Below are positions 1 through 56,905 of a stretch of 56,905 bases of DNA, in pieces. How positions within the stretch are numbered: position 1 is the first letter of the stretch; every line of letters begins with the position of its first letter. This stretch comes from an uncultured Clostridia bacterium (GTDB lineage Bacteria; Bacillota; Clostridia; Oscillospirales; Acutalibacteraceae), in assembly GCA_947626485.1 (NCBI GenBank), contig CANQSG010000002.1, positions 1 through 56,905 of the forward strand. The letters are read 5' to 3'. The translations under genes and the position numbers were made by a program. Below the pieces are notes generated by a model. That model was not told where the DNA came from and did not search any database. It saw only the letters and a program-made list of their open reading frames with translations.

Positions 1-796
1 GCAGGAAGAAAAAGACGAGCTTTGCAAATTTCGTCAGCCCGAGCGCCTCGAGCCGCGCGTCGACCGCCGCATGGTCGAGCCCCGGTTCGCCGTGCAGCAG
101 GCAGGCGATATCCATATATTGCCGAATGCCCGCGCCGTCGTTGTGCAGGTGCTTCGCGAGGTGGGTCAGCAGGTAAACGAGGTGGTATTCCGGCGTCGGC
201 AGGAAGCGGTTGGGGTCGGTTTCGTCGGGCGCCGCGTGTTGCCAGACGTCGGCAAAGGCGTCGCGCCAGACGACGTTGTCGTTGATCTCCTCGTCGATGA
301 GCGCGGTGTGGATTTCATAGAACTCGGGCTCCTTGCGGTAGGTGTAGACCCGCCCCGCGACCTCGACCGAAAAGCCGATCGAACGCATCAGCGCGTCGCT
401 GCGGTCGCGATCCGCCGGGCGGATCAGCAGGTCGATGTCGCCGAAGGTGCGCAGCTCCGGAATGGGGTAATAGTCCCGCAGCACCGCGCCTTTGAAGAGC
501 AGATAGGAGATGTTTTCGGCGTCGAAACGTTTTAGCAGCGCCTCGAACAGGCAGGCGCGCTCGGTCAACTGCCGCACCGTCGCGAGCAGCGCCTTTTCGA
601 GCGCCTCTGCCACCGGCGGTTCCGGTTTCGCTTCGGGCGGCAGGCGATCGACCGTCGCGCCGAGAATGCCCTGCACGTTGTGGATTTCGGAAAGTTTCGC
701 GAGGGCGTTCCAGTCGACGTCCTCCGGCAGGTCGGGGGTCTCCCCCGTCAAAAAACAGCGCAGCAGTTTCAGCCAGACCTCTCGGACGGTTTGCAT
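1..796 (-). CDS. Nucleotidyltransferase family protein (NTP_transf_5-like), 3' end outside window
   Basis: Minus-strand open frame from ATG at 796 to window edge; reads MQTVREVWLKLLRCFL...ISYLLFKGAVLRDYYPIPELRTFGDIDLLI, with the K-G...R-x-x-GDIDLL nucleotidyltransferase pattern. Absent from the ORF track because no stop falls in the window. Confidence 0.8.
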   Translation of the reverse strand, partial: MQTVREVWLKLLRCFLTGETPDLPEDVDWNALAKLSEIHNVQGILGATVDRLPPEAKPEPPVAEALEKALLATVRQLTERACLFEALLKRFDAENISYLLFKGAVLRDYYPIPELRTFGDIDLLIRPADRDRSDALMRSIGFSVEVAGRVYTYRKEPEFYEIHTALIDEEINDNVVWRDAFADVWQHAAPDETDPNRFLPTPEYHLVYLLTHLAKHLHNDGAGIRQYMDIACLLHGEPGLDHAAVDARLEALGLTKFAKLVFFFL

Positions 797-921
797 CGGC
801 GTCGCCCCCTTTCCCCGCGGGATTTTCTGCGGAAAACCCCGGATTTCCTGCTTATTTTACCACAGCTTTCCGCCAAACGCAACCCCAAAATACAGGGAAA
901 AACCGCCGTCCTTTCGGGGAA

Positions 922-948
922 TTAGCACTCTCCGCCTTAGAGTGCTAA
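922..948. promoter_or_regulatory. CIRCE operator (HrcA binding site)
   Basis: TTAGCACTC-N9-GAGTGCTAA, exact match to the CIRCE consensus. Confidence 0.93.
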
Positions 949-1006
949 AAATTCACAAATTATTCACAAAAGAGCCACACAAGATGCGATTTCGGGGGCT
1001 ATACTA

Positions 1007-1281
1007 TAGTCAATGCAATCAGGGTACAATGCGCCCGAAGCGGGCGGATTTTCCCGCCGGACTGCGTCATCGTCCTTGAAATACGCCAGTATTCCTGCGT
1101 CCTCTTCCTTGCCGGACAGAAAAATCCGACCACTTCGGGTCGAAGATTTTGCGCGAGGAGGGCGGTCGTGTCCCGCGCGGCGCGCGGGCGCAGGCATATT
1201 GTAATATGGCAAGATCGCGCAACAAAGCGGGCGCGGCCGCCATTCCGCGCAAAACGCATTGTACCCTGATTGCATTGACTA
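1007..1281. mobile_element. MITE-like non-coding element with 27-bp perfect terminal inverted repeats
   Basis: TAGTCAATGCAATCAGGGTACAATGCG at 1007-1033, perfect reverse complement at 1255-1281; no credible ORF inside. Confidence 0.75.
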
Positions 1282-1424
1282 ATCAGAAAGAGAAAGAAAG
1301 GCGGGCGAGACCCATGGGTCAACCGAACACCGCGCGCGACGCCCTCCGCCCCCGCGCCGCGGCGGCATAAACGAAGCCGGGGCGGGCACAATAATAACAC
1401 CGAAATTTTCAGGAGGTATTTATA

Positions 1425-1880
1425 ATGTTTGAAATGAGACCTTACCGCCGCCACAACGAGCTTGCCTACAACCCCTTCCGCGAGATGCAGGAATTCGAGC
1501 GCAGATTCTTCGACGAGCCCTTCGGCGCCTTCTTCCGCAGCGGCGACCTCGCCGAGTTCAAGACCGACGTCACCGACGAGGGCGACCATTATCTGCTCGA
1601 GGCCGACCTGCCCGGCTTTGCAAAGAAGGACATCCACCTCGACCTCGAGGGCGACACCCTGACGATCCACGCCGAGCGGCATTCGGCGCACGAGGAGAAG
1701 GACAAAAAGGACAAATACGTCCACATCGAGCGGTCCTACGGCAAATACAGCCGCCAGTTCGACCTGTCCGGCGTCGACGCCGAGCACATCCAGGCGAAGT
1801 ACGAAAACGGCGTCCTGCGCCTGACTCTCCCCAAAAAGTCGCAATCCCTCCCCGAACCGAAGCACCTCGAAATTCAATAA
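1425..1880 (+). CDS. Hsp20/alpha-crystallin family small heat shock protein
   Basis: MFEMRPYRRHNELAYNPFREMQEFERRFF... DLPGFAKKDIHLDLEGDTLTIHAER ... YENGVLRLTLPK; RBS AGGAGG upstream. Confidence 0.95.
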   Translation: MFEMRPYRRHNELAYNPFREMQEFERRFFDEPFGAFFRSGDLAEFKTDVTDEGDHYLLEADLPGFAKKDIHLDLEGDTLTIHAERHSAHEEKDKKDKYVHIERSYGKYSRQFDLSGVDAEHIQAKYENGVLRLTLPKKSQSLPEPKHLEIQ

Positions 1881-1900
1881 CCCGCGCGCCCAAACCAAAA

Positions 1901-1923
1901 CCGCCTTCGGGCGGTTTTTTGTT
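1901..1923 (+). terminator. Intrinsic terminator after hsp20
   Basis: CCGCCTTCGGGCGG followed by T-tract. Confidence 0.85.
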
Positions 1924-2156
1924 TTCTTGACGGGTTGCGCAGAATTTGCTATAATAAAAACGCGAAGACCTATAAAAAAGCGCGAAGGCGGGGTTGGAAG
2001 GAAGCCGACGGAAAAAGAGATGCTGTTTGGGAACGCGTTGTTCCTGTTCGGCATTCGGGCTGCGGCTATTATGAGATCGAACCGGACCCGCCGCCCCTTC
2101 TCCGGTTATCCTGTCCGGCAAATTTCGCTGATCTGTAATAACGGGAGGACGTCGCC

Positions 2157-2633
2157 GTGAAAAAAGTATATAGTGTTCTATGTGTAGCAATAACGGCAAT
2201 CTTGTTGTGCTCGTGTGAATCGATCTTCCCGATGATAAAGCCGTATCTTAACGATGCTGTGGAAGTGGTTACAACAGACGGGATAAAAATGACGGTTGCT
2301 CGATTGGAAGAACGTTTTCCGGATCAGGAAATTGAGATATTTGTAACGATAAACGGCCAAAATATTCTTACGGCCGATATCGACAGTCATCTTACCTGGT
2401 ATAATTATCAAAATGACATCGTCGATCATTATTCCGAAATCGTGAAGGAATACCATTCGGACGATACAAGCGTGTATCAGTTTAACTGGGGGATCATTTA
2501 TACGCTTGACGGGGGCGTTACCTTTTCCGCCTTGGCAAAGCATGAGTATTTGTATTACTTAATGGATCTTGACATGCCGGAGTACCCGATGTTAGACGAT
2601 GAGGCAAAGCAAATTGTTGAAATGTTAGATTAG
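2157..2633 (+). CDS. Putative lipoprotein, hypothetical
   Basis: GTG start; MKKVYSVLCVAITAILLCSCES lipobox; AT-richer than neighbours. Confidence 0.75.
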   Translation: MKKVYSVLCVAITAILLCSCESIFPMIKPYLNDAVEVVTTDGIKMTVARLEERFPDQEIEIFVTINGQNILTADIDSHLTWYNYQNDIVDHYSEIVKEYHSDDTSVYQFNWGIIYTLDGGVTFSALAKHEYLYYLMDLDMPEYPMLDDEAKQIVEMLD

Positions 2634-2643
2634 TTAATACAAA

Positions 2644-2680
2644 CAGCGCCCTGCCGGGTTTGGCGGGGCGCTGATTTTTT
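2644..2680 (+). terminator. Intrinsic terminator
   Basis: CAGCGCCCTGCCGGGTTTGGCGGGGCGCTG followed by T-tract. Confidence 0.8.
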
Positions 2681-2684
2681 GCGG

Positions 2685-3464
2685 TCAATGGGGCAGGCTT
2701 TGCAGGTAGGCGAGGGATTCGAAGAGCTCGGGCGGGCGGTCGAAGGCGTTGCGGTAGACCTCGATTTGAAAATCGCCCGTAAAACCGGCGGCGCGGCAGC
2801 GGTCGAAAAGGGCGGCGAAGGAAAAACCGCCGCGGCCGGGCAGCAGGCAGGTGTGGCGCGCGTTGTGGTCGCTTACGTGAATGTGGCGCACATCGTCGCC
2901 CATCGCGTCGAGCACCGCGTCGGGCGCAAAGCCGGCGCGCACCGCCTGTTTGACGTCGAAGCAGAACCGGGCGTTTTTTCCGAGCGCGGCGCGCATTTTG
3001 CGCAGGAAAGCGGGGTCGGCGGCGCGGTGGTCGACGACGTTTTCCTGCAACAGAACCGCCCCCTCTTCGGCGACGTCGGCGGCGAGCAGGCCGAAGCGCT
3101 CGACGCTCGTGTCGTCGTCGACCCGGCTGGGCAGGCGGTCGCCGTGAAAGATGAGATAGGGCGCGCCGAGGAACGCGGCGGCGGCGGCGAGGCGGCGGTA
3201 AAGCGTGCGCCCCTCGTCGAGGCGGCGGGGATAATCCGAGAAAAAGAGGCGGGGCTCGGCGTAGCTGACCGGGGCGTGCAGCGCCGTGACCCGCAGCCCG
3301 CCGTCCGCTGCGATGCGCCGCAGCTCGTTGAGAAAGGCGGGGCGCAGCTCGTCGAGGCAGTTGAGAAAAATTTCACAGCAGCCGGTCGGCCCGTCGGCGA
3401 GCAGGCGCAGCGCCCGCTCGGTTTCGAGCGGGTAAAAGCAGGCGGTCGAAATGCCGATTTCCAA
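2685..3464 (-). CDS. Sugar phosphate isomerase/epimerase-like TIM-barrel protein (AP endonuclease family 2)
   Basis: MEIGISTACFYPLETERALRLL... LQENVVDHRAADP... CFDVKQAVRAG... HIHVSDHN. Confidence 0.85.
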   Translation of the reverse strand: MEIGISTACFYPLETERALRLLADGPTGCCEIFLNCLDELRPAFLNELRRIAADGGLRVTALHAPVSYAEPRLFFSDYPRRLDEGRTLYRRLAAAAAFLGAPYLIFHGDRLPSRVDDDTSVERFGLLAADVAEEGAVLLQENVVDHRAADPAFLRKMRAALGKNARFCFDVKQAVRAGFAPDAVLDAMGDDVRHIHVSDHNARHTCLLPGRGGFSFAALFDRCRAAGFTGDFQIEVYRNAFDRPPELFESLAYLQSLPH

Positions 3465-3604
3465 AGCGGTCGTCCCCCTTTTTTCAGCGGTAAAACGGTA
3501 AAACGGCGCGGAATTTCCAGATTTTGCGGGCTTGTCCGGCGTTGTCGGGTGCGGTAGAATAAAAAAGGAAATTGTCGCCCGGCGGGCGGAAGGGGTTTTG
3601 TCAA

Positions 3605-3850
3605 ATGAAACAGGCGTGGGCGGGGCTCGAACGCGGGTCGCTGCGGCTGCTGTGGGTCGGCGTCACGGCGGCGATCGGGCTGTTTGCGCTGGCGATCTTC
3701 TTTTTTACTTATCAGCCGACGCTCTCTCTGCACCGGTCGCTGGCGGATTTCTTCGCCGGGGCGGGCGAGCGGGTGCTCCTCGCCGGGGCGGTTTTCGGCG
3801 TCGCGAACGACCTCGCCGCTAAGCTGTCCCGTCGTCTTCGCGGACGGTGA
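3605..3850 (+). CDS. Small membrane protein, hypothetical
   Basis: Start MKQAWAGLERGSLRLLW with one hydrophobic helix; overlaps rqcH 3' end convergently. Confidence 0.5.
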   Translation: MKQAWAGLERGSLRLLWVGVTAAIGLFALAIFFFTYQPTLSLHRSLADFFAGAGERVLLAGAVFGVANDLAAKLSRRLRGR

Positions 3851-5516
3851 GGCGGTCGGCGGGCGTGACGAAAAGGGTGCGGTTGGTCGTGTAGATCACC
3901 ATGCCGGGGCGGGCGCCGGCGGGCTTTTTGACGAATTTGACCGGCGTGTAGTCGACCGGGACGCCGGAGGACTGCCGCGCGCGGGAATGATAGGCAGCCA
4001 GCGCCGCCGCCTCGCGCAGCGTCGCTTCGCCCGGGGTGTCGCCGCCGCATACGACGATGACGTGCGAGCCGGGGATGTTCTTGACGTGGAACCAGAGGTC
4101 GCGCTTGTCGGCGGTTGAGAGGGTCAGCGCGTCGTTTTGCCGGTTGTTGCGGCCGACGAGAATGCGAAAGCCCTCGCTCGAACGGTAGCAGAGCGGGCGG
4201 CTGGCCTGCGGCTTGCGCTTCGCGCCCTTCTCCTGCCGCCGCAGATAGCCGCCGGAAAGCAGCTCGTCGCGAATTTCGGCGAGGTCGGCGGCGGTTTCGG
4301 CGCGGTCAAGCGCGTCGAGCACCGATTCGAGATAGGCGATCTCCGCGCCGTCCTCGGCGATCAGGCGGGTCAGGGTCTGCTCGGCGGTGTAGGACTTTTT
4401 ATAATCCTTGAAATATTTCGCGGCGTTCGCGGCGGGAGAGAGCGCCGGCTGGAGCGGAATGCGCAGCGGGGCGAGCTGCGGGTCGTAATAATTCGGCAGG
4501 TCGACGAAGGTCGCCCCCCGCTCGACGGCGTGCAGGTTCGCCTTGAGCAGCTCGCCGCAGATCCGCAGCCGCTCCCGGTCGGCGCAGGCGGCGAGGTCGT
4601 TTTGCCGCAGCGCCGTCTTTTTGCGCAGGCGGGCGAGGTGGGTGTTGACGGCCTTGCGCAGCGTCGCGGCGGTCTGCTTGAGTTGATCGGCGGTCTCGCG
4701 CTTGCCGTAAAAGGTCTCGAGCAACGCGCTGTAAGAGGGCGCGGTCTGGGCGGAATAGCGGCTGCCGTACTGCGTGATCGGCAGGTAGGTAAAGTCGGCG
4801 GGGCGGCCCTCGCCGTCCAGCAGCAGCGTCGGCGTGCCGCCGGAAAGCACCGTTTCCCGCAGGGCTTCGAGCGCGGCTTGCAGCCGGTCGCGCCCCGCCG
4901 GGTCGAGCGACGCGCAGGGCAGGTCGATATCCGCACAAACGCGGTGCGCGATCTCCCGCGCGACGAGGGGCGAGAGCCCGTCGACCGTTTCGAGCAGGGC
5001 GCGCGTCAGCGAGAGCTTTTGCTGCGCGGGGGGCGGCAGATAGCGCGCGCCGGGCTGCAAAATGCGGGTCGCGGTCTCGACGTCGGTGCGGCGCACGGCG
5101 TCGATGATCCTGCCGTCGTCCCCGAGGAGGACGAGGTTCGCCTGCTTGCCGATGAGCTCGACGGCGAGCCGGGGCGCAATGCGGTCGCCCATCTCGTCGG
5201 TCGTCGCGAAGGTCAGGTAGAGCAGCCGCTCGAAGCCGGGCTGGGTCACCGACGTGACCCGCGCCCCCGAAAGCCACTTGCGCAGCCGCATACAAAAGGC
5301 GGGCGGCTGCGCCGGGTTCTCCGGTAGGTCGGTCGTGAACTGCACGCGGGGCGTCTGCGGCCGGGCGGAGAGCAATAATCTTCCGGAAAAGCCGGGCTTG
5401 CGCAATAAAAAGACCAGCACATCGCGGGACGGCTGGTGAATTTTGTCCACATGGCAGTCGACCGCCGTCTGGAGCTCGCGATGCAGTTGTGACAGAAAAA
5501 TGCCGTCGAGCGGCAT
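3819..5516 (-). CDS. rqcH: Rqc2/NEMF homolog RqcH (NFACT, fibronectin-binding protein A family)
   Basis: MPLDGIFLSQLHRELQ... PQTPRVQFT... LWFHVKNIPGSHVIVVCGG. Confidence 0.93.
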   Translation of the reverse strand: MPLDGIFLSQLHRELQTAVDCHVDKIHQPSRDVLVFLLRKPGFSGRLLLSARPQTPRVQFTTDLPENPAQPPAFCMRLRKWLSGARVTSVTQPGFERLLYLTFATTDEMGDRIAPRLAVELIGKQANLVLLGDDGRIIDAVRRTDVETATRILQPGARYLPPPAQQKLSLTRALLETVDGLSPLVAREIAHRVCADIDLPCASLDPAGRDRLQAALEALRETVLSGGTPTLLLDGEGRPADFTYLPITQYGSRYSAQTAPSYSALLETFYGKRETADQLKQTAATLRKAVNTHLARLRKKTALRQNDLAACADRERLRICGELLKANLHAVERGATFVDLPNYYDPQLAPLRIPLQPALSPAANAAKYFKDYKKSYTAEQTLTRLIAEDGAEIAYLESVLDALDRAETAADLAEIRDELLSGGYLRRQEKGAKRKPQASRPLCYRSSEGFRILVGRNNRQNDALTLSTADKRDLWFHVKNIPGSHVIVVCGGDTPGEATLREAAALAAYHSRARQSSGVPVDYTPVKFVKKPAGARPGMVIYTTNRTLFVTPADRLTVREDDGTA

Positions 5517-5518
5517 AC

Positions 5519-6193
5519 TTATCCCTCCAGATAGGCCGTCAATTCCCGCACGAGCGCAGCGGTCGACGCGGCGGCGGGTTCCTGCCCGGGCGCGTCGCGC
5601 AGCTCGGCGGCGGCGTCGCGCAGGCGGCGGCGGGTTTTTTCGAGATACCGGCGGTCGTCCGGCCGGTCGGGGCGCAGACCGCCGACAAAGGCGGCGAGCG
5701 GCGGGCAGTCGCGCACCACCCCGTCGTACCGGGCGGTCAGCAGGGTGTAGAGCTTGCCGCGCTCGTCGACCCCCCGCTCATCGAGCAGCCGAAAGCCCTG
5801 CGCGCAAAGGGCGCGGCGCAGCACCTCGGGCGAGGTCATGGGCTGCAACAATAACAGGCCGTCCGCCTGCCCCGCCGCGCGGGCGAGGATGCCGGAGATG
5901 ACGTCGCCGCCCATGCCGGCGATCACGGCGACGTCCCATTCCCCGGGCAACAGCGGCGCAAGCCCGTCCCCGAGCCGCAACGAAATTTTGTCGGACAGTC
6001 CGGCGCGTTCGACGTTTCGCCGCGCGGCGGCAAGCGGTTTTTCGCGGATATCGCAGGCGACGGCGCCCGGACAGCGCCCGCTTTGCACCAGCGCGATGGG
6101 CAGATAGGCGTGATCGGTGCCGATGTCCGCCAACCGCGCCCCGTCCGGCACCCGGTCGGCGATGGCGCGCAGGCGGCCGCGCAGCGCCTCCAT
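5519..6193 (-). CDS. trmK: tRNA (adenine(22)-N(1))-methyltransferase
   Basis: LADIGTDHAYLPIALVQSGRCPGAVACDI... VAVIAGMGGDVISGIL. Confidence 0.9.
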   Translation of the reverse strand: MEALRGRLRAIADRVPDGARLADIGTDHAYLPIALVQSGRCPGAVACDIREKPLAAARRNVERAGLSDKISLRLGDGLAPLLPGEWDVAVIAGMGGDVISGILARAAGQADGLLLLQPMTSPEVLRRALCAQGFRLLDERGVDERGKLYTLLTARYDGVVRDCPPLAAFVGGLRPDRPDDRRYLEKTRRRLRDAAAELRDAPGQEPAAASTAALVRELTAYLEG

Positions 6194-6396
6194 TACTGCT
6201 TCTGCGCGAAGTAGTCGTTCAGCTTCTGCACCAGGGCGTCGCAGTCGGTGTTGTGCACCGCGCAGGCGTCGGCGATGCTTTCGCCGCGCGAGGCGGGGCA
6301 GCCGAGGCAGTGCATGCCGATCTCCAAAAAGAGGGGCGCACAGCCGGCGTCGAGGTCGAGCACGTCGCCGATACACATTTCTTTGGTAATTTTCAT
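6193..6396 (-). CDS. DUF1858 domain-containing protein
   Basis: MKITKEMCIGDVLDLDAGCAPLFLEIGMHCLGCPASRGESIADACAVH; TAATG overlap with trmK start. Confidence 0.88.
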   Translation of the reverse strand: MKITKEMCIGDVLDLDAGCAPLFLEIGMHCLGCPASRGESIADACAVHNTDCDALVQKLNDYFAQKQ

Positions 6397-6486
6397 GAGA
6401 AATCCTTCCTTTCTTTGTTTCACCGGGCGACCCGCGGCGGGATCGCCGTTTTTGTTTTCTGCTTTACCCGCAAAGCGGGAAAAGGG

Positions 6487-7461
6487 TCAATCGAGCAGCC
6501 GGACGTCGGAATCCTCCGGGGTGCGGCCGTGGCGGTAGAGGCGGCGGTTGTCGAGCGCCCAGATGCGGGCGGTGAATTCGCCGGGGTTGACGCCGAGCAC
6601 CGCCTCCCGCATTTCGTAGAGCCGGGAATCGAGCAGGTCGAGCTCGGCGAGCAGTTCGGCTTCGAGGAACATCGGCCGCACCGCCGCGCCGAATTCCGGC
6701 TCCTCGTGGTGGGAAAGCAGCATGTGCTCGAGCAGGGTCGTCAGCTCGTCGGGGGTGCCGAGCGAAGAGGCCGCCTTGCGGACGATGCCGGCGCCGTCGA
6801 CCAAATGGCCGATGAGGTTGCCGCGCACGGAATACCCGGTCGCGACCCCGGCGGCGGAGACCTCGAACTCCACGGTCTTGGCGATATCGTGCAGGATCGC
6901 CCCGGCAAGCAACAGCTCCCGGTCGACGAAGGGGTAGATCGCGGCGACCTGTTCGGCGAGCCGGACGATCGACAGGGTGTGCATCAGCAGCCCGCCGCGG
7001 ATGGCGTGATGCAGCCGGACGGCTGCCGGCCAGTATAGCAGTTTTTCCCGATTTTCCTCTAAAATACGGGTGACGATTTTTGACAGGTCGCGGTCGGCAA
7101 ACCCGGCGGCGAGGTCATGCAGCGTGCGGTACATCGCTTCGCCGTCGTAGGCGGCGGACTGGACGTAATCGCCCGGCGAGACGTTGTCCTCGGGCGTGAC
7201 GTGCCGGATGCGCTCGACGCGCAGCTGGTCGGCGCCGTTGTATTGTTGTAACATGCCGCGCACTTTCACGAGGTCGCCCTCGCCGTAGCTGCCGTGCAGC
7301 GGCTCGGAATAGCTCCAGAGCTTGGCGCTGATCTCGCCCGTCTTGTCGCTGAGGGTCAGGTCCAGGTAGGTGTCGCCCTTCGTCGAGGTCTTGACGTCGC
7401 ATTTTTTGACGAGGCAATAGCCCTCGACCGAGTGCTTGCCGTCGATGGGTGTAAACTGCAC
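6487..7461 (-). CDS. yhaM: 3'-5' exoribonuclease YhaM family (OB fold + HD domain)
   Basis: OB domain ...TYLDLTLSDKTGEISAKLW... and HD ...GGLLMHTLSIVRLAE... LLLAGAILHDIAKT. Confidence 0.9.
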   Translation of the reverse strand: MQFTPIDGKHSVEGYCLVKKCDVKTSTKGDTYLDLTLSDKTGEISAKLWSYSEPLHGSYGEGDLVKVRGMLQQYNGADQLRVERIRHVTPEDNVSPGDYVQSAAYDGEAMYRTLHDLAAGFADRDLSKIVTRILEENREKLLYWPAAVRLHHAIRGGLLMHTLSIVRLAEQVAAIYPFVDRELLLAGAILHDIAKTVEFEVSAAGVATGYSVRGNLIGHLVDGAGIVRKAASSLGTPDELTTLLEHMLLSHHEEPEFGAAVRPMFLEAELLAELDLLDSRLYEMREAVLGVNPGEFTARIWALDNRRLYRHGRTPEDSDVRLLD

Positions 7462-7476
7462 GGAAATCTTCCTTTC

Positions 7477-8751
7477 TCAGCGGCGAATGATGTGGGAGCG
7501 GTCGGGCCCGTTGGAGACCATGCGGATGGGGAACCCGATGAGCGCCTCGATCCGTTCGATATAGCGGCGGCAGTTCTCGGGCAGGTCGCCGTAGGAGGTG
7601 ACGCCCGTGACGTCGCACTTCCAACCCGGCAGCGTCTCGTAGACGGGCTTGGCGCGTTCGAGCAGCGGCGTGACGGGGAAATCCGTCGTGACCTCGCCGT
7701 CGATCTCATAGCCGGTGCAGATCTTGAGCTCGTCGAGGTAGCCGAGCGCGTCGACGACGGTCAGCACGACCTCGGTCGTGCCCTGCAATTCGCAGCCGTA
7801 ACGGGTGGCGACGGCGTCAAACCAGCCCATGCGGCGCGGCCGTCCCGTCGTGGCGCCGTACTCGCCGCCGTCCCCGCCGTGCTGCCGCATCTGCTCCGCC
7901 TCGTCGCCGAAAATCTCGCTGACAAAGGCGCCCGCGCCGACGGCGCTGGAATAGGCCTTGACGACAGTGACGACCTCGCGAATCGCATAGGGCGGAACGC
8001 CGGCGCCGATCGCGCCGAAGCCCGCGAGGGTCGAGGAGGAGGTCACCATCGGATAAATGCCGTGGTCGGGGTCCTTCAGCGAGCCGAGCTGCCCTTCGAG
8101 TAAAATCGTCTTGCCCGCCCGCTCGGCGTCGTAGAGCAGGCGGCGGACGTCGCCGACGAAGGGCGCGATTTCGGCGCGCCAGCCGCGCATTTCCTCGAGC
8201 AGGGCGTCGGCGTCGAGGGTCGGCTTGCCGTAGAGCTTGTCGAGCAGGAGGTTCTTGACCTCGAGCACGCGGGTCAATTTGTCGCGCAGCTGCGCCTCGT
8301 CGAACAGCTCGCAGACCTGAAAGCCGATCTTGGCGTATTTATCGGAATAAAACGGCGAGATGCCGGATTTCGTCGAGCCGAAGCTGCGGCCGCCGAGCCG
8401 TTCCTCCTCGTACTGATCGAAGAGGATGTGATAGGGCATCACCATCTGCGCCCGGTCGGAGACGACGAGCTGCGGCGCGGGCACCCCCGCCTCGACGATG
8501 CTGTGGTATTCCTTCATCAGCTGGGGAATGTTGAGGGCGACGCCGTTGCCGATGCAGTTGACGACGCCGGGGTTGAAAACGCCGGAGGGCAGCGTGTGGA
8601 GCGCGAATTTACCGTATGCGTTCTTGATGGTATGGCCGGCGTTGGCGCCGCCCTGAAAGCGGACGACGTAATGCGATTCGGTCGCGAGCAGGTCGGTGAT
8701 CTTGCCCTTGCCCTCGTCGCCCCAGTTGGCGCCTACGATTGCTTTGATCAT
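7477..8751 (-). CDS. purA: Adenylosuccinate synthase
   Basis: MIKAIVGANWGDEGKGKITDLLA... QFxGGANAGHT... start taken at MIKAIV. Confidence 0.97.
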   Translation of the reverse strand: MIKAIVGANWGDEGKGKITDLLATESHYVVRFQGGANAGHTIKNAYGKFALHTLPSGVFNPGVVNCIGNGVALNIPQLMKEYHSIVEAGVPAPQLVVSDRAQMVMPYHILFDQYEEERLGGRSFGSTKSGISPFYSDKYAKIGFQVCELFDEAQLRDKLTRVLEVKNLLLDKLYGKPTLDADALLEEMRGWRAEIAPFVGDVRRLLYDAERAGKTILLEGQLGSLKDPDHGIYPMVTSSSTLAGFGAIGAGVPPYAIREVVTVVKAYSSAVGAGAFVSEIFGDEAEQMRQHGGDGGEYGATTGRPRRMGWFDAVATRYGCELQGTTEVVLTVVDALGYLDELKICTGYEIDGEVTTDFPVTPLLERAKPVYETLPGWKCDVTGVTSYGDLPENCRRYIERIEALIGFPIRMVSNGPDRSHIIRR

Positions 8752-8956
8752 GAATAGGTTCCCCCAAAACGAAAGCCATGCAGCCATGGCCGGATATGCG
8801 GCGCAAACCGCGCGAACCGCTCCCCTTCACGCAAAAACACAGCCCCGGCGCGAAACCGGAACCGACGTCGGCGAACAGTTCAGAAATATTGTAACACAAA
8901 CCGCCCCGAATTGCAACCGCTAACCGCGAATTTTGCGGCGGGCGAAAACGGGATGA

Positions 8957-8986
8957 AAACGCCCCCGGTTGCAAGCTGCCGGGGGC
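8957..8986 (-). terminator. Intrinsic terminator downstream of ireB
   Basis: GCCCCCGG / CCGGGGGC stem followed on the minus strand by GTTTTC. Confidence 0.65.
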
Positions 8987-8994
8987 GGCGGGGG

Positions 8995-9240
8995 TCAGGC
9001 GGTCAGGTAGTATTTGACGAGGTTTTGCAGCAGGGTGTCGCGGTCGACGCGGCGGATGAGGTTGCGGGCGTTGTTGTGGGTCGTGATGTAGGTCGGATCC
9101 TCCGAGAGGATGTACCCGACGATCTGGTTGATGGGGTTGTAGCCCTTCTGCTTGAGCGCGTCGTAGACCGTCAGCAAAATCTTGCGAATTTCCTGCTCCT
9201 GCTCGTCGCCGATGGAAAAGGTCATGGTTTTATCCGTCAT
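8995..9240 (-). CDS. ireB: IreB family regulatory phosphoprotein (UPF0297/DUF965)
   Basis: [68 protein letters not shown]. Confidence 0.95.
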
Positions 9241-9386
9241 GGCGGGCACCTCTTTCGGTAAAATTGGGTCGCGGCGGGGTTCGGGCGCGCCGCGACCCGT
9301 TTGTTTTATGATACCACATCGGGCGGTGGGAAAACAAGTGGAAAATGATGAATTTTTTCTTTCGAATTGCTTTCTTTCCCGTTTTT

Positions 9387-11780
9387 TTACGATTGCCGCA
9401 GCACGGCGCCGGTCGCTTCGAGGGCGGCGACGACGGCGGCGACGGTCTGCTCGACCTGCGCGTCGGTCAGGGTCGCGTCGGCGGCGCGCAGCGTGACGCT
9501 GAAGGCGACGCTCTTTTTGCCGGCGGGAATTTGCGCGCCCTCGTAGACGTCAAACAGGGCGACGTCCTCGCAGAGCTTGCCGGCTGCCTTGGCGATGGCG
9601 TCCCGCAGGGCGCCGACCGGCAGGTCGCGGTCGCAGAGCAGCGCGAGGTCGCGCACGACGGCGGGGAAGCGTGGCAGCGGGCGGTAGACCGTGCGGGGGC
9701 GCTCGACGGCAAACAGGGCGGCGAGGTCGACCTCGGCGAGGTAGGCGCGGGTCTCGATGCCGTAGTCTTCGAGCACCTGCGGGTGCACCTCCCCGAAGAC
9801 GGCGACCGATTTCCCGTCGAGCAGCGCGCGCGCCTGGCGGCCAGGGTGCAGGAAGGGCTCGTCGCTGCGTTCGAAGGTCGTCGTGCCGCCGGAAAGCGCC
9901 AGCACGGCCTCGACAAGGCCTTTCAGGGTGAAGAAATCCTCGGCGTCGCCGTAAAGTCCGAGCGACAGCGTCGGCGCCTCGTCTGGCTGCTCGGTCGCGG
10001 GCAGCTGCCGGGGCAGGAAGCGCTTGCTGACCTCGAAGAAGCGGACGGCGGGGATTTTGCGGCTGAAATTCGTGGCGAGCACGCCGAGCATGCTCGTCGC
10101 AAGCTGGGTGCGCAGGACGGAATATTCGTCGCCGAGCGGGTTGCGCAGTTGAATTTGGTCGCGGCGCGGGTCGTTTTCCGGCAGGCGCAGCGTGTCGACG
10201 GCGCGGCTCGCGATGAAGGAATAGGTCATGATCTCATAGGCGCCGCAGGCGGTCAGCCGCGCCTTGACGCGGTCGGTCTTTTCGCGCTCGGGCAGCTTTT
10301 TGCCCCGCACGACGTCGCCGCGCATCGGTGCGCCGACGATGTGGTCGTACCCGTAGACCCGCATGACCTCCTCGGCGAGGTCGGCGCTGCCCTCGACGTC
10401 GTCCCGGAATGAGGGGACTTTGCAGTGCAGCACCCCGTCGCGCAGCTCCGTTTCGATCGAAAGCCGGTTGAGGATTTCCGCCATCGTCTCGTCGGGGATT
10501 TCAAGCCCCAGCAGGGCGTTGATGCGTGCGCAGGGCACGTTGAGGGCGCGCGGCTGCGGCAGCCCCTCGTTGCGGTCGATGACGCCGTCGATGATGTCGC
10601 CCGCGCCGAGCTCGTCGATGAGCTGCATCGCCCGCTCCATCGCGTAGGCGACGTTGCAGATGTCGGTGCCGCGCTCGTACCGCCCGCTCGATTCGGTGCG
10701 CACGCCCAGCGCGCGCGAGGTGCGCCGGATATTGTCCCGGCGGAATTTCGCCGATTCGAGGAAGAGGTCGGTCGTGTCGGGCTTGATCTCGCTGTTGAGC
10801 CCTCCCATGATGCCGGCGAGGCAGGAGGGCGCGTCGCGGGCGGCGATGACGGGCATGGATTCGTTTAATTCATGCGGCTTGCCGTCGAGCGTCGTGATCG
10901 GCTCGCCGGGTATGGCGTTGCGGACGATGATCTGCGCGCCGGCGACGTCCCGCAGGTCGAAGGCGTGCATCGGCTGGCCGGTTTCGAGCATGACGAAGTT
11001 CGTGATGTCGACGATGTTGTTGATCGGGCGCATACCCGCCGCCCGCAGGCAGTGCTTGAGCCAGTCGGGCGAGGGCGCGATGCGCAGGTTGCGGACGACC
11101 CGCCCCATGTAGCGCGGGCAGAGGTCGTGGTTGCGCACCTCGACCCGGATGTGGTCGTTGACGTCGCCGCCGACGGTGCGATAGGTCGGCACGGGCGGGC
11201 GGAAGGGCTGCCCGAGCACGACGCTGACCTCCCGCGCGACGCCGAGCACGCTCTGGCAGTCGGGGCGGTTGGCGGTGATCTTGAAGTCGATCACGGTGTC
11301 GTCGAGGCCGAGGATTTCGCGCAGGTCGGTCCCGACGGCGCAGTCGTCCCGCAGAATCAAAATGCCGTGCACCTCGGCACCGGGGTAGTCGGCTTCTTTG
11401 AGCCCCAGTTCCTCGCCCGAGCAGAGCATGCCGTTGGATTCGACGCCGCGCAGCTTGCCGCGCTTGATGTGGGCGCCGTTGGGCAGGCGGGAATCGTGCA
11501 ACGCCGTCGGCACCAGCGCGCCTTCAAAAAGGTTCTGGGCGCCGGTGACGATCTGCAGCGGAGCGTCGGCGCCGACGTCGACCGAGCAGATGACGAGGTG
11601 ATCGGAATTTTCATGGGGCGACAGGCGCTCGACGCGGCCGACGACGACGTTTTGCATCGTGTCGCCGAGGTATTCGACGCTCTCGACCTCGAAGCCGACG
11701 GCGACCATGCGGCGGCAAAGCTCCTCGACCGGGACGTTGATCGCAACGTAACGGCGCAGCCAGTTGACGGAAATTTTCAT
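9387..11780 (-). CDS. pheT: Phenylalanine--tRNA ligase subunit beta
   Basis: [25 protein letters not shown]... full-length 797 aa. Confidence 0.97.
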
Positions 11781-11795
11781 GATTCGTCTCCCCCT

Positions 11796-12815
11796 TTAAA
11801 ACTGCGACAGGAAGCGCAGGTCGTTCTCGAACAGCAGGCGGATGTCGCTGATCTTATAGCGGGTGATCGCCAGCCGGTCGAGCCCGATGCCGAAGGCGAA
11901 GCCGGAATAGACCTCGGGGTCGATGCCGCAGGCGCGCAGCACGTTGGGGTGCACCATTCCGGCGCCCAGCAGCTCGATCCAGCCGGCGTCCTTGCAGACC
12001 CGGCAGCCCTTGCCGCCGCACTCGGCGCAGGAGACGTCGACCTCGACGCTCGGCTCGGTGAAGGGGAAAAACGAGGGGCGGAAGCGCACCTTCGTCTCGG
12101 GGCCGTAGATCTCGCGGGCGAACTGCTCGAGCACGCCTTTCAGGTTGCACATCGTGATGCCCTTGTCGACGACGAGCCCCTCGCACTGGTGGAAGACGGG
12201 GGAATGGGTCGCGTCGACCTCGTCGGCGCGGAAGACTCTGCCGGGGCAGATGACGCGAATCGGCGGCTTGCGGGTCTCCATCGTGCGGATTTGGGCGCAG
12301 GAGGTCTGGGAGCGCAGCAGCAGGTCGTCGCCCAAAAAGAAGGTGTCCTGCATGTCGCGCGCCGGGTGATCCTGCGGCACGTTGAGCGCCGTGAAATTGT
12401 AATATTCGGTCTCGACCTCGGGGCCGTCGACGACGTCGAAGCCCATCGACTGGAAGATGGCGATGAGGTCCTCGGTGACGAGGTTGACCGGGTGCAGGCA
12501 GCCCTGCGGCGAAACCTTGCCCGGCATTGTGATATCGACCGTTTCGCGCTGCAAGCGGTGCGCCGTCGCCTTTTCCTGCATGGCGCGCATGCGCTGGGCG
12601 ACCGCCTGCTCAATGTCGGCGCGGATCTCGTTCGCGAGCTGGCCGATGGCGGGGCGCTCGGCGGGCGACAGACTGCCCATCTGCTTGAGAATGGCGGTCA
12701 ATTCCCCCTTTTTGCCGAGAAAGCGGACGCGCAGCGCGTCGACGTCCTGCCCGGTCGCCGCGCCGGACAGCGCCTGTTTCGCCGCCGCGCGAATTTGTTC
12801 GAGTTGCTCTTTCAT
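11796..12815 (-). CDS. pheS: Phenylalanine--tRNA ligase subunit alpha
   Basis: MKEQLEQIRAAAKQALSG... HPARDMQDTFFL... FGIGLDRLAITRYKISDIR. Confidence 0.97.
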   Translation of the reverse strand: MKEQLEQIRAAAKQALSGAATGQDVDALRVRFLGKKGELTAILKQMGSLSPAERPAIGQLANEIRADIEQAVAQRMRAMQEKATAHRLQRETVDITMPGKVSPQGCLHPVNLVTEDLIAIFQSMGFDVVDGPEVETEYYNFTALNVPQDHPARDMQDTFFLGDDLLLRSQTSCAQIRTMETRKPPIRVICPGRVFRADEVDATHSPVFHQCEGLVVDKGITMCNLKGVLEQFAREIYGPETKVRFRPSFFPFTEPSVEVDVSCAECGGKGCRVCKDAGWIELLGAGMVHPNVLRACGIDPEVYSGFAFGIGLDRLAITRYKISDIRLLFENDLRFLSQF

Positions 12816-12837
12816 ACGATTCTCCTCCGTGTAAAAA

Positions 12838-13078
12838 ATAAACTTCGCCCCTGCAAACAGGGACGAAGCGCCAAAGTCTCCGCGGTACCACCCTTCTTTT
12901 TGCTCTGAGAGCAAACACTCCGACGGCCGGTTACGGGGCCGAACCGGCGGCGTCTACTACGGAAGAACCGATTCCACGCCGCTGCTCGGAAGGGAACTTC
13001 GGCGCTTCGTCGCGCAGAGCCGCTTGCAGCCGGGGCGGCTCCTCTCTGGGGCGAAACGTCAACGCTTACTTTCCTTCG
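12838..13078 (-). promoter_or_regulatory. T-box riboswitch leader of pheST
   Basis: Minus strand carries the T-box core GGGTGGTACCGCGG (12880-12893) then terminator CTTCGTCCCTGTTTGCAGGGGCGAAG (12843-12868), directly upstream of pheS. Confidence 0.92.
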
Positions 13079-13182
13079 TCATTGCATTTATAGGGTATGA
13101 AATTGTCGGGAAAACGCCGGACCTGCGCCCGGATCGTCTTTATTATAGCCGTGCGCGGCGCAAAATGCAAGTGTTTTTTGCC

Positions 13183-13827
13183 TTATTTTGTGACCTTTTT
13201 GATGTTCTCGTGGCTGCTCATGACCATAAGGGTCTCGTCGGGCGAGAAGACGTGGTCGGGGTGGGGCAGCGGGGAGATGACGCCGTCGCGCTTCGTCGCG
13301 AGGATGCTGATGTTGTGGCGGCTGCGCACCGATTCCTCCAAAATGCTCTTGCCCCGCCAGGCGGTCGGCACGGCGATCTCGTAAATGCCGTATTCGGGCG
13401 TCAGCTCGATGTAGTCGAAAATGTTCTTGGCGCCGTACTTGATCGCCAGCCGCTCCGCCATCTCGCGCTCGGCGTAGACGACGTGGTCGGCGCCGTTGCG
13501 CAGCAGCAATTTCTTGTGGACGTCGCGGTTGGCGCGGGCGAGGACGAGGGTCGCGCCGAGGTCTTTGAGCAGGACGGTGATCTCGAGCGCGCTCTGGAAA
13601 TTGTCGCCGATGGCGACGGCGCAAACGTCGAAATGCCGCACGCCGAGCGAGCGGATAAAGGCCTCGTTGGTCGCGTCCCCGATCTGGATGTTGGGCAGAA
13701 CGGCGAGCGCCTCGTCGGCGCGGGTCTCGTTGCGCTCGACGCCGAGGACTTCGTTGCCCTCCTCGAGGAATTTCTGCGCCAGGTGCCGCCCGAAGCGGCC
13801 GAGGCCGATGACTAAAATGGATTTCAT
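13183..13827 (-). CDS. TrkA/KtrA-family potassium uptake regulatory protein
   Basis: MKSILVIGLGRFGRHLAQKFLEEGNEVLGVERNE... Rossmann RCK-N domain. Confidence 0.93.
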   Translation of the reverse strand: MKSILVIGLGRFGRHLAQKFLEEGNEVLGVERNETRADEALAVLPNIQIGDATNEAFIRSLGVRHFDVCAVAIGDNFQSALEITVLLKDLGATLVLARANRDVHKKLLLRNGADHVVYAEREMAERLAIKYGAKNIFDYIELTPEYGIYEIAVPTAWRGKSILEESVRSRHNISILATKRDGVISPLPHPDHVFSPDETLMVMSSHENIKKVTK

Positions 13828-13866
13828 AACCCTCTGTCCTTTCCGAAATAAAACGAACGGGTTGCC

Positions 13867-15195
13867 TTACCCGATTTGGATTTTCTCGACCGGCAGGCGG
13901 GCGGCGGCGCCGGAATCGCGGTCGCGCGCGAAGGCGAGCAGCATCGTGATCGACCCGACCCGCCCGAAGAGCATAAGCAGCGTCAGCAGCACCTCCGAGA
14001 CGGCGCAGAGCGAGGGCGTGACCCCCAGCGTCAGCCCGACCGTCGCGACGGCCGAGACCGATTCGAACAGGGCGGTCAAAATCGGCAGGCCGTCGAGCCG
14101 CGAGATGACGAGCGCGGCGCCCAGCGCGAAAAAGAGGTAGAGGCTGAACACGCAGGCGGCCTTGTGCAGCGCCGTTTCCTCGGTGCGGCGGCCGAAGACC
14201 TCGATCGACCGCTTGCGGCGGAAGGTCGAAAAAACGCTCAGCGCCAGCACGGTGAAGGTGGTCGTTTTCATGCCGCCCGCCGTCGACCCCGGCGAGCCGC
14301 CGATCAGCATGAGGCAGATCATCACGAGCAGCGACGCCTGCGTCATCCCGGGCAGCGAGACGCTGTTAAAGCCCGCCGTCCGGGCGGTGACGGATTGAAA
14401 GAGCGCGCCGAGAATCCGGTCGGAAAGCGACCCCTCCCCCTGCCCGAGCTCGAGCAGGAACAGCAGCGCCGCCCCGCCGAACACGAGGACGCCGGACGCG
14501 ACGAGCACCAGCTTCGAGTGCAGCCGCAGGCGGGAGAAGCGGAAGCGATTGTTTAGCAGGTCTTGCCAGACGAAAAAGCCCAGCCCGCCGAGGACGATGA
14601 GCGCCATTAAAACGCCGCAGACGTACCACCCGCCGACGACGGTCAGCGAGGAAAAGGGCTCCACGCTGCCCATCAGGTCGAACCCGGCGTTGCAAAAGGC
14701 CGAGACGGCGTGAAAAATCGAAAAATAAATCCCCCGCAGCCAGCCGAAGCGCGGGCAGAAGGCAACCGCGAGCAGCAGCGCGCCGACACCCTCGATGAGC
14801 AGACTCCCGGCGACGATGAATTTCACCATGCGGACGATGCCGCCGACCTGCGGCGCCGAGACGGATTCTTGCAACAGCACGCGGGAGGAAAGCCCGAATT
14901 TCATGCGGGTCAGCGACAGCACCGCGCCGATGAGGGTCATGAAGCCGATACCGCCGATCTGAATGAGAAAAAGCAGGACGAGCTGGCCGAAAAGCGACCA
15001 GTGCGTGAAGGTGTCAAAGCGGATGAGCCCGGTGACGCAGGTGGCGGAGGCGGCGGTGAAGCAGGCGTCGAGAAAGGAATCCGGTTTGCCGCTGCGCGTC
15101 GCAAAGGGCAGGCAAAGCAAAGCCGCCCCGACGAGGATCATCAGGCAGTAGCCGAGCAGCAGGGTTTTGGTCGGCGAAAGGCGCGGCCGTTTCAT
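13867..15195 (-). CDS. TrkH/KtrB-family potassium transporter
   Basis: MKRPRLSPTKTLLLGYCLMILVGAALLCLPFAT... TCVTGL... GGSPGSTAGGMKTTT. Confidence 0.94.
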   Translation of the reverse strand: MKRPRLSPTKTLLLGYCLMILVGAALLCLPFATRSGKPDSFLDACFTAASATCVTGLIRFDTFTHWSLFGQLVLLFLIQIGGIGFMTLIGAVLSLTRMKFGLSSRVLLQESVSAPQVGGIVRMVKFIVAGSLLIEGVGALLLAVAFCPRFGWLRGIYFSIFHAVSAFCNAGFDLMGSVEPFSSLTVVGGWYVCGVLMALIVLGGLGFFVWQDLLNNRFRFSRLRLHSKLVLVASGVLVFGGAALLFLLELGQGEGSLSDRILGALFQSVTARTAGFNSVSLPGMTQASLLVMICLMLIGGSPGSTAGGMKTTTFTVLALSVFSTFRRKRSIEVFGRRTEETALHKAACVFSLYLFFALGAALVISRLDGLPILTALFESVSAVATVGLTLGVTPSLCAVSEVLLTLLMLFGRVGSITMLLAFARDRDSGAAARLPVEKIQIG

Positions 15196-15223
15196 GGCGG
15201 TTCCTCTTTTCAAAAGGCGGCGC

Positions 15224-15973
15224 TTACAGCGTGCGAAAGCCGCTTTCGTGCACCGTGCAGAACGAGACGGTCGGAAAGGCGGCGCGCAGCCGGGCGCAAA
15301 GCGGCTCGAGCATGACGTCCTCGGTCTCGAAATGCCCGGCGTCGAGCAAGATAAAATTCTGCGCGGCGGCGGATTGCAGGGCGGCGTGCTTGACGTCGCC
15401 GGTCACAAAGGCGTCGGCGCCCGCGTTGCGCGCGTCGGGCAGCAAATCGGCGCCGCTGCCCGAGCAGACGGCGACGGTGCGGATTTTTCCTTCCCCGGTA
15501 TAGCGCACCCGCCCGCCGAGCGCGGCCTGCACCGCGGTGGCAAAGGCGGCGGCGTCGGTTCCTTGCGGCAGGCTGCCGATGCGCCCCGCCTGCGGGTCGT
15601 CCGGCGAACCGAAGGGGCGCACGTCCTGCAACCCCAGCGCGGCGGCGAGGCAGTCGTTGACGCCGCCGGCGGCCTTGTCGAGGTTCGTGTGCGCCGCAAA
15701 AACCGAGATGCCCGCCCGCAGCAGCGCATAGGGCAGCGCGTCGGCGGTCACGGATTTGAGCGGATGAAAAATGATCGGGTGGTGGGTGAGGATCAGGTTC
15801 GCGCCGGTTCTCAACGCGGTTTGCAGGGCGGCGCGCGTGCAGTCGAGCGAGAGCACGACGCCGGTCAGCGCTTCGCGATCGTCGCCGAGCAGCAGGCCGA
15901 CGTTGTCGTAATCCGCCGCCGTTTCGGGCGGGGCGAAGGCGTCCATCCAATCGCAGACGGCGCGAATTCGCAT
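15224..15973 (-). CDS. Nif3-like dinuclear metal center hexameric protein
   Basis: MRIRAVCDWMDAFAPPETAADYDNVGLLLGD... ANLILTHHPIIFHP... HTNLDKAAGGVND. Confidence 0.92.
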   Translation of the reverse strand: MRIRAVCDWMDAFAPPETAADYDNVGLLLGDDREALTGVVLSLDCTRAALQTALRTGANLILTHHPIIFHPLKSVTADALPYALLRAGISVFAAHTNLDKAAGGVNDCLAAALGLQDVRPFGSPDDPQAGRIGSLPQGTDAAAFATAVQAALGGRVRYTGEGKIRTVAVCSGSGADLLPDARNAGADAFVTGDVKHAALQSAAAQNFILLDAGHFETEDVMLEPLCARLRAAFPTVSFCTVHESGFRTL

Positions 15974-15997
15974 GGCAAAATCCCCCTTAAAAATCGG

Positions 15998-17689
<1,692 letters not shown>

Positions 17690-17691
17690 GG

Positions 17692-19368
17692 TCAGTTTCC
17701 CTCTTTCTTGCAAAGTGCGTCATAATAGGCTTCGGCGTCGCGCAGCCGCTGCAAGCACCGTTCCGTCCCGAGGCAGCGCATGATGCTGCACAGGTCGGGC
17801 GTGTTCTGCCGCCCCGTCAGAGCGACGCGGATCACGGTGCTGATATCGCCCGCGTGGCCCTTGTAGGCGGCGGGGTCGGCTTTGTAGAGCTTCGTCTCGG
17901 GCGCGAAGCCGAGCGCGGGGCAGATCGACTGAATTTTCGCAAACCACGCCTGCCGGTCGTCCGCCGGGTCGTAGAGCGGGGCGTAGGCGCGCAGCGCCGC
18001 GGCGGCGTCGGCGGGGGAAAGCTGAGGCGGCAGGTCGTAGCAGGGGGTGTAGAGTTCGTCGTAAAAATAGGCGGCGTAGCGCTTCGCCTCGTCCCAGCGG
18101 GCGATGTCCTTGCGGGGCTTCGGCACGTCGCGGTCGATGGCGAAAACGGCGCGGGTATAGGCGGGGTCGGCCGTTAAGATCGCGTAAAAATCGGGGTCGA
18201 ATTCCTTCGCCCAGGCCGTCAGCTTGTCGTAAACCTGCGCCGAGGAAAGGCGGGACAGCCGGTTTTTGCTGACGTCGAGCAGCTTCTGCGCATCGAAGAG
18301 CGCCCCCGAAAGGCTCATCTTTTTCAGGTTAAACGGGAATTGCGCGCGGTCGGCGTCGGGGTTGGCGCGCCGCCAGTCCTCGTAATTCGAGGAGGCGACG
18401 GTCATCAGGTATTCGAGCACGCTGTCGGCCTCGAAGCCCTGCTCGGCGAAATACCGCACGGCGGCCTCGGGATCCTTGCGCTTGGAAATTTTGCGCTTCG
18501 CGCCCCCGTCCAGCTTCAAAATCGGGGCGACGTGGGCGTATTTCGGCGGCTTGAAGCCGAGCAGCCGGAAGAGCTGCAAATGCTTCGGCGTGGAGGAGAT
18601 CCACTCGTCGCCGCGCAGGACGAGGGTCGTGCGCATTAAATGATCGTCGACCGCGTGGGCGAAATGGTAGGTGGGGATGCCGTCGGATTTCAGCAGGACA
18701 AAGTCCTCGTCGTTCTCCGGCAGCTCGATCTTGCCCTTGATCGCGTCGTCGAAGGCGACCCGTTTGTCAGCCGAGCCGTCGGCGCGCAGCCGGATAACGA
18801 AGGGCTGCTTTTGCGCGATGCGTTCGGCGGCCTGCTCGACGGTGATGTCGCGGCAGCGCGCCCAGCGCCCGCGGTAACCGGTCTGCTCCCCCGCCTGCTC
18901 CTGCTGCCTGCGGGTCTCGTCGAGCTCCTCGGCGGTGCAGAAGCAGGGGTAAGCGAGCCCCTGCTCGAGCAGGAACTTCGCGTAGGTCTGGTAAATTTCG
19001 GCGCGCTCGCTCTGGCGATAGGGGCCGTAGTCCCCGACCTGCCCGGCGGGGGTGAAGCCCTCGTCGATGCGGATGCCGAAGCGGTCGAGCCCGCCGATGA
19101 TGTCCTCGACGCCGCCGGCGACCTCGCGCTTGCGGTCGGTGTCCTCGATGCGGGTGTAAAACAGGCCGCCCGTCGCGTCGGCCGCCATTCGGTCGATCAA
19201 CGCCATAAACAGCACGCCGAGGTGCAGATACCCCGTCGGGCTCGGGGCGATGCGCACGACCCGCGCGCCGGCGGGCAGCTGCCGCGGGGGATACAAGGCC
19301 TCGTAGTCGGCGGGCGTTTTCGTGATGTGGGGCAGGAGCAGCTGCGCCATGCGGCGGGATTCGTTCAT
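17692..19368 (-). CDS. gltX: Glutamate--tRNA ligase
   Basis: [25 protein letters not shown]... [14 protein letters not shown]. Confidence 0.92.
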
Positions 19369-19397
19369 AGGGCTTCCTCCGGTTTCGCGCCGCCCGA

Positions 19398-19853
19398 TCA
19401 GTTCTTTTCGAGCAGCTTTGTCAGCTCGGTCATGAAGGTGTTGATGTCCTTGAATTGGCGGTAGACCGAGGCAAAGCGGACGTAGGCGACCTCGTCGACG
19501 TCCTTGAGTTTTTCCATGACTAACTCCCCGATCTTCGTCGAGGTGATCTCCCGGTCGAGCGAGTTCTGGAGCACAAGCTCGATCTCGTCGATCATGCGGT
19601 CGAGCTCGTCGACCGAAACGGGGCGCTTCTCGCAGGCGCGCAGCATTCCGTTCATGAGCTTGTCCCGGTTGAAGACCTCGCGGGACTTGTCCTTCTTGAT
19701 GACGATGATGGGCAGGCTTTCGATCATTTCATAGGTCGTGAAGCGCTTGCCGCATTGCAGGCATTCGCGCCGGCGGCGAATGCGTTCGCCCTCGTCGGTC
19801 GGCCGGGAATCGATCACGCGGCTTTCTTCAAAGGCGCAGAAGGGGCATTTCAT
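19398..19853 (-). CDS. nrdR: Transcriptional repressor NrdR
   Basis: [42 protein letters not shown]. Confidence 0.96.
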
Positions 19854-20149
19854 GTGCACAAACCACCTTTTGCAGGATTGTAATGATTGATATGGATAAA
19901 ACCGGTCGGGCGCTTTCTCCCCGGTCGAATCTTCCGCCCCGCCGCCGCGCACGGCGCCGCAGGGGAATTCCATTTTAGTTTACCATATTTTCACACGAAA
20001 TACAAGACGGATTTTTCGCCCCGCCGAAAAGCCGCGAAGGACGGCGGGAAGGGATTGCAAAATCCGGCGAGGCGGCATATAATAGAAGGCGACGCAGACG
20101 GTTTGCCGCAAATCTGAAAGGAAGGGTCGGTCTGCGCGAAAGACGAGAA

Positions 20150-20285
20150 GCGCCGGGACCGTAGCGGCATAGCGGTTGACGAGGATGGGGAGCATCGAAG
20201 GATTCGGCGGATGCCCCACGGCAGGCATGTCGTAAACAGACGCGCAAAAACCCGGAGAGATCCGGCAACAAAGGCGTCCTGCTAT
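20150..20285 (+). ncRNA. glmS ribozyme
   Basis: A|GCGCCGGGACC...GCGGTTGACGAGGATGGGG..ATCGA..TTCGGCGGATGCCCC core, upstream of glmS; predicted cleavage between A20149 and G20150. Confidence 0.93.
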
Positions 20286-20337
20286 GCAAATACGGTGGCT
20301 GCAAAACGGCGACAGGCGGAGCGATCCGTCTTTTTCG

Positions 20338-20381
20338 GCGTGCCCCGCTTTGCAAAATGCGCGGGGCGCGGACGCTTTTTT
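20338..20381 (+). terminator. Terminator-like hairpin between glmS ribozyme and glmS ORF
   Basis: GCGTGCCCCGC...GCGGGGCGCGGACGC followed by T6. Confidence 0.6.
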
Positions 20382-20411
20382 GTGCTGCCTTTTGAGAAAG
20401 GTAGTTTTTTT

Positions 20412-22235
20412 ATGTGTGGCATTGTAGGTTATACGGGAAACGAACCGGCAATAGATTTTCTGCTGGACGGGCTGGCGCGGCTGGAATACCGCGGGTACGA
20501 TTCGGCGGGCGTCGCCGTTTTGAACGGCGGGAACATCGCGGTGGAAAAGACGGTCGAGCGCATCGGGAGCTTAAAGCGGCAAACCCGCAACGGCCGCAGC
20601 CTGCCCGGGCGCGCGGGCATCGGGCACACCCGCTGGGCGACCCACGGCGCGCCGAGCCTCGCCAACGCCCACCCGCACCTGAGCGCGGACGGCCGCTTCG
20701 CGGTGGTGCACAACGGCATTCTCGAAAACGACGCGGCGCTGCGGCGGGAGCTGGCGGCGGAGGGAGTGGCGTTCCGCAGCGAGACCGACACCGAGATTAT
20801 CCCCCATCTCATCCGCCGTTATTACGAGGGCGACCCCGTCGCCGCGGTGGCAAAGGCGGTCGAGCGGCTGGCGGGCTCTTATGCGCTGGGCGTGCTCTGC
20901 GCCGACTGCCCCGACCGGCTGATCGCGGCGCGCCGGTTCAGCCCGCTGCTCATCGGGCTCGCCGACGGCGCGACCTATCTGGCCTCGGACGTGACGGCGC
21001 TGCTCCCCCGCACCCGACGGGTGCTCGAGCTCGCGGACGGCGAGATCGCCCTGCTGACGCCGCAGGGGGCGCGGCTGTTCGATCGGGAGGGTCGGCCGGT
21101 CGAACGGGAGGCGTCGCGGGTGACCTTTGACGTCGGGGCGGCGGAAAAGGGCGGCTGGGCGCACTTTATGCAGAAGGAGATCATGGAACAGCCGCAAGCC
21201 GTCGCGCAAACGGTGGAACGCCGGATTTCCGGCGGGGAGATCGTCTTTTCGGGTCTGCGGCTCGACGCCGCCCTGCTTTCCCGCATTCGCCGCATCGCGA
21301 TCGTCGCCTGCGGCTCGGCCTACCACGCCGGGGCGGTCGGGAAATATGTGTTTGAGGAGCTGCTTCGCATCCCGACCGAGCTCGACCTCGCCAGCGAGTT
21401 CCGCTATCGCAACCCCCTCGTCGGCGCGGACGTGCTGACCGTTGTCATCAGCCAGTCGGGCGAAACGGCCGATACGCTCGCGGCGCTGCGCGAGGCAAAG
21501 GCGCGGGGCTCGCACGTCCTGTCGATCGTCAACGTGGTCGGCAGCTCGATCGCTCGGGCGTCCGACGACGTGCTCTATACCTTTGCCGGTCCGGAAATCG
21601 CCGTCGCGACGACAAAGGGGTATTCGACCCAACTCGCCCTGCTCTACCTCTTCGCCGTCTGGGCGGCACGGCTGCTCGGTCGGCTGTCGGCGGACGAGGC
21701 CGGGCGGCTGCTCGACGCGATTCGCGCCCTGCCGCAGGCGATGGAACGGGCGCTTCGGCTCGCGCCGCAGATGGAAGACCTGGCGTCTCGCAGCCCGACC
21801 GACGGGTCGATTTTCTTCATCGGCCGCAATCTCGATTACGCGGTCGCGCAGGAGGCGGCGCTCAAGCTGAAGGAAATTTCCTATCTCCCCGCGCAGGCCT
21901 GTGCGGGCGGCGAGCTGAAGCACGGCAGCATCTCGCTCATCGAGGAGGGGCGGACGGTGATCGCGCTCGATTGCTGCGACCGCCTGTCCGATAAGCTGGC
22001 GGGCAATATCCGGGAGGTGCAGGCGCGCGGCGCCCGGGTGATCGCCTGCGTGCCGGAGGGGCGGGCGGAACCGTCGGCCGCCGACGAAACGGTTCGGGTC
22101 CCGGCGGTTCACCCGCTGCTGACGGCCTCGGTCGAGGTCATTCCCTTCCAGCTCTACGCCTATTTCGTCGCCCGCGACCGCGGCTGCGACGTCGACAAGC
22201 CCCGCAATTTGGCGAAATCGGTGACCGTCGAATAA
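20412..22235 (+). CDS. glmS: Glutamine--fructose-6-phosphate aminotransferase (isomerizing)
   Basis: MCGIVGYTGNEPAIDFLLDGLARLEYRGYDSAGVAV; catalytic Cys2; start taken at MCG. Confidence 0.97.
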   Translation: MCGIVGYTGNEPAIDFLLDGLARLEYRGYDSAGVAVLNGGNIAVEKTVERIGSLKRQTRNGRSLPGRAGIGHTRWATHGAPSLANAHPHLSADGRFAVVHNGILENDAALRRELAAEGVAFRSETDTEIIPHLIRRYYEGDPVAAVAKAVERLAGSYALGVLCADCPDRLIAARRFSPLLIGLADGATYLASDVTALLPRTRRVLELADGEIALLTPQGARLFDREGRPVEREASRVTFDVGAAEKGGWAHFMQKEIMEQPQAVAQTVERRISGGEIVFSGLRLDAALLSRIRRIAIVACGSAYHAGAVGKYVFEELLRIPTELDLASEFRYRNPLVGADVLTVVISQSGETADTLAALREAKARGSHVLSIVNVVGSSIARASDDVLYTFAGPEIAVATTKGYSTQLALLYLFAVWAARLLGRLSADEAGRLLDAIRALPQAMERALRLAPQMEDLASRSPTDGSIFFIGRNLDYAVAQEAALKLKEISYLPAQACAGGELKHGSISLIEEGRTVIALDCCDRLSDKLAGNIREVQARGARVIACVPEGRAEPSAADETVRVPAVHPLLTASVEVIPFQLYAYFVARDRGCDVDKPRNLAKSVTVE

Positions 22236-22243
22236 AAAATCGA

Positions 22244-22282
22244 AGAACCGCCTTTTTTGGATAGACAAAAAGGGCGGTTTCC
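22244..22282 (+). terminator. Intrinsic terminator after glmS
   Basis: GAACCGCCTTTTTTG / CAAAAAGGGCGGTTTC. Confidence 0.75.
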
Positions 22283-22331
22283 TGTATAATAAAAAGAAAA
22301 GCCTGCGTTTTTCGGAAAGGAAGTCCCAAGC

Positions 22332-23858
<1,527 letters not shown>

Positions 23859-24041
23859 TAGCTGCTGGCTGTGATGTGCCCGAAAACCCCCTATTTATGC
23901 GGGTTTTCTGGCACCCCGCTTTTTTGAAAACCGTTTTTGCAACACTTTTGCAACAGGTTTGAAGAAAAAAGCGTTTTGCAACCGGCGGAATCGTTTCGGG
24001 TGGTTGTGGGGTGCCGGAGCAATATTGCCGATTTATCAAGC

Positions 24042-24083
24042 GAGCCATCTCTTGTTTTAGGACAAGGGGTGGCTCTGTTTTTT
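24042..24083 (+). terminator. Intrinsic terminator in mobile-element scar
   Basis: GAGCCATCTCTTGT TTTAGG ACAAGGGGTGGCTC TGTTTTTT. Confidence 0.75.
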
Positions 24084-24123
24084 CGAAAAATTTTCGGGAG
24101 GTGACTTAAAAATGCCCGTTCAA

Positions 24124-24142
24124 TGTCCAGACATAATGAGGG
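24124..24142 (+). repeat. 19-bp direct repeat, copy 1
   Basis: TGTCCAGACATAATGAGGG, identical to 24666-24684. Confidence 0.9.
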
Positions 24143-24665
24143 GCAATCACCGCTCCAAAACAAAGCGGCTCCCCTTCGGGCACTTTGACAACGGAATACA
24201 CAGACGCACAGGACGTTATTCCTGATGATAGCCACCTCAGCAGGTACGCAAAGATCCCCCGAACCGGGGCGAGCGAGAAACCCTGTTGTAACGATTGGGC
24301 TGCTCCCGTTCGGGCGATGACAGTCAGGATGACAATGATACTTCCCTACGGGGCTGGCGGAGAACCCGGCAGAGGTGAAACTCCTATGACACGGTGCAGC
24401 ACACCGCGACCTGTGCGTTTCCCGGAGGGATTCCTTCTCTCCCACAGGGGGCGTCGAGGACAAATACTGTGATGATGTTGCAGCCGGAGTAAAATCTTTT
24501 TGCTTCGGCTGGATACATAGCCGCAAATACCATGCAGCTATGAATACAAACGAAAGGAGGCAGCCTATGCAAAGCTGTAAAACGATTGCCGTGTGTATGG
24601 TATTCTATCAGCGTCGCAATAAAAAATATAAAAAACAATTTCAAGACTTAAAATCAGTCTCAGTT

Positions 24666-24684
24666 TGTCCAGACATAATGAGGG
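24666..24684 (+). repeat. 19-bp direct repeat, copy 2
   Basis: TGTCCAGACATAATGAGGG, identical to 24124-24142. Confidence 0.9.
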
Positions 24685-24732
24685 AACAAAATCTTCTCAA
24701 ACAAGAATTTAGATATAAAGAGGTATTTTCAG

Positions 24733-25284
24733 ATGGAACAAGAAAGAAAAATCATGCGGGGAAATATTTACATTTACGATTTCGGAAACAATCCGGGCTC
24801 CATACAATGTGGAAAGCGCCCCGTCCTTGTACTACAAGCAGACGATTTCAATGTCAAGGCGCCAACGATTATTGTTGCAGCTATCACCACCGTCATCAAA
24901 AGACGGTATCTTCCATCTCATGTTATATTGCCGGAAGGGACGGGCTTGCTTCAGGAGTCAATGGTCCTTTTAGAACAAATCAGGGCAGTCAACAAATGCG
25001 AACTGGAAAAACTTGTTGGTATGCTGACAGATGAAACAACATGGAAGTATATCAACAATTCAATCAAGAAGACCTTTGGTTTGTGGATTTACAGACCGAA
25101 TCGAACGGGAGATATTCGCTCCTTGTGTCCGAATTGCTTACGGGACTATATGAATAATGGCAGCTATATCATAAAGCGGTTAGACCCATTCTGCCCAACA
25201 AAGGGAAAGTGTGATAAATGCGATGGAATGGGCTATGATTACCTTATTTATGATCGCAGAAGAAATAGTCAAGTGTGCGATTGA
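24733..25284 (+). CDS. PemK/MazF family toxin with C-terminal Cys-rich extension
   Basis: MRGNIYIYDFGNNPGSIQCGKRPVLVLQADDFN... plus CPNCLRDY...CPTKGKCDKCDGMGYDYLIY. Confidence 0.82.
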   Translation: MEQERKIMRGNIYIYDFGNNPGSIQCGKRPVLVLQADDFNVKAPTIIVAAITTVIKRRYLPSHVILPEGTGLLQESMVLLEQIRAVNKCELEKLVGMLTDETTWKYINNSIKKTFGLWIYRPNRTGDIRSLCPNCLRDYMNNGSYIIKRLDPFCPTKGKCDKCDGMGYDYLIYDRRRNSQVCD

Positions 25285-25512
25285 AAGAATCGCATATTCG
25301 TCAAAAACTGTGCCGCTAAGTATAAGGAACTTTCCGGGTATTACGAAAAAATCGCGGGGCAGCATATCGTAAGCCACACGGTATACGACACCGGCCTGCG
25401 CGAGACGGTATTCGAAAACGGCGTGCGCGTCTACGTCAACGAGACCGACCGCCCGCTCGCCACGCCGGCGGGTCAACTGGCGGCGTACGACTATCTGATT
25501 ACGGAGAAGTAA
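25285..25512 (+). pseudogene. C-terminal remnant of a DUF5696-like protein of a sugar ABC operon
   Basis: No start; reads ...CAAKYKELSGYYEKIAGQHIVSHTVYDTGLRETVFENGVRVYVNETDRPL..., ends 1 nt before permease ATG. Confidence 0.55.
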
Positions 25513-25513
25513 C

Positions 25514-26413
25514 ATGAAACGAACCAAGAAAAACAGAGGCATCCGCGAGCTGAAAAGCCGGTACGGCTATCTTTTCACGACCCACTGGATCTTCGGAATC
25601 GTCGTCTTTTTCGCCCTGCCGCTCGTGCAGTCGATCATCTTCTCCTTCAGCAAGATCGAGATCATCGGCGGCGGGGTCAATATCCACCTCGTCGGGCTGG
25701 AAAATTACAAGCAGATCTTGTTTTCCGACCCGGATTACGAGACCTGGATCTCCGGCTCGCTGACGTCTTACCTCTATTCGCTGCCCCTCATCATCCTGCT
25801 GAGCATGGCGCTCGCGCTGATTTTGAATCAAAAATTCAAAGGCCGCCTCTTTTTCCGCGCGCTCTATTTCCTGCCGGTCATCATCTCGACCGGCGCGGTC
25901 ATGAACCTGATCTTCACAACCACCGGCACCGACATGGCGAACATGGGCGTTTCGGAGGCCTATTCCGCCAACATGGTAAGCGTCGACGACATCGTCAACC
26001 TGCTGGACATTCAGGGCGAGGTCGCCAATTACATCACGGTGACGATCAGCAAAATTTTCGACCTCGTCTGGAGCTGCGGCATTCAGATCGTCCTGTTTTT
26101 GGCGGGGCTGCAATCGGTTCCGGCGACGCTCTTCGAGGCGTCGCGGGTCGAGGGCGCGACAAAATGGGAGGAATTCTGGTTCATCACCTTCCCGATGCTC
26201 TCGCGGGTGACGCTGCTCGTCGCGGTATTCACGATGGTCGAGCTCATCACGAGCGAGCGCACCACCCTGATCAAACGGGTCTACGCGATGATGCGCACGG
26301 GGAATTACGACGAGACCTCCGCCATGATGTGGTTCTATTTCCTGATCTGCGGCGCGATCATGGCGTTCCTCATCTTCCTATACAACCGCTTCCTGATGAA
26401 GCGGTGGGAATGA
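25514..26413 (+). CDS. Sugar ABC transporter permease (MalF/LplB type)
   Basis: Multi-TM; GLENYKQILF... and EAA-loop-like LFEASRVEGATKWEEFWFITFPML. Confidence 0.9.
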   Translation: MKRTKKNRGIRELKSRYGYLFTTHWIFGIVVFFALPLVQSIIFSFSKIEIIGGGVNIHLVGLENYKQILFSDPDYETWISGSLTSYLYSLPLIILLSMALALILNQKFKGRLFFRALYFLPVIISTGAVMNLIFTTTGTDMANMGVSEAYSANMVSVDDIVNLLDIQGEVANYITVTISKIFDLVWSCGIQIVLFLAGLQSVPATLFEASRVEGATKWEEFWFITFPMLSRVTLLVAVFTMVELITSERTTLIKRVYAMMRTGNYDETSAMMWFYFLICGAIMAFLIFLYNRFLMKRWE

Positions 26414-26453
26414 CGCGCACCGGCAGCACGAACGGAAAGGAAGAAATCGAATC

Positions 26454-27437
26454 ATGAACTATCAGATGGACGCGGTCGCCGAGCGGAAGCTGCGGCGGGT
26501 GCAAAAGAAGGGGCTGCACCTGTTCTATTCGCTGTTCCGCCTCGTCATTCTGCTTTCGATCGGGTTTATCATCATTTACCCGCTGATCTACACCGTCGTC
26601 ACCTCCCTGCAAAGCAGGTACGCCTTTTTGAACTCGACCCGCGTGTGGATCCCGACCGAATTCGCGATCGCCGAAAATTACATCGCCGCCTTCACCTCGA
26701 TGGATTATCTGCGCTCCCTCTGGTCGACCTGCAAGAACGAGCTGTTGAGCGCGGCGCTCGAGATCGCCTCCTGCGCGCTGGTCGCCTACGGGCTGGCGCG
26801 GTTTGAATTCAAATGGAAGAAGCTCTATATCGGCATTCTGTTTTTCACGATCCTCGTGCCCGATATGATGGTGCTCATCCCGCGCATGCTCAACTATTCG
26901 CACCTCGACTTTTTCGGGATCGGCGGGCTGTTCCAAAAGCTGACCGGGATCGACCTGCGGCCGAACATCATCGACACGCCCTGGGCGTTCTGGCTGCCCT
27001 CCTTCTTCGGCGTGGGGCTGCGCTCCGGCATCCTCATCTATATCTACATGCAGTTTTTCAAGGGGCTCCCGCAGGAGCTCGAGGAGGCCGCCTGGGTCGA
27101 CGGCGCTGGGCCGCTGCGCACCTTTTTGTCGATCGCGCTGCCCTCCTCCGGCGTCGTCATCCTGACCGTGACCGTCTTCGCGATGATCTGGCACTGGAAC
27201 GACTCCCTGCTGTCCGGCATGTATCTGAGCAACAGCTTCCCGCTCGCGCGGCAGGTCGCCCGCCTGCCCGAGACGCTCGGGAGCAAATACCATATCATTT
27301 TAAGCGCGCGCGACCCGCAGGGCATCGGGTATTTAATGGCGGGCTGTGTGCTCTTCATCGTGCCGATGCTCGTCGTCTACATGATCGTGCAGCGCTGGTT
27401 TATCGAGAGCATCGACCGCGTCGGCATCACGGGCTGA
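26454..27437 (+). CDS. Carbohydrate ABC transporter permease (MalG/LplC type)
   Basis: Multi-TM; EAA loop ELEEAAWVDGAGPLRTFLSIALP. Confidence 0.9.
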   Translation: MNYQMDAVAERKLRRVQKKGLHLFYSLFRLVILLSIGFIIIYPLIYTVVTSLQSRYAFLNSTRVWIPTEFAIAENYIAAFTSMDYLRSLWSTCKNELLSAALEIASCALVAYGLARFEFKWKKLYIGILFFTILVPDMMVLIPRMLNYSHLDFFGIGGLFQKLTGIDLRPNIIDTPWAFWLPSFFGVGLRSGILIYIYMQFFKGLPQELEEAAWVDGAGPLRTFLSIALPSSGVVILTVTVFAMIWHWNDSLLSGMYLSNSFPLARQVARLPETLGSKYHIILSARDPQGIGYLMAGCVLFIVPMLVVYMIVQRWFIESIDRVGITG

Positions 27438-27477
27438 GCGCGGCTCGTTCGGGGCAAAAAAGGAGAGCTTCAGTTTC

Positions 27478-27696
27478 ATGGCGGTACAAATCCACGGAAA
27501 TTTGATTACGTTACATACGAAAAACACGACCTATCAGATGGGGGTCAACGCGAACGGGTATCTTTCGCACCTCTATTACGGCGACCGGCTCTATACCGGC
27601 GCGGCGCTGATGCGCATCGGCCTGCCCGTCCGCACGATCAAGTACGAGGGCGAATCGACCCGCATTGAAATCCGGGCAAAAAAACAGGCGCATTAA
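27478..27696 (+). pseudogene. Truncated N-terminal fragment resembling GH36 alpha-galactosidase
   Basis: MAVQIHGNLITLHTKNTTYQMGVNANGYLSHLYYGDRL..., only 72 aa then stop. Confidence 0.5.
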
Positions 27697-27713
27697 CCTC
27701 GCGTTAATGCGCC
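27687..27713. terminator. Bidirectional terminator-like stem-loop between convergent genes
   Basis: GGCGCATTAAC-CTCGC-GTTAATGCGCC. Confidence 0.55.
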
Positions 27714-27726
27714 GTATCCTTGCGGT

Positions 27727-28545
27727 TTAATTGAATTTTTTGCGGTATTTCGTCGGCGTGATCGAGAGCCGCGTTTTGAACATGCTCGTAAAATAGTGCG
27801 GGTTCTGATAGCCGACCGTCTCCGAGATCTCCTGCACGGATTTGTCGGTGTGCTGCAACAGCGAACAGGCGATATTCAGCTTGTTGTTGATCTGGTATTC
27901 GTAAGGCGTCGTTCCGAATTCGCGCTTGAAGAGCTTGAGGCAATAGTCCTGCGAGCGGTAGATGTGATCCGCAAGCTCGGCGTTGCTGATGATGCGGTCG
28001 CTGTTTTCGTCGAGATAGCGCTTGAGCAGGATGGCCTCGCTGCTGTTCTGCGATTCCTTGTCCAGAATGTACAGCTTGTGCAGAATTTCAAAATACAGGC
28101 TCAACAGCTTCGACTGCTTTTCGGCCTCCGAAAGGTCGGAAAAGGCGGTTTTGATCATCCCCTTGAACAGCGGCTTGAGCGACGGCGCGTGGAACACGAA
28201 TTTGTGGTCGAGCGAAAAATTCACGATCAGCGACCGCGCGATGTTGCCCGACAAATTCATGAAATACTTCCGCCACGGGTCGTCGGGATTTGAAAAATAT
28301 TCGTGCGGCACGCCGGCAGGCAGAATGTAGACGTCGTCCTCTTTGACGGCGATTTTCCGGTTGTTGATTAAAAGCGTGCCCTGCCCGCCGAAGACGTATT
28401 CGATGATCGAAACGGTGGGGTTATCCCGGATCCAATGGTGATTCTTGTCGCAGATCGAAACGCCCGACATCATCACGCCGATCGGCGCGTTTTTCTCGAC
28501 GACGCTGAAAAATTTGATCGTTTCCCGCTTGGTGGCCTCCCGCAT
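27727..28545 (-). CDS. AraC family transcriptional regulator
   Basis: Cupin N-term and C-terminal HTH ...SLLQHTDKSVQEISETVGYQNPHYFTSMFKTRLSITPTKYRKK. Confidence 0.92.
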   Translation of the reverse strand: MREATKRETIKFFSVVEKNAPIGVMMSGVSICDKNHHWIRDNPTVSIIEYVFGGQGTLLINNRKIAVKEDDVYILPAGVPHEYFSNPDDPWRKYFMNLSGNIARSLIVNFSLDHKFVFHAPSLKPLFKGMIKTAFSDLSEAEKQSKLLSLYFEILHKLYILDKESQNSSEAILLKRYLDENSDRIISNAELADHIYRSQDYCLKLFKREFGTTPYEYQINNKLNIACSLLQHTDKSVQEISETVGYQNPHYFTSMFKTRLSITPTKYRKKFN

Positions 28546-28629
28546 CCCGCGACACCTGCCTTTTCTTTATTATAGAAAATTCCCGAAAAAAAGTCAACCA
28601 AAACGAACGAACGAAGGAAGGAAAACGGT

Positions 28630-29454
28630 ATGAAATTAAAATATCTCGGCACTGCGGCGGCGGAAGGGTTTCCCGCCGTGTTTTGCGCCTGCGAGACCTG
28701 CAAAAAGGCGCGGCAGGCGGGCGGCAGGAATCTGCGCAGCCGTTCGCAGGCGATCCTCGACGACGCGCTGCTGCTCGATTTCCCCTGCGACACCTACGCA
28801 CACTGCCTGCAATACGGCATCGACCTGAACGCCGTGCGCCACCTCCTGATTACCCACATCCACAAGGATCACCTTTATCCGACCGAGTTTCTGTACCTGC
28901 AAAGCGCCTACTCCCACCCGGGCGACGACTACCGCCTGCGGGTCTACGGCAGCGTCGACGTCGGCGAGCTGCTCGGCGCGCTGCCGCCGGCGGTGGGGAA
29001 GCACCTCGATTTCGTGCAGGTCGAACCCTTCGCGCCCTTCGCGGTCGAGCGCTACACCGTGACGGCGCTGCCGGCGCGCCACAGCAGCCCGCACCCGTAT
29101 ATTTATCAGATTTCGGACGGGCAAAAAACGATTCTCTACGGCCACGATACCGACCTTTTCCCGGAACAGACCTGGGCGTACCTGACCGAAACCGGCGTCC
29201 GCTTCGACCTCGTCTCGCTGGACTGCACGGAGGGCGCCTATGAGGACCTCAACTACCACGGCCACATGTGCCTCGGCAGAAACGTCGCCTGCCGCGACCG
29301 CCTGCGCGCCGAAAACCTGATCGACGCCGACACCCGCATCGTCCTCAACCATTTCTCCCATAACGGCAAATCCGCCCTCTACGACGATTTCCGCCCCCAA
29401 GCCGAAAAAAACGGCTTCGAAGTCGCCTACGACGGCATGGAGGTCGTCCTGTAA
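28630..29454 (+). CDS. MBL fold metallo-hydrolase (PhnP-like)
   Basis: MKLKYLGTAAAEGFPAVFCACETCKKAR... LLITHIHKDHLYP. Confidence 0.88.
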   Translation: MKLKYLGTAAAEGFPAVFCACETCKKARQAGGRNLRSRSQAILDDALLLDFPCDTYAHCLQYGIDLNAVRHLLITHIHKDHLYPTEFLYLQSAYSHPGDDYRLRVYGSVDVGELLGALPPAVGKHLDFVQVEPFAPFAVERYTVTALPARHSSPHPYIYQISDGQKTILYGHDTDLFPEQTWAYLTETGVRFDLVSLDCTEGAYEDLNYHGHMCLGRNVACRDRLRAENLIDADTRIVLNHFSHNGKSALYDDFRPQAEKNGFEVAYDGMEVVL

Positions 29455-29502
29455 AGCCGCCAAGCAGAAAGACGCTTTTTCGCACCCGCAAAAAGCAAAA
29501 AG

Positions 29503-29536
29503 AGCGAGCAGGTTTTAACCGTCTGCTCGCTTTTTT
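29503..29536. terminator. Intrinsic terminator between convergent genes
   Basis: GCGAGCAG..TTTTAACC..CTGCTCGC then T6. Confidence 0.75.
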
Positions 29537-30407
29537 ATTCGCACCTTCCGCAATCAGAACAGCCGTTGCAGATCAGTTTACTTCCGCAATGGGTGCAATT
29601 TTGGCGGTAGTGCGGCGTGTAAAGCGCTTCTTTCGGAATTTTTCTGCCGAAGTTATCGGTCAGTTGCCAGACGATCGGTTTTCCCGCGTAATTCATGCCG
29701 GACTTGTGCGCCATTTCGCTTTGCAGCTGCTTTTTCGGCAGGTAATAGCGCCTGCCGTCTTTGACGAAGACCGTGCCGGTTTCGATGAAGCAGAAGGTGA
29801 CGTCATGCGCCACGCATTCCGCGCGCAAGGCCTTCACCCAGTCGAAGTCGCAGGGTCGTGCGCCGTCGTAGTTCTCGCCGCCGCAGACGACCTGCTCGAT
29901 TTGCCCGTTGCCGAGATATTTTTCAAGGCTGACCGCGCCGAGAAAGGGCGCGCACATGATGCCCTTGTGTTTGAAGGGCAGTGAAAGCAGGAGCGGGATG
30001 CGCTCGTCGGCGCGGCGCTGATTTTCGCAGGTGACGTTGAACATGACGTTCTCCCAACCGTCGCCCCAATCCTTCGGCAGGCAGTCGGCCACCCGCTGCG
30101 GGCGTTTCGTCAGCAGAAAGAATTTCACGTCGCTGCGCTGCCGCATCAGCTCCCACGCTTCCTCCCGCCATGCGTCCGCTTCCTCCAAAAAGAAATCCGA
30201 GGACATGCAGACGCGGATGAGCTCCCCGCTTTGGATTTTGTACGCGCCGGTTCGGGTTTTTTGAACGGGATAGGTAAAGCCCGATTTCGTCTTGTAAATA
30301 TCGGCGCCGTTGCGGTCGCGGACGCGGTCGAGGAAATACATATAACAATGCGCGCAGCCCTCGCTGCACTTCACGCACCCGTGCCACGGGTTCCAAATAT
30401 CGTGCAT
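29535..30407 (-). CDS. DUF5131 family protein (phage Gp37/Gp68-like, radical-SAM-like Cys cluster)
   Basis: MHDIWNPWHGCVKCSEGCAHCYMYFLDRV... LTKRPQRV...; C-terminal CTHCGSKLICNGCSDCGRC. Confidence 0.85.
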   Translation of the reverse strand: MHDIWNPWHGCVKCSEGCAHCYMYFLDRVRDRNGADIYKTKSGFTYPVQKTRTGAYKIQSGELIRVCMSSDFFLEEADAWREEAWELMRQRSDVKFFLLTKRPQRVADCLPKDWGDGWENVMFNVTCENQRRADERIPLLLSLPFKHKGIMCAPFLGAVSLEKYLGNGQIEQVVCGGENYDGARPCDFDWVKALRAECVAHDVTFCFIETGTVFVKDGRRYYLPKKQLQSEMAHKSGMNYAGKPIVWQLTDNFGRKIPKEALYTPHYRQNCTHCGSKLICNGCSDCGRCE

Positions 30408-30411
30408 AGCC

Positions 30412-31281
30412 TTACCTCAAATCTTCCAGCACCTTGCCGATATCGCTGTTAATACAGATCGACTGCGCCTCGATCTCCGTCGGGCAGACCGCTTCGCCGG
30501 TGTTGATACAGGCATAGGTCGCCGCTTTGTTCTGCGCGGTCATGCGCCAGAAGGGGTATTTGATGATGACCGGGGTATTGTAGCCGACGCCGAGCTCTAA
30601 AAACAGGATCCGCCCGTCTTTTCGCGTGCGCAGGAAGGTTTCATACCGCTCTGCCGCCTCGTGCCAGCCCGCGTCCTCGACGAATTTATCGTCGGCGCGC
30701 AGGTTCATCGTCAGCGGCTTCCCGCAGTGGGGGCAGACGGGCAGCAACTCGGACGGGATCCGCATATCCGTTTGCCGTTCCATCATTTGTCGGACGGCGG
30801 TTTCGTTGTCGAAAGTCTCCTGCCGGCAGGGTTCGGAGCACTGAAACAGCCCGTAGTCGCCCTGGGTGTAGAACAGGCGCGTTTTGTCGAAGCCCGCCTT
30901 TTGAAAACAGTGGTCGACGTTCGTGGTGAGGACGAAATAATCCTTGTCCCGCACCAGCGCCAGCAGCGTTTCATAGACCGGCTTCGGCGGGTCGGTATAG
31001 CGGTTGATGAAAATATACCGGCTCCAATACGCCCAGAATTCCTCCGGCGCGGGGTACGGATAAAACCCGCCGGCGTACATATCGGAAAAGCCGTATTTGT
31101 CGGCAAAATCGGAGAAATAGCGCCGAAACCGCTCGCCGGAATAGGCAAACCCCGCCGAGGTCGACAGCCCCGCGCCCGCGCCGATGACAACGGAATCCGC
31201 CGCTTCCAGCGCCGCCCGAAGCCGCTTCCCGTTATCCGAGCAGCTCCCGGTAGAGTTTGCAATCGGTATCCTTGAAAACAT
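30412..31281 (-). CDS. SIR2-family protein, class M sirtuin (SirTM-like, putative protein ADP-ribosyltransferase)
   Basis: ADSVVIGAGAGLSTSAGFAYSGERFRRYFSDFADKYGFSDMYAGGFYPYPAPEEFWAYWSRYI... TTNVDHCFQKAGF. Confidence 0.85.
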   Translation of the reverse strand: MFSRIPIANSTGSCSDNGKRLRAALEAADSVVIGAGAGLSTSAGFAYSGERFRRYFSDFADKYGFSDMYAGGFYPYPAPEEFWAYWSRYIFINRYTDPPKPVYETLLALVRDKDYFVLTTNVDHCFQKAGFDKTRLFYTQGDYGLFQCSEPCRQETFDNETAVRQMMERQTDMRIPSELLPVCPHCGKPLTMNLRADDKFVEDAGWHEAAERYETFLRTRKDGRILFLELGVGYNTPVIIKYPFWRMTAQNKAATYACINTGEAVCPTEIEAQSICINSDIGKVLEDLR

Positions 31282-31993
31282 TGAAGATCACCTCCGTGTC
31301 GCCTTTGGATTGCCGCACCGTCTCCACGGCGATTTTCGCGGCTTCGTCGTTCGGAAAATGAAACTCTCCCGTGGAAATGCAGCAGAACGCCACGCTTTTG
31401 ATATCGTTTTCCTGCGCCAGCGCCAGGCAGGAACGGTAGCAGGAAGCCAGCAGCTCCCGGTCGGTTTCGGTCACGCTGCCGGTTATAATCGGGCCGACGG
31501 TGTGCAGAACGTAATCACAGGGCAGGTTGAAAGCGGGCGTCAATTTCGCCTGCCCGGTCGGCTCCTCATGCCCCTGCTTTTTCATCATTTCGGCGCAAGT
31601 CAGCCGCAGCTGAACCCCGGCGTAGGTGTGGATGGCGTTGTCGATGCAGCTGTGGCAGGGGACATAGCAGCCGGTCATGCCGGAATTCGCGGCGTTGACA
31701 ATCGCGCCGCATTGCAGCGTGGTGACGTCGCCCTGCCAAAGATAAATACCCGGCTCGACGGGCGACAAATCGGCGAAATCCGTGACGCCCTTTCGGGCGG
31801 TTTCCTCCCGCAGATAGGCGTCCTGCACCGCGAGAAAATCTTCGCCGATCGGCTGCGGCGGCCGGACGTTGAGCAGCGAGCGCAGCAGCATTTTCTGCCC
31901 CGCTTCATCGGACGGAACGGCCAAATCCCGATAGCGCGGCTGCTCGGAAAGCAGCTTCTCGATGAGGAAAATTCTTCGCTCGGCTTGTGTCAT
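31232..31993 (-). CDS. Zn-dependent macrodomain, protein-ADP-ribose hydrolase
   Basis: GDVTTLQCGAIVNAANSGMTGCYVPCHSCIDNAIHTYAGVQLRLTC; Cys/His pattern of the zinc macrodomain class. Confidence 0.92.
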   Translation of the reverse strand: MTQAERRIFLIEKLLSEQPRYRDLAVPSDEAGQKMLLRSLLNVRPPQPIGEDFLAVQDAYLREETARKGVTDFADLSPVEPGIYLWQGDVTTLQCGAIVNAANSGMTGCYVPCHSCIDNAIHTYAGVQLRLTCAEMMKKQGHEEPTGQAKLTPAFNLPCDYVLHTVGPIITGSVTETDRELLASCYRSCLALAQENDIKSVAFCCISTGEFHFPNDEAAKIAVETVRQSKGDTEVIFNVFKDTDCKLYRELLG

Positions 31994-32172
31994 ACCCGCA
32001 CCCTTCCTCGATGATTTTGCTCCCTGTATCTATTATACATATCTTTTTGCCGAGCGCAAGCACGCACCTTTTTGTAACTGCCCGGCGTTTTGCGGAAAAG
32101 GGATTGCATTTTGACGCGTGTTGCAGTACAATAAGAATGTAACATTTATTTTTGATGTAACGGAGGCGCTGT

Positions 32173-32499
32173 ATGAAAACGAAAGCGGAACTCATCCCCG
32201 AATGCCCCGTCGCGACGACGGTGCAGCTCATCGGGAACAAGTGGAAACTTTTAATTATACGAAACCTGCTTGACCGCCCGTGGCGTTTCAACGAGCTTCA
32301 AAAGAATCTGGAAGGGATCAGCCAAAAGGTACTGACAGACAGCCTGCGGTCGATGGAGGCCGACGGGATCATCACCCGCACCGTCTACCCGGAAGTCCCG
32401 CCGCGCGTGGAATATGCGCTGTCAGAACTCGGCGAATCCATGCGCCCGATCCTCGATTCCATGAAAGCGTGGGGCGAGGCGTATCAGAAAAGGGGATAA
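32173..32499 (+). CDS. HxlR family helix-turn-helix regulator
   Basis: PVATTVQLIGNKWKLLIIRNLLDRPWRFNELQKNLEGISQKVLTDSLRSMEADGIITRTVYPEVPPRVEYALSELG. Confidence 0.95.
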   Translation: MKTKAELIPECPVATTVQLIGNKWKLLIIRNLLDRPWRFNELQKNLEGISQKVLTDSLRSMEADGIITRTVYPEVPPRVEYALSELGESMRPILDSMKAWGEAYQKRG

Positions 32500-32597
32500 G
32501 GAAAGTTCGGGATGGCAAAGGACTGCAAAAGGATAGCTCGCCTGTTCTGATTTGCGTTTGCAGGGCGAAATGCATTTGATATATCAAAACAAATCTC

Positions 32598-32626
32598 TTG
32601 CTTTTTCGAACAGAATCGCCTATAAT
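32598..32626 (+). promoter_or_regulatory. Sigma-A-like promoter upstream of acyltransferase pair
   Basis: TTGCTT-N17-TATAAT. Confidence 0.6.
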
Positions 32627-32826
32627 AACGGTATGCTGATTTTTAATAGTTGAATGTGACAAATATTCGGCGGCAGGCATACAACAGTAAAATATATGAC
32701 ATCACACATAATAAGAGCAAAACATATTATCCTGCATTAAAAGAAAAATTTCAATGCGAAAATAGGCAATACCCTTTTGCGATTTGGAACGGAAACGAAT
32801 TTTTTATTATTGGAGAGATCATTATC

Positions 32827-33995
32827 ATGGGTAACGGAAGGATTGCCGTTGACAAACGGACGGCACCTCAAAACACACGGAATACGAATATAGAGTGGTT
32901 ACGTATTGTTTCCATGCTGCTGATTGTCGCTTACCATGCCGCCTCGGAATGGGGGGGGGGTATACAAGTACTGATCAGCCGATCATAGTCTATCTTACCG
33001 GAACTGTTTTCGGTTCCTGGGGATTGTTAGGGGTGGATTTGTTCCTCGTTATCAGCGCCTGGTTTCTTGCATCTCAGCCGTTTCGATCAAAAAAAGTAAT
33101 TTCCATTTCATTTCAAACGTTCACGTGGGTGTTCGGATATTCTGTCCTGTATGTTCTGTATCATCTTTTCTATCTGCATGACGGGGTAGGGACAACCGTA
33201 TTCGAGTTTTGCAGATATTCTCTAATTGGGTTTTTTCAACCGTTTTGGTGCCAATATTATTGGTTCGTGACCACTTATTTTTTTCTGTTGCTATTGTCTC
33301 CCATTTTCAATAAGCTATTGGAGGTTCTGCAAAAATCCCAAGTAGAGAAGCTGCTGCTGATCTTTATCTTTGTGCCTGTTTACGCACAGTACAGCACCAG
33401 TGCCGTATGTGATGTTTTCCGTTTTGCGTATGTGTATCTGCTGATCGGATATATCAAAAAATACGGCAGCAAAACAATTGAAAAATACGCGAAGGCGCCG
33501 GTCTATATTTTCCTCATATTGTTAGTCCTTGTGTCAAAATGTGTGCAGTACTTTCTGCCGTCGAATAAAGTTTTCGCATCGATCTGCACATTATTGAATC
33601 GTACTGTTGCGAGCACCGGACGACATTCTATGATCATTTTGATTATTGCGATGTTGATTTTCTTTGATGTGCTTCGCAGAAAACCGACATACAACCGCAC
33701 AGTCAATCACATTTCTTCCCATTGTTTAGGCGTGTACTTGTTCCACGAAAACAATCTTCTCGGGCTGCCGAATACGCTGGATGTGATTTTCAGAAGGTCG
33801 ACGTCCCTGGGGTATTTAACGCTCAACAGTTGGTTTCCCGTTCAATTCACAGGGATTGTTGTGTGCGTTTTTATTGTCGGGATCCTTCTCGAGTGGCTCA
33901 GGGAATTGATTCTGCAAAAGCCTTTCATGAAGTACGTCTCTAAAAAATGGACGCACAAAATGGAGGCAGTTGACGCATGGTTTAATACCCTCTGA
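32827..33995 (+). CDS. Acyltransferase 3 family membrane protein, interrupted by frameshift at poly-G tract
   Basis: Frame 1 MGNGRIAVDK...NIEWLRIVSMLLIVAYHAASEWGGG runs into stop; frame 2 continues YTSTDQPIIVYLTGTVFGSWGLLGVDLFLVISAWFL... to 33995. Frames meet at the G10 tract. Confidence 0.85.
32951..32960 (+). repeat. Homopolymeric tract G10 inside acyltransferase gene 1
   Basis: GAAT-GGGGGGGGGG-TATAC. Confidence 0.97.
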
Positions 33996-34029
33996 TTTCA
34001 ATTTACGGCGTGTTTGATGAGGAAATAGA

Positions 34030-35104
34030 ATGATGACAAGTACAATTCCGAGCAAGAGTAAGGCGAGAAATCCCTACATAGATATTACAAAATTCATTAT
34101 GGCACTACTTGTTGTTGCCATTCATGTGCGACCTGCCGACGGGGAACTCGGATTTATTATCGCGAATGTTATTGCTCGCGTGGCAGACCCCATGTTTTTT
34201 ATCATTACAGCGTACTTTTTATTTGCAAAAGCCAAAAAAGCAGAAGGAAAAATGGGGGGGGGTACTGAAGAATTATATAAAACGAATCGCTATACTGTAT
34301 GGGGCGGCATTGATCCTATACAGTCCGCAGATCATTTCAAGTTGCCTACGAGCAAGTGACAACGGTTTCGAAGTGGTTTTACGGCTTGTGAAGAAAATAC
34401 TGTTTCAAGGGCCATACGGACCTTTGTGGTTTTTGACCGCGTTGTTTCCGGCGGTGATATTAACCTATTTTTCTTCGAAATATTTAGGCGCTTGGAAAAC
34501 GGTTGCCATATCGTTTGCGCTGTATCTTCCGTCGGTTTTAGACACCGAATACAGCGCTCTTTTTTCAAACTGCGCTCCGATGCAATATTATACGAAGTTT
34601 ATTTTGAAAATATTTGGATCCTATGCAAACGGCTTGACCTTTGGCTTCTTCTTTTGCGCGATCGGGATGATATTTGCCTTTGAATTTGAAAGCGGCGATT
34701 TAAGGAAAGATTTATTGGCGCTGATTCTGTCTTTTGCGGCTTTGTTTGCAGAGGCGCATATCGTATGCAAATATGGATGGGGGAAGGATTATTGGGCTTT
34801 ATTTTTCCTGACGCCTGTTTGCATATACGGAATGAGAGTGTTGTTAGAACTACCGAAACACGGAGCGGAGTCGAAATTGGTCGCCAAAGCCAAATCGCTG
34901 CAAAAAATGAGCGTATTGATTTTTATATTTCATTGTTTATTCCTTGACGGATTCAATTTGGTGCTCGGCTCTTCTGCTGCGTGGTGGAATAATTATCCGA
35001 TTCTCAGGTATGGTCTTGTGGTGATATTCACGATGTTGTTTTCCGTGCTTATCATATGGCTTTCCGGCTATGACAGACTCAAGTTTCTGCGGTATTTATA
35101 CTGA
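34030..35104 (+). CDS. Acyltransferase 3 family membrane protein, interrupted by frameshift at poly-G tract
   Basis: Frame 1 MMTSTIPSKSKARNPYIDITKFIMALLVVAIHVRPADGELG...KAEGKMGG; frame 2 continues VLKNYIKRIAILYGAALILYSPQII... to 35104. Frames meet at the G9 tract. Confidence 0.85.
34254..34262 (+). repeat. Homopolymeric tract G9 inside acyltransferase gene 2
   Basis: AAAAT-GGGGGGGGG-TACTG. Confidence 0.97.
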
Positions 35105-35257
35105 GAACCGCCGGGAAAGGCGTTTGTGTCCGGCAAGGGAGCCGGTCTTGCAGAGGTACCTGTTATGCGGCGATAACGGAAGGATAACGTGACGGTGCTT
35201 GCATGGACTACGCCAAATCACCGCGAGCGTTTGACGGCGCGGGTGGATTTACGGGGA

Positions 35258-35296
35258 AGAGCGTTCGGGCTTTTTGGGCTCGGGCGCTCTTTTTTC
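35258..35296 (+). terminator. Intrinsic terminator
   Basis: AGAGCG...CGCTCT followed by T-tract. Confidence 0.65.
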
Positions 35297-35357
35297 GTAT
35301 GTTGTCACCTGTTTCCCGTCTTGGTTGTTGTAATATAAGTTAGGAGGGGAAAGTGAA

Positions 35358-37076
35358 ATGGAGATTGCTTTGGCGGAGATGGGGCGGAAGTCGGTTGCGG
35401 AGTTGGCGGCGGTTTATGCGCATGAGGCGGAGCTGGCGGGCGGCGATTTGTGCGGAGCGCCCGCGCGGGTGAGAAGGCGGGCTTGCCGGCACGTTTGGCG
35501 GGGCTGGTACGCGCTCGACGACCTGTCGCCGGCGGCGAAGCAGAAGATAGAGACGGCCGACGACGCCGGGCTTTTGCAATTTTTGCAGGACTGCGCCGCC
35601 GCGCAGGACGCGTATCTTATGCAGCGAAAGCAGGCGTTGACCGCCGCCTGTGCGGAGTTCGACGAGCCGGTGCGGCAGGCGTTTTTCGCGCTGTTCGAGA
35701 GCGGCACCGTCGAGCCCTGCCTTTGCGCGCGGGGCGACGAGCTGCTGCTCTGCGTCGAATCGGGGGTCGGGGTCGACCGCACGCTTGTTTTGCGCCGCGC
35801 CGTCTGCGACCCCGCCGACCTGCCCGACCGGCGCGTCGTCTACCTCGACCCCGATGCGCTGACCCTCGAGCTCGACGGCGACGATTGGCTTTTGCGCGGC
35901 GACGCCGAGCCGCACGGGCAGGACGCGACCTTTCCCTTTTCGATTCGGTTTGCCGCCGCCGGGGTACACATCATTTCGCTGCACGCCGCCGAGATGAGCT
36001 TTTACGACGACCTGTGGGGCGACCTCGAGCTGCTCTGCATGGCCGTTTTGAACAAATACGACGTCTGCCCCGCCTGCCTCAACGCGCGGGAGACGGCGCT
36101 GCTGCCGCTCGCCGGGGAGATCGCGCGCCTGCACTGGGCGGCGGCGCTGCCCGAAGAATTCGCGACCGGTCGCTTCCCGTTGCTGCGCGAAAAGCTGCAA
36201 GGCGCCGGGCGGGAGCTGCTGCCGCTGCTCGACCGGGTGGAGGCGAATTTTTCCGATGACCGGAAGAAAAGCCGTGCGCTCGAACAGTTGCATCGGCGGC
36301 TGAATCAAAAGCGGTACGAGCCGCTCTGGCGGGAACTGCACGCGCCCCTCGCCGCCTCGCAGGACGGGTATCCGGTGCGCGCGGCGCTTTTTTGGGACGA
36401 AAGTGATTTCGACGAAAAACGCCGGGCGGTCGCGGCGCTTTTGCATGCGCGCGGCTATGCGGGCGACTATCCGCACTTCGTGAAAACCGGCAAAATCCGC
36501 GGCCTGCACCTCGCGCGGTCGCATAATGTCAGCTATCTCGTGGGCGCGGGGCGGCGCGCCGCCTTTCACATTTTCTGCACGGAAAACTGCCTGTACGGCT
36601 ATCCGGAAATCGAGTTTCACTGCGGCACGCAGCTGCTGAAAAAGGGCGAGGCGCCGGGCGATATCTACGCCTGCCAGTTCGACACGCGCGGCCGCAGCTT
36701 CGGCGGGCTCGTCGCGTACAGCTGGGGCGAGGCGGACGCGGACGAGGCGTCGCCGCTCGACCTGGCGCAGACCGTCGCCGTCGCCGCGAAAAAGGCGGAG
36801 CTTTCCCGCCTGACGAAGCAGGAACGGCGGGCGGTCGGCGAGGTCGGCGGCGGGTTCTCGCTGACGGTCTTTCTGCTCGGCTTTTTGGTCGGCGGCGGGC
36901 TGTTCGGGCTGGGGATGACCGCCGTGCTGCTCGTCGGCGCGCTGCTGACGCTGCTTTTCCTCGGCCCGCAGGCGATCCCGCAGATGCTGACCGAAATTCC
37001 GTGGCCGGGCGTTTTCCTGCTCGCGGGCGGGCTGTTCGGCCTCGCCTTCGGCATGCTGGAAGCGATCGACCGGTAA
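35358..37076 (+). CDS. Hypothetical protein, large soluble region plus C-terminal transmembrane helices
   Basis: 572 aa; C-terminal LTVFLLGFLVGGGLFGLGMTAVLLVGALLTLLFLG and VFLLAGGLFGLAFG. Confidence 0.8.
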   Translation: MEIALAEMGRKSVAELAAVYAHEAELAGGDLCGAPARVRRRACRHVWRGWYALDDLSPAAKQKIETADDAGLLQFLQDCAAAQDAYLMQRKQALTAACAEFDEPVRQAFFALFESGTVEPCLCARGDELLLCVESGVGVDRTLVLRRAVCDPADLPDRRVVYLDPDALTLELDGDDWLLRGDAEPHGQDATFPFSIRFAAAGVHIISLHAAEMSFYDDLWGDLELLCMAVLNKYDVCPACLNARETALLPLAGEIARLHWAAALPEEFATGRFPLLREKLQGAGRELLPLLDRVEANFSDDRKKSRALEQLHRRLNQKRYEPLWRELHAPLAASQDGYPVRAALFWDESDFDEKRRAVAALLHARGYAGDYPHFVKTGKIRGLHLARSHNVSYLVGAGRRAAFHIFCTENCLYGYPEIEFHCGTQLLKKGEAPGDIYACQFDTRGRSFGGLVAYSWGEADADEASPLDLAQTVAVAAKKAELSRLTKQERRAVGEVGGGFSLTVFLLGFLVGGGLFGLGMTAVLLVGALLTLLFLGPQAIPQMLTEIPWPGVFLLAGGLFGLAFGMLEAIDR

Positions 37077-37091
37077 AGGAGAAATTTAAGA

Positions 37092-37151
37092 ATGAGCAAG
37101 CACAAAAAACGCAAAACGGGTAACGCCGCGCGGGCGCGAAAAACCGCTTGA
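37092..37151 (+). CDS. Possible 19-aa highly basic microprotein
   Basis: MSKHKKRKTGNAARARKTA preceded by AAAGGAG. Confidence 0.3.
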   Translation: MSKHKKRKTGNAARARKTA

Positions 37152-37176
37152 CAACGGCGCATAGGTGTGCTATAAA
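37148..37176 (+). promoter_or_regulatory. Sigma-A-like promoter upstream of glycyl radical enzyme
   Basis: TTGACA-N17-TATAAA. Confidence 0.7.
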
Positions 37177-37245
37177 ATAGGGGAAAAGCGGCGTTTTGCC
37201 GCGGGAAATTTGCGATTTTTGCGTTCGGATTTTGGGGGTCTTGAA

Positions 37246-39399
37246 ATGGCGACGACGGAACGAATCCAACGGTTATATGAACGGGTGCGCAAGCGTCCCC
37301 CGCAGACGGTGACCTTTACGCGGGATTACCACCGGCTGGCGGCGACGAAATACGCCGACCTGCCGACGGCCGAGGCCGCCGCGCGCGCCATGGCGGAGGC
37401 GATCGTCTCGCTGCCGGTGCTCGTGGAGGACGACGACCGGCTGGCGGGGCGCATTTATATGGACAGGGAGGTCGGCGCGGACAAAGTTCGCCCGGATCTC
37501 GACACCGCGGCGGAACCCCGTCGGCGCATCGCCGAGGAGCTGCCGGATTTCGGCGAGATGGTGCGCTCGGAGCTGACGGTCGAGACCGCCATCGGCCACA
37601 TCACCTGGAACTGGGAGCCGATTCTGCGCCTCGGGACGAGCGGCATGAAGGAGATGTACCGGGCGGCGCTGCGCCGCGCTGCCGACGAAAAGGCGGCAGA
37701 ATTTTATCGGGGCGTCCTGCTCATGCCCGACGCGATGGACGAATGGAACGCCCGGCACGTCGCCGAGCTGCGCCGCCGCGGCATGGAGGAGTTGGCGCGC
37801 ATCTGCGAAAAGGTTCCGGCGCACCCGGCGGAGACCTTCCGCGAGGCGGTGCAGGCCTTTTATTTCCAGCACATCGTCGTGATGCGGGAAAACCCCTACG
37901 GCGGCAACGGCCCCGGTCGGCTGGATTATTACCTCTGGCCGTATCTCAAGCGGGATCTCAGCCTTGGCCGCTGCACCCTCGACGAGGCAAAGGAGCTCGT
38001 CGACGAGCTGTTTTTGCGGATCGAGGAGCGCTTTTATAATCAGGACGGCTTTGTCGAGGCGATCGTCGTCGGCGGCTCCCACCCCGACGGGTCGAGCGCC
38101 GTCAATCCGCTGTCGCATCTGATGGTGCGTTCCCTGCTCGACTTAAAAATCCTGCACCCGTCGATCTATCTGCGGTTCCCCAAGGACGTGCCAGACGATT
38201 TCGTCGCGCTGGCGGCGGAATATCTCAAAAGCGGCTGCAACCGGGCGCAGGTGCTCAACGACGAGGCCGTCACCGCCGCCCTGATGCGCACCGGCGTCCC
38301 CTATCAGGACGCCGTCCAGTACGCCTGCGGCGGCTGCATGGAGGTCGGCGTGCAGGGCATGCAGGACGATTTTCTGTACCAGGGCTGGCAGAATCTGCCG
38401 AAGCTGTTCGAGCTGACCGTCACCGGCGGGGTCTGCCTGCGCACCGGGAAGCAATACGGCTTTATCCGCGCGCAGGGGCTGGAGTACTGCCGGGATTTCG
38501 AGGAATTTTACCGCGCCTTCCTCGCGGAGCACCGCAACCTGCTGCACACCTTTTTCCGCGCGCAGGATCTCTACAACGAGACCGCCCGCACCGCGCGTCC
38601 TGCCTATCTGCTCTCGTCGATGATCGGCGACTGCCTGCTGCGCGGCCGGAATCTGCACGACGGCGGCGCGCGGTATAACGATTACGGCTCCTCGCCGGTT
38701 GGCCTGCCCAACGTCGCCGACGAGCTGATCGCCGTCAAAAAAGCGGTGTTCGACGATAAAATCTGCACCGCGGCGCAGCTCGTCGCCGCGATGAAAGCCA
38801 ATTACGAAGGATTTGAGGAACTGCGCAAGCGCCTTTGTCAGCTGCCGAAATACGGGCAGGAGAACCCGGAGGCCAACGAGATGATGCGCCGCCTCTGCGC
38901 GGACGTCAGCCGGAACTACACCGACTACCGCACGGCGCAGGGCGGGACGGGGAAGATGGTCGTTTTGACTTTCATTTATTCCCCGATCGTCGCGAAATCG
39001 CTGGGCGCGACGGCGGACGGCGGCTTTGCGGGACGGTACGCCGCCCACGGCGTCACGCCGCAGTCCTGCGCGATGGACAAGGGCATCACGGCGGCGATCA
39101 ACTCCTGCGGGAGCGTGCCGTTCGACTGCTTCAACGGCGCGGCGTCGACGATGTGGGACCTCGACCCCGCCTATGCGACGCCGGAGGTCTGCCGCGCCCT
39201 GCTCCTCACCTTCTTCTCGCTCGGCGGCCAGATCTATCAGGGCAACACGACTGACGTCGAACAGCTGCGGCTCGCGCAGCTGCACCCCGAGGAACACAAG
39301 GATCTGATCGTCCGCGTCGGCGGCTTTTCCGCGCGGTTTGTCTCGCTCGAAAAATCGTTGCAGGACGAGATCATCGCCCGCGTGCGGCACGGCAGATAA
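37246..39399 (+). CDS. Glycyl radical enzyme (pyruvate formate-lyase superfamily), function unknown
   Basis: Active site AVQYACGGCMEVGVQG; C-terminal glycyl loop LIVRVGGFSARFVSL. Confidence 0.88.
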   Translation: MATTERIQRLYERVRKRPPQTVTFTRDYHRLAATKYADLPTAEAAARAMAEAIVSLPVLVEDDDRLAGRIYMDREVGADKVRPDLDTAAEPRRRIAEELPDFGEMVRSELTVETAIGHITWNWEPILRLGTSGMKEMYRAALRRAADEKAAEFYRGVLLMPDAMDEWNARHVAELRRRGMEELARICEKVPAHPAETFREAVQAFYFQHIVVMRENPYGGNGPGRLDYYLWPYLKRDLSLGRCTLDEAKELVDELFLRIEERFYNQDGFVEAIVVGGSHPDGSSAVNPLSHLMVRSLLDLKILHPSIYLRFPKDVPDDFVALAAEYLKSGCNRAQVLNDEAVTAALMRTGVPYQDAVQYACGGCMEVGVQGMQDDFLYQGWQNLPKLFELTVTGGVCLRTGKQYGFIRAQGLEYCRDFEEFYRAFLAEHRNLLHTFFRAQDLYNETARTARPAYLLSSMIGDCLLRGRNLHDGGARYNDYGSSPVGLPNVADELIAVKKAVFDDKICTAAQLVAAMKANYEGFEELRKRLCQLPKYGQENPEANEMMRRLCADVSRNYTDYRTAQGGTGKMVVLTFIYSPIVAKSLGATADGGFAGRYAAHGVTPQSCAMDKGITAAINSCGSVPFDCFNGAASTMWDLDPAYATPEVCRALLLTFFSLGGQIYQGNTTDVEQLRLAQLHPEEHKDLIVRVGGFSARFVSLEKSLQDEIIARVRHGR

Positions 39400-39422
39400 C
39401 CCGATTTTCCCTTTCGTTCGAC

Positions 39423-39474
39423 AAAAAAACTGCGCTCCCATTTCTTGCGGGGGCGCAGTTTTTTGTCGGTTTGC
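39423..39474. terminator. Bidirectional terminator
   Basis: AAAAAACTGCGCTCCC...GGGGGCGCAGTTTTTT. Confidence 0.8.
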
Positions 39475-39475
39475 G

Positions 39476-41086
39476 TCAGCGGGCGGCGCGCAGCACGGCG
39501 GCGTTGCGCCAGTAGTCGTTGGTGAGGATCGTGTCGACCCCGAGGCGCAGGTAGTGGGCGGTCTCGGCGGGGTCGTCCGACCAGAAGAGGTTGACGCGCA
39601 GGCCGTTCGCGTGGGCGCGCGGGATGATCTCCTCGACGTACCCTTCGCCGTAGGCCTCGAAATTCGACTTGCAGAGCTGGATTTTCTTCGCGCCGACCAG
39701 CAGCGCCTTGTCGACGAGGTCTTTCATGTCGTGATCCCCCGTGCAGCGGGCGATGTCGGGCGCGAGGCGGCGCAGCTGCTGCAACACCGGCACGCTGCTC
39801 ATGAAATAACAGTGCCGGCGGCAATCGTAGGCGTCGATGAGCGCGACGATCTTTTTGAGGTAATCCTCCGGCCATTCGCCGCCGTTCGCCGGCTCCTTGA
39901 TGTGCAGGTTCAAAATCGCCTGCCCGGCGAAATGCCGCAGGACGTCCTCGAAGCGCGGGATTTTCATGCCCGCGAAGGCGGCGTCGTATTTCGAGCCGAA
40001 ATCATATTGCAGCAGCTCGGCGTAGGTGTGCGCGGTGACGTGTCCCGTTCCGTCCGAAACGCGGTCGAGGAAGCCGTCGTGCAGCGTGACGACCTCGCCG
40101 TCCGCCGTCTGCCACAGATCGAGCTCGAGCTCCTCGGCGCCGAGGGCGACGGCGGCGCCGAAAGCCGGCAGACTGTTCTCGGGCGCGACCGAGTTAAAGC
40201 CCCGGTGGGCGCAGATGCGCGGATAGGGCATGATGTCGTCGAACGGCACAATGGCGCTGCCCGCCTGCCGGTATTTCCAGGGCTCGCGCCCGGATTCGAT
40301 ATAATGATGATGGGGCGCGTCGGGGTTGCCGAATCCGGCGGGCTTTAAATACCGCCGGTGGGGGTCGAATTCCGCCGTGGCGCTGCCGACCTCGTTTTTC
40401 AGGTCGGCGAGCACGGTGCCGTCGGGGGCGACGATCATGCTGCACCCGCCCACCGGCGAATCGGCGCCGAGGCTGACCGACGCGCGCACGACATAGGCGT
40501 TGCAGTTGTAGGCGCAGAATTTCGTGATCGTCGCGATGGCGTCGGGCGTGTCGCTGCGCTGGTGGGAGCAGGCGATGATGACGTCGGGGTCGAACCGCGC
40601 CATGTTGGCGAAGAGCTCGTAAAAATAATTGTCATAGCAGGTCAGAAACCCGTATTTCACGCCGTCGATCTCGAGCAGATAGGGCGCGGAAAAGCTGCGG
40701 GTGTAGCCGGTATCGAGGTACCGCTGCTCCGACGGCACCAGGTGCTGCTTGTCATATCGCCCCGCCTGCGCGCCGGTGCGGTCGAAGACGACGGTCGAAT
40801 TCCGCGGACCGGTCGGCGTCTGCTGCATCATGTTGATGCAGAGCACGGCGTTGCAGCGCGCGGCGGTCTCGGCCGCCTTTTTTGCCAGCGCGGGGCCGTA
40901 TTTTTGCGCGTCCTCGGCGTGCTGTGAGAGTTCGGCGACAAGGGCGGGCTGATCGCAGCTCTCGGGAAACACGATCAGGTCGAGGCTCTCGTCGCAGCGG
41001 TCGAGCGCCTCCATCTCCCACCGGAACAGCTCCTCCGCGCGCGCATGGTCGCGGGAATAAAACGGCTGCACAATACAGGCTTTCAT
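39476..41086 (-). CDS. Carbon-nitrogen hydrolase (nitrilase) fused to glycerophosphodiester phosphodiesterase-like domain
   Basis: N-term ...LIVFPESCDQP... GFLTCYDNYFYELFAN...; C-term ICAHRGFNSVAPENSLPAFGAAVALGAEELELDLWQTADGEVVTLHDGFLDRVSDGTG. Confidence 0.9.
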   Translation of the reverse strand: MKACIVQPFYSRDHARAEELFRWEMEALDRCDESLDLIVFPESCDQPALVAELSQHAEDAQKYGPALAKKAAETAARCNAVLCINMMQQTPTGPRNSTVVFDRTGAQAGRYDKQHLVPSEQRYLDTGYTRSFSAPYLLEIDGVKYGFLTCYDNYFYELFANMARFDPDVIIACSHQRSDTPDAIATITKFCAYNCNAYVVRASVSLGADSPVGGCSMIVAPDGTVLADLKNEVGSATAEFDPHRRYLKPAGFGNPDAPHHHYIESGREPWKYRQAGSAIVPFDDIMPYPRICAHRGFNSVAPENSLPAFGAAVALGAEELELDLWQTADGEVVTLHDGFLDRVSDGTGHVTAHTYAELLQYDFGSKYDAAFAGMKIPRFEDVLRHFAGQAILNLHIKEPANGGEWPEDYLKKIVALIDAYDCRRHCYFMSSVPVLQQLRRLAPDIARCTGDHDMKDLVDKALLVGAKKIQLCKSNFEAYGEGYVEEIIPRAHANGLRVNLFWSDDPAETAHYLRLGVDTILTNDYWRNAAVLRAAR

Positions 41087-41224
41087 AAAAACGTCTCCTT
41101 TTTGCGGCTTGAATTTTGCGGCTTGAATTCTTTATAAGGATAGCATAAACGGCTGAGTAAAGCAAGCGTTTTTGCGGCCGGAGAGGAAAATTGGCGGAGT
41201 TTTGGGGGAAAGGCGGCCGGGCCC

Positions 41225-41365
41225 GCGCCGCTGGCGCGGTAGTGATGAACTAAGAGTGAAGAGTGAAGAGTGTCGGTGTCGCCTGCGGCGACGGATAAAA
41301 ACATGTGCCCGCAGGGCACGCATCATTGCCGAAGGCAACATCATTTGCCCGAAGGGGAAACATCA
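41225..41365 (+). repeat. Hairpin-array repeat, copy R1
   Basis: Leader CCGCGCCGCTGGCGCGGTAGTGATGAACTAAGAGTGAAGAGTGAAGAGTG; hairpins at 41278-41292, 41305-41319, 41326-41338, 41345-41359, CATCAT spacers. Confidence 0.85.
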
Positions 41366-41484
41366 TAGGGAACGCCTGCGGCCGCCGCCGGGGGCGGAGG
41401 AAGGGAGCAGGGGTTCGCGCCGCGGTCAAAAAAGCCGAGGAAAGGCGCCGGCAGGCGCCCGAGAGCTTTTTTGGGCACCGCAAG

Positions 41485-41523
41485 AGGGCAGAGCCTGCAT
41501 CATTTGCCCGACAGGGCAACATC
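41485..41523 (+). repeat. Hairpin-array repeat, partial copy R1b
   Basis: GCCTGCATCAT-TTGCCCGACAGGGCAA-CATC. Confidence 0.65.
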
Positions 41524-41591
41524 TTTTTGGGGTTGCAGTCGGCGGCGGATTGTGGTATGCTGAAAGGAGAAAACAACGAGGGGGCGACGGT

Positions 41592-42524
41592 ATGGGAGAA
41601 GCGGAACCTTTTTACCAGATCGGCAGCGGCAAAACGCCGGTCGTGCTGTCGGGGCTGCTCGCGGCGGTGTTCGGCGGGCTTGCCGTTTGGCTGCGCGCGA
41701 CCCGCTCCGACGCGTTTCCCCTTTTGGCGCTTTTCGCCTGCTTTGCCCTGCTCGTCTTTTTGCTGACGCTTTACCGCTTTTTTGCGTTCCGGGTGCGCAT
41801 CGACGCCGACGGGGTGTATTGCCGGACGCGACCCGGCAACGGCAGGCGCTATCGCTACGCCGAAATTCGCCGCGCGTGGCAGAGCGGCGGCCTGGAGCAC
41901 GCCGACACGCCGGAAAGCTATTGCCATCTTTCCCTTGCCGACGGTCGGCTCCTGCGCTTCCCGTTTTATCCAAACGACGAGGAAGCGATCGAATATCTGC
42001 TCGCGCAGGTGGCGGTGGCGCAGCACGACGCCGAAACGCCCGAAGAATACCGCATCGACGGCAAATATTTCGGCAGATCCCGCCTTGCGGTCGGCGTTAT
42101 TCTGCTCGCGCTGCTCCTCGGCGGGCTGTTTGCCGCGCGCTCGCTCGAAATCCGGCTTTTCCTGCTGCCCGGCGTCGCGCTCGCGCTGGCGCTCTGTATC
42201 TTCCTTGCGGTGCGGTATTTCTGCTTTTCGGTGCGAATCGGCGACGACGGCTTTTTCTGCCGGACGACGCCGCGAAACGGCCGCTTTTACCCCTATCGCG
42301 AGGTCGTCGCCTGCCGGGTCATTCGCCGAGTAGTGCGCCGCCGCGGCTCGCGCCGCCTCTATTCGGTGGGGCAGGGCGTGGAAAAGGGGTATTTTCTGTT
42401 TGAATTCACCTGCGCGGACGGCGCAAGGCGGCGGTTTGTCTTTGAGAATGCGGTCAGCGGCCATGAGATCGATGTGCTCCAATCGCGCATTCAGCAGGGA
42501 AAGTCCGCGCCGCTGGCGCGGTAG
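41592..42524 (+). CDS. Membrane protein, hypothetical, with two similar TM plus soluble modules
   Basis: MGEAEPFYQIGSGKTPVVLSGLLAAVFGGLAVWL... FRVRIDADGVYCRTRPGNGRRYRYAEI and FSVRIGDDGFFCRTTPRNGRFYPYREV. Confidence 0.75.
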   Translation: MGEAEPFYQIGSGKTPVVLSGLLAAVFGGLAVWLRATRSDAFPLLALFACFALLVFLLTLYRFFAFRVRIDADGVYCRTRPGNGRRYRYAEIRRAWQSGGLEHADTPESYCHLSLADGRLLRFPFYPNDEEAIEYLLAQVAVAQHDAETPEEYRIDGKYFGRSRLAVGVILLALLLGGLFAARSLEIRLFLLPGVALALALCIFLAVRYFCFSVRIGDDGFFCRTTPRNGRFYPYREVVACRVIRRVVRRRGSRRLYSVGQGVEKGYFLFEFTCADGARRRFVFENAVSGHEIDVLQSRIQQGKSAPLAR

Positions 42525-42690
42525 TGATGAACTAAGAGTGAAGAGTGAAGAGTGGCGGTGTCCGCTTCGCGGACGAATAATAACATGTGCCCGAAGGGCA
42601 CGCATCATGGGCGAAGCCTGCATCATTTGCCCGCAGGGCAAGCATCATTACCGAAGGTAACATCATTGTTTGCCCGTCAGGGCAAACATC
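42504..42690 (+). repeat. Hairpin-array repeat, copy R2 (longest)
   Basis: Same leader as R1; hairpins at 42560-42574, 42587-42601, 42610-42618, 42627-42641, 42648-42660, 42668-42687. Confidence 0.88.
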
Positions 42691-43481
42691 GAACGGCGGT
42701 ATTGTTGCGGGGAAATTTTTTCTTTCCGGGCGAAGAGGCGGGAGAAGGCTAAGGGGTCGTCGTAGCCGACGGAGTGGGCGATTTCGGCGACGGACAGGTC
42801 GGTTTCCGCGAGCAGCTTTTTCGCGCGGTAGAGCTTGCGGGAGAGGACGTACTGCTTGGGCGAGGTCTGAAAGCCCTTTTGAAAAATCCGGTATAAATAC
42901 GGCTGGCTGACGCCCAAAAGCCCGGTCAGCTCCCCCACCGTGACCGGCAGGCTGATGTGATCCTCGACGTATTTTTCGGCGAAGGTGAGGTAGAGCTCGG
43001 CGTTCGGGACGGTTTTCGCGCCGCTTCCGGCGGGCACCGTGGCGTTCAACAGGTGCAGATAGGTCTCGAGCACGGTGAGGGAATCGGCGATGGCGTTTCC
43101 CCCGGCGACCAGCGTTCCCGCCGTCCGGTTCAGCGCGGCAAGCCCCTCGGGCGCAAAGGAAAAGACGAAGGTGTCGCCGTCGGCGTTGTACCGGCGGAAA
43201 ATCGGCTCCATGCCGTCGCCCGTCCCGATAATCCACAGAAATTCCCAGGGGTCGTCGGCCTCAGCTTTGTAGGCGGTGGACTGCCCCGGATAGATCAGAA
43301 AGCCCTGTCCCGCCCGCACGGGGCTGCCGTTGTACCGCCCCGCGCCCTTCAGGACGTAGTGCACGATGTAGCAGTCCCGCCGCCCGGGGCCGAAGCAGGT
43401 GACCGCCGGGTCTTTGGCGTACCCGATCTCGCGGATGTCGAGCGGGGAAGGGCTGCCGTCGGAATCGATGGTGTAGCGCAT
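42663..43481 (-). CDS. AraC family transcriptional regulator
   Basis: Cupin plus HTH ...AKKLLAETDLSVAEIAHSVGYDDPLAFSRLFARKEKISPQQYRR; divergent from GRE at 43598. Confidence 0.92.
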   Translation of the reverse strand: MRYTIDSDGSPSPLDIREIGYAKDPAVTCFGPGRRDCYIVHYVLKGAGRYNGSPVRAGQGFLIYPGQSTAYKAEADDPWEFLWIIGTGDGMEPIFRRYNADGDTFVFSFAPEGLAALNRTAGTLVAGGNAIADSLTVLETYLHLLNATVPAGSGAKTVPNAELYLTFAEKYVEDHISLPVTVGELTGLLGVSQPYLYRIFQKGFQTSPKQYVLSRKLYRAKKLLAETDLSVAEIAHSVGYDDPLAFSRLFARKEKISPQQYRRSMFALTGKQ

Positions 43482-43597
43482 GCGGAAAACCTCCTTTGTT
43501 ATGATTTTACGATATGCGGGTTTGCATTGTCAATAGAAAAATTCCGTTTCCCGCCTTATAATGGTGTCACAAATCGCGGCAAAGGAGACGGGAAGTT

Positions 43598-45583
43598 ATG
43601 ATTTCAGCAGAACATTGTATCGCCATCGGCGAATACGCGGCGGCCGGCCTGTACGAGGAGCCGGATCGGAGCCTGTTTTATCGCACCGCCCTCGGCATCC
43701 GGCGGTATTTCGAGCACTGCCCGCTCGCGGTTTATCGCGGCGAGGCGCTCTACCCTTCCGGCACGCTGCCCCGCAGCGGCCATATCCGCCCCGGGTATTC
43801 GGGGATGTATTGCGACGCGAACGCCCTGCGCGACCGGGGCGAGGACGCGCTCGCCGACGCCTACGCGCAGGAATTCGGGCGGTTCCGCTCTTCCGTCCCG
43901 CCCGAGCACACCGTCGCGGGCGACATGTGGACGCATTCCATGCCGCATTACGAGCGGGTTTTGCGCGAGGGGCTTTCCGCCTATCTCCCCCGCATCGAGG
44001 CCATCGCCGACCGGGACATGCGGGAGGGGCTGCTGCACCTGCTCGCCGGGATTCGCTGCTACCGCGACCGGTCGCTCGAATATCTGCGATCGGTCGACGC
44101 CGACGAAAGGCTGATTTGCGCCCTTGAAAAGGTGCCCTTCGAGCCCGCCGGGGACATTTACGAGGCCGTCGAGGGCTGGAATTTCATCCTCTACCTCGAT
44201 TTTTGCGACAACCTCGGCTGCGTGGCGTCCGGCCTGCTGCCCTATTACCACGGCGAGGATATCACCGACCTGCTGCGCAACCTCTTCGACAACCTCGACA
44301 GCAACGACGGCTATTCCATGTCGCTGAGCACCGATTACACGCCCCTCACGCTGCAATGCCTCGCGGCCTCGAAGGGCAAGCGCCGCCCGATGATCGAGCT
44401 TTTCGTCGACGAGACGACGCCAGACGAGGTCTGGGAAAAGGCCTTCGAGGTCGTGCGCTCGGGCAACGGCCAGCCGGCGTTTTACAGCGCGAAGACCTTG
44501 CTGCCCGGCCTCGCGCGCCGCTTCCCCGACATCCGCGCGGAGGATTTAAAGCAATTTTGCGGCGGCGGCTGCACCGAATCCATGCTGGCGGGGCTTTCCC
44601 ACGTCGGCTCGCTCGACGCGGGCGTCAACCTTCTGCTGCTGCTCGAGCGGGTTCTGTATGACAAGCTGCCGACGGCGACCTCCTTCGAGGAATTTTACGA
44701 CGCGTATCTCGCCGCCGTGCGCGAAGCGGTCGACCGGGTGACGGCGGGCATCGCCGAATCCCAGAAAAACCGCGCGAAATACGTCGCGAACCCGATGCGC
44801 ACCCTGCTGACCGACGACTGCATCGACAAGGGCAGGGACTTCAACAACGGCGGCGCGCGTTATCAATGGAGCATCATCAACTTCGCCGGCATGATCAACG
44901 TGATCGATTCCCTGCTCGTCATCCGCGACTATGTCTTCGGCACGCCCGCCTGCCCCGCCGAGGAGTTTCTGGGCTATCTGCGCGCCAACGACCCCGAATT
45001 TTTGGCGCGGGCGCGCAAGCACAGCGTCTGCTTCGGCAAGGACAACGCCGACGCCAACCGCCTTTCGACGAAGCTTTCCACCGAGATTTACGCCATGCTC
45101 GACGATAAAAAGCCCTATTTCGGCAGCGGCTTCCTGCCGGCTTCGATCCAGTTCCGCAGCCACGCCGACGCCGGCCGCCACATCGGCGCGACGCCCGACG
45201 GGCGGGAGGCGGGCGCCCCGCTCTGCGATTCCCTCGCCGCCATCTTCGGGAAGGACACGGCGGGTCCGACCGCCCTGCTGAAAAGCACGACTTCGCTGAA
45301 CCTCGCCCGCGCGCTCGGCACCCCGGTGCTGAATTTCAACATCGAGCCCGATTTCAAAAGCGAAATTCTCAAGGCGCTGATTCAAGGCTACATGGCGCTC
45401 GGCGGCATTCAGATCCAGCTGACCTGCACCTCGCCCGAAATGCTGCGCGAGGCCTACGAACACCCCGACCTCCACCGCAACCTGATCGTCCGCGTCGGCG
45501 GCTATTCCGAATACTTCTGCCGATTGACGGACGAGATGAAGCGCATGATTTTACAGCGGTCGATACAGAAATCCGTAAGTTAA
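43598..45583 (+). CDS. Glycyl radical enzyme (pyruvate formate-lyase superfamily), divergent, function unknown
   Basis: Active site LKQFCGGGCTESMLAG; C-terminal glycyl loop LIVRVGGYSEYFCRL. Confidence 0.87.
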   Translation: MISAEHCIAIGEYAAAGLYEEPDRSLFYRTALGIRRYFEHCPLAVYRGEALYPSGTLPRSGHIRPGYSGMYCDANALRDRGEDALADAYAQEFGRFRSSVPPEHTVAGDMWTHSMPHYERVLREGLSAYLPRIEAIADRDMREGLLHLLAGIRCYRDRSLEYLRSVDADERLICALEKVPFEPAGDIYEAVEGWNFILYLDFCDNLGCVASGLLPYYHGEDITDLLRNLFDNLDSNDGYSMSLSTDYTPLTLQCLAASKGKRRPMIELFVDETTPDEVWEKAFEVVRSGNGQPAFYSAKTLLPGLARRFPDIRAEDLKQFCGGGCTESMLAGLSHVGSLDAGVNLLLLLERVLYDKLPTATSFEEFYDAYLAAVREAVDRVTAGIAESQKNRAKYVANPMRTLLTDDCIDKGRDFNNGGARYQWSIINFAGMINVIDSLLVIRDYVFGTPACPAEEFLGYLRANDPEFLARARKHSVCFGKDNADANRLSTKLSTEIYAMLDDKKPYFGSGFLPASIQFRSHADAGRHIGATPDGREAGAPLCDSLAAIFGKDTAGPTALLKSTTSLNLARALGTPVLNFNIEPDFKSEILKALIQGYMALGGIQIQLTCTSPEMLREAYEHPDLHRNLIVRVGGYSEYFCRLTDEMKRMILQRSIQKSVS

Positions 45584-45611
45584 AAAAAGCCCCGGGAAGG
45601 GGCTTTTTTTA
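45584..45611 (+). terminator. Intrinsic terminator after GRE
   Basis: AAAAAAAGCCCC-GGGAA-GGGGCTTTTTTT. Confidence 0.85.
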
Positions 45612-45731
45612 GTGAAGAACTAAGAGTGAAGAGTGAAGAAGTGAGGTGTCCGCTTCGCGGACGGATATAATATGTGCCCGCAGGGCACGCATCATAGGCG
45701 AAGCCTGCATCATTACCGAAGGTAACATCAT
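45611..45731 (+). repeat. Hairpin-array repeat, copy R3
   Basis: Leader AGTGAAGAACTAAGAGTGAAGAGTGAAGAAGTGAG; hairpins at 45648-45662, 45674-45688, 45697-45705, 45713-45725. Confidence 0.87.
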
Positions 45732-46387
45732 TTTCTCTTTTTGAGGGCTTTGGTTGACCGGACGATCATGTAGACTGACAGCGACGAGATCAGCAGGAAG
45801 ACGCCCGCGCCGACACAGTTGCTCATCGTCACGCGGAAGGCCTCGGAGTCGCCGAACGCCGAGATCATCGCCGATTGCAGGGAATAGACCGAAATGGCGG
45901 CGACGGACAGCGAGAGCGCCTTGCTCGCCGACAAAATCGGGTCGCGGTAGGCGCGGAAGCGGACGACGTTGCGCACCGCCGTGATGGCGGCGTAAAAGGT
46001 GTAAAGCGCCATGGCGTAGATCAGATACCCGGGGTAGGAAATGACATGCTCCATATATAATGTAATGCAGTGAATGCCCAGCAGCGCGAAGTTCAGCGCC
46101 AGCATGACGCAGGCGCTGCTGCGGTATCTGCGCCACTTGACGACCGTCGACGCCCGCCGCCGACCGCGCAGCAGCGAAAAGCGAATGCCGCTGAGGATCA
46201 GATAATAAAACGCGAGCGTCCCCGCCCAGATCGACCGGGCGAGGATCCCCGTGATCGCCTGCAAAACCGCGTAGGCGAGGTTGACGGCAAAGCTGCAATC
46301 GAGCAAAATTTCCGCCCGCCGCCGGTCGTCGCTTCGCAGCTGCCTCGCCGTCTCCCGCAGCCGCGCCCTGCCCTCCCGCCGGTTCAT
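45728..46387 (-). CDS. Membrane protein, hypothetical
   Basis: Start at MNRREGRARLRETARQLRSDD; several TM helices; ATGA overlap with upstream TetR gene. Confidence 0.75.
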   Translation of the reverse strand: MNRREGRARLRETARQLRSDDRRRAEILLDCSFAVNLAYAVLQAITGILARSIWAGTLAFYYLILSGIRFSLLRGRRRASTVVKWRRYRSSACVMLALNFALLGIHCITLYMEHVISYPGYLIYAMALYTFYAAITAVRNVVRFRAYRDPILSASKALSLSVAAISVYSLQSAMISAFGDSEAFRVTMSNCVGAGVFLLISSLSVYMIVRSTKALKKRK

Positions 46388-46980
46388 GCCTGCCCGTCCT
46401 GTTCCGGCAGAATGCAGCGCATACACAGCGCGATCATTTGCTCGATGGGGTCGGCGCAGTCGCGCTCGAGCCACGCCCCGACGACGGCGGTCAACCCGCC
46501 GAGGTAAAAATGCACGATGTAGGGCTTTTCGCGGGCGGGCAGGCGGAACCGGTCGAGCGCGGGGGAGAAGACGCTGTCAAACAGCCGCTGAAAGGTGCGC
46601 CGCGTGCGGAACACATCCTGGTGCCGCAGCACGACCTGATACAACCGCTTGTTCTCCCGGACGAACTCGAAATACGGCCGCAGATAGGCGGGGGAAAGGA
46701 AGATCGCGTCCTCCCGGCTCGGCGACGACAGCCGCTTTTTTACGTCGGTCAGCTCGGCGGAATAGCGCGCGAAGCATTTGTTGTTGGTGTACTCGACGCA
46801 TTCGTTGAGCAGGTCGTCGATCGTCTCGTAATGCAGGTAAAAGGTCGAGCGGTTGACGCCCGCCGCGGCGCAAATCTCCTTCACGGTGATGTAGGCGAGG
46901 TCCTTTTTGGCGAGGCAGGCGATCAGCGCCTCGTCCATCCGCGCCGCCGTGCGGAAATATTTGCTCTGGGTTGCCTTCAT
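46384..46980 (-). CDS. TetR/AcrR family transcriptional regulator
   Basis: MDEALIACLAKKDLAYITVKEICAAAGVNRSTFYLHYETIDDLLNE. Confidence 0.93.
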   Translation of the reverse strand: MKATQSKYFRTAARMDEALIACLAKKDLAYITVKEICAAAGVNRSTFYLHYETIDDLLNECVEYTNNKCFARYSAELTDVKKRLSSPSREDAIFLSPAYLRPYFEFVRENKRLYQVVLRHQDVFRTRRTFQRLFDSVFSPALDRFRLPAREKPYIVHFYLGGLTAVVGAWLERDCADPIEQMIALCMRCILPEQDGQA

Positions 46981-47008
46981 GCGTTCCGCCTCCCGCGTCG
47001 ACCCGGCT

Positions 47009-47368
47009 TTACTCCGCGTCGCTCGTGATCTCGCCCGCCAGCCGAATGATGTCGCCGGCGAAGGCGTCCTTGCGTTTTTGCAAAATCCGCTTGTAAAGCG
47101 GGTAATTCACCGCCGCCCCGGCAAACCCGACCAGCCCGACGACGATGCCGAGCGCGACAGAGACCGCCGTCGCGCCCCCGATGACGCCCATCGCCAGGCA
47201 CATGCCCGTCCCGGCGAGCAGGGTGCAGGCGACGCCGAAGGTGTAGGTGAAGATCTGCGCGGGCAGCTTCGCCGCCCGGTCGAGCTTGCGCAGCGCCACC
47301 ACCTTGGACGCGCTCTTTTTCGAATACTCGTTCGCGATCGCTTCCGCATAAATCTTGTCCGTGTTCAT
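47009..47368 (-). CDS. Small membrane protein, hypothetical
   Basis: MNTDKIYAEAIANEYSKKSASKVVALRKLDRAAKLPAQIFTYTFGVACTLLAGTGMCLAMG. Confidence 0.75.
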   Translation of the reverse strand: MNTDKIYAEAIANEYSKKSASKVVALRKLDRAAKLPAQIFTYTFGVACTLLAGTGMCLAMGVIGGATAVSVALGIVVGLVGFAGAAVNYPLYKRILQKRKDAFAGDIIRLAGEITSDAE

Positions 47369-47589
47369 TTTTCGTTCCTCCCGGTTTGATTTGGTGCGTT
47401 AAGTATAACAAACAAACCGGCAATTCGGAACAACACGATCCCCGTTTTCTGTCGCGCGATCCGCCTTCGACAACTCTATTTTAGCATAAATCTCCGCTTT
47501 TTTCCACCCGCCCGCCGAACGGCGGGTCGATTTTTTGCGGGACAAAGCAAAGATAAAAAAACCGCCGGGGCAGTGGTTGCACCCGGCGG

Positions 47590-47955
47590 TTATTCGGTCA
47601 GCGCGGCGGCGATTTTGCCCAGGACGGCGTACTGCGCCTCGGTGAGCGGCTTGCCGGGCTGTGCGTTTTTCAGGCGGTAGGCGTCGGCGAGGGCCTTGAG
47701 CGTTTCCGCCTGCCGCTCGGTCATGCCGTGCGTCGAGACCGTCCCCTGCCGCTTCATGCCGCAGAGGTCGTCCATCGAGACGTTGAAAATGCTCGCGATC
47801 GTGCGGAGCGTTTCAAATGGCGGCTCGGAAGTGTTTGCCTCATATCTGCTGACCATTCCGTGCGATATATGCAAAAGCTTGGCGACCTGTCCCTGCGACA
47901 TGTTACGCTGTTTGCGAAGCTCACACAAATTTGCGCCAAAGTCAAACGGTTCCAC
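47590..47955 (-). CDS. XRE family helix-turn-helix regulator
   Basis: FGANLCELRKQRNMSQGQVAKLLHISHGMVSRYEANTSEPPFETLRTIASIFNVSMDDLCG. Confidence 0.93.
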   Translation of the reverse strand: MEPFDFGANLCELRKQRNMSQGQVAKLLHISHGMVSRYEANTSEPPFETLRTIASIFNVSMDDLCGMKRQGTVSTHGMTERQAETLKALADAYRLKNAQPGKPLTEAQYAVLGKIAAALTE

Positions 47956-48093
47956 GCGTCCACCTCCGAGGTTTTATTTCAGTAAAATTATACACCGAAA
48001 CACTTGCATGAGATTATACATTGTGGTATAGTATTCTTATATCATTAGAATTATACCATTAAAATTCTCGTTTCGTGCAAGTTTTGGAGGCGT

Positions 48094-49182
48094 ATGATGG
48101 CAAGCAACAAAAATCTCAGCGCGGCGAACAAGGCGAAGAAGGACGAATTTTACACGCAGCTGGTCGACATCGAAAACGAGCTGCGGCACTATCGTTCGTT
48201 TTTCGCGGGCAAGACGGTCTTCTGCAACTGCGACGACCCGTTTGAAAGCAATTTTGTGAAATATTTCGCGATGAATTTCAACCTCCTCGGGCTGAAAAAG
48301 CTGATCGCGACCTGTTACGCGACCTCGCCGGTGCTTTACACCCAGCTGAATTTCTTCGGCGAGGAGGTCGCGCGCGGCGTGGCGGAAGCGGGCAAAAAGC
48401 CCTATAAAATCGAGCTCACCGCCGTCGCGGACAGCAACGGCGACGGCGCGATCGACCTCGCGGATTTCGAGGAAACGCTGCGCGCAAACCCGCCGCAGCT
48501 GCTGCAAGGCGACGGCGATTTCCGCTCCGAGGAGTGCGTCGCGCTGCTGAAAGAAGCCGACGTCGTCGTGACAAACCCGCCGTTTTCGCTCTTCCGGGAA
48601 TACGTCGCGCAGCTGATGGAATACGACAAAAAGTTTATCATCATCGGCAACAAAAACGCGATTACATATAAAGAAATTTTTCCGTTGATTCAGACCAATA
48701 AAATATGGGTCGGGCACACTCCGATGAGTAAGGATTTATTATTCGATGTTCCACAGAAATATGCAGCTGAAATTATGATAAGTGGCAAAATGGGGAGTAA
48801 ATATAAAATCATTGATGGGGTATTAAAGGGCAGGTCGCCGTCGATATGGTATACAAATATAGATATTAAAAAGCGGCATGAAAGTTTAATTTTATATAAG
48901 CATTATACGCCGGAAGAATATCCGGAATATGATAATTACGACGCTATCAATGTTGACAAAGTCGTTGATATACCTTGCGATTACGATGGGGCTATGGGTG
49001 TGCCGATAACTTTTATGGATAAATACAGCTTGGAACAATTTGAAATATTAAACGCAAATGATTTTCGGCGTTTTGAAAATGTCAAGAAAAAACCGCACGG
49101 TTTAATCAAAGATGCAGAGGGTTCTATCTTAAATGGCGCTCGTTTAGTATATCCGAGAATTTTAATCAGAAAGAAGGCCTGA
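48094..49182 (+). CDS. EcoRI-family adenine-specific DNA methyltransferase
   Basis: NKNLSAANKAKKDEFYTQLVDIENELRHYRSFFAGKTVFCNCDDPFESNF... DVVVTNPPFSLFREYVAQLMEYDKKFIIIGNKNAITYKEIF... PCDYDGAMGVPITFMDKY. Confidence 0.92.
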   Translation: MMASNKNLSAANKAKKDEFYTQLVDIENELRHYRSFFAGKTVFCNCDDPFESNFVKYFAMNFNLLGLKKLIATCYATSPVLYTQLNFFGEEVARGVAEAGKKPYKIELTAVADSNGDGAIDLADFEETLRANPPQLLQGDGDFRSEECVALLKEADVVVTNPPFSLFREYVAQLMEYDKKFIIIGNKNAITYKEIFPLIQTNKIWVGHTPMSKDLLFDVPQKYAAEIMISGKMGSKYKIIDGVLKGRSPSIWYTNIDIKKRHESLILYKHYTPEEYPEYDNYDAINVDKVVDIPCDYDGAMGVPITFMDKYSLEQFEILNANDFRRFENVKKKPHGLIKDAEGSILNGARLVYPRILIRKKA

Positions 49183-49184
49183 CG

Positions 49185-50291
49185 ATGGACATTCGGTTGG
49201 AGGAGCACACAATCAAAGAGGTGTTCGAAGGGTACGAGGACAACGACGAGAGCGGCGTGGTCGGGTACGGCGGCAGGCTGAACATTCGCCCCGCCTATCA
49301 GCGCGAGTTTGTCTACAAGGAGCAGGAGCGCAACGCCGTCATCGACACCGTTTTGAAGGGCTTTCCGCTCAACGTGATGTACTGGGTCGAGGACGACGCG
49401 GGGCATTACGAGCTGATGGACGGGCAGCAGCGCACGGTGAGCATCTGTCAGTATTGCAGCGGTGATTTTTCCGTGCTGATCGACGGCGCGCCGAAGACCT
49501 TCCACAATCTGACGGCGCACGAAAAGGAGCAGTTTCTGAATTATCGGCTGATGATCTACGTCTGCCGGGGCAACGACAAGGAAAAGCTCGAATGGTTCAA
49601 AACGATCAACATCGCCGGGCTGCGGCTGACCGATCAGGAGCTGCGAAACGCGATCTACACCGGCCCGTGGCTCACCGACGCGAAGCGCTATTTCAGCAAA
49701 CGTGGCTGCGCGGCGCACGGGCTCGCGGAGAAATACATGAACGGCGAAATGATCCGCCAGGCCTACCTCGAAACGGCGATCTCCTGGATCGCCGCCCGGG
49801 AGGAGGGCGGCATCGAGGCGTACATGTCCGCCCACCAGCAGGACAGCAACGCCTCGTCGCTCTGGCTGTATTTCAACAACGTCATCACCTGGGTGCAGAC
49901 GATTTTCACCGTCTATCGCCGCGAGATGAAGGGCATCGCGTGGGGGCTGCTCTACAATCGGTACGGCGACCTGCCGCTCGACCCGAAGACGATCGAAAAG
50001 CGCACCGCCGCATTGATGGCCGACCCGGAGGTCACCGGGAAAAAGGGGATTTACGAGTACCTTTTGAGCGGCGAGGAAAAGCTGCTGAGCCTGCGCCGCT
50101 TCGAGGAGGAGGACAAGCGCACGGCCTACGAGCGGCAAAAAGGCGTCTGCCCGCTCTGCAAGCAGTATTTCGAATACGAAAAAATGCACGCCGACCACAT
50201 CACCCCCTGGCACGCCGGCGGCAAAACCATCCCCGAAAACCTGCAAATGCTCTGCCGCGACTGCAACCTGAAAAAATCCGGCGCAGAATAA
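49185..50291 (+). CDS. DUF262 domain protein with C-terminal HNH endonuclease
   Basis: IRPAYQREFVYKEQERNAVIDTVLKGFPLNVMYWVEDDAGHYELMDGQQRTVSI; C-term CPLCKQYFEYEKMHADHITPWHAGGKTIPENLQMLCRDCNLKK. Confidence 0.92.
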   Translation: MDIRLEEHTIKEVFEGYEDNDESGVVGYGGRLNIRPAYQREFVYKEQERNAVIDTVLKGFPLNVMYWVEDDAGHYELMDGQQRTVSICQYCSGDFSVLIDGAPKTFHNLTAHEKEQFLNYRLMIYVCRGNDKEKLEWFKTINIAGLRLTDQELRNAIYTGPWLTDAKRYFSKRGCAAHGLAEKYMNGEMIRQAYLETAISWIAAREEGGIEAYMSAHQQDSNASSLWLYFNNVITWVQTIFTVYRREMKGIAWGLLYNRYGDLPLDPKTIEKRTAALMADPEVTGKKGIYEYLLSGEEKLLSLRRFEEEDKRTAYERQKGVCPLCKQYFEYEKMHADHITPWHAGGKTIPENLQMLCRDCNLKKSGAE

Positions 50292-50310
50292 CCCGCCGCA
50301 TTTCGCAAAA

Positions 50311-50346
50311 AACCGCCCGGACAGGCAAATTTGTCCGGGCGGTCGG
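50311..50346 (+). terminator. Intrinsic terminator
   Basis: CCGCCCGGACA..GGCAAATT..TGTCCGGGCGG. Confidence 0.75.
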
Positions 50347-50446
50347 CTTTTATACAGAAAAAATCCCCCCGCCGGGGCTTCGACGAAGGGCAAAAAATGC
50401 CCGCCCGGGCAGGATGCTTGCGCGGGCGGGGTTGTGATTTGAGGGA

Positions 50447-52449
50447 TTATGCGCGGCGGAAGCGGCGGTAGAATCTGCTGTTGTCGCCGGCTACGTCGTG
50501 CTCTTCGTTCAGCAGCTCCTGCGCGGCGCGGGCGGGGTCGCGCAGCGTTTCGGCGGGCAGCGGGGTCTGCGCGGATTCGTCGCGCTTGTAATAGCTCCAG
50601 CCGTCCGGATTTTCGAAAACGGCGCGTTGCAGGGCGGTGCCGTGGAACGCCCAGTAGCCGATGTTGACGACGGCGCGGGGGATGGTGACGTCGGTCAGGG
50701 CGGCGCAGTCCTCAAAGGTGCGGTCGCCGAGCTTTGTCAGGGTGTCCGGCAGCGTGACGGTGCGCAGTGCGGTGCAGCCGAAGAAAAGCTGCAGCGGCGT
50801 TTCGGGGATCGAGCCGAGGGAATCGACCCGTTCGAGGTTGACGCATTCGCGGAAGGCCGCGGCGCCGATCGAGGTCACGCTGTCCGGCAGGGTCAGCGTC
50901 CCCGACAGGCCGGATTTGAGAAACGCGTTGCTGCCGATTTTTTGCACCGTGTCCGGGATGGAAACGCGGGTCAGCTCGGCGGCGTTCGCGAAGCCGTTGT
51001 CGGCGATCTGCGTGACCGGCTTGCCGTTGTGGTAGGCGGGGATGGCGACGGTGGCGACGCGGTCGGTAAACAGCGGGTTGAGCGCGACACTGTAGGAATC
51101 GCCGAGGTCGGTGTAGTGAAGGACGGCGAGGGTCGTCTCGACGCGGTCTTCTTCCTCGAGCGGTAGCGTCTCGCTCGTCCCGTCGGTGTAGGAAATTTTC
51201 AGCTTGCCGTCGACGATCTCGCATTTCGCGACGCCGCGCCCGGGCTCTCCCTGCGCGCCCGGCTCGCCGCGGTCGCCTTTTTCGCCTTTGTCGCCCTTTT
51301 CGCCCTTGACGTTGCCGAGCGACAGGACGGAATGGTCGGTGCGGGTGACGGTCAGATCGCCGTCGGTCGAGAGGGTCACCGTCTCGATGCCGACGCCGTC
51401 CGCCCCGGTCACGCGGCCGACCTCGAGGATCTCGCCGTCGGTTTTGGTGAAGCGCAGCACCCCGTCGGCGTCGATCTCCGCCCGCAGAATGCCGACGCCG
51501 TCCGCGCCGCGAATGTTGCCGAGCGCCTCGACGACGCCGTTGCTGAGCCGGACGGTCAGCGCCCCCTCCGGCGAGATCGTCACCTGCGAAATGCCGACGC
51601 CTTGCTCGCCCTTTTCGCCCTTGTCGCCTTTTTCGCCTTTTTCGCCCTGCGCGCCGACGACGGGGCCGACGGTGACGCGGTTTCCGTTCGAAAAGGTCAG
51701 CTCGAGGTCGTCGCCCGCAAGCGCCGCCCCAGTGATCCCGACGCCGTCGGCGCCCTGCGCGCCCGCTTCGCCCCGGACATTGCCGAGGTCGAGCGCCGTG
51801 CCGTCGGTCAGGGTCAGGCGCAGCTGCCCGTCCGCGACGGCGACGTCTCGAATGCCGACGCCGGGCTGCCCGTCGCGCCCCACGACCCTGCCGAGGTTGA
51901 CCTGCCGCCCGTCCGAAAAGGCGAGGGTCAGCTCCTCGCCGACCATGAAGCGTCGGTGACGGCGACGCCGTTTTGACCGTCCGCGCCGTTTTTGCCGTCG
52001 ACGCCGTCTTTGCCGGCAAGTCCGTCTTTTCCGTCCGTTCCGACGGCCTTGCCGAGGTTGAGCGTCCTGCCGTCCGAGAGGGTCAGCAGCAGCTCGCCCT
52101 GCGCGTTGAAGGCGGCGGCCTGCAAACCGACGGCGGGTTGCGACGCCCGCAGGGTCAGCGCGTCCGCCCAGTCGGCTTCGCTGCCGGTGTAGCCGTGGTC
52201 GCGCGCGATTTCATACGCCGATTTGCCCGCGAGGGAATGAAGCCAGTCGGTGACGGAACCGGCAAAGCCGTTTTCGACCGCCAGTTCATAGGCCGACAGG
52301 CCGTCCTGTCCCGCCGCCGGGAGGGTCGCGTCCTCCCGCACCCACCGCGCGCAGCCCAGCGCGAGAGCCGCCAGCAGCAGGATCGCCACGACGCCGACCG
52401 CCGCGAAGATCGCCGCCCGTTTTTTGCTCGTAGTCTTTGCCCGTTCCAT
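50447..52449 (-). CDS. Collagen-like and leucine-rich-repeat (BspA type) membrane-anchored protein, split by a frameshift near 51947
   Basis: N-part MERAKTTSKKRAAIFAAVGVVAILLLAALALGCARW... GTDGKDGLAGKDGVDGKNGADGQNG (52449-51928); C-part GEKGEKGDKGEKGEQG repeats then LRR (51946-50447). Confidence 0.8.
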
Positions 52450-52594
52450 GCCGATTCCTCCTTCAAACCGCATCTTTCATAAGGTGTACCTTTTAAAAAA
52501 GCGGCGGCATTTTCGGGGAAAAACGTCGGATTTTGCAAAAAACAGTTGCTTTTCGGAAAAAGTTATGGTATATTTATAGCACCAAGCAAAACCG

Positions 52595-52634
52595 AAAAAT
52601 TCGTTCAAAAGGTACACCTTTTGAACGAATTTTT
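52595..52634. repeat. 40-bp near-perfect palindrome (19-bp arms, 2-bp centre), bidirectional terminator or operator
   Basis: AAAAATTCGTTCAAAAGGT-AC-ACCTTTTGAACGAATTTTT. Confidence 0.9.
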
Positions 52635-52694
52635 GTATTTATCGCCCGCCCGGCGAATCTTACGGAAAAATTTCGAGCTGCGCGGGAGTGATAT

Positions 52695-52741
52695 AGTGAA
52701 GAACTAAGAGTGAAGAAGTGAGGTGTCCGCTGCGCGGACGG
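52695..52741 (+). repeat. Hairpin-array repeat, minimal copy R4
   Basis: AGTGAAGAACTAAGAGTGAAGAAGTGAGGT + hairpin GTCCGCTGCGCGGAC at 52725-52739, no CATCAT units. Confidence 0.82.
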
Positions 52742-53044
52742 GAAATAGAGCGTTGACAACAGGATTATAACATAAAAAATCCGCCGATCGGGGCGGATTT
52801 GACGGCTGAGGGTGACGGTCGTAAGAAAAAGCCGGGCGAAAACCCGGCGGGCGGCACGGTTGACGGCGTTCGAATACAACGCTGTTCTTTTTTTGGCCGT
52901 TTGACGGCTGCGTGACGGCAGCTTTGACGGCGAATGCTATGTAATTCCGCCAAAAACAACCCGATCGGCGGGTGGCCTTTGCAAGAAACATATAAGTGAC
53001 TTTATTACGTCATAAAAATTTTTCGAATTTTTTGTGAAAACCTC

Positions 53045-53073
53045 TTGCAAAAGTCGGGGCTACGCGCTATAAT
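53045..53073 (+). promoter_or_regulatory. Sigma-A-like promoter
   Basis: TTGCAA-N17-TATAAT. Confidence 0.65.
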
Positions 53074-53245
53074 AAGTGCGTTGCGAGCGCCGCAGAGTGG
53101 AGAACTCCGTGCAAAAATTCGGGGGAATAACAAGTTTTCGCGGGCTTACCGGCGGGGGTCGCCGCGCCGGGCGACGGCGGAAAATTTCGGAAATGTCGGC
53201 GCTCGCCGTCAAAATCAGCAGATGCGGAACGGAGGGGAATTCGAT

Positions 53246-53890
53246 ATGACAAATATGACCGCGCACAGCGGCGGCAGAACGTATCGACATCGAAACGGCG
53301 GGCAATCGCTGACGAAGACCCCGACCGACGTGCTGCTGCTCGACGCCATCGTCCGCACCGTCGCGCAAAAGGGCGTCGAGGGCGCCTCGACCCGGGCCAT
53401 CGCCGCCGAAGCGGGCAACGGCATGACCGATACCGTGATCTACCGCCACTTTTCCGGCAAGGAAGAGCTGCTGCACAAGGCCTTTCTGCGCGAAAGCGAG
53501 GCCTTTATGCGGCAGGTCGAAGTGCTTTTCCCGGTGCTTTGGGAAAGGAACATTTCCCGCGAGCAGCGGCTGCGCTATCTCTGGCATTCGGTCTGGGGGT
53601 GGCTGAGCCGACACAAGGACGCCGCCGCCTTCATGATCCGATATTATTATTCCGCCTCGTTTGACGAGATCGCAAAGCGCGGCTATTGCGAAACCTGGCA
53701 GCCCATCGCCGACCGTCTGCGGGCGCTCGCGCCGGACGTTGACGCCGAATCCCTCGTCTATATGGCGCTTGAGGCGACCGCTTCTGCCATCTATCCCGTC
53801 TGCGTGGGCTGGCGGCCGGACGGGGCGGGGGCTTCGGAATACGGCTTCCGAAGGTTCAACGGGCTTGTCAACGAATTTTTGCCGAAGTAA
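53246..53890 (+). CDS. TetR/AcrR family transcriptional regulator
   Basis: LLDAIVRTVAQKGVEGASTRAIAAEAGNGMTDTVIYRHFSGKEELLHKAF. Confidence 0.92.
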   Translation: MTNMTAHSGGRTYRHRNGGQSLTKTPTDVLLLDAIVRTVAQKGVEGASTRAIAAEAGNGMTDTVIYRHFSGKEELLHKAFLRESEAFMRQVEVLFPVLWERNISREQRLRYLWHSVWGWLSRHKDAAAFMIRYYYSASFDEIAKRGYCETWQPIADRLRALAPDVDAESLVYMALEATASAIYPVCVGWRPDGAGASEYGFRRFNGLVNEFLPK

Positions 53891-53925
53891 GGTTTTTGCT
53901 CCTTTATAGATAGGGAAGGATTTTC

Positions 53926-56905
53926 ATGAGAAGAATCATCACAAAATTCAATCCTGCCGAAACGCGGGCGAGCGCATTCCGTTCCCCGTTTTCCGGCAAA
54001 CGGTTCAAACGGGTCGTTTCTCTGCTGTTGTGCCTGAGCATGACGGCGACCTTGCTGTGCAATCTCGACTGCCTGGCTGCCGCCGACGACAACGGATACA
54101 CGAAAACGATCGTGGCGGACAGCCGCATCGCCGACGGCAACACGATGGAGACCTACGAGGGCAAGCTGCTGTCCGACGACTGGGGCAGTCGCTATGCCGG
54201 CCGCGTTTGGACGGACAAGAGCGTGTTTGCTTACGGCGACGACGTCACGCTCGGGGAAGACAAGGACGGCTACAACGGAACCGTCCACTTCGATTCCGAC
54301 TTCGGGACGGTCTTCTCCGCCCTGTCGAGCTCGCAGCGGATCAACGAATACCCGCCGTCCCCCGTGGATTTGCTGATTTTGATCGATATGTCCGGCTCGA
54401 TGGCGACGGATATCGTCGATAACACGCCGCATGACGATTATAATAACAGCACAAAAAGCGAACGGATTTCCCACTCCCGGATTTACGCCGTTCTGGAATC
54501 CGTCAACAAATCCATTCAGCAGGTCATGGATATCAGCGACGCCAGCCGCGTGGCGGTGGTGGCATACGGCGCCACGGCGTACACCCTGATGGAGCTCGGG
54601 CATTATAAGCCGGCGGACGGCAAATATTTGGAGGTTAAAAATTTCCGAGCCTATTACGGTGACTACAATAGTGACACTCGCAAGCCTAATACCACCGGGT
54701 CGGCGTCCTATATGGTCGGAACGGTCAGCGGGCTTCAAAAAATGGACGAAACGACCGGAACCTATTCCGGCTACGGAAGGTACGCCCGCAACGACTATAA
54801 AAGCACCAAATTCGGATGCGACCCGGACGGAACGCGGAATATCGGCTTTCACACGGATTTGCAGGCGGGCATTTATCAGGGCTTTGAGGAGCTTTACAAA
54901 TTTTATAACAGCGCGGACGAGGTCACCAAGGCCTATAAGTCCCCGGATACGGGCAAGACGACCGTCGTCCAGCGGATCCCCGTCGCCATCGTGATGACCG
55001 ACGGCGGCTCCAACTATGCGCTGAAGCCCGAATCGGGAAACGCCACGGGCAACGAATGGTACGATGTGCCGATTTACGACAAGAACGTAACCGCTCATGG
55101 AGGCGCATTGAAAAAATACCGCACCGAAACCGGAGGGGTCGGACGCGGCGGCGACGCGACGATCCTGGATATTCTGATGACGGCTGCCTATGAAAAGTCG
55201 AAAGTGCAGAAAAAGTATGAAAAATACGTTCTGGAAGCCAAAAGCCGGGAAGTCAACAAGCTGGAAGAGGATCGCTTTAAGGGAACCGATCTGCGCGTTC
55301 TGACCGTCAGTGTGGATACCCCGGAAAGCGAGTGGCAGAAGCCGCGCGTCTATGCGGCGCTGGATCCCGTGCATTTCTTCAGCAAGGATTTAAAGGCAAA
55401 CAACGGAATCGACCCCGACACATGGACGCAAAAGCAGGACGTTATCGACGCTTACGGCTATTTTGAGAGCTGGCAGGCGTCTTCCGGCGCGGTATCCATC
55501 ACATTCAACGATTCGGATCCCCCCACCAAAACCGTCACCTTCAACCAGATTCCCGACACCGACTCCGCAGCCACGATGGACGTGGTGAAGAGCGACGTCA
55601 TCAAAAACATCAACTATAACAGCAGCTTTGCGGACATCAAAAGCGACGCGCTGGCAGACACGTTTGATAATATGCTCAACGAGGTGCGCGGCCTCGCCTT
55701 TACGCCGCTTTCGGGCGACAACGATACGGGCGCGCGGGACGCCATCACCTATAAAGACCCCCTCGGCGAGTACATGGAGATCAAGCACGGCGCCGTCACG
55801 GTCGACAGCGGCACGGTGACGGGTTCGACCGACGAGAAGACCTTCGACATGACGATGCTGCTCTTCGGCGAGATGCACGGCCTTGTGCGCGCGGGCGTTT
55901 ACGACTATCAGTGGAACAACGACTACATGCGCAACAACCACACGAAAAAGGACTATCCGAAATTAGATAAAGACGTAAATCCCGACGAAGAGCCGCTGAT
56001 TATCGGCTGGTATAAAGGCGACGCGCTGAATGCTGTTTACAGCTATGAGGATAACGGTTTACCGGAAGGCTACACGACCGCCAAGCAGGCGTGGGACGAC
56101 GGTTGGGTGCTGCGGCTCAATTACAAGACCTTGGCGGAGTTCGTCCCGATTTCGGGCATCACCGACGAAATGAAGCCCACCGAGGTGCCGGAGCAGATTC
56201 AGCACGCCGCCTACACCTGCTATCGCTTTGCCGACCCGCAGAGCGAGCGCAATCAGCTGCGCCGCAACCCGATTTTCGGCGAGGTTCCCGAAAGCCTGCA
56301 AAAGGATTGGAACGATTATTACGACGCGCACGGCTCCTATCCCGCCGGCACGGACTTTTACAGCGATTATTCCGGCGTATACCGCCTTTCGGACATCCGC
56401 GTCTGGACGGAGCACACCGGCGACTTCATCGACAAGACCAGCTCCCTTTCGCCCCAGGAGGAGGCGGGCTACGACGACACGCTCTGCGTCAACATCCCCG
56501 TGGCGGCGACGCCGACCCAGCTGGCGGAGATCACCCTCGGACAGGAGGGCGCCATTTCCTACAAGGATAATCTGGCGGACAAGCAGCAGACCACGCCCGT
56601 CCGGCTGTTCTATGCCGTCGGTCTGTCCGAGGATCTCATCCTGCGTGACACGAACGGCGACCAGACCGGCGTCGACGTCTCGAAGATTTCGGGCGAGTAC
56701 ATCACCAGCCACAGCGACCCTGTTACCGGCAACATTTATTTCATCTCCAACTGGTATTCCAACACCCCGTACACCGGCTACGCCAGCGACAACGAGGAGC
56801 TTTACCGCACCCGCGGCGACGCGGCGGCGTCCTTCTCGCCCGACGCGAAAAACCGGTATTACCTCTTCCAGAAGCCCCTGCCCCTCATCGCCCACGCCTA
56901 CCGCG
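53926..56905 (+). CDS. Large secreted VWA-domain surface protein, 3' end outside window
   Basis: Signal-like MRRIITKF...RVVSLLLCLSMTATLLCNLDCLAA; MIDAS VDLLILIDMSGSMATDI; IVMTDGGSN; open to window end. Confidence 0.88.
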   Translation, partial: MRRIITKFNPAETRASAFRSPFSGKRFKRVVSLLLCLSMTATLLCNLDCLAAADDNGYTKTIVADSRIADGNTMETYEGKLLSDDWGSRYAGRVWTDKSVFAYGDDVTLGEDKDGYNGTVHFDSDFGTVFSALSSSQRINEYPPSPVDLLILIDMSGSMATDIVDNTPHDDYNNSTKSERISHSRIYAVLESVNKSIQQVMDISDASRVAVVAYGATAYTLMELGHYKPADGKYLEVKNFRAYYGDYNSDTRKPNTTGSASYMVGTVSGLQKMDETTGTYSGYGRYARNDYKSTKFGCDPDGTRNIGFHTDLQAGIYQGFEELYKFYNSADEVTKAYKSPDTGKTTVVQRIPVAIVMTDGGSNYALKPESGNATGNEWYDVPIYDKNVTAHGGALKKYRTETGGVGRGGDATILDILMTAAYEKSKVQKKYEKYVLEAKSREVNKLEEDRFKGTDLRVLTVSVDTPESEWQKPRVYAALDPVHFFSKDLKANNGIDPDTWTQKQDVIDAYGYFESWQASSGAVSITFNDSDPPTKTVTFNQIPDTDSAATMDVVKSDVIKNINYNSSFADIKSDALADTFDNMLNEVRGLAFTPLSGDNDTGARDAITYKDPLGEYMEIKHGAVTVDSGTVTGSTDEKTFDMTMLLFGEMHGLVRAGVYDYQWNNDYMRNNHTKKDYPKLDKDVNPDEEPLIIGWYKGDALNAVYSYEDNGLPEGYTTAKQAWDDGWVLRLNYKTLAEFVPISGITDEMKPTEVPEQIQHAAYTCYRFADPQSERNQLRRNPIFGEVPESLQKDWNDYYDAHGSYPAGTDFYSDYSGVYRLSDIRVWTEHTGDFIDKTSSLSPQEEAGYDDTLCVNIPVAATPTQLAEITLGQEGAISYKDNLADKQQTTPVRLFYAVGLSEDLILRDTNGDQTGVDVSKISGEYITSHSDPVTGNIYFISNWYSNTPYTGYASDNEELYRTRGDAAASFSPDAKNRYYLFQKPLPLIAHAYR

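Follow-up and report, generated by a model that had tools for sequence, protein, structure and literature searches.

Poly-G tracts at the frame breaks of two tandem acyltransferase genes suggest phase variation in an uncultured Clostridia bacterium

Slipped-strand phase variation is textbook knowledge for a few Gram-negative mucosal bacteria, and in Campylobacter and Neisseria it is G tracts that slip. Two further systems invite comparison with the gene pair described here. Bifidobacterium breve belongs to a different phylum from our genome, and NeuO of Escherichia coli K1 differs from the pair in being a polysialate-specific prophage enzyme and not an acyltransferase-3 (AT3) membrane protein. 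The poly-G/C genes of Campylobacter, Helicobacter and Neisseria are like the pair in having about 8–12 G or C residues within the coding sequence of surface-modifying enzymes, with the frame acting as the switch and several loci per genome (e.g. PMC8355987, PMC2823697). Those are Gram-negative mucosal bacteria in which switching has been measured, whereas the genes considered here come from a GC-rich uncultured group known from sequence and the targets are mainly AT3 genes. Bifidobacterium breve offers a likeness as a gut commensal in which a G tract splits two open reading frames (ORFs) that are joined at the right length; measurements showed that the length of such tracts, similar to ours, varies in the population, but the target is sortase-dependent pili, whereas here it is acyltransferases (PMC9187656). 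Phase-variable AT3 genes are also on record, namely, oafA of Haemophilus influenzae and oafB of Salmonella, which resemble our candidate pair as AT3 enzymes and whose switching expression alters sugar O-acetylation (PMC9558356). The oafB gene of Typhi is switched epigenetically (PMC9558356), whereas here the tracts are coding poly-G and lie in AT3 genes of several unlike lineages within one genome. NeuO resembles the candidate pair in the phase-variable acetylation of a surface polysaccharide (PMC3046976).

The window (the whole stretch of DNA that was analyzed, 56,905 bases) contains two adjacent genes whose reading frames each break at a G tract. The features of the locus are as follows:

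32827–33995, plus strand: gene 1, AT3 acyltransferase (PF01757), out of frame as assembled, with R-X10-H in the first helix
32951–32960, plus strand: G10 tract at the gene 1 break, in the loop just past the first-helix histidine, with TA after it; frame restored with 8 or 11 G
34030–35104, plus strand: gene 2, AT3 acyltransferase (PF01757), out of frame as assembled, with K-X10-H in the first helix
34254–34262, plus strand: G9 tract at the gene 2 break, in the loop past the second helix, with TA after it; frame restored with 8 or 11 G
35253–35295, plus strand: terminator-like hairpin and T run 3' of gene 2, a consensus match only, as the scan count was not above that of shuffles
32173–32499, plus strand: HxlR-type regulator (PF01638, 112.9 bits), the upstream neighbor

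The ATG of gene 1 is preceded by GGAGAG and that of gene 2 by GAGG, and 34 bases separate the gene 1 stop from the gene 2 ATG. The initial annotation had placed the tracts exactly at both frame breaks, which we confirmed, and our recomputed frame arithmetic agreed with its rule that both genes become full length when the G count is 2 modulo 3. By this computation gene 1 yields 53 aa at G10 (slightly less than the "about 54" first given) and 388 or 389 aa at G8 or G11, and gene 2 yields 109 aa at G9, as previously stated, and 357 or 358 aa at G8 or G11. The description of the pair as AT-rich also held, with a GC content of 43% and 42% against a background of 60.6%. The neighbors of the pair are the HxlR regulator and a protein of unknown function, and no polysaccharide-type cluster was seen among the neighbors inspected, unlike at a third AT3 gene on contig C32 (see below). 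Elsewhere in the window, at 30412–31993 on the minus strand, lie adjacent sirtuin-like and macrodomain-like genes, named by eye.

Read through their tracts, the reconstructed 8- or 11-G proteins match PF01757 (curated cut-off, 31 bits) from end to end, in line with their original assignment to the acyltransferase-3 type. Gene 1 scores 77.4 bits over profile positions 2–324 of 326 (vs. 55.7 bits for the downstream part alone), and gene 2 scores 69.9 bits over positions 1–326 (vs. 28.3 and 37.0 bits for its pieces). The AT3 motif R/K-X10-H in helix 1 (PMC9558356, PMC9833829) is present in gene 1 (RIVSMLLIVAYH, with R), in gene 2 (KFIMALLVVAIH, with K) and in the C32 gene (KSFGLFLMILFH). The out-of-frame product of gene 1 cannot be an enzyme, judging from its predicted sequence, because it ends soon after the first-helix histidine. 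The helix 3 region, inspected by eye, reads RSKK in gene 1 and KNYIKR in gene 2, with no strict RXXR. No sequence match to the pair was found among solved structures. A phage origin was considered and dropped, as a search of IMG/VR turned up no relatives of either gene. The scan of genome contigs returned a single relative of gene 1, a tract-free gene, 48% identical, from a rabbit metagenome-assembled genome. The gene after the pair (35358–37076) was not found in ten relatives, a same-genus genome included, and the gain of the pair is therefore not datable by an empty-site comparison.

We then asked how far such runs depart from chance. Apart from the G10 and G9 tracts, the window has no G run of at least 7, and it has no C run that long. 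Dinucleotide shuffles of the whole window gave a mean of 0.70 nine-G matches, and nine out of 100 shuffles reached the observed three, so that the window alone is weak evidence; under the pair's own composition, 0.003 runs of at least 9 are expected and two are observed. A 161-kb portion of the genome, read on both strands, held 832 G4, 201 G5 and 16 G6 runs and no G7, and the full 1.93 Mb (a fragmented draft of 199 contigs, 85.5% complete) held eight G7, five G8, two G9 and one G10. The genome avoids long G runs, and its run-length spectrum shows an excess at 8–10. Two of the three runs of at least 9 genome-wide fall in the window pair (binomial p about 5e-5), and four of the eight runs of at least 8 fall in AT3 genes (binomial p about 2e-8, on the basis that AT3 genes make up about 0.4% of the genome). 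The earlier claim that the runs are hard to get by chance was thus weak when judged by whole-window shuffling but stands on the composition of the pair and on the genome counts.

The locus was originally read as a two-gene switch, which proved too narrow, since at least five AT3 genes are involved here, within a small set of tract-bearing loci. A PF01757 search of the genome found seven AT3 genes, of which five carry a tract (four out of frame and one in frame). The C16 gene has a G8 tract and is in frame; its 49% identical paralog on C17 has a G6 at the same site and is out of frame. The C32 gene is out of frame at a mid-gene G8, past which the second half of its protein is encoded in a different frame; read through, it scores 83.1 bits against PF01757. 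An AT3 pair on C120 has no tract and is intact. Both the C16 and the C17 protein have Y in place of R/K at the X10-H position, which makes their acyltransferase activity less sure. The five tracts lie at four different protein positions, and a repeated origin is therefore favored. The GC content is 42%–44% in the pair and C16, 51% in C17, 55%–60% in C120 and 62% in C32; because of these differences the AT3 genes probably have different histories, and five of the seven are nonetheless tract-bearing. The C32 gene sits in a cluster with a GDP-mannose-dehydratase-type gene, a DegT-family gene, a TPP enzyme and a family 2 glycosyltransferase, as expected of a polysaccharide-decorating enzyme.

Comparison with relatives indicated that the association is restricted. 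None of 104 AT3 genes fetched from relatives had an internal G or C run of at least 7, and the association is therefore a property neither of PF01757 nor of the order; we rejected poly-G in AT3 genes as an order-wide rule, since it is confined mainly to a few genera. It does recur in G111, a 99% complete genome from another genus of the same family, where all four AT3 genes have tracts (three in frame and one out), a count that speaks for recurrence and not for a rate because G111 was chosen for inspection as rich in G8TA:

G111, contig C9: AT3 gene with G9, in frame
G111, contig C13: AT3 gene with G9, in frame
G111, contig C22: AT3 gene with nine Cs in the sense strand, in frame
G111, contig C72: AT3 gene with G10 a few codons past the start, out of frame

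Two further genomes have one such AT3 gene each, G087 with an in-frame G10 and G124 with an out-of-frame G9. In an alignment, the tracts of gene 1, the G087 gene and the C9 and C22 genes of G111 lie in the same loop, directly past the first-helix histidine, and the tract-free rabbit homolog is shorter in that loop. Taking all tract-bearing AT3 genes of our genome and its relatives together, five out of 11 are in frame and six are out, a split close to that expected of freely drifting lengths; this comparison of lengths is between paralogs (C16 at G8, C17 at G6) and other genera, with one genome per species.

We consider it very likely that the two genes are translational contingency loci, in which slipped-strand phase variation alters envelope acylation as part of a multilocus phasome. 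A contingency locus had been proposed at the outset, and the additional AT3 tracts in the genome (one of them in frame), together with the recurrence in another genus, support it as a candidate. DNA polymerase would slip on the G tract during replication and shift its length by a base or so, as analogy with Bifidobacterium breve, Campylobacter and Neisseria suggests for living cells at such lengths. A length of 2 modulo 3 would give the full AT3 membrane acyltransferase from either gene, and at other lengths translation would end after 48–53 aa (gene 1) or 78–110 aa (gene 2). Because the two tracts would slip independently, the pair could adopt four expression states. At G6, the C17 tract may lack the length for frequent slippage. 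AT3 enzymes transfer acyl groups, in most cases acetyl, through the membrane to sugars of the envelope, a role that family membership suggests for the enzymes of the pair (PMC9558356). Cells with different surface-acylation patterns would therefore coexist in the population, and this diversity would help against phages, antibodies or competitors; we infer both the acylated substrate and this benefit to the cells. If the proposal is true, the five tract-bearing AT3 genes by themselves would allow a single cell line as many as 32 acylation states, with consequences for phage resistance, for antibody binding and for how strain differences in metagenomes are interpreted. In uncultured lineages like this one, known only as assemblies, genes of this sort are read as pseudogenes or errors, and phase variation is little described.

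The strongest competing explanation, which we regard as quite improbable, is that the pair are decaying pseudogenes, that is, foreign AT-rich genes with frameshifts fixed at homopolymers. Their low GC does suggest a recent gain, and the fact that four of the five tracts in the genome are out of frame counts against phase variation in that decay fits it too. On the other hand, the frames continue for ∼340 (gene 1) and ∼280 (gene 2) further codons beyond the tracts without a second stop or frameshift. Long G runs are, moreover, very scarce across the genome, and their appearance specifically in AT3 genes is not something that decay would produce. The C16 gene has a tract of this kind in an intact frame, as do three of the four AT3 genes of G111, and the C32 gene bears its tract despite having the genome's own GC content.

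Phase variation must also be weighed against an error of sequencing or assembly, in which the true lengths would be in frame and the poly-G miscounted. Homopolymers of 9–10 G are error-prone on most platforms, and Illumina trouble at G tracts has been reported (PMC9187656). Such an error accounts for a wrong count but leaves the presence of long G tracts in five AT3 genes unexplained, and the C17 gene loses its frame at a mere G6, which is not error-prone. Even with wrong counts the hypermutable coding tracts remain; we judge the error very improbable. Programmed recoding, by which ribosomal frameshifting or RNA-polymerase slippage would produce a share of full-length enzyme from unchanged DNA, is hardly credible: G runs are able to slip in transcription or translation and a following T or TA is common to the tracts, but the shifts needed differ (+1 base in gene 1, −1 in gene 2, none in C16 and another residue modulo 3 in C32), and tracts of this type are also found in intergenic regions and promoter spacers, where recoding would have no meaning.

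Runs of at least 8 in our genome (C2, the window, 32951 and 34254; C1:5434; C16:5366; C32:4754; C39:6783; C55:7878; C94:105) share a 3' boundary. The next base is T in eight out of eight cases (background about 0.3), and the next two are TA in six out of eight (background 3%–5%; p about 6e-7, post hoc). None of the eight G7 runs of the genome is followed by TA. TA follows 13 of the 25 runs of at least 9 in G111, against 12% of short runs, with several of the 25 being element copies or a run read twice. At six loci in relatives (L236, L238, L240, L275, L280 and L227), a TTGACA-like box is followed by G9–G11 and then by a TATAAT-like box, with spacers of 15–20; this layout was found at none of 32 tracts lacking TA. 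These promoter-spacer tracts are candidates for transcriptional phase variation. As an explanation of the TA, promoter spacers fit those loci of relatives but not the coding tracts of our own genome, and we rejected them in that capacity. As far as we found among the open-licence papers searched, the lineage, the concentration in AT3 genes and the shared 3' TA are new; the slipped-strand mechanism itself is classical. Four of the runs in our genome lie outside AT3 genes: the tract at C94:105–112 is in frame near the N-terminus of a lipoprotein-like ORF, that at C55:7878–7886 is upstream of a promoter-like region of a solute-binding-type gene, that at C39:6783 is near the N-terminus of a long beta-helix ORF, and that at C1:5434 lies between genes near an integrase-like ORF.

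A search of 148 genomes gave about 85 occurrences of G8TA and about 30 of its mirror, ATG8, and about 70 loci were inspected, a list chosen by motif and partly by eye, with no enrichment test. Coding tracts across the order were found in AT3 genes, hexapeptide acetyltransferases and glycosyltransferases (G124, G052 and G144), as well as in an amine-oxidase-type flavoenzyme (G111) and a solute-binding lipoprotein (G129). The hexapeptide acetyltransferase tracts are G8–G12 (L230/L066 in G055, L252 in G111, L259 in G052 and L260 in G144); the gene is broken at the tract in G055 and G111, and the tract lies near the 3' end in G052 and G144. Genes without a surface role also carry tracts, for example a recA-like and a Sua5-like gene (both named by eye), whose in-frame G8 is presumably background. 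A broader reading is that the order holds a large poly-G phasome, with a T(A) boundary 3' of coding, intergenic and promoter-spacer tracts alike, made or kept by a lineage-specific process (biased replication or repair, or a protein acting on G-tract-TA) and aimed mainly at AT3 genes, hexapeptide acyltransferases and glycosyltransferases; we offer it tentatively and think it rather unlikely.

Several individual loci are of interest. In G144 and G052, a glycosyltransferase tract lies <2 kb from a hexapeptide acetyltransferase tract. A type I restriction-modification specificity gene (PF01420; L270, G087:C17) is broken at a G8TA between its halves and is a candidate for switching of DNA-methylation specificity. 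At L260 (G144:C5), adding one base to a G8 would join a complete glycosyltransferase with a truncated second copy, a possible switch of the glycosyltransferase C-terminus. Finally, L312 (G111:C9:433 and 1421) has tandem copies of a G10 tract within the DDGSTD motif, identified by eye, of a family 2 glycosyltransferase.
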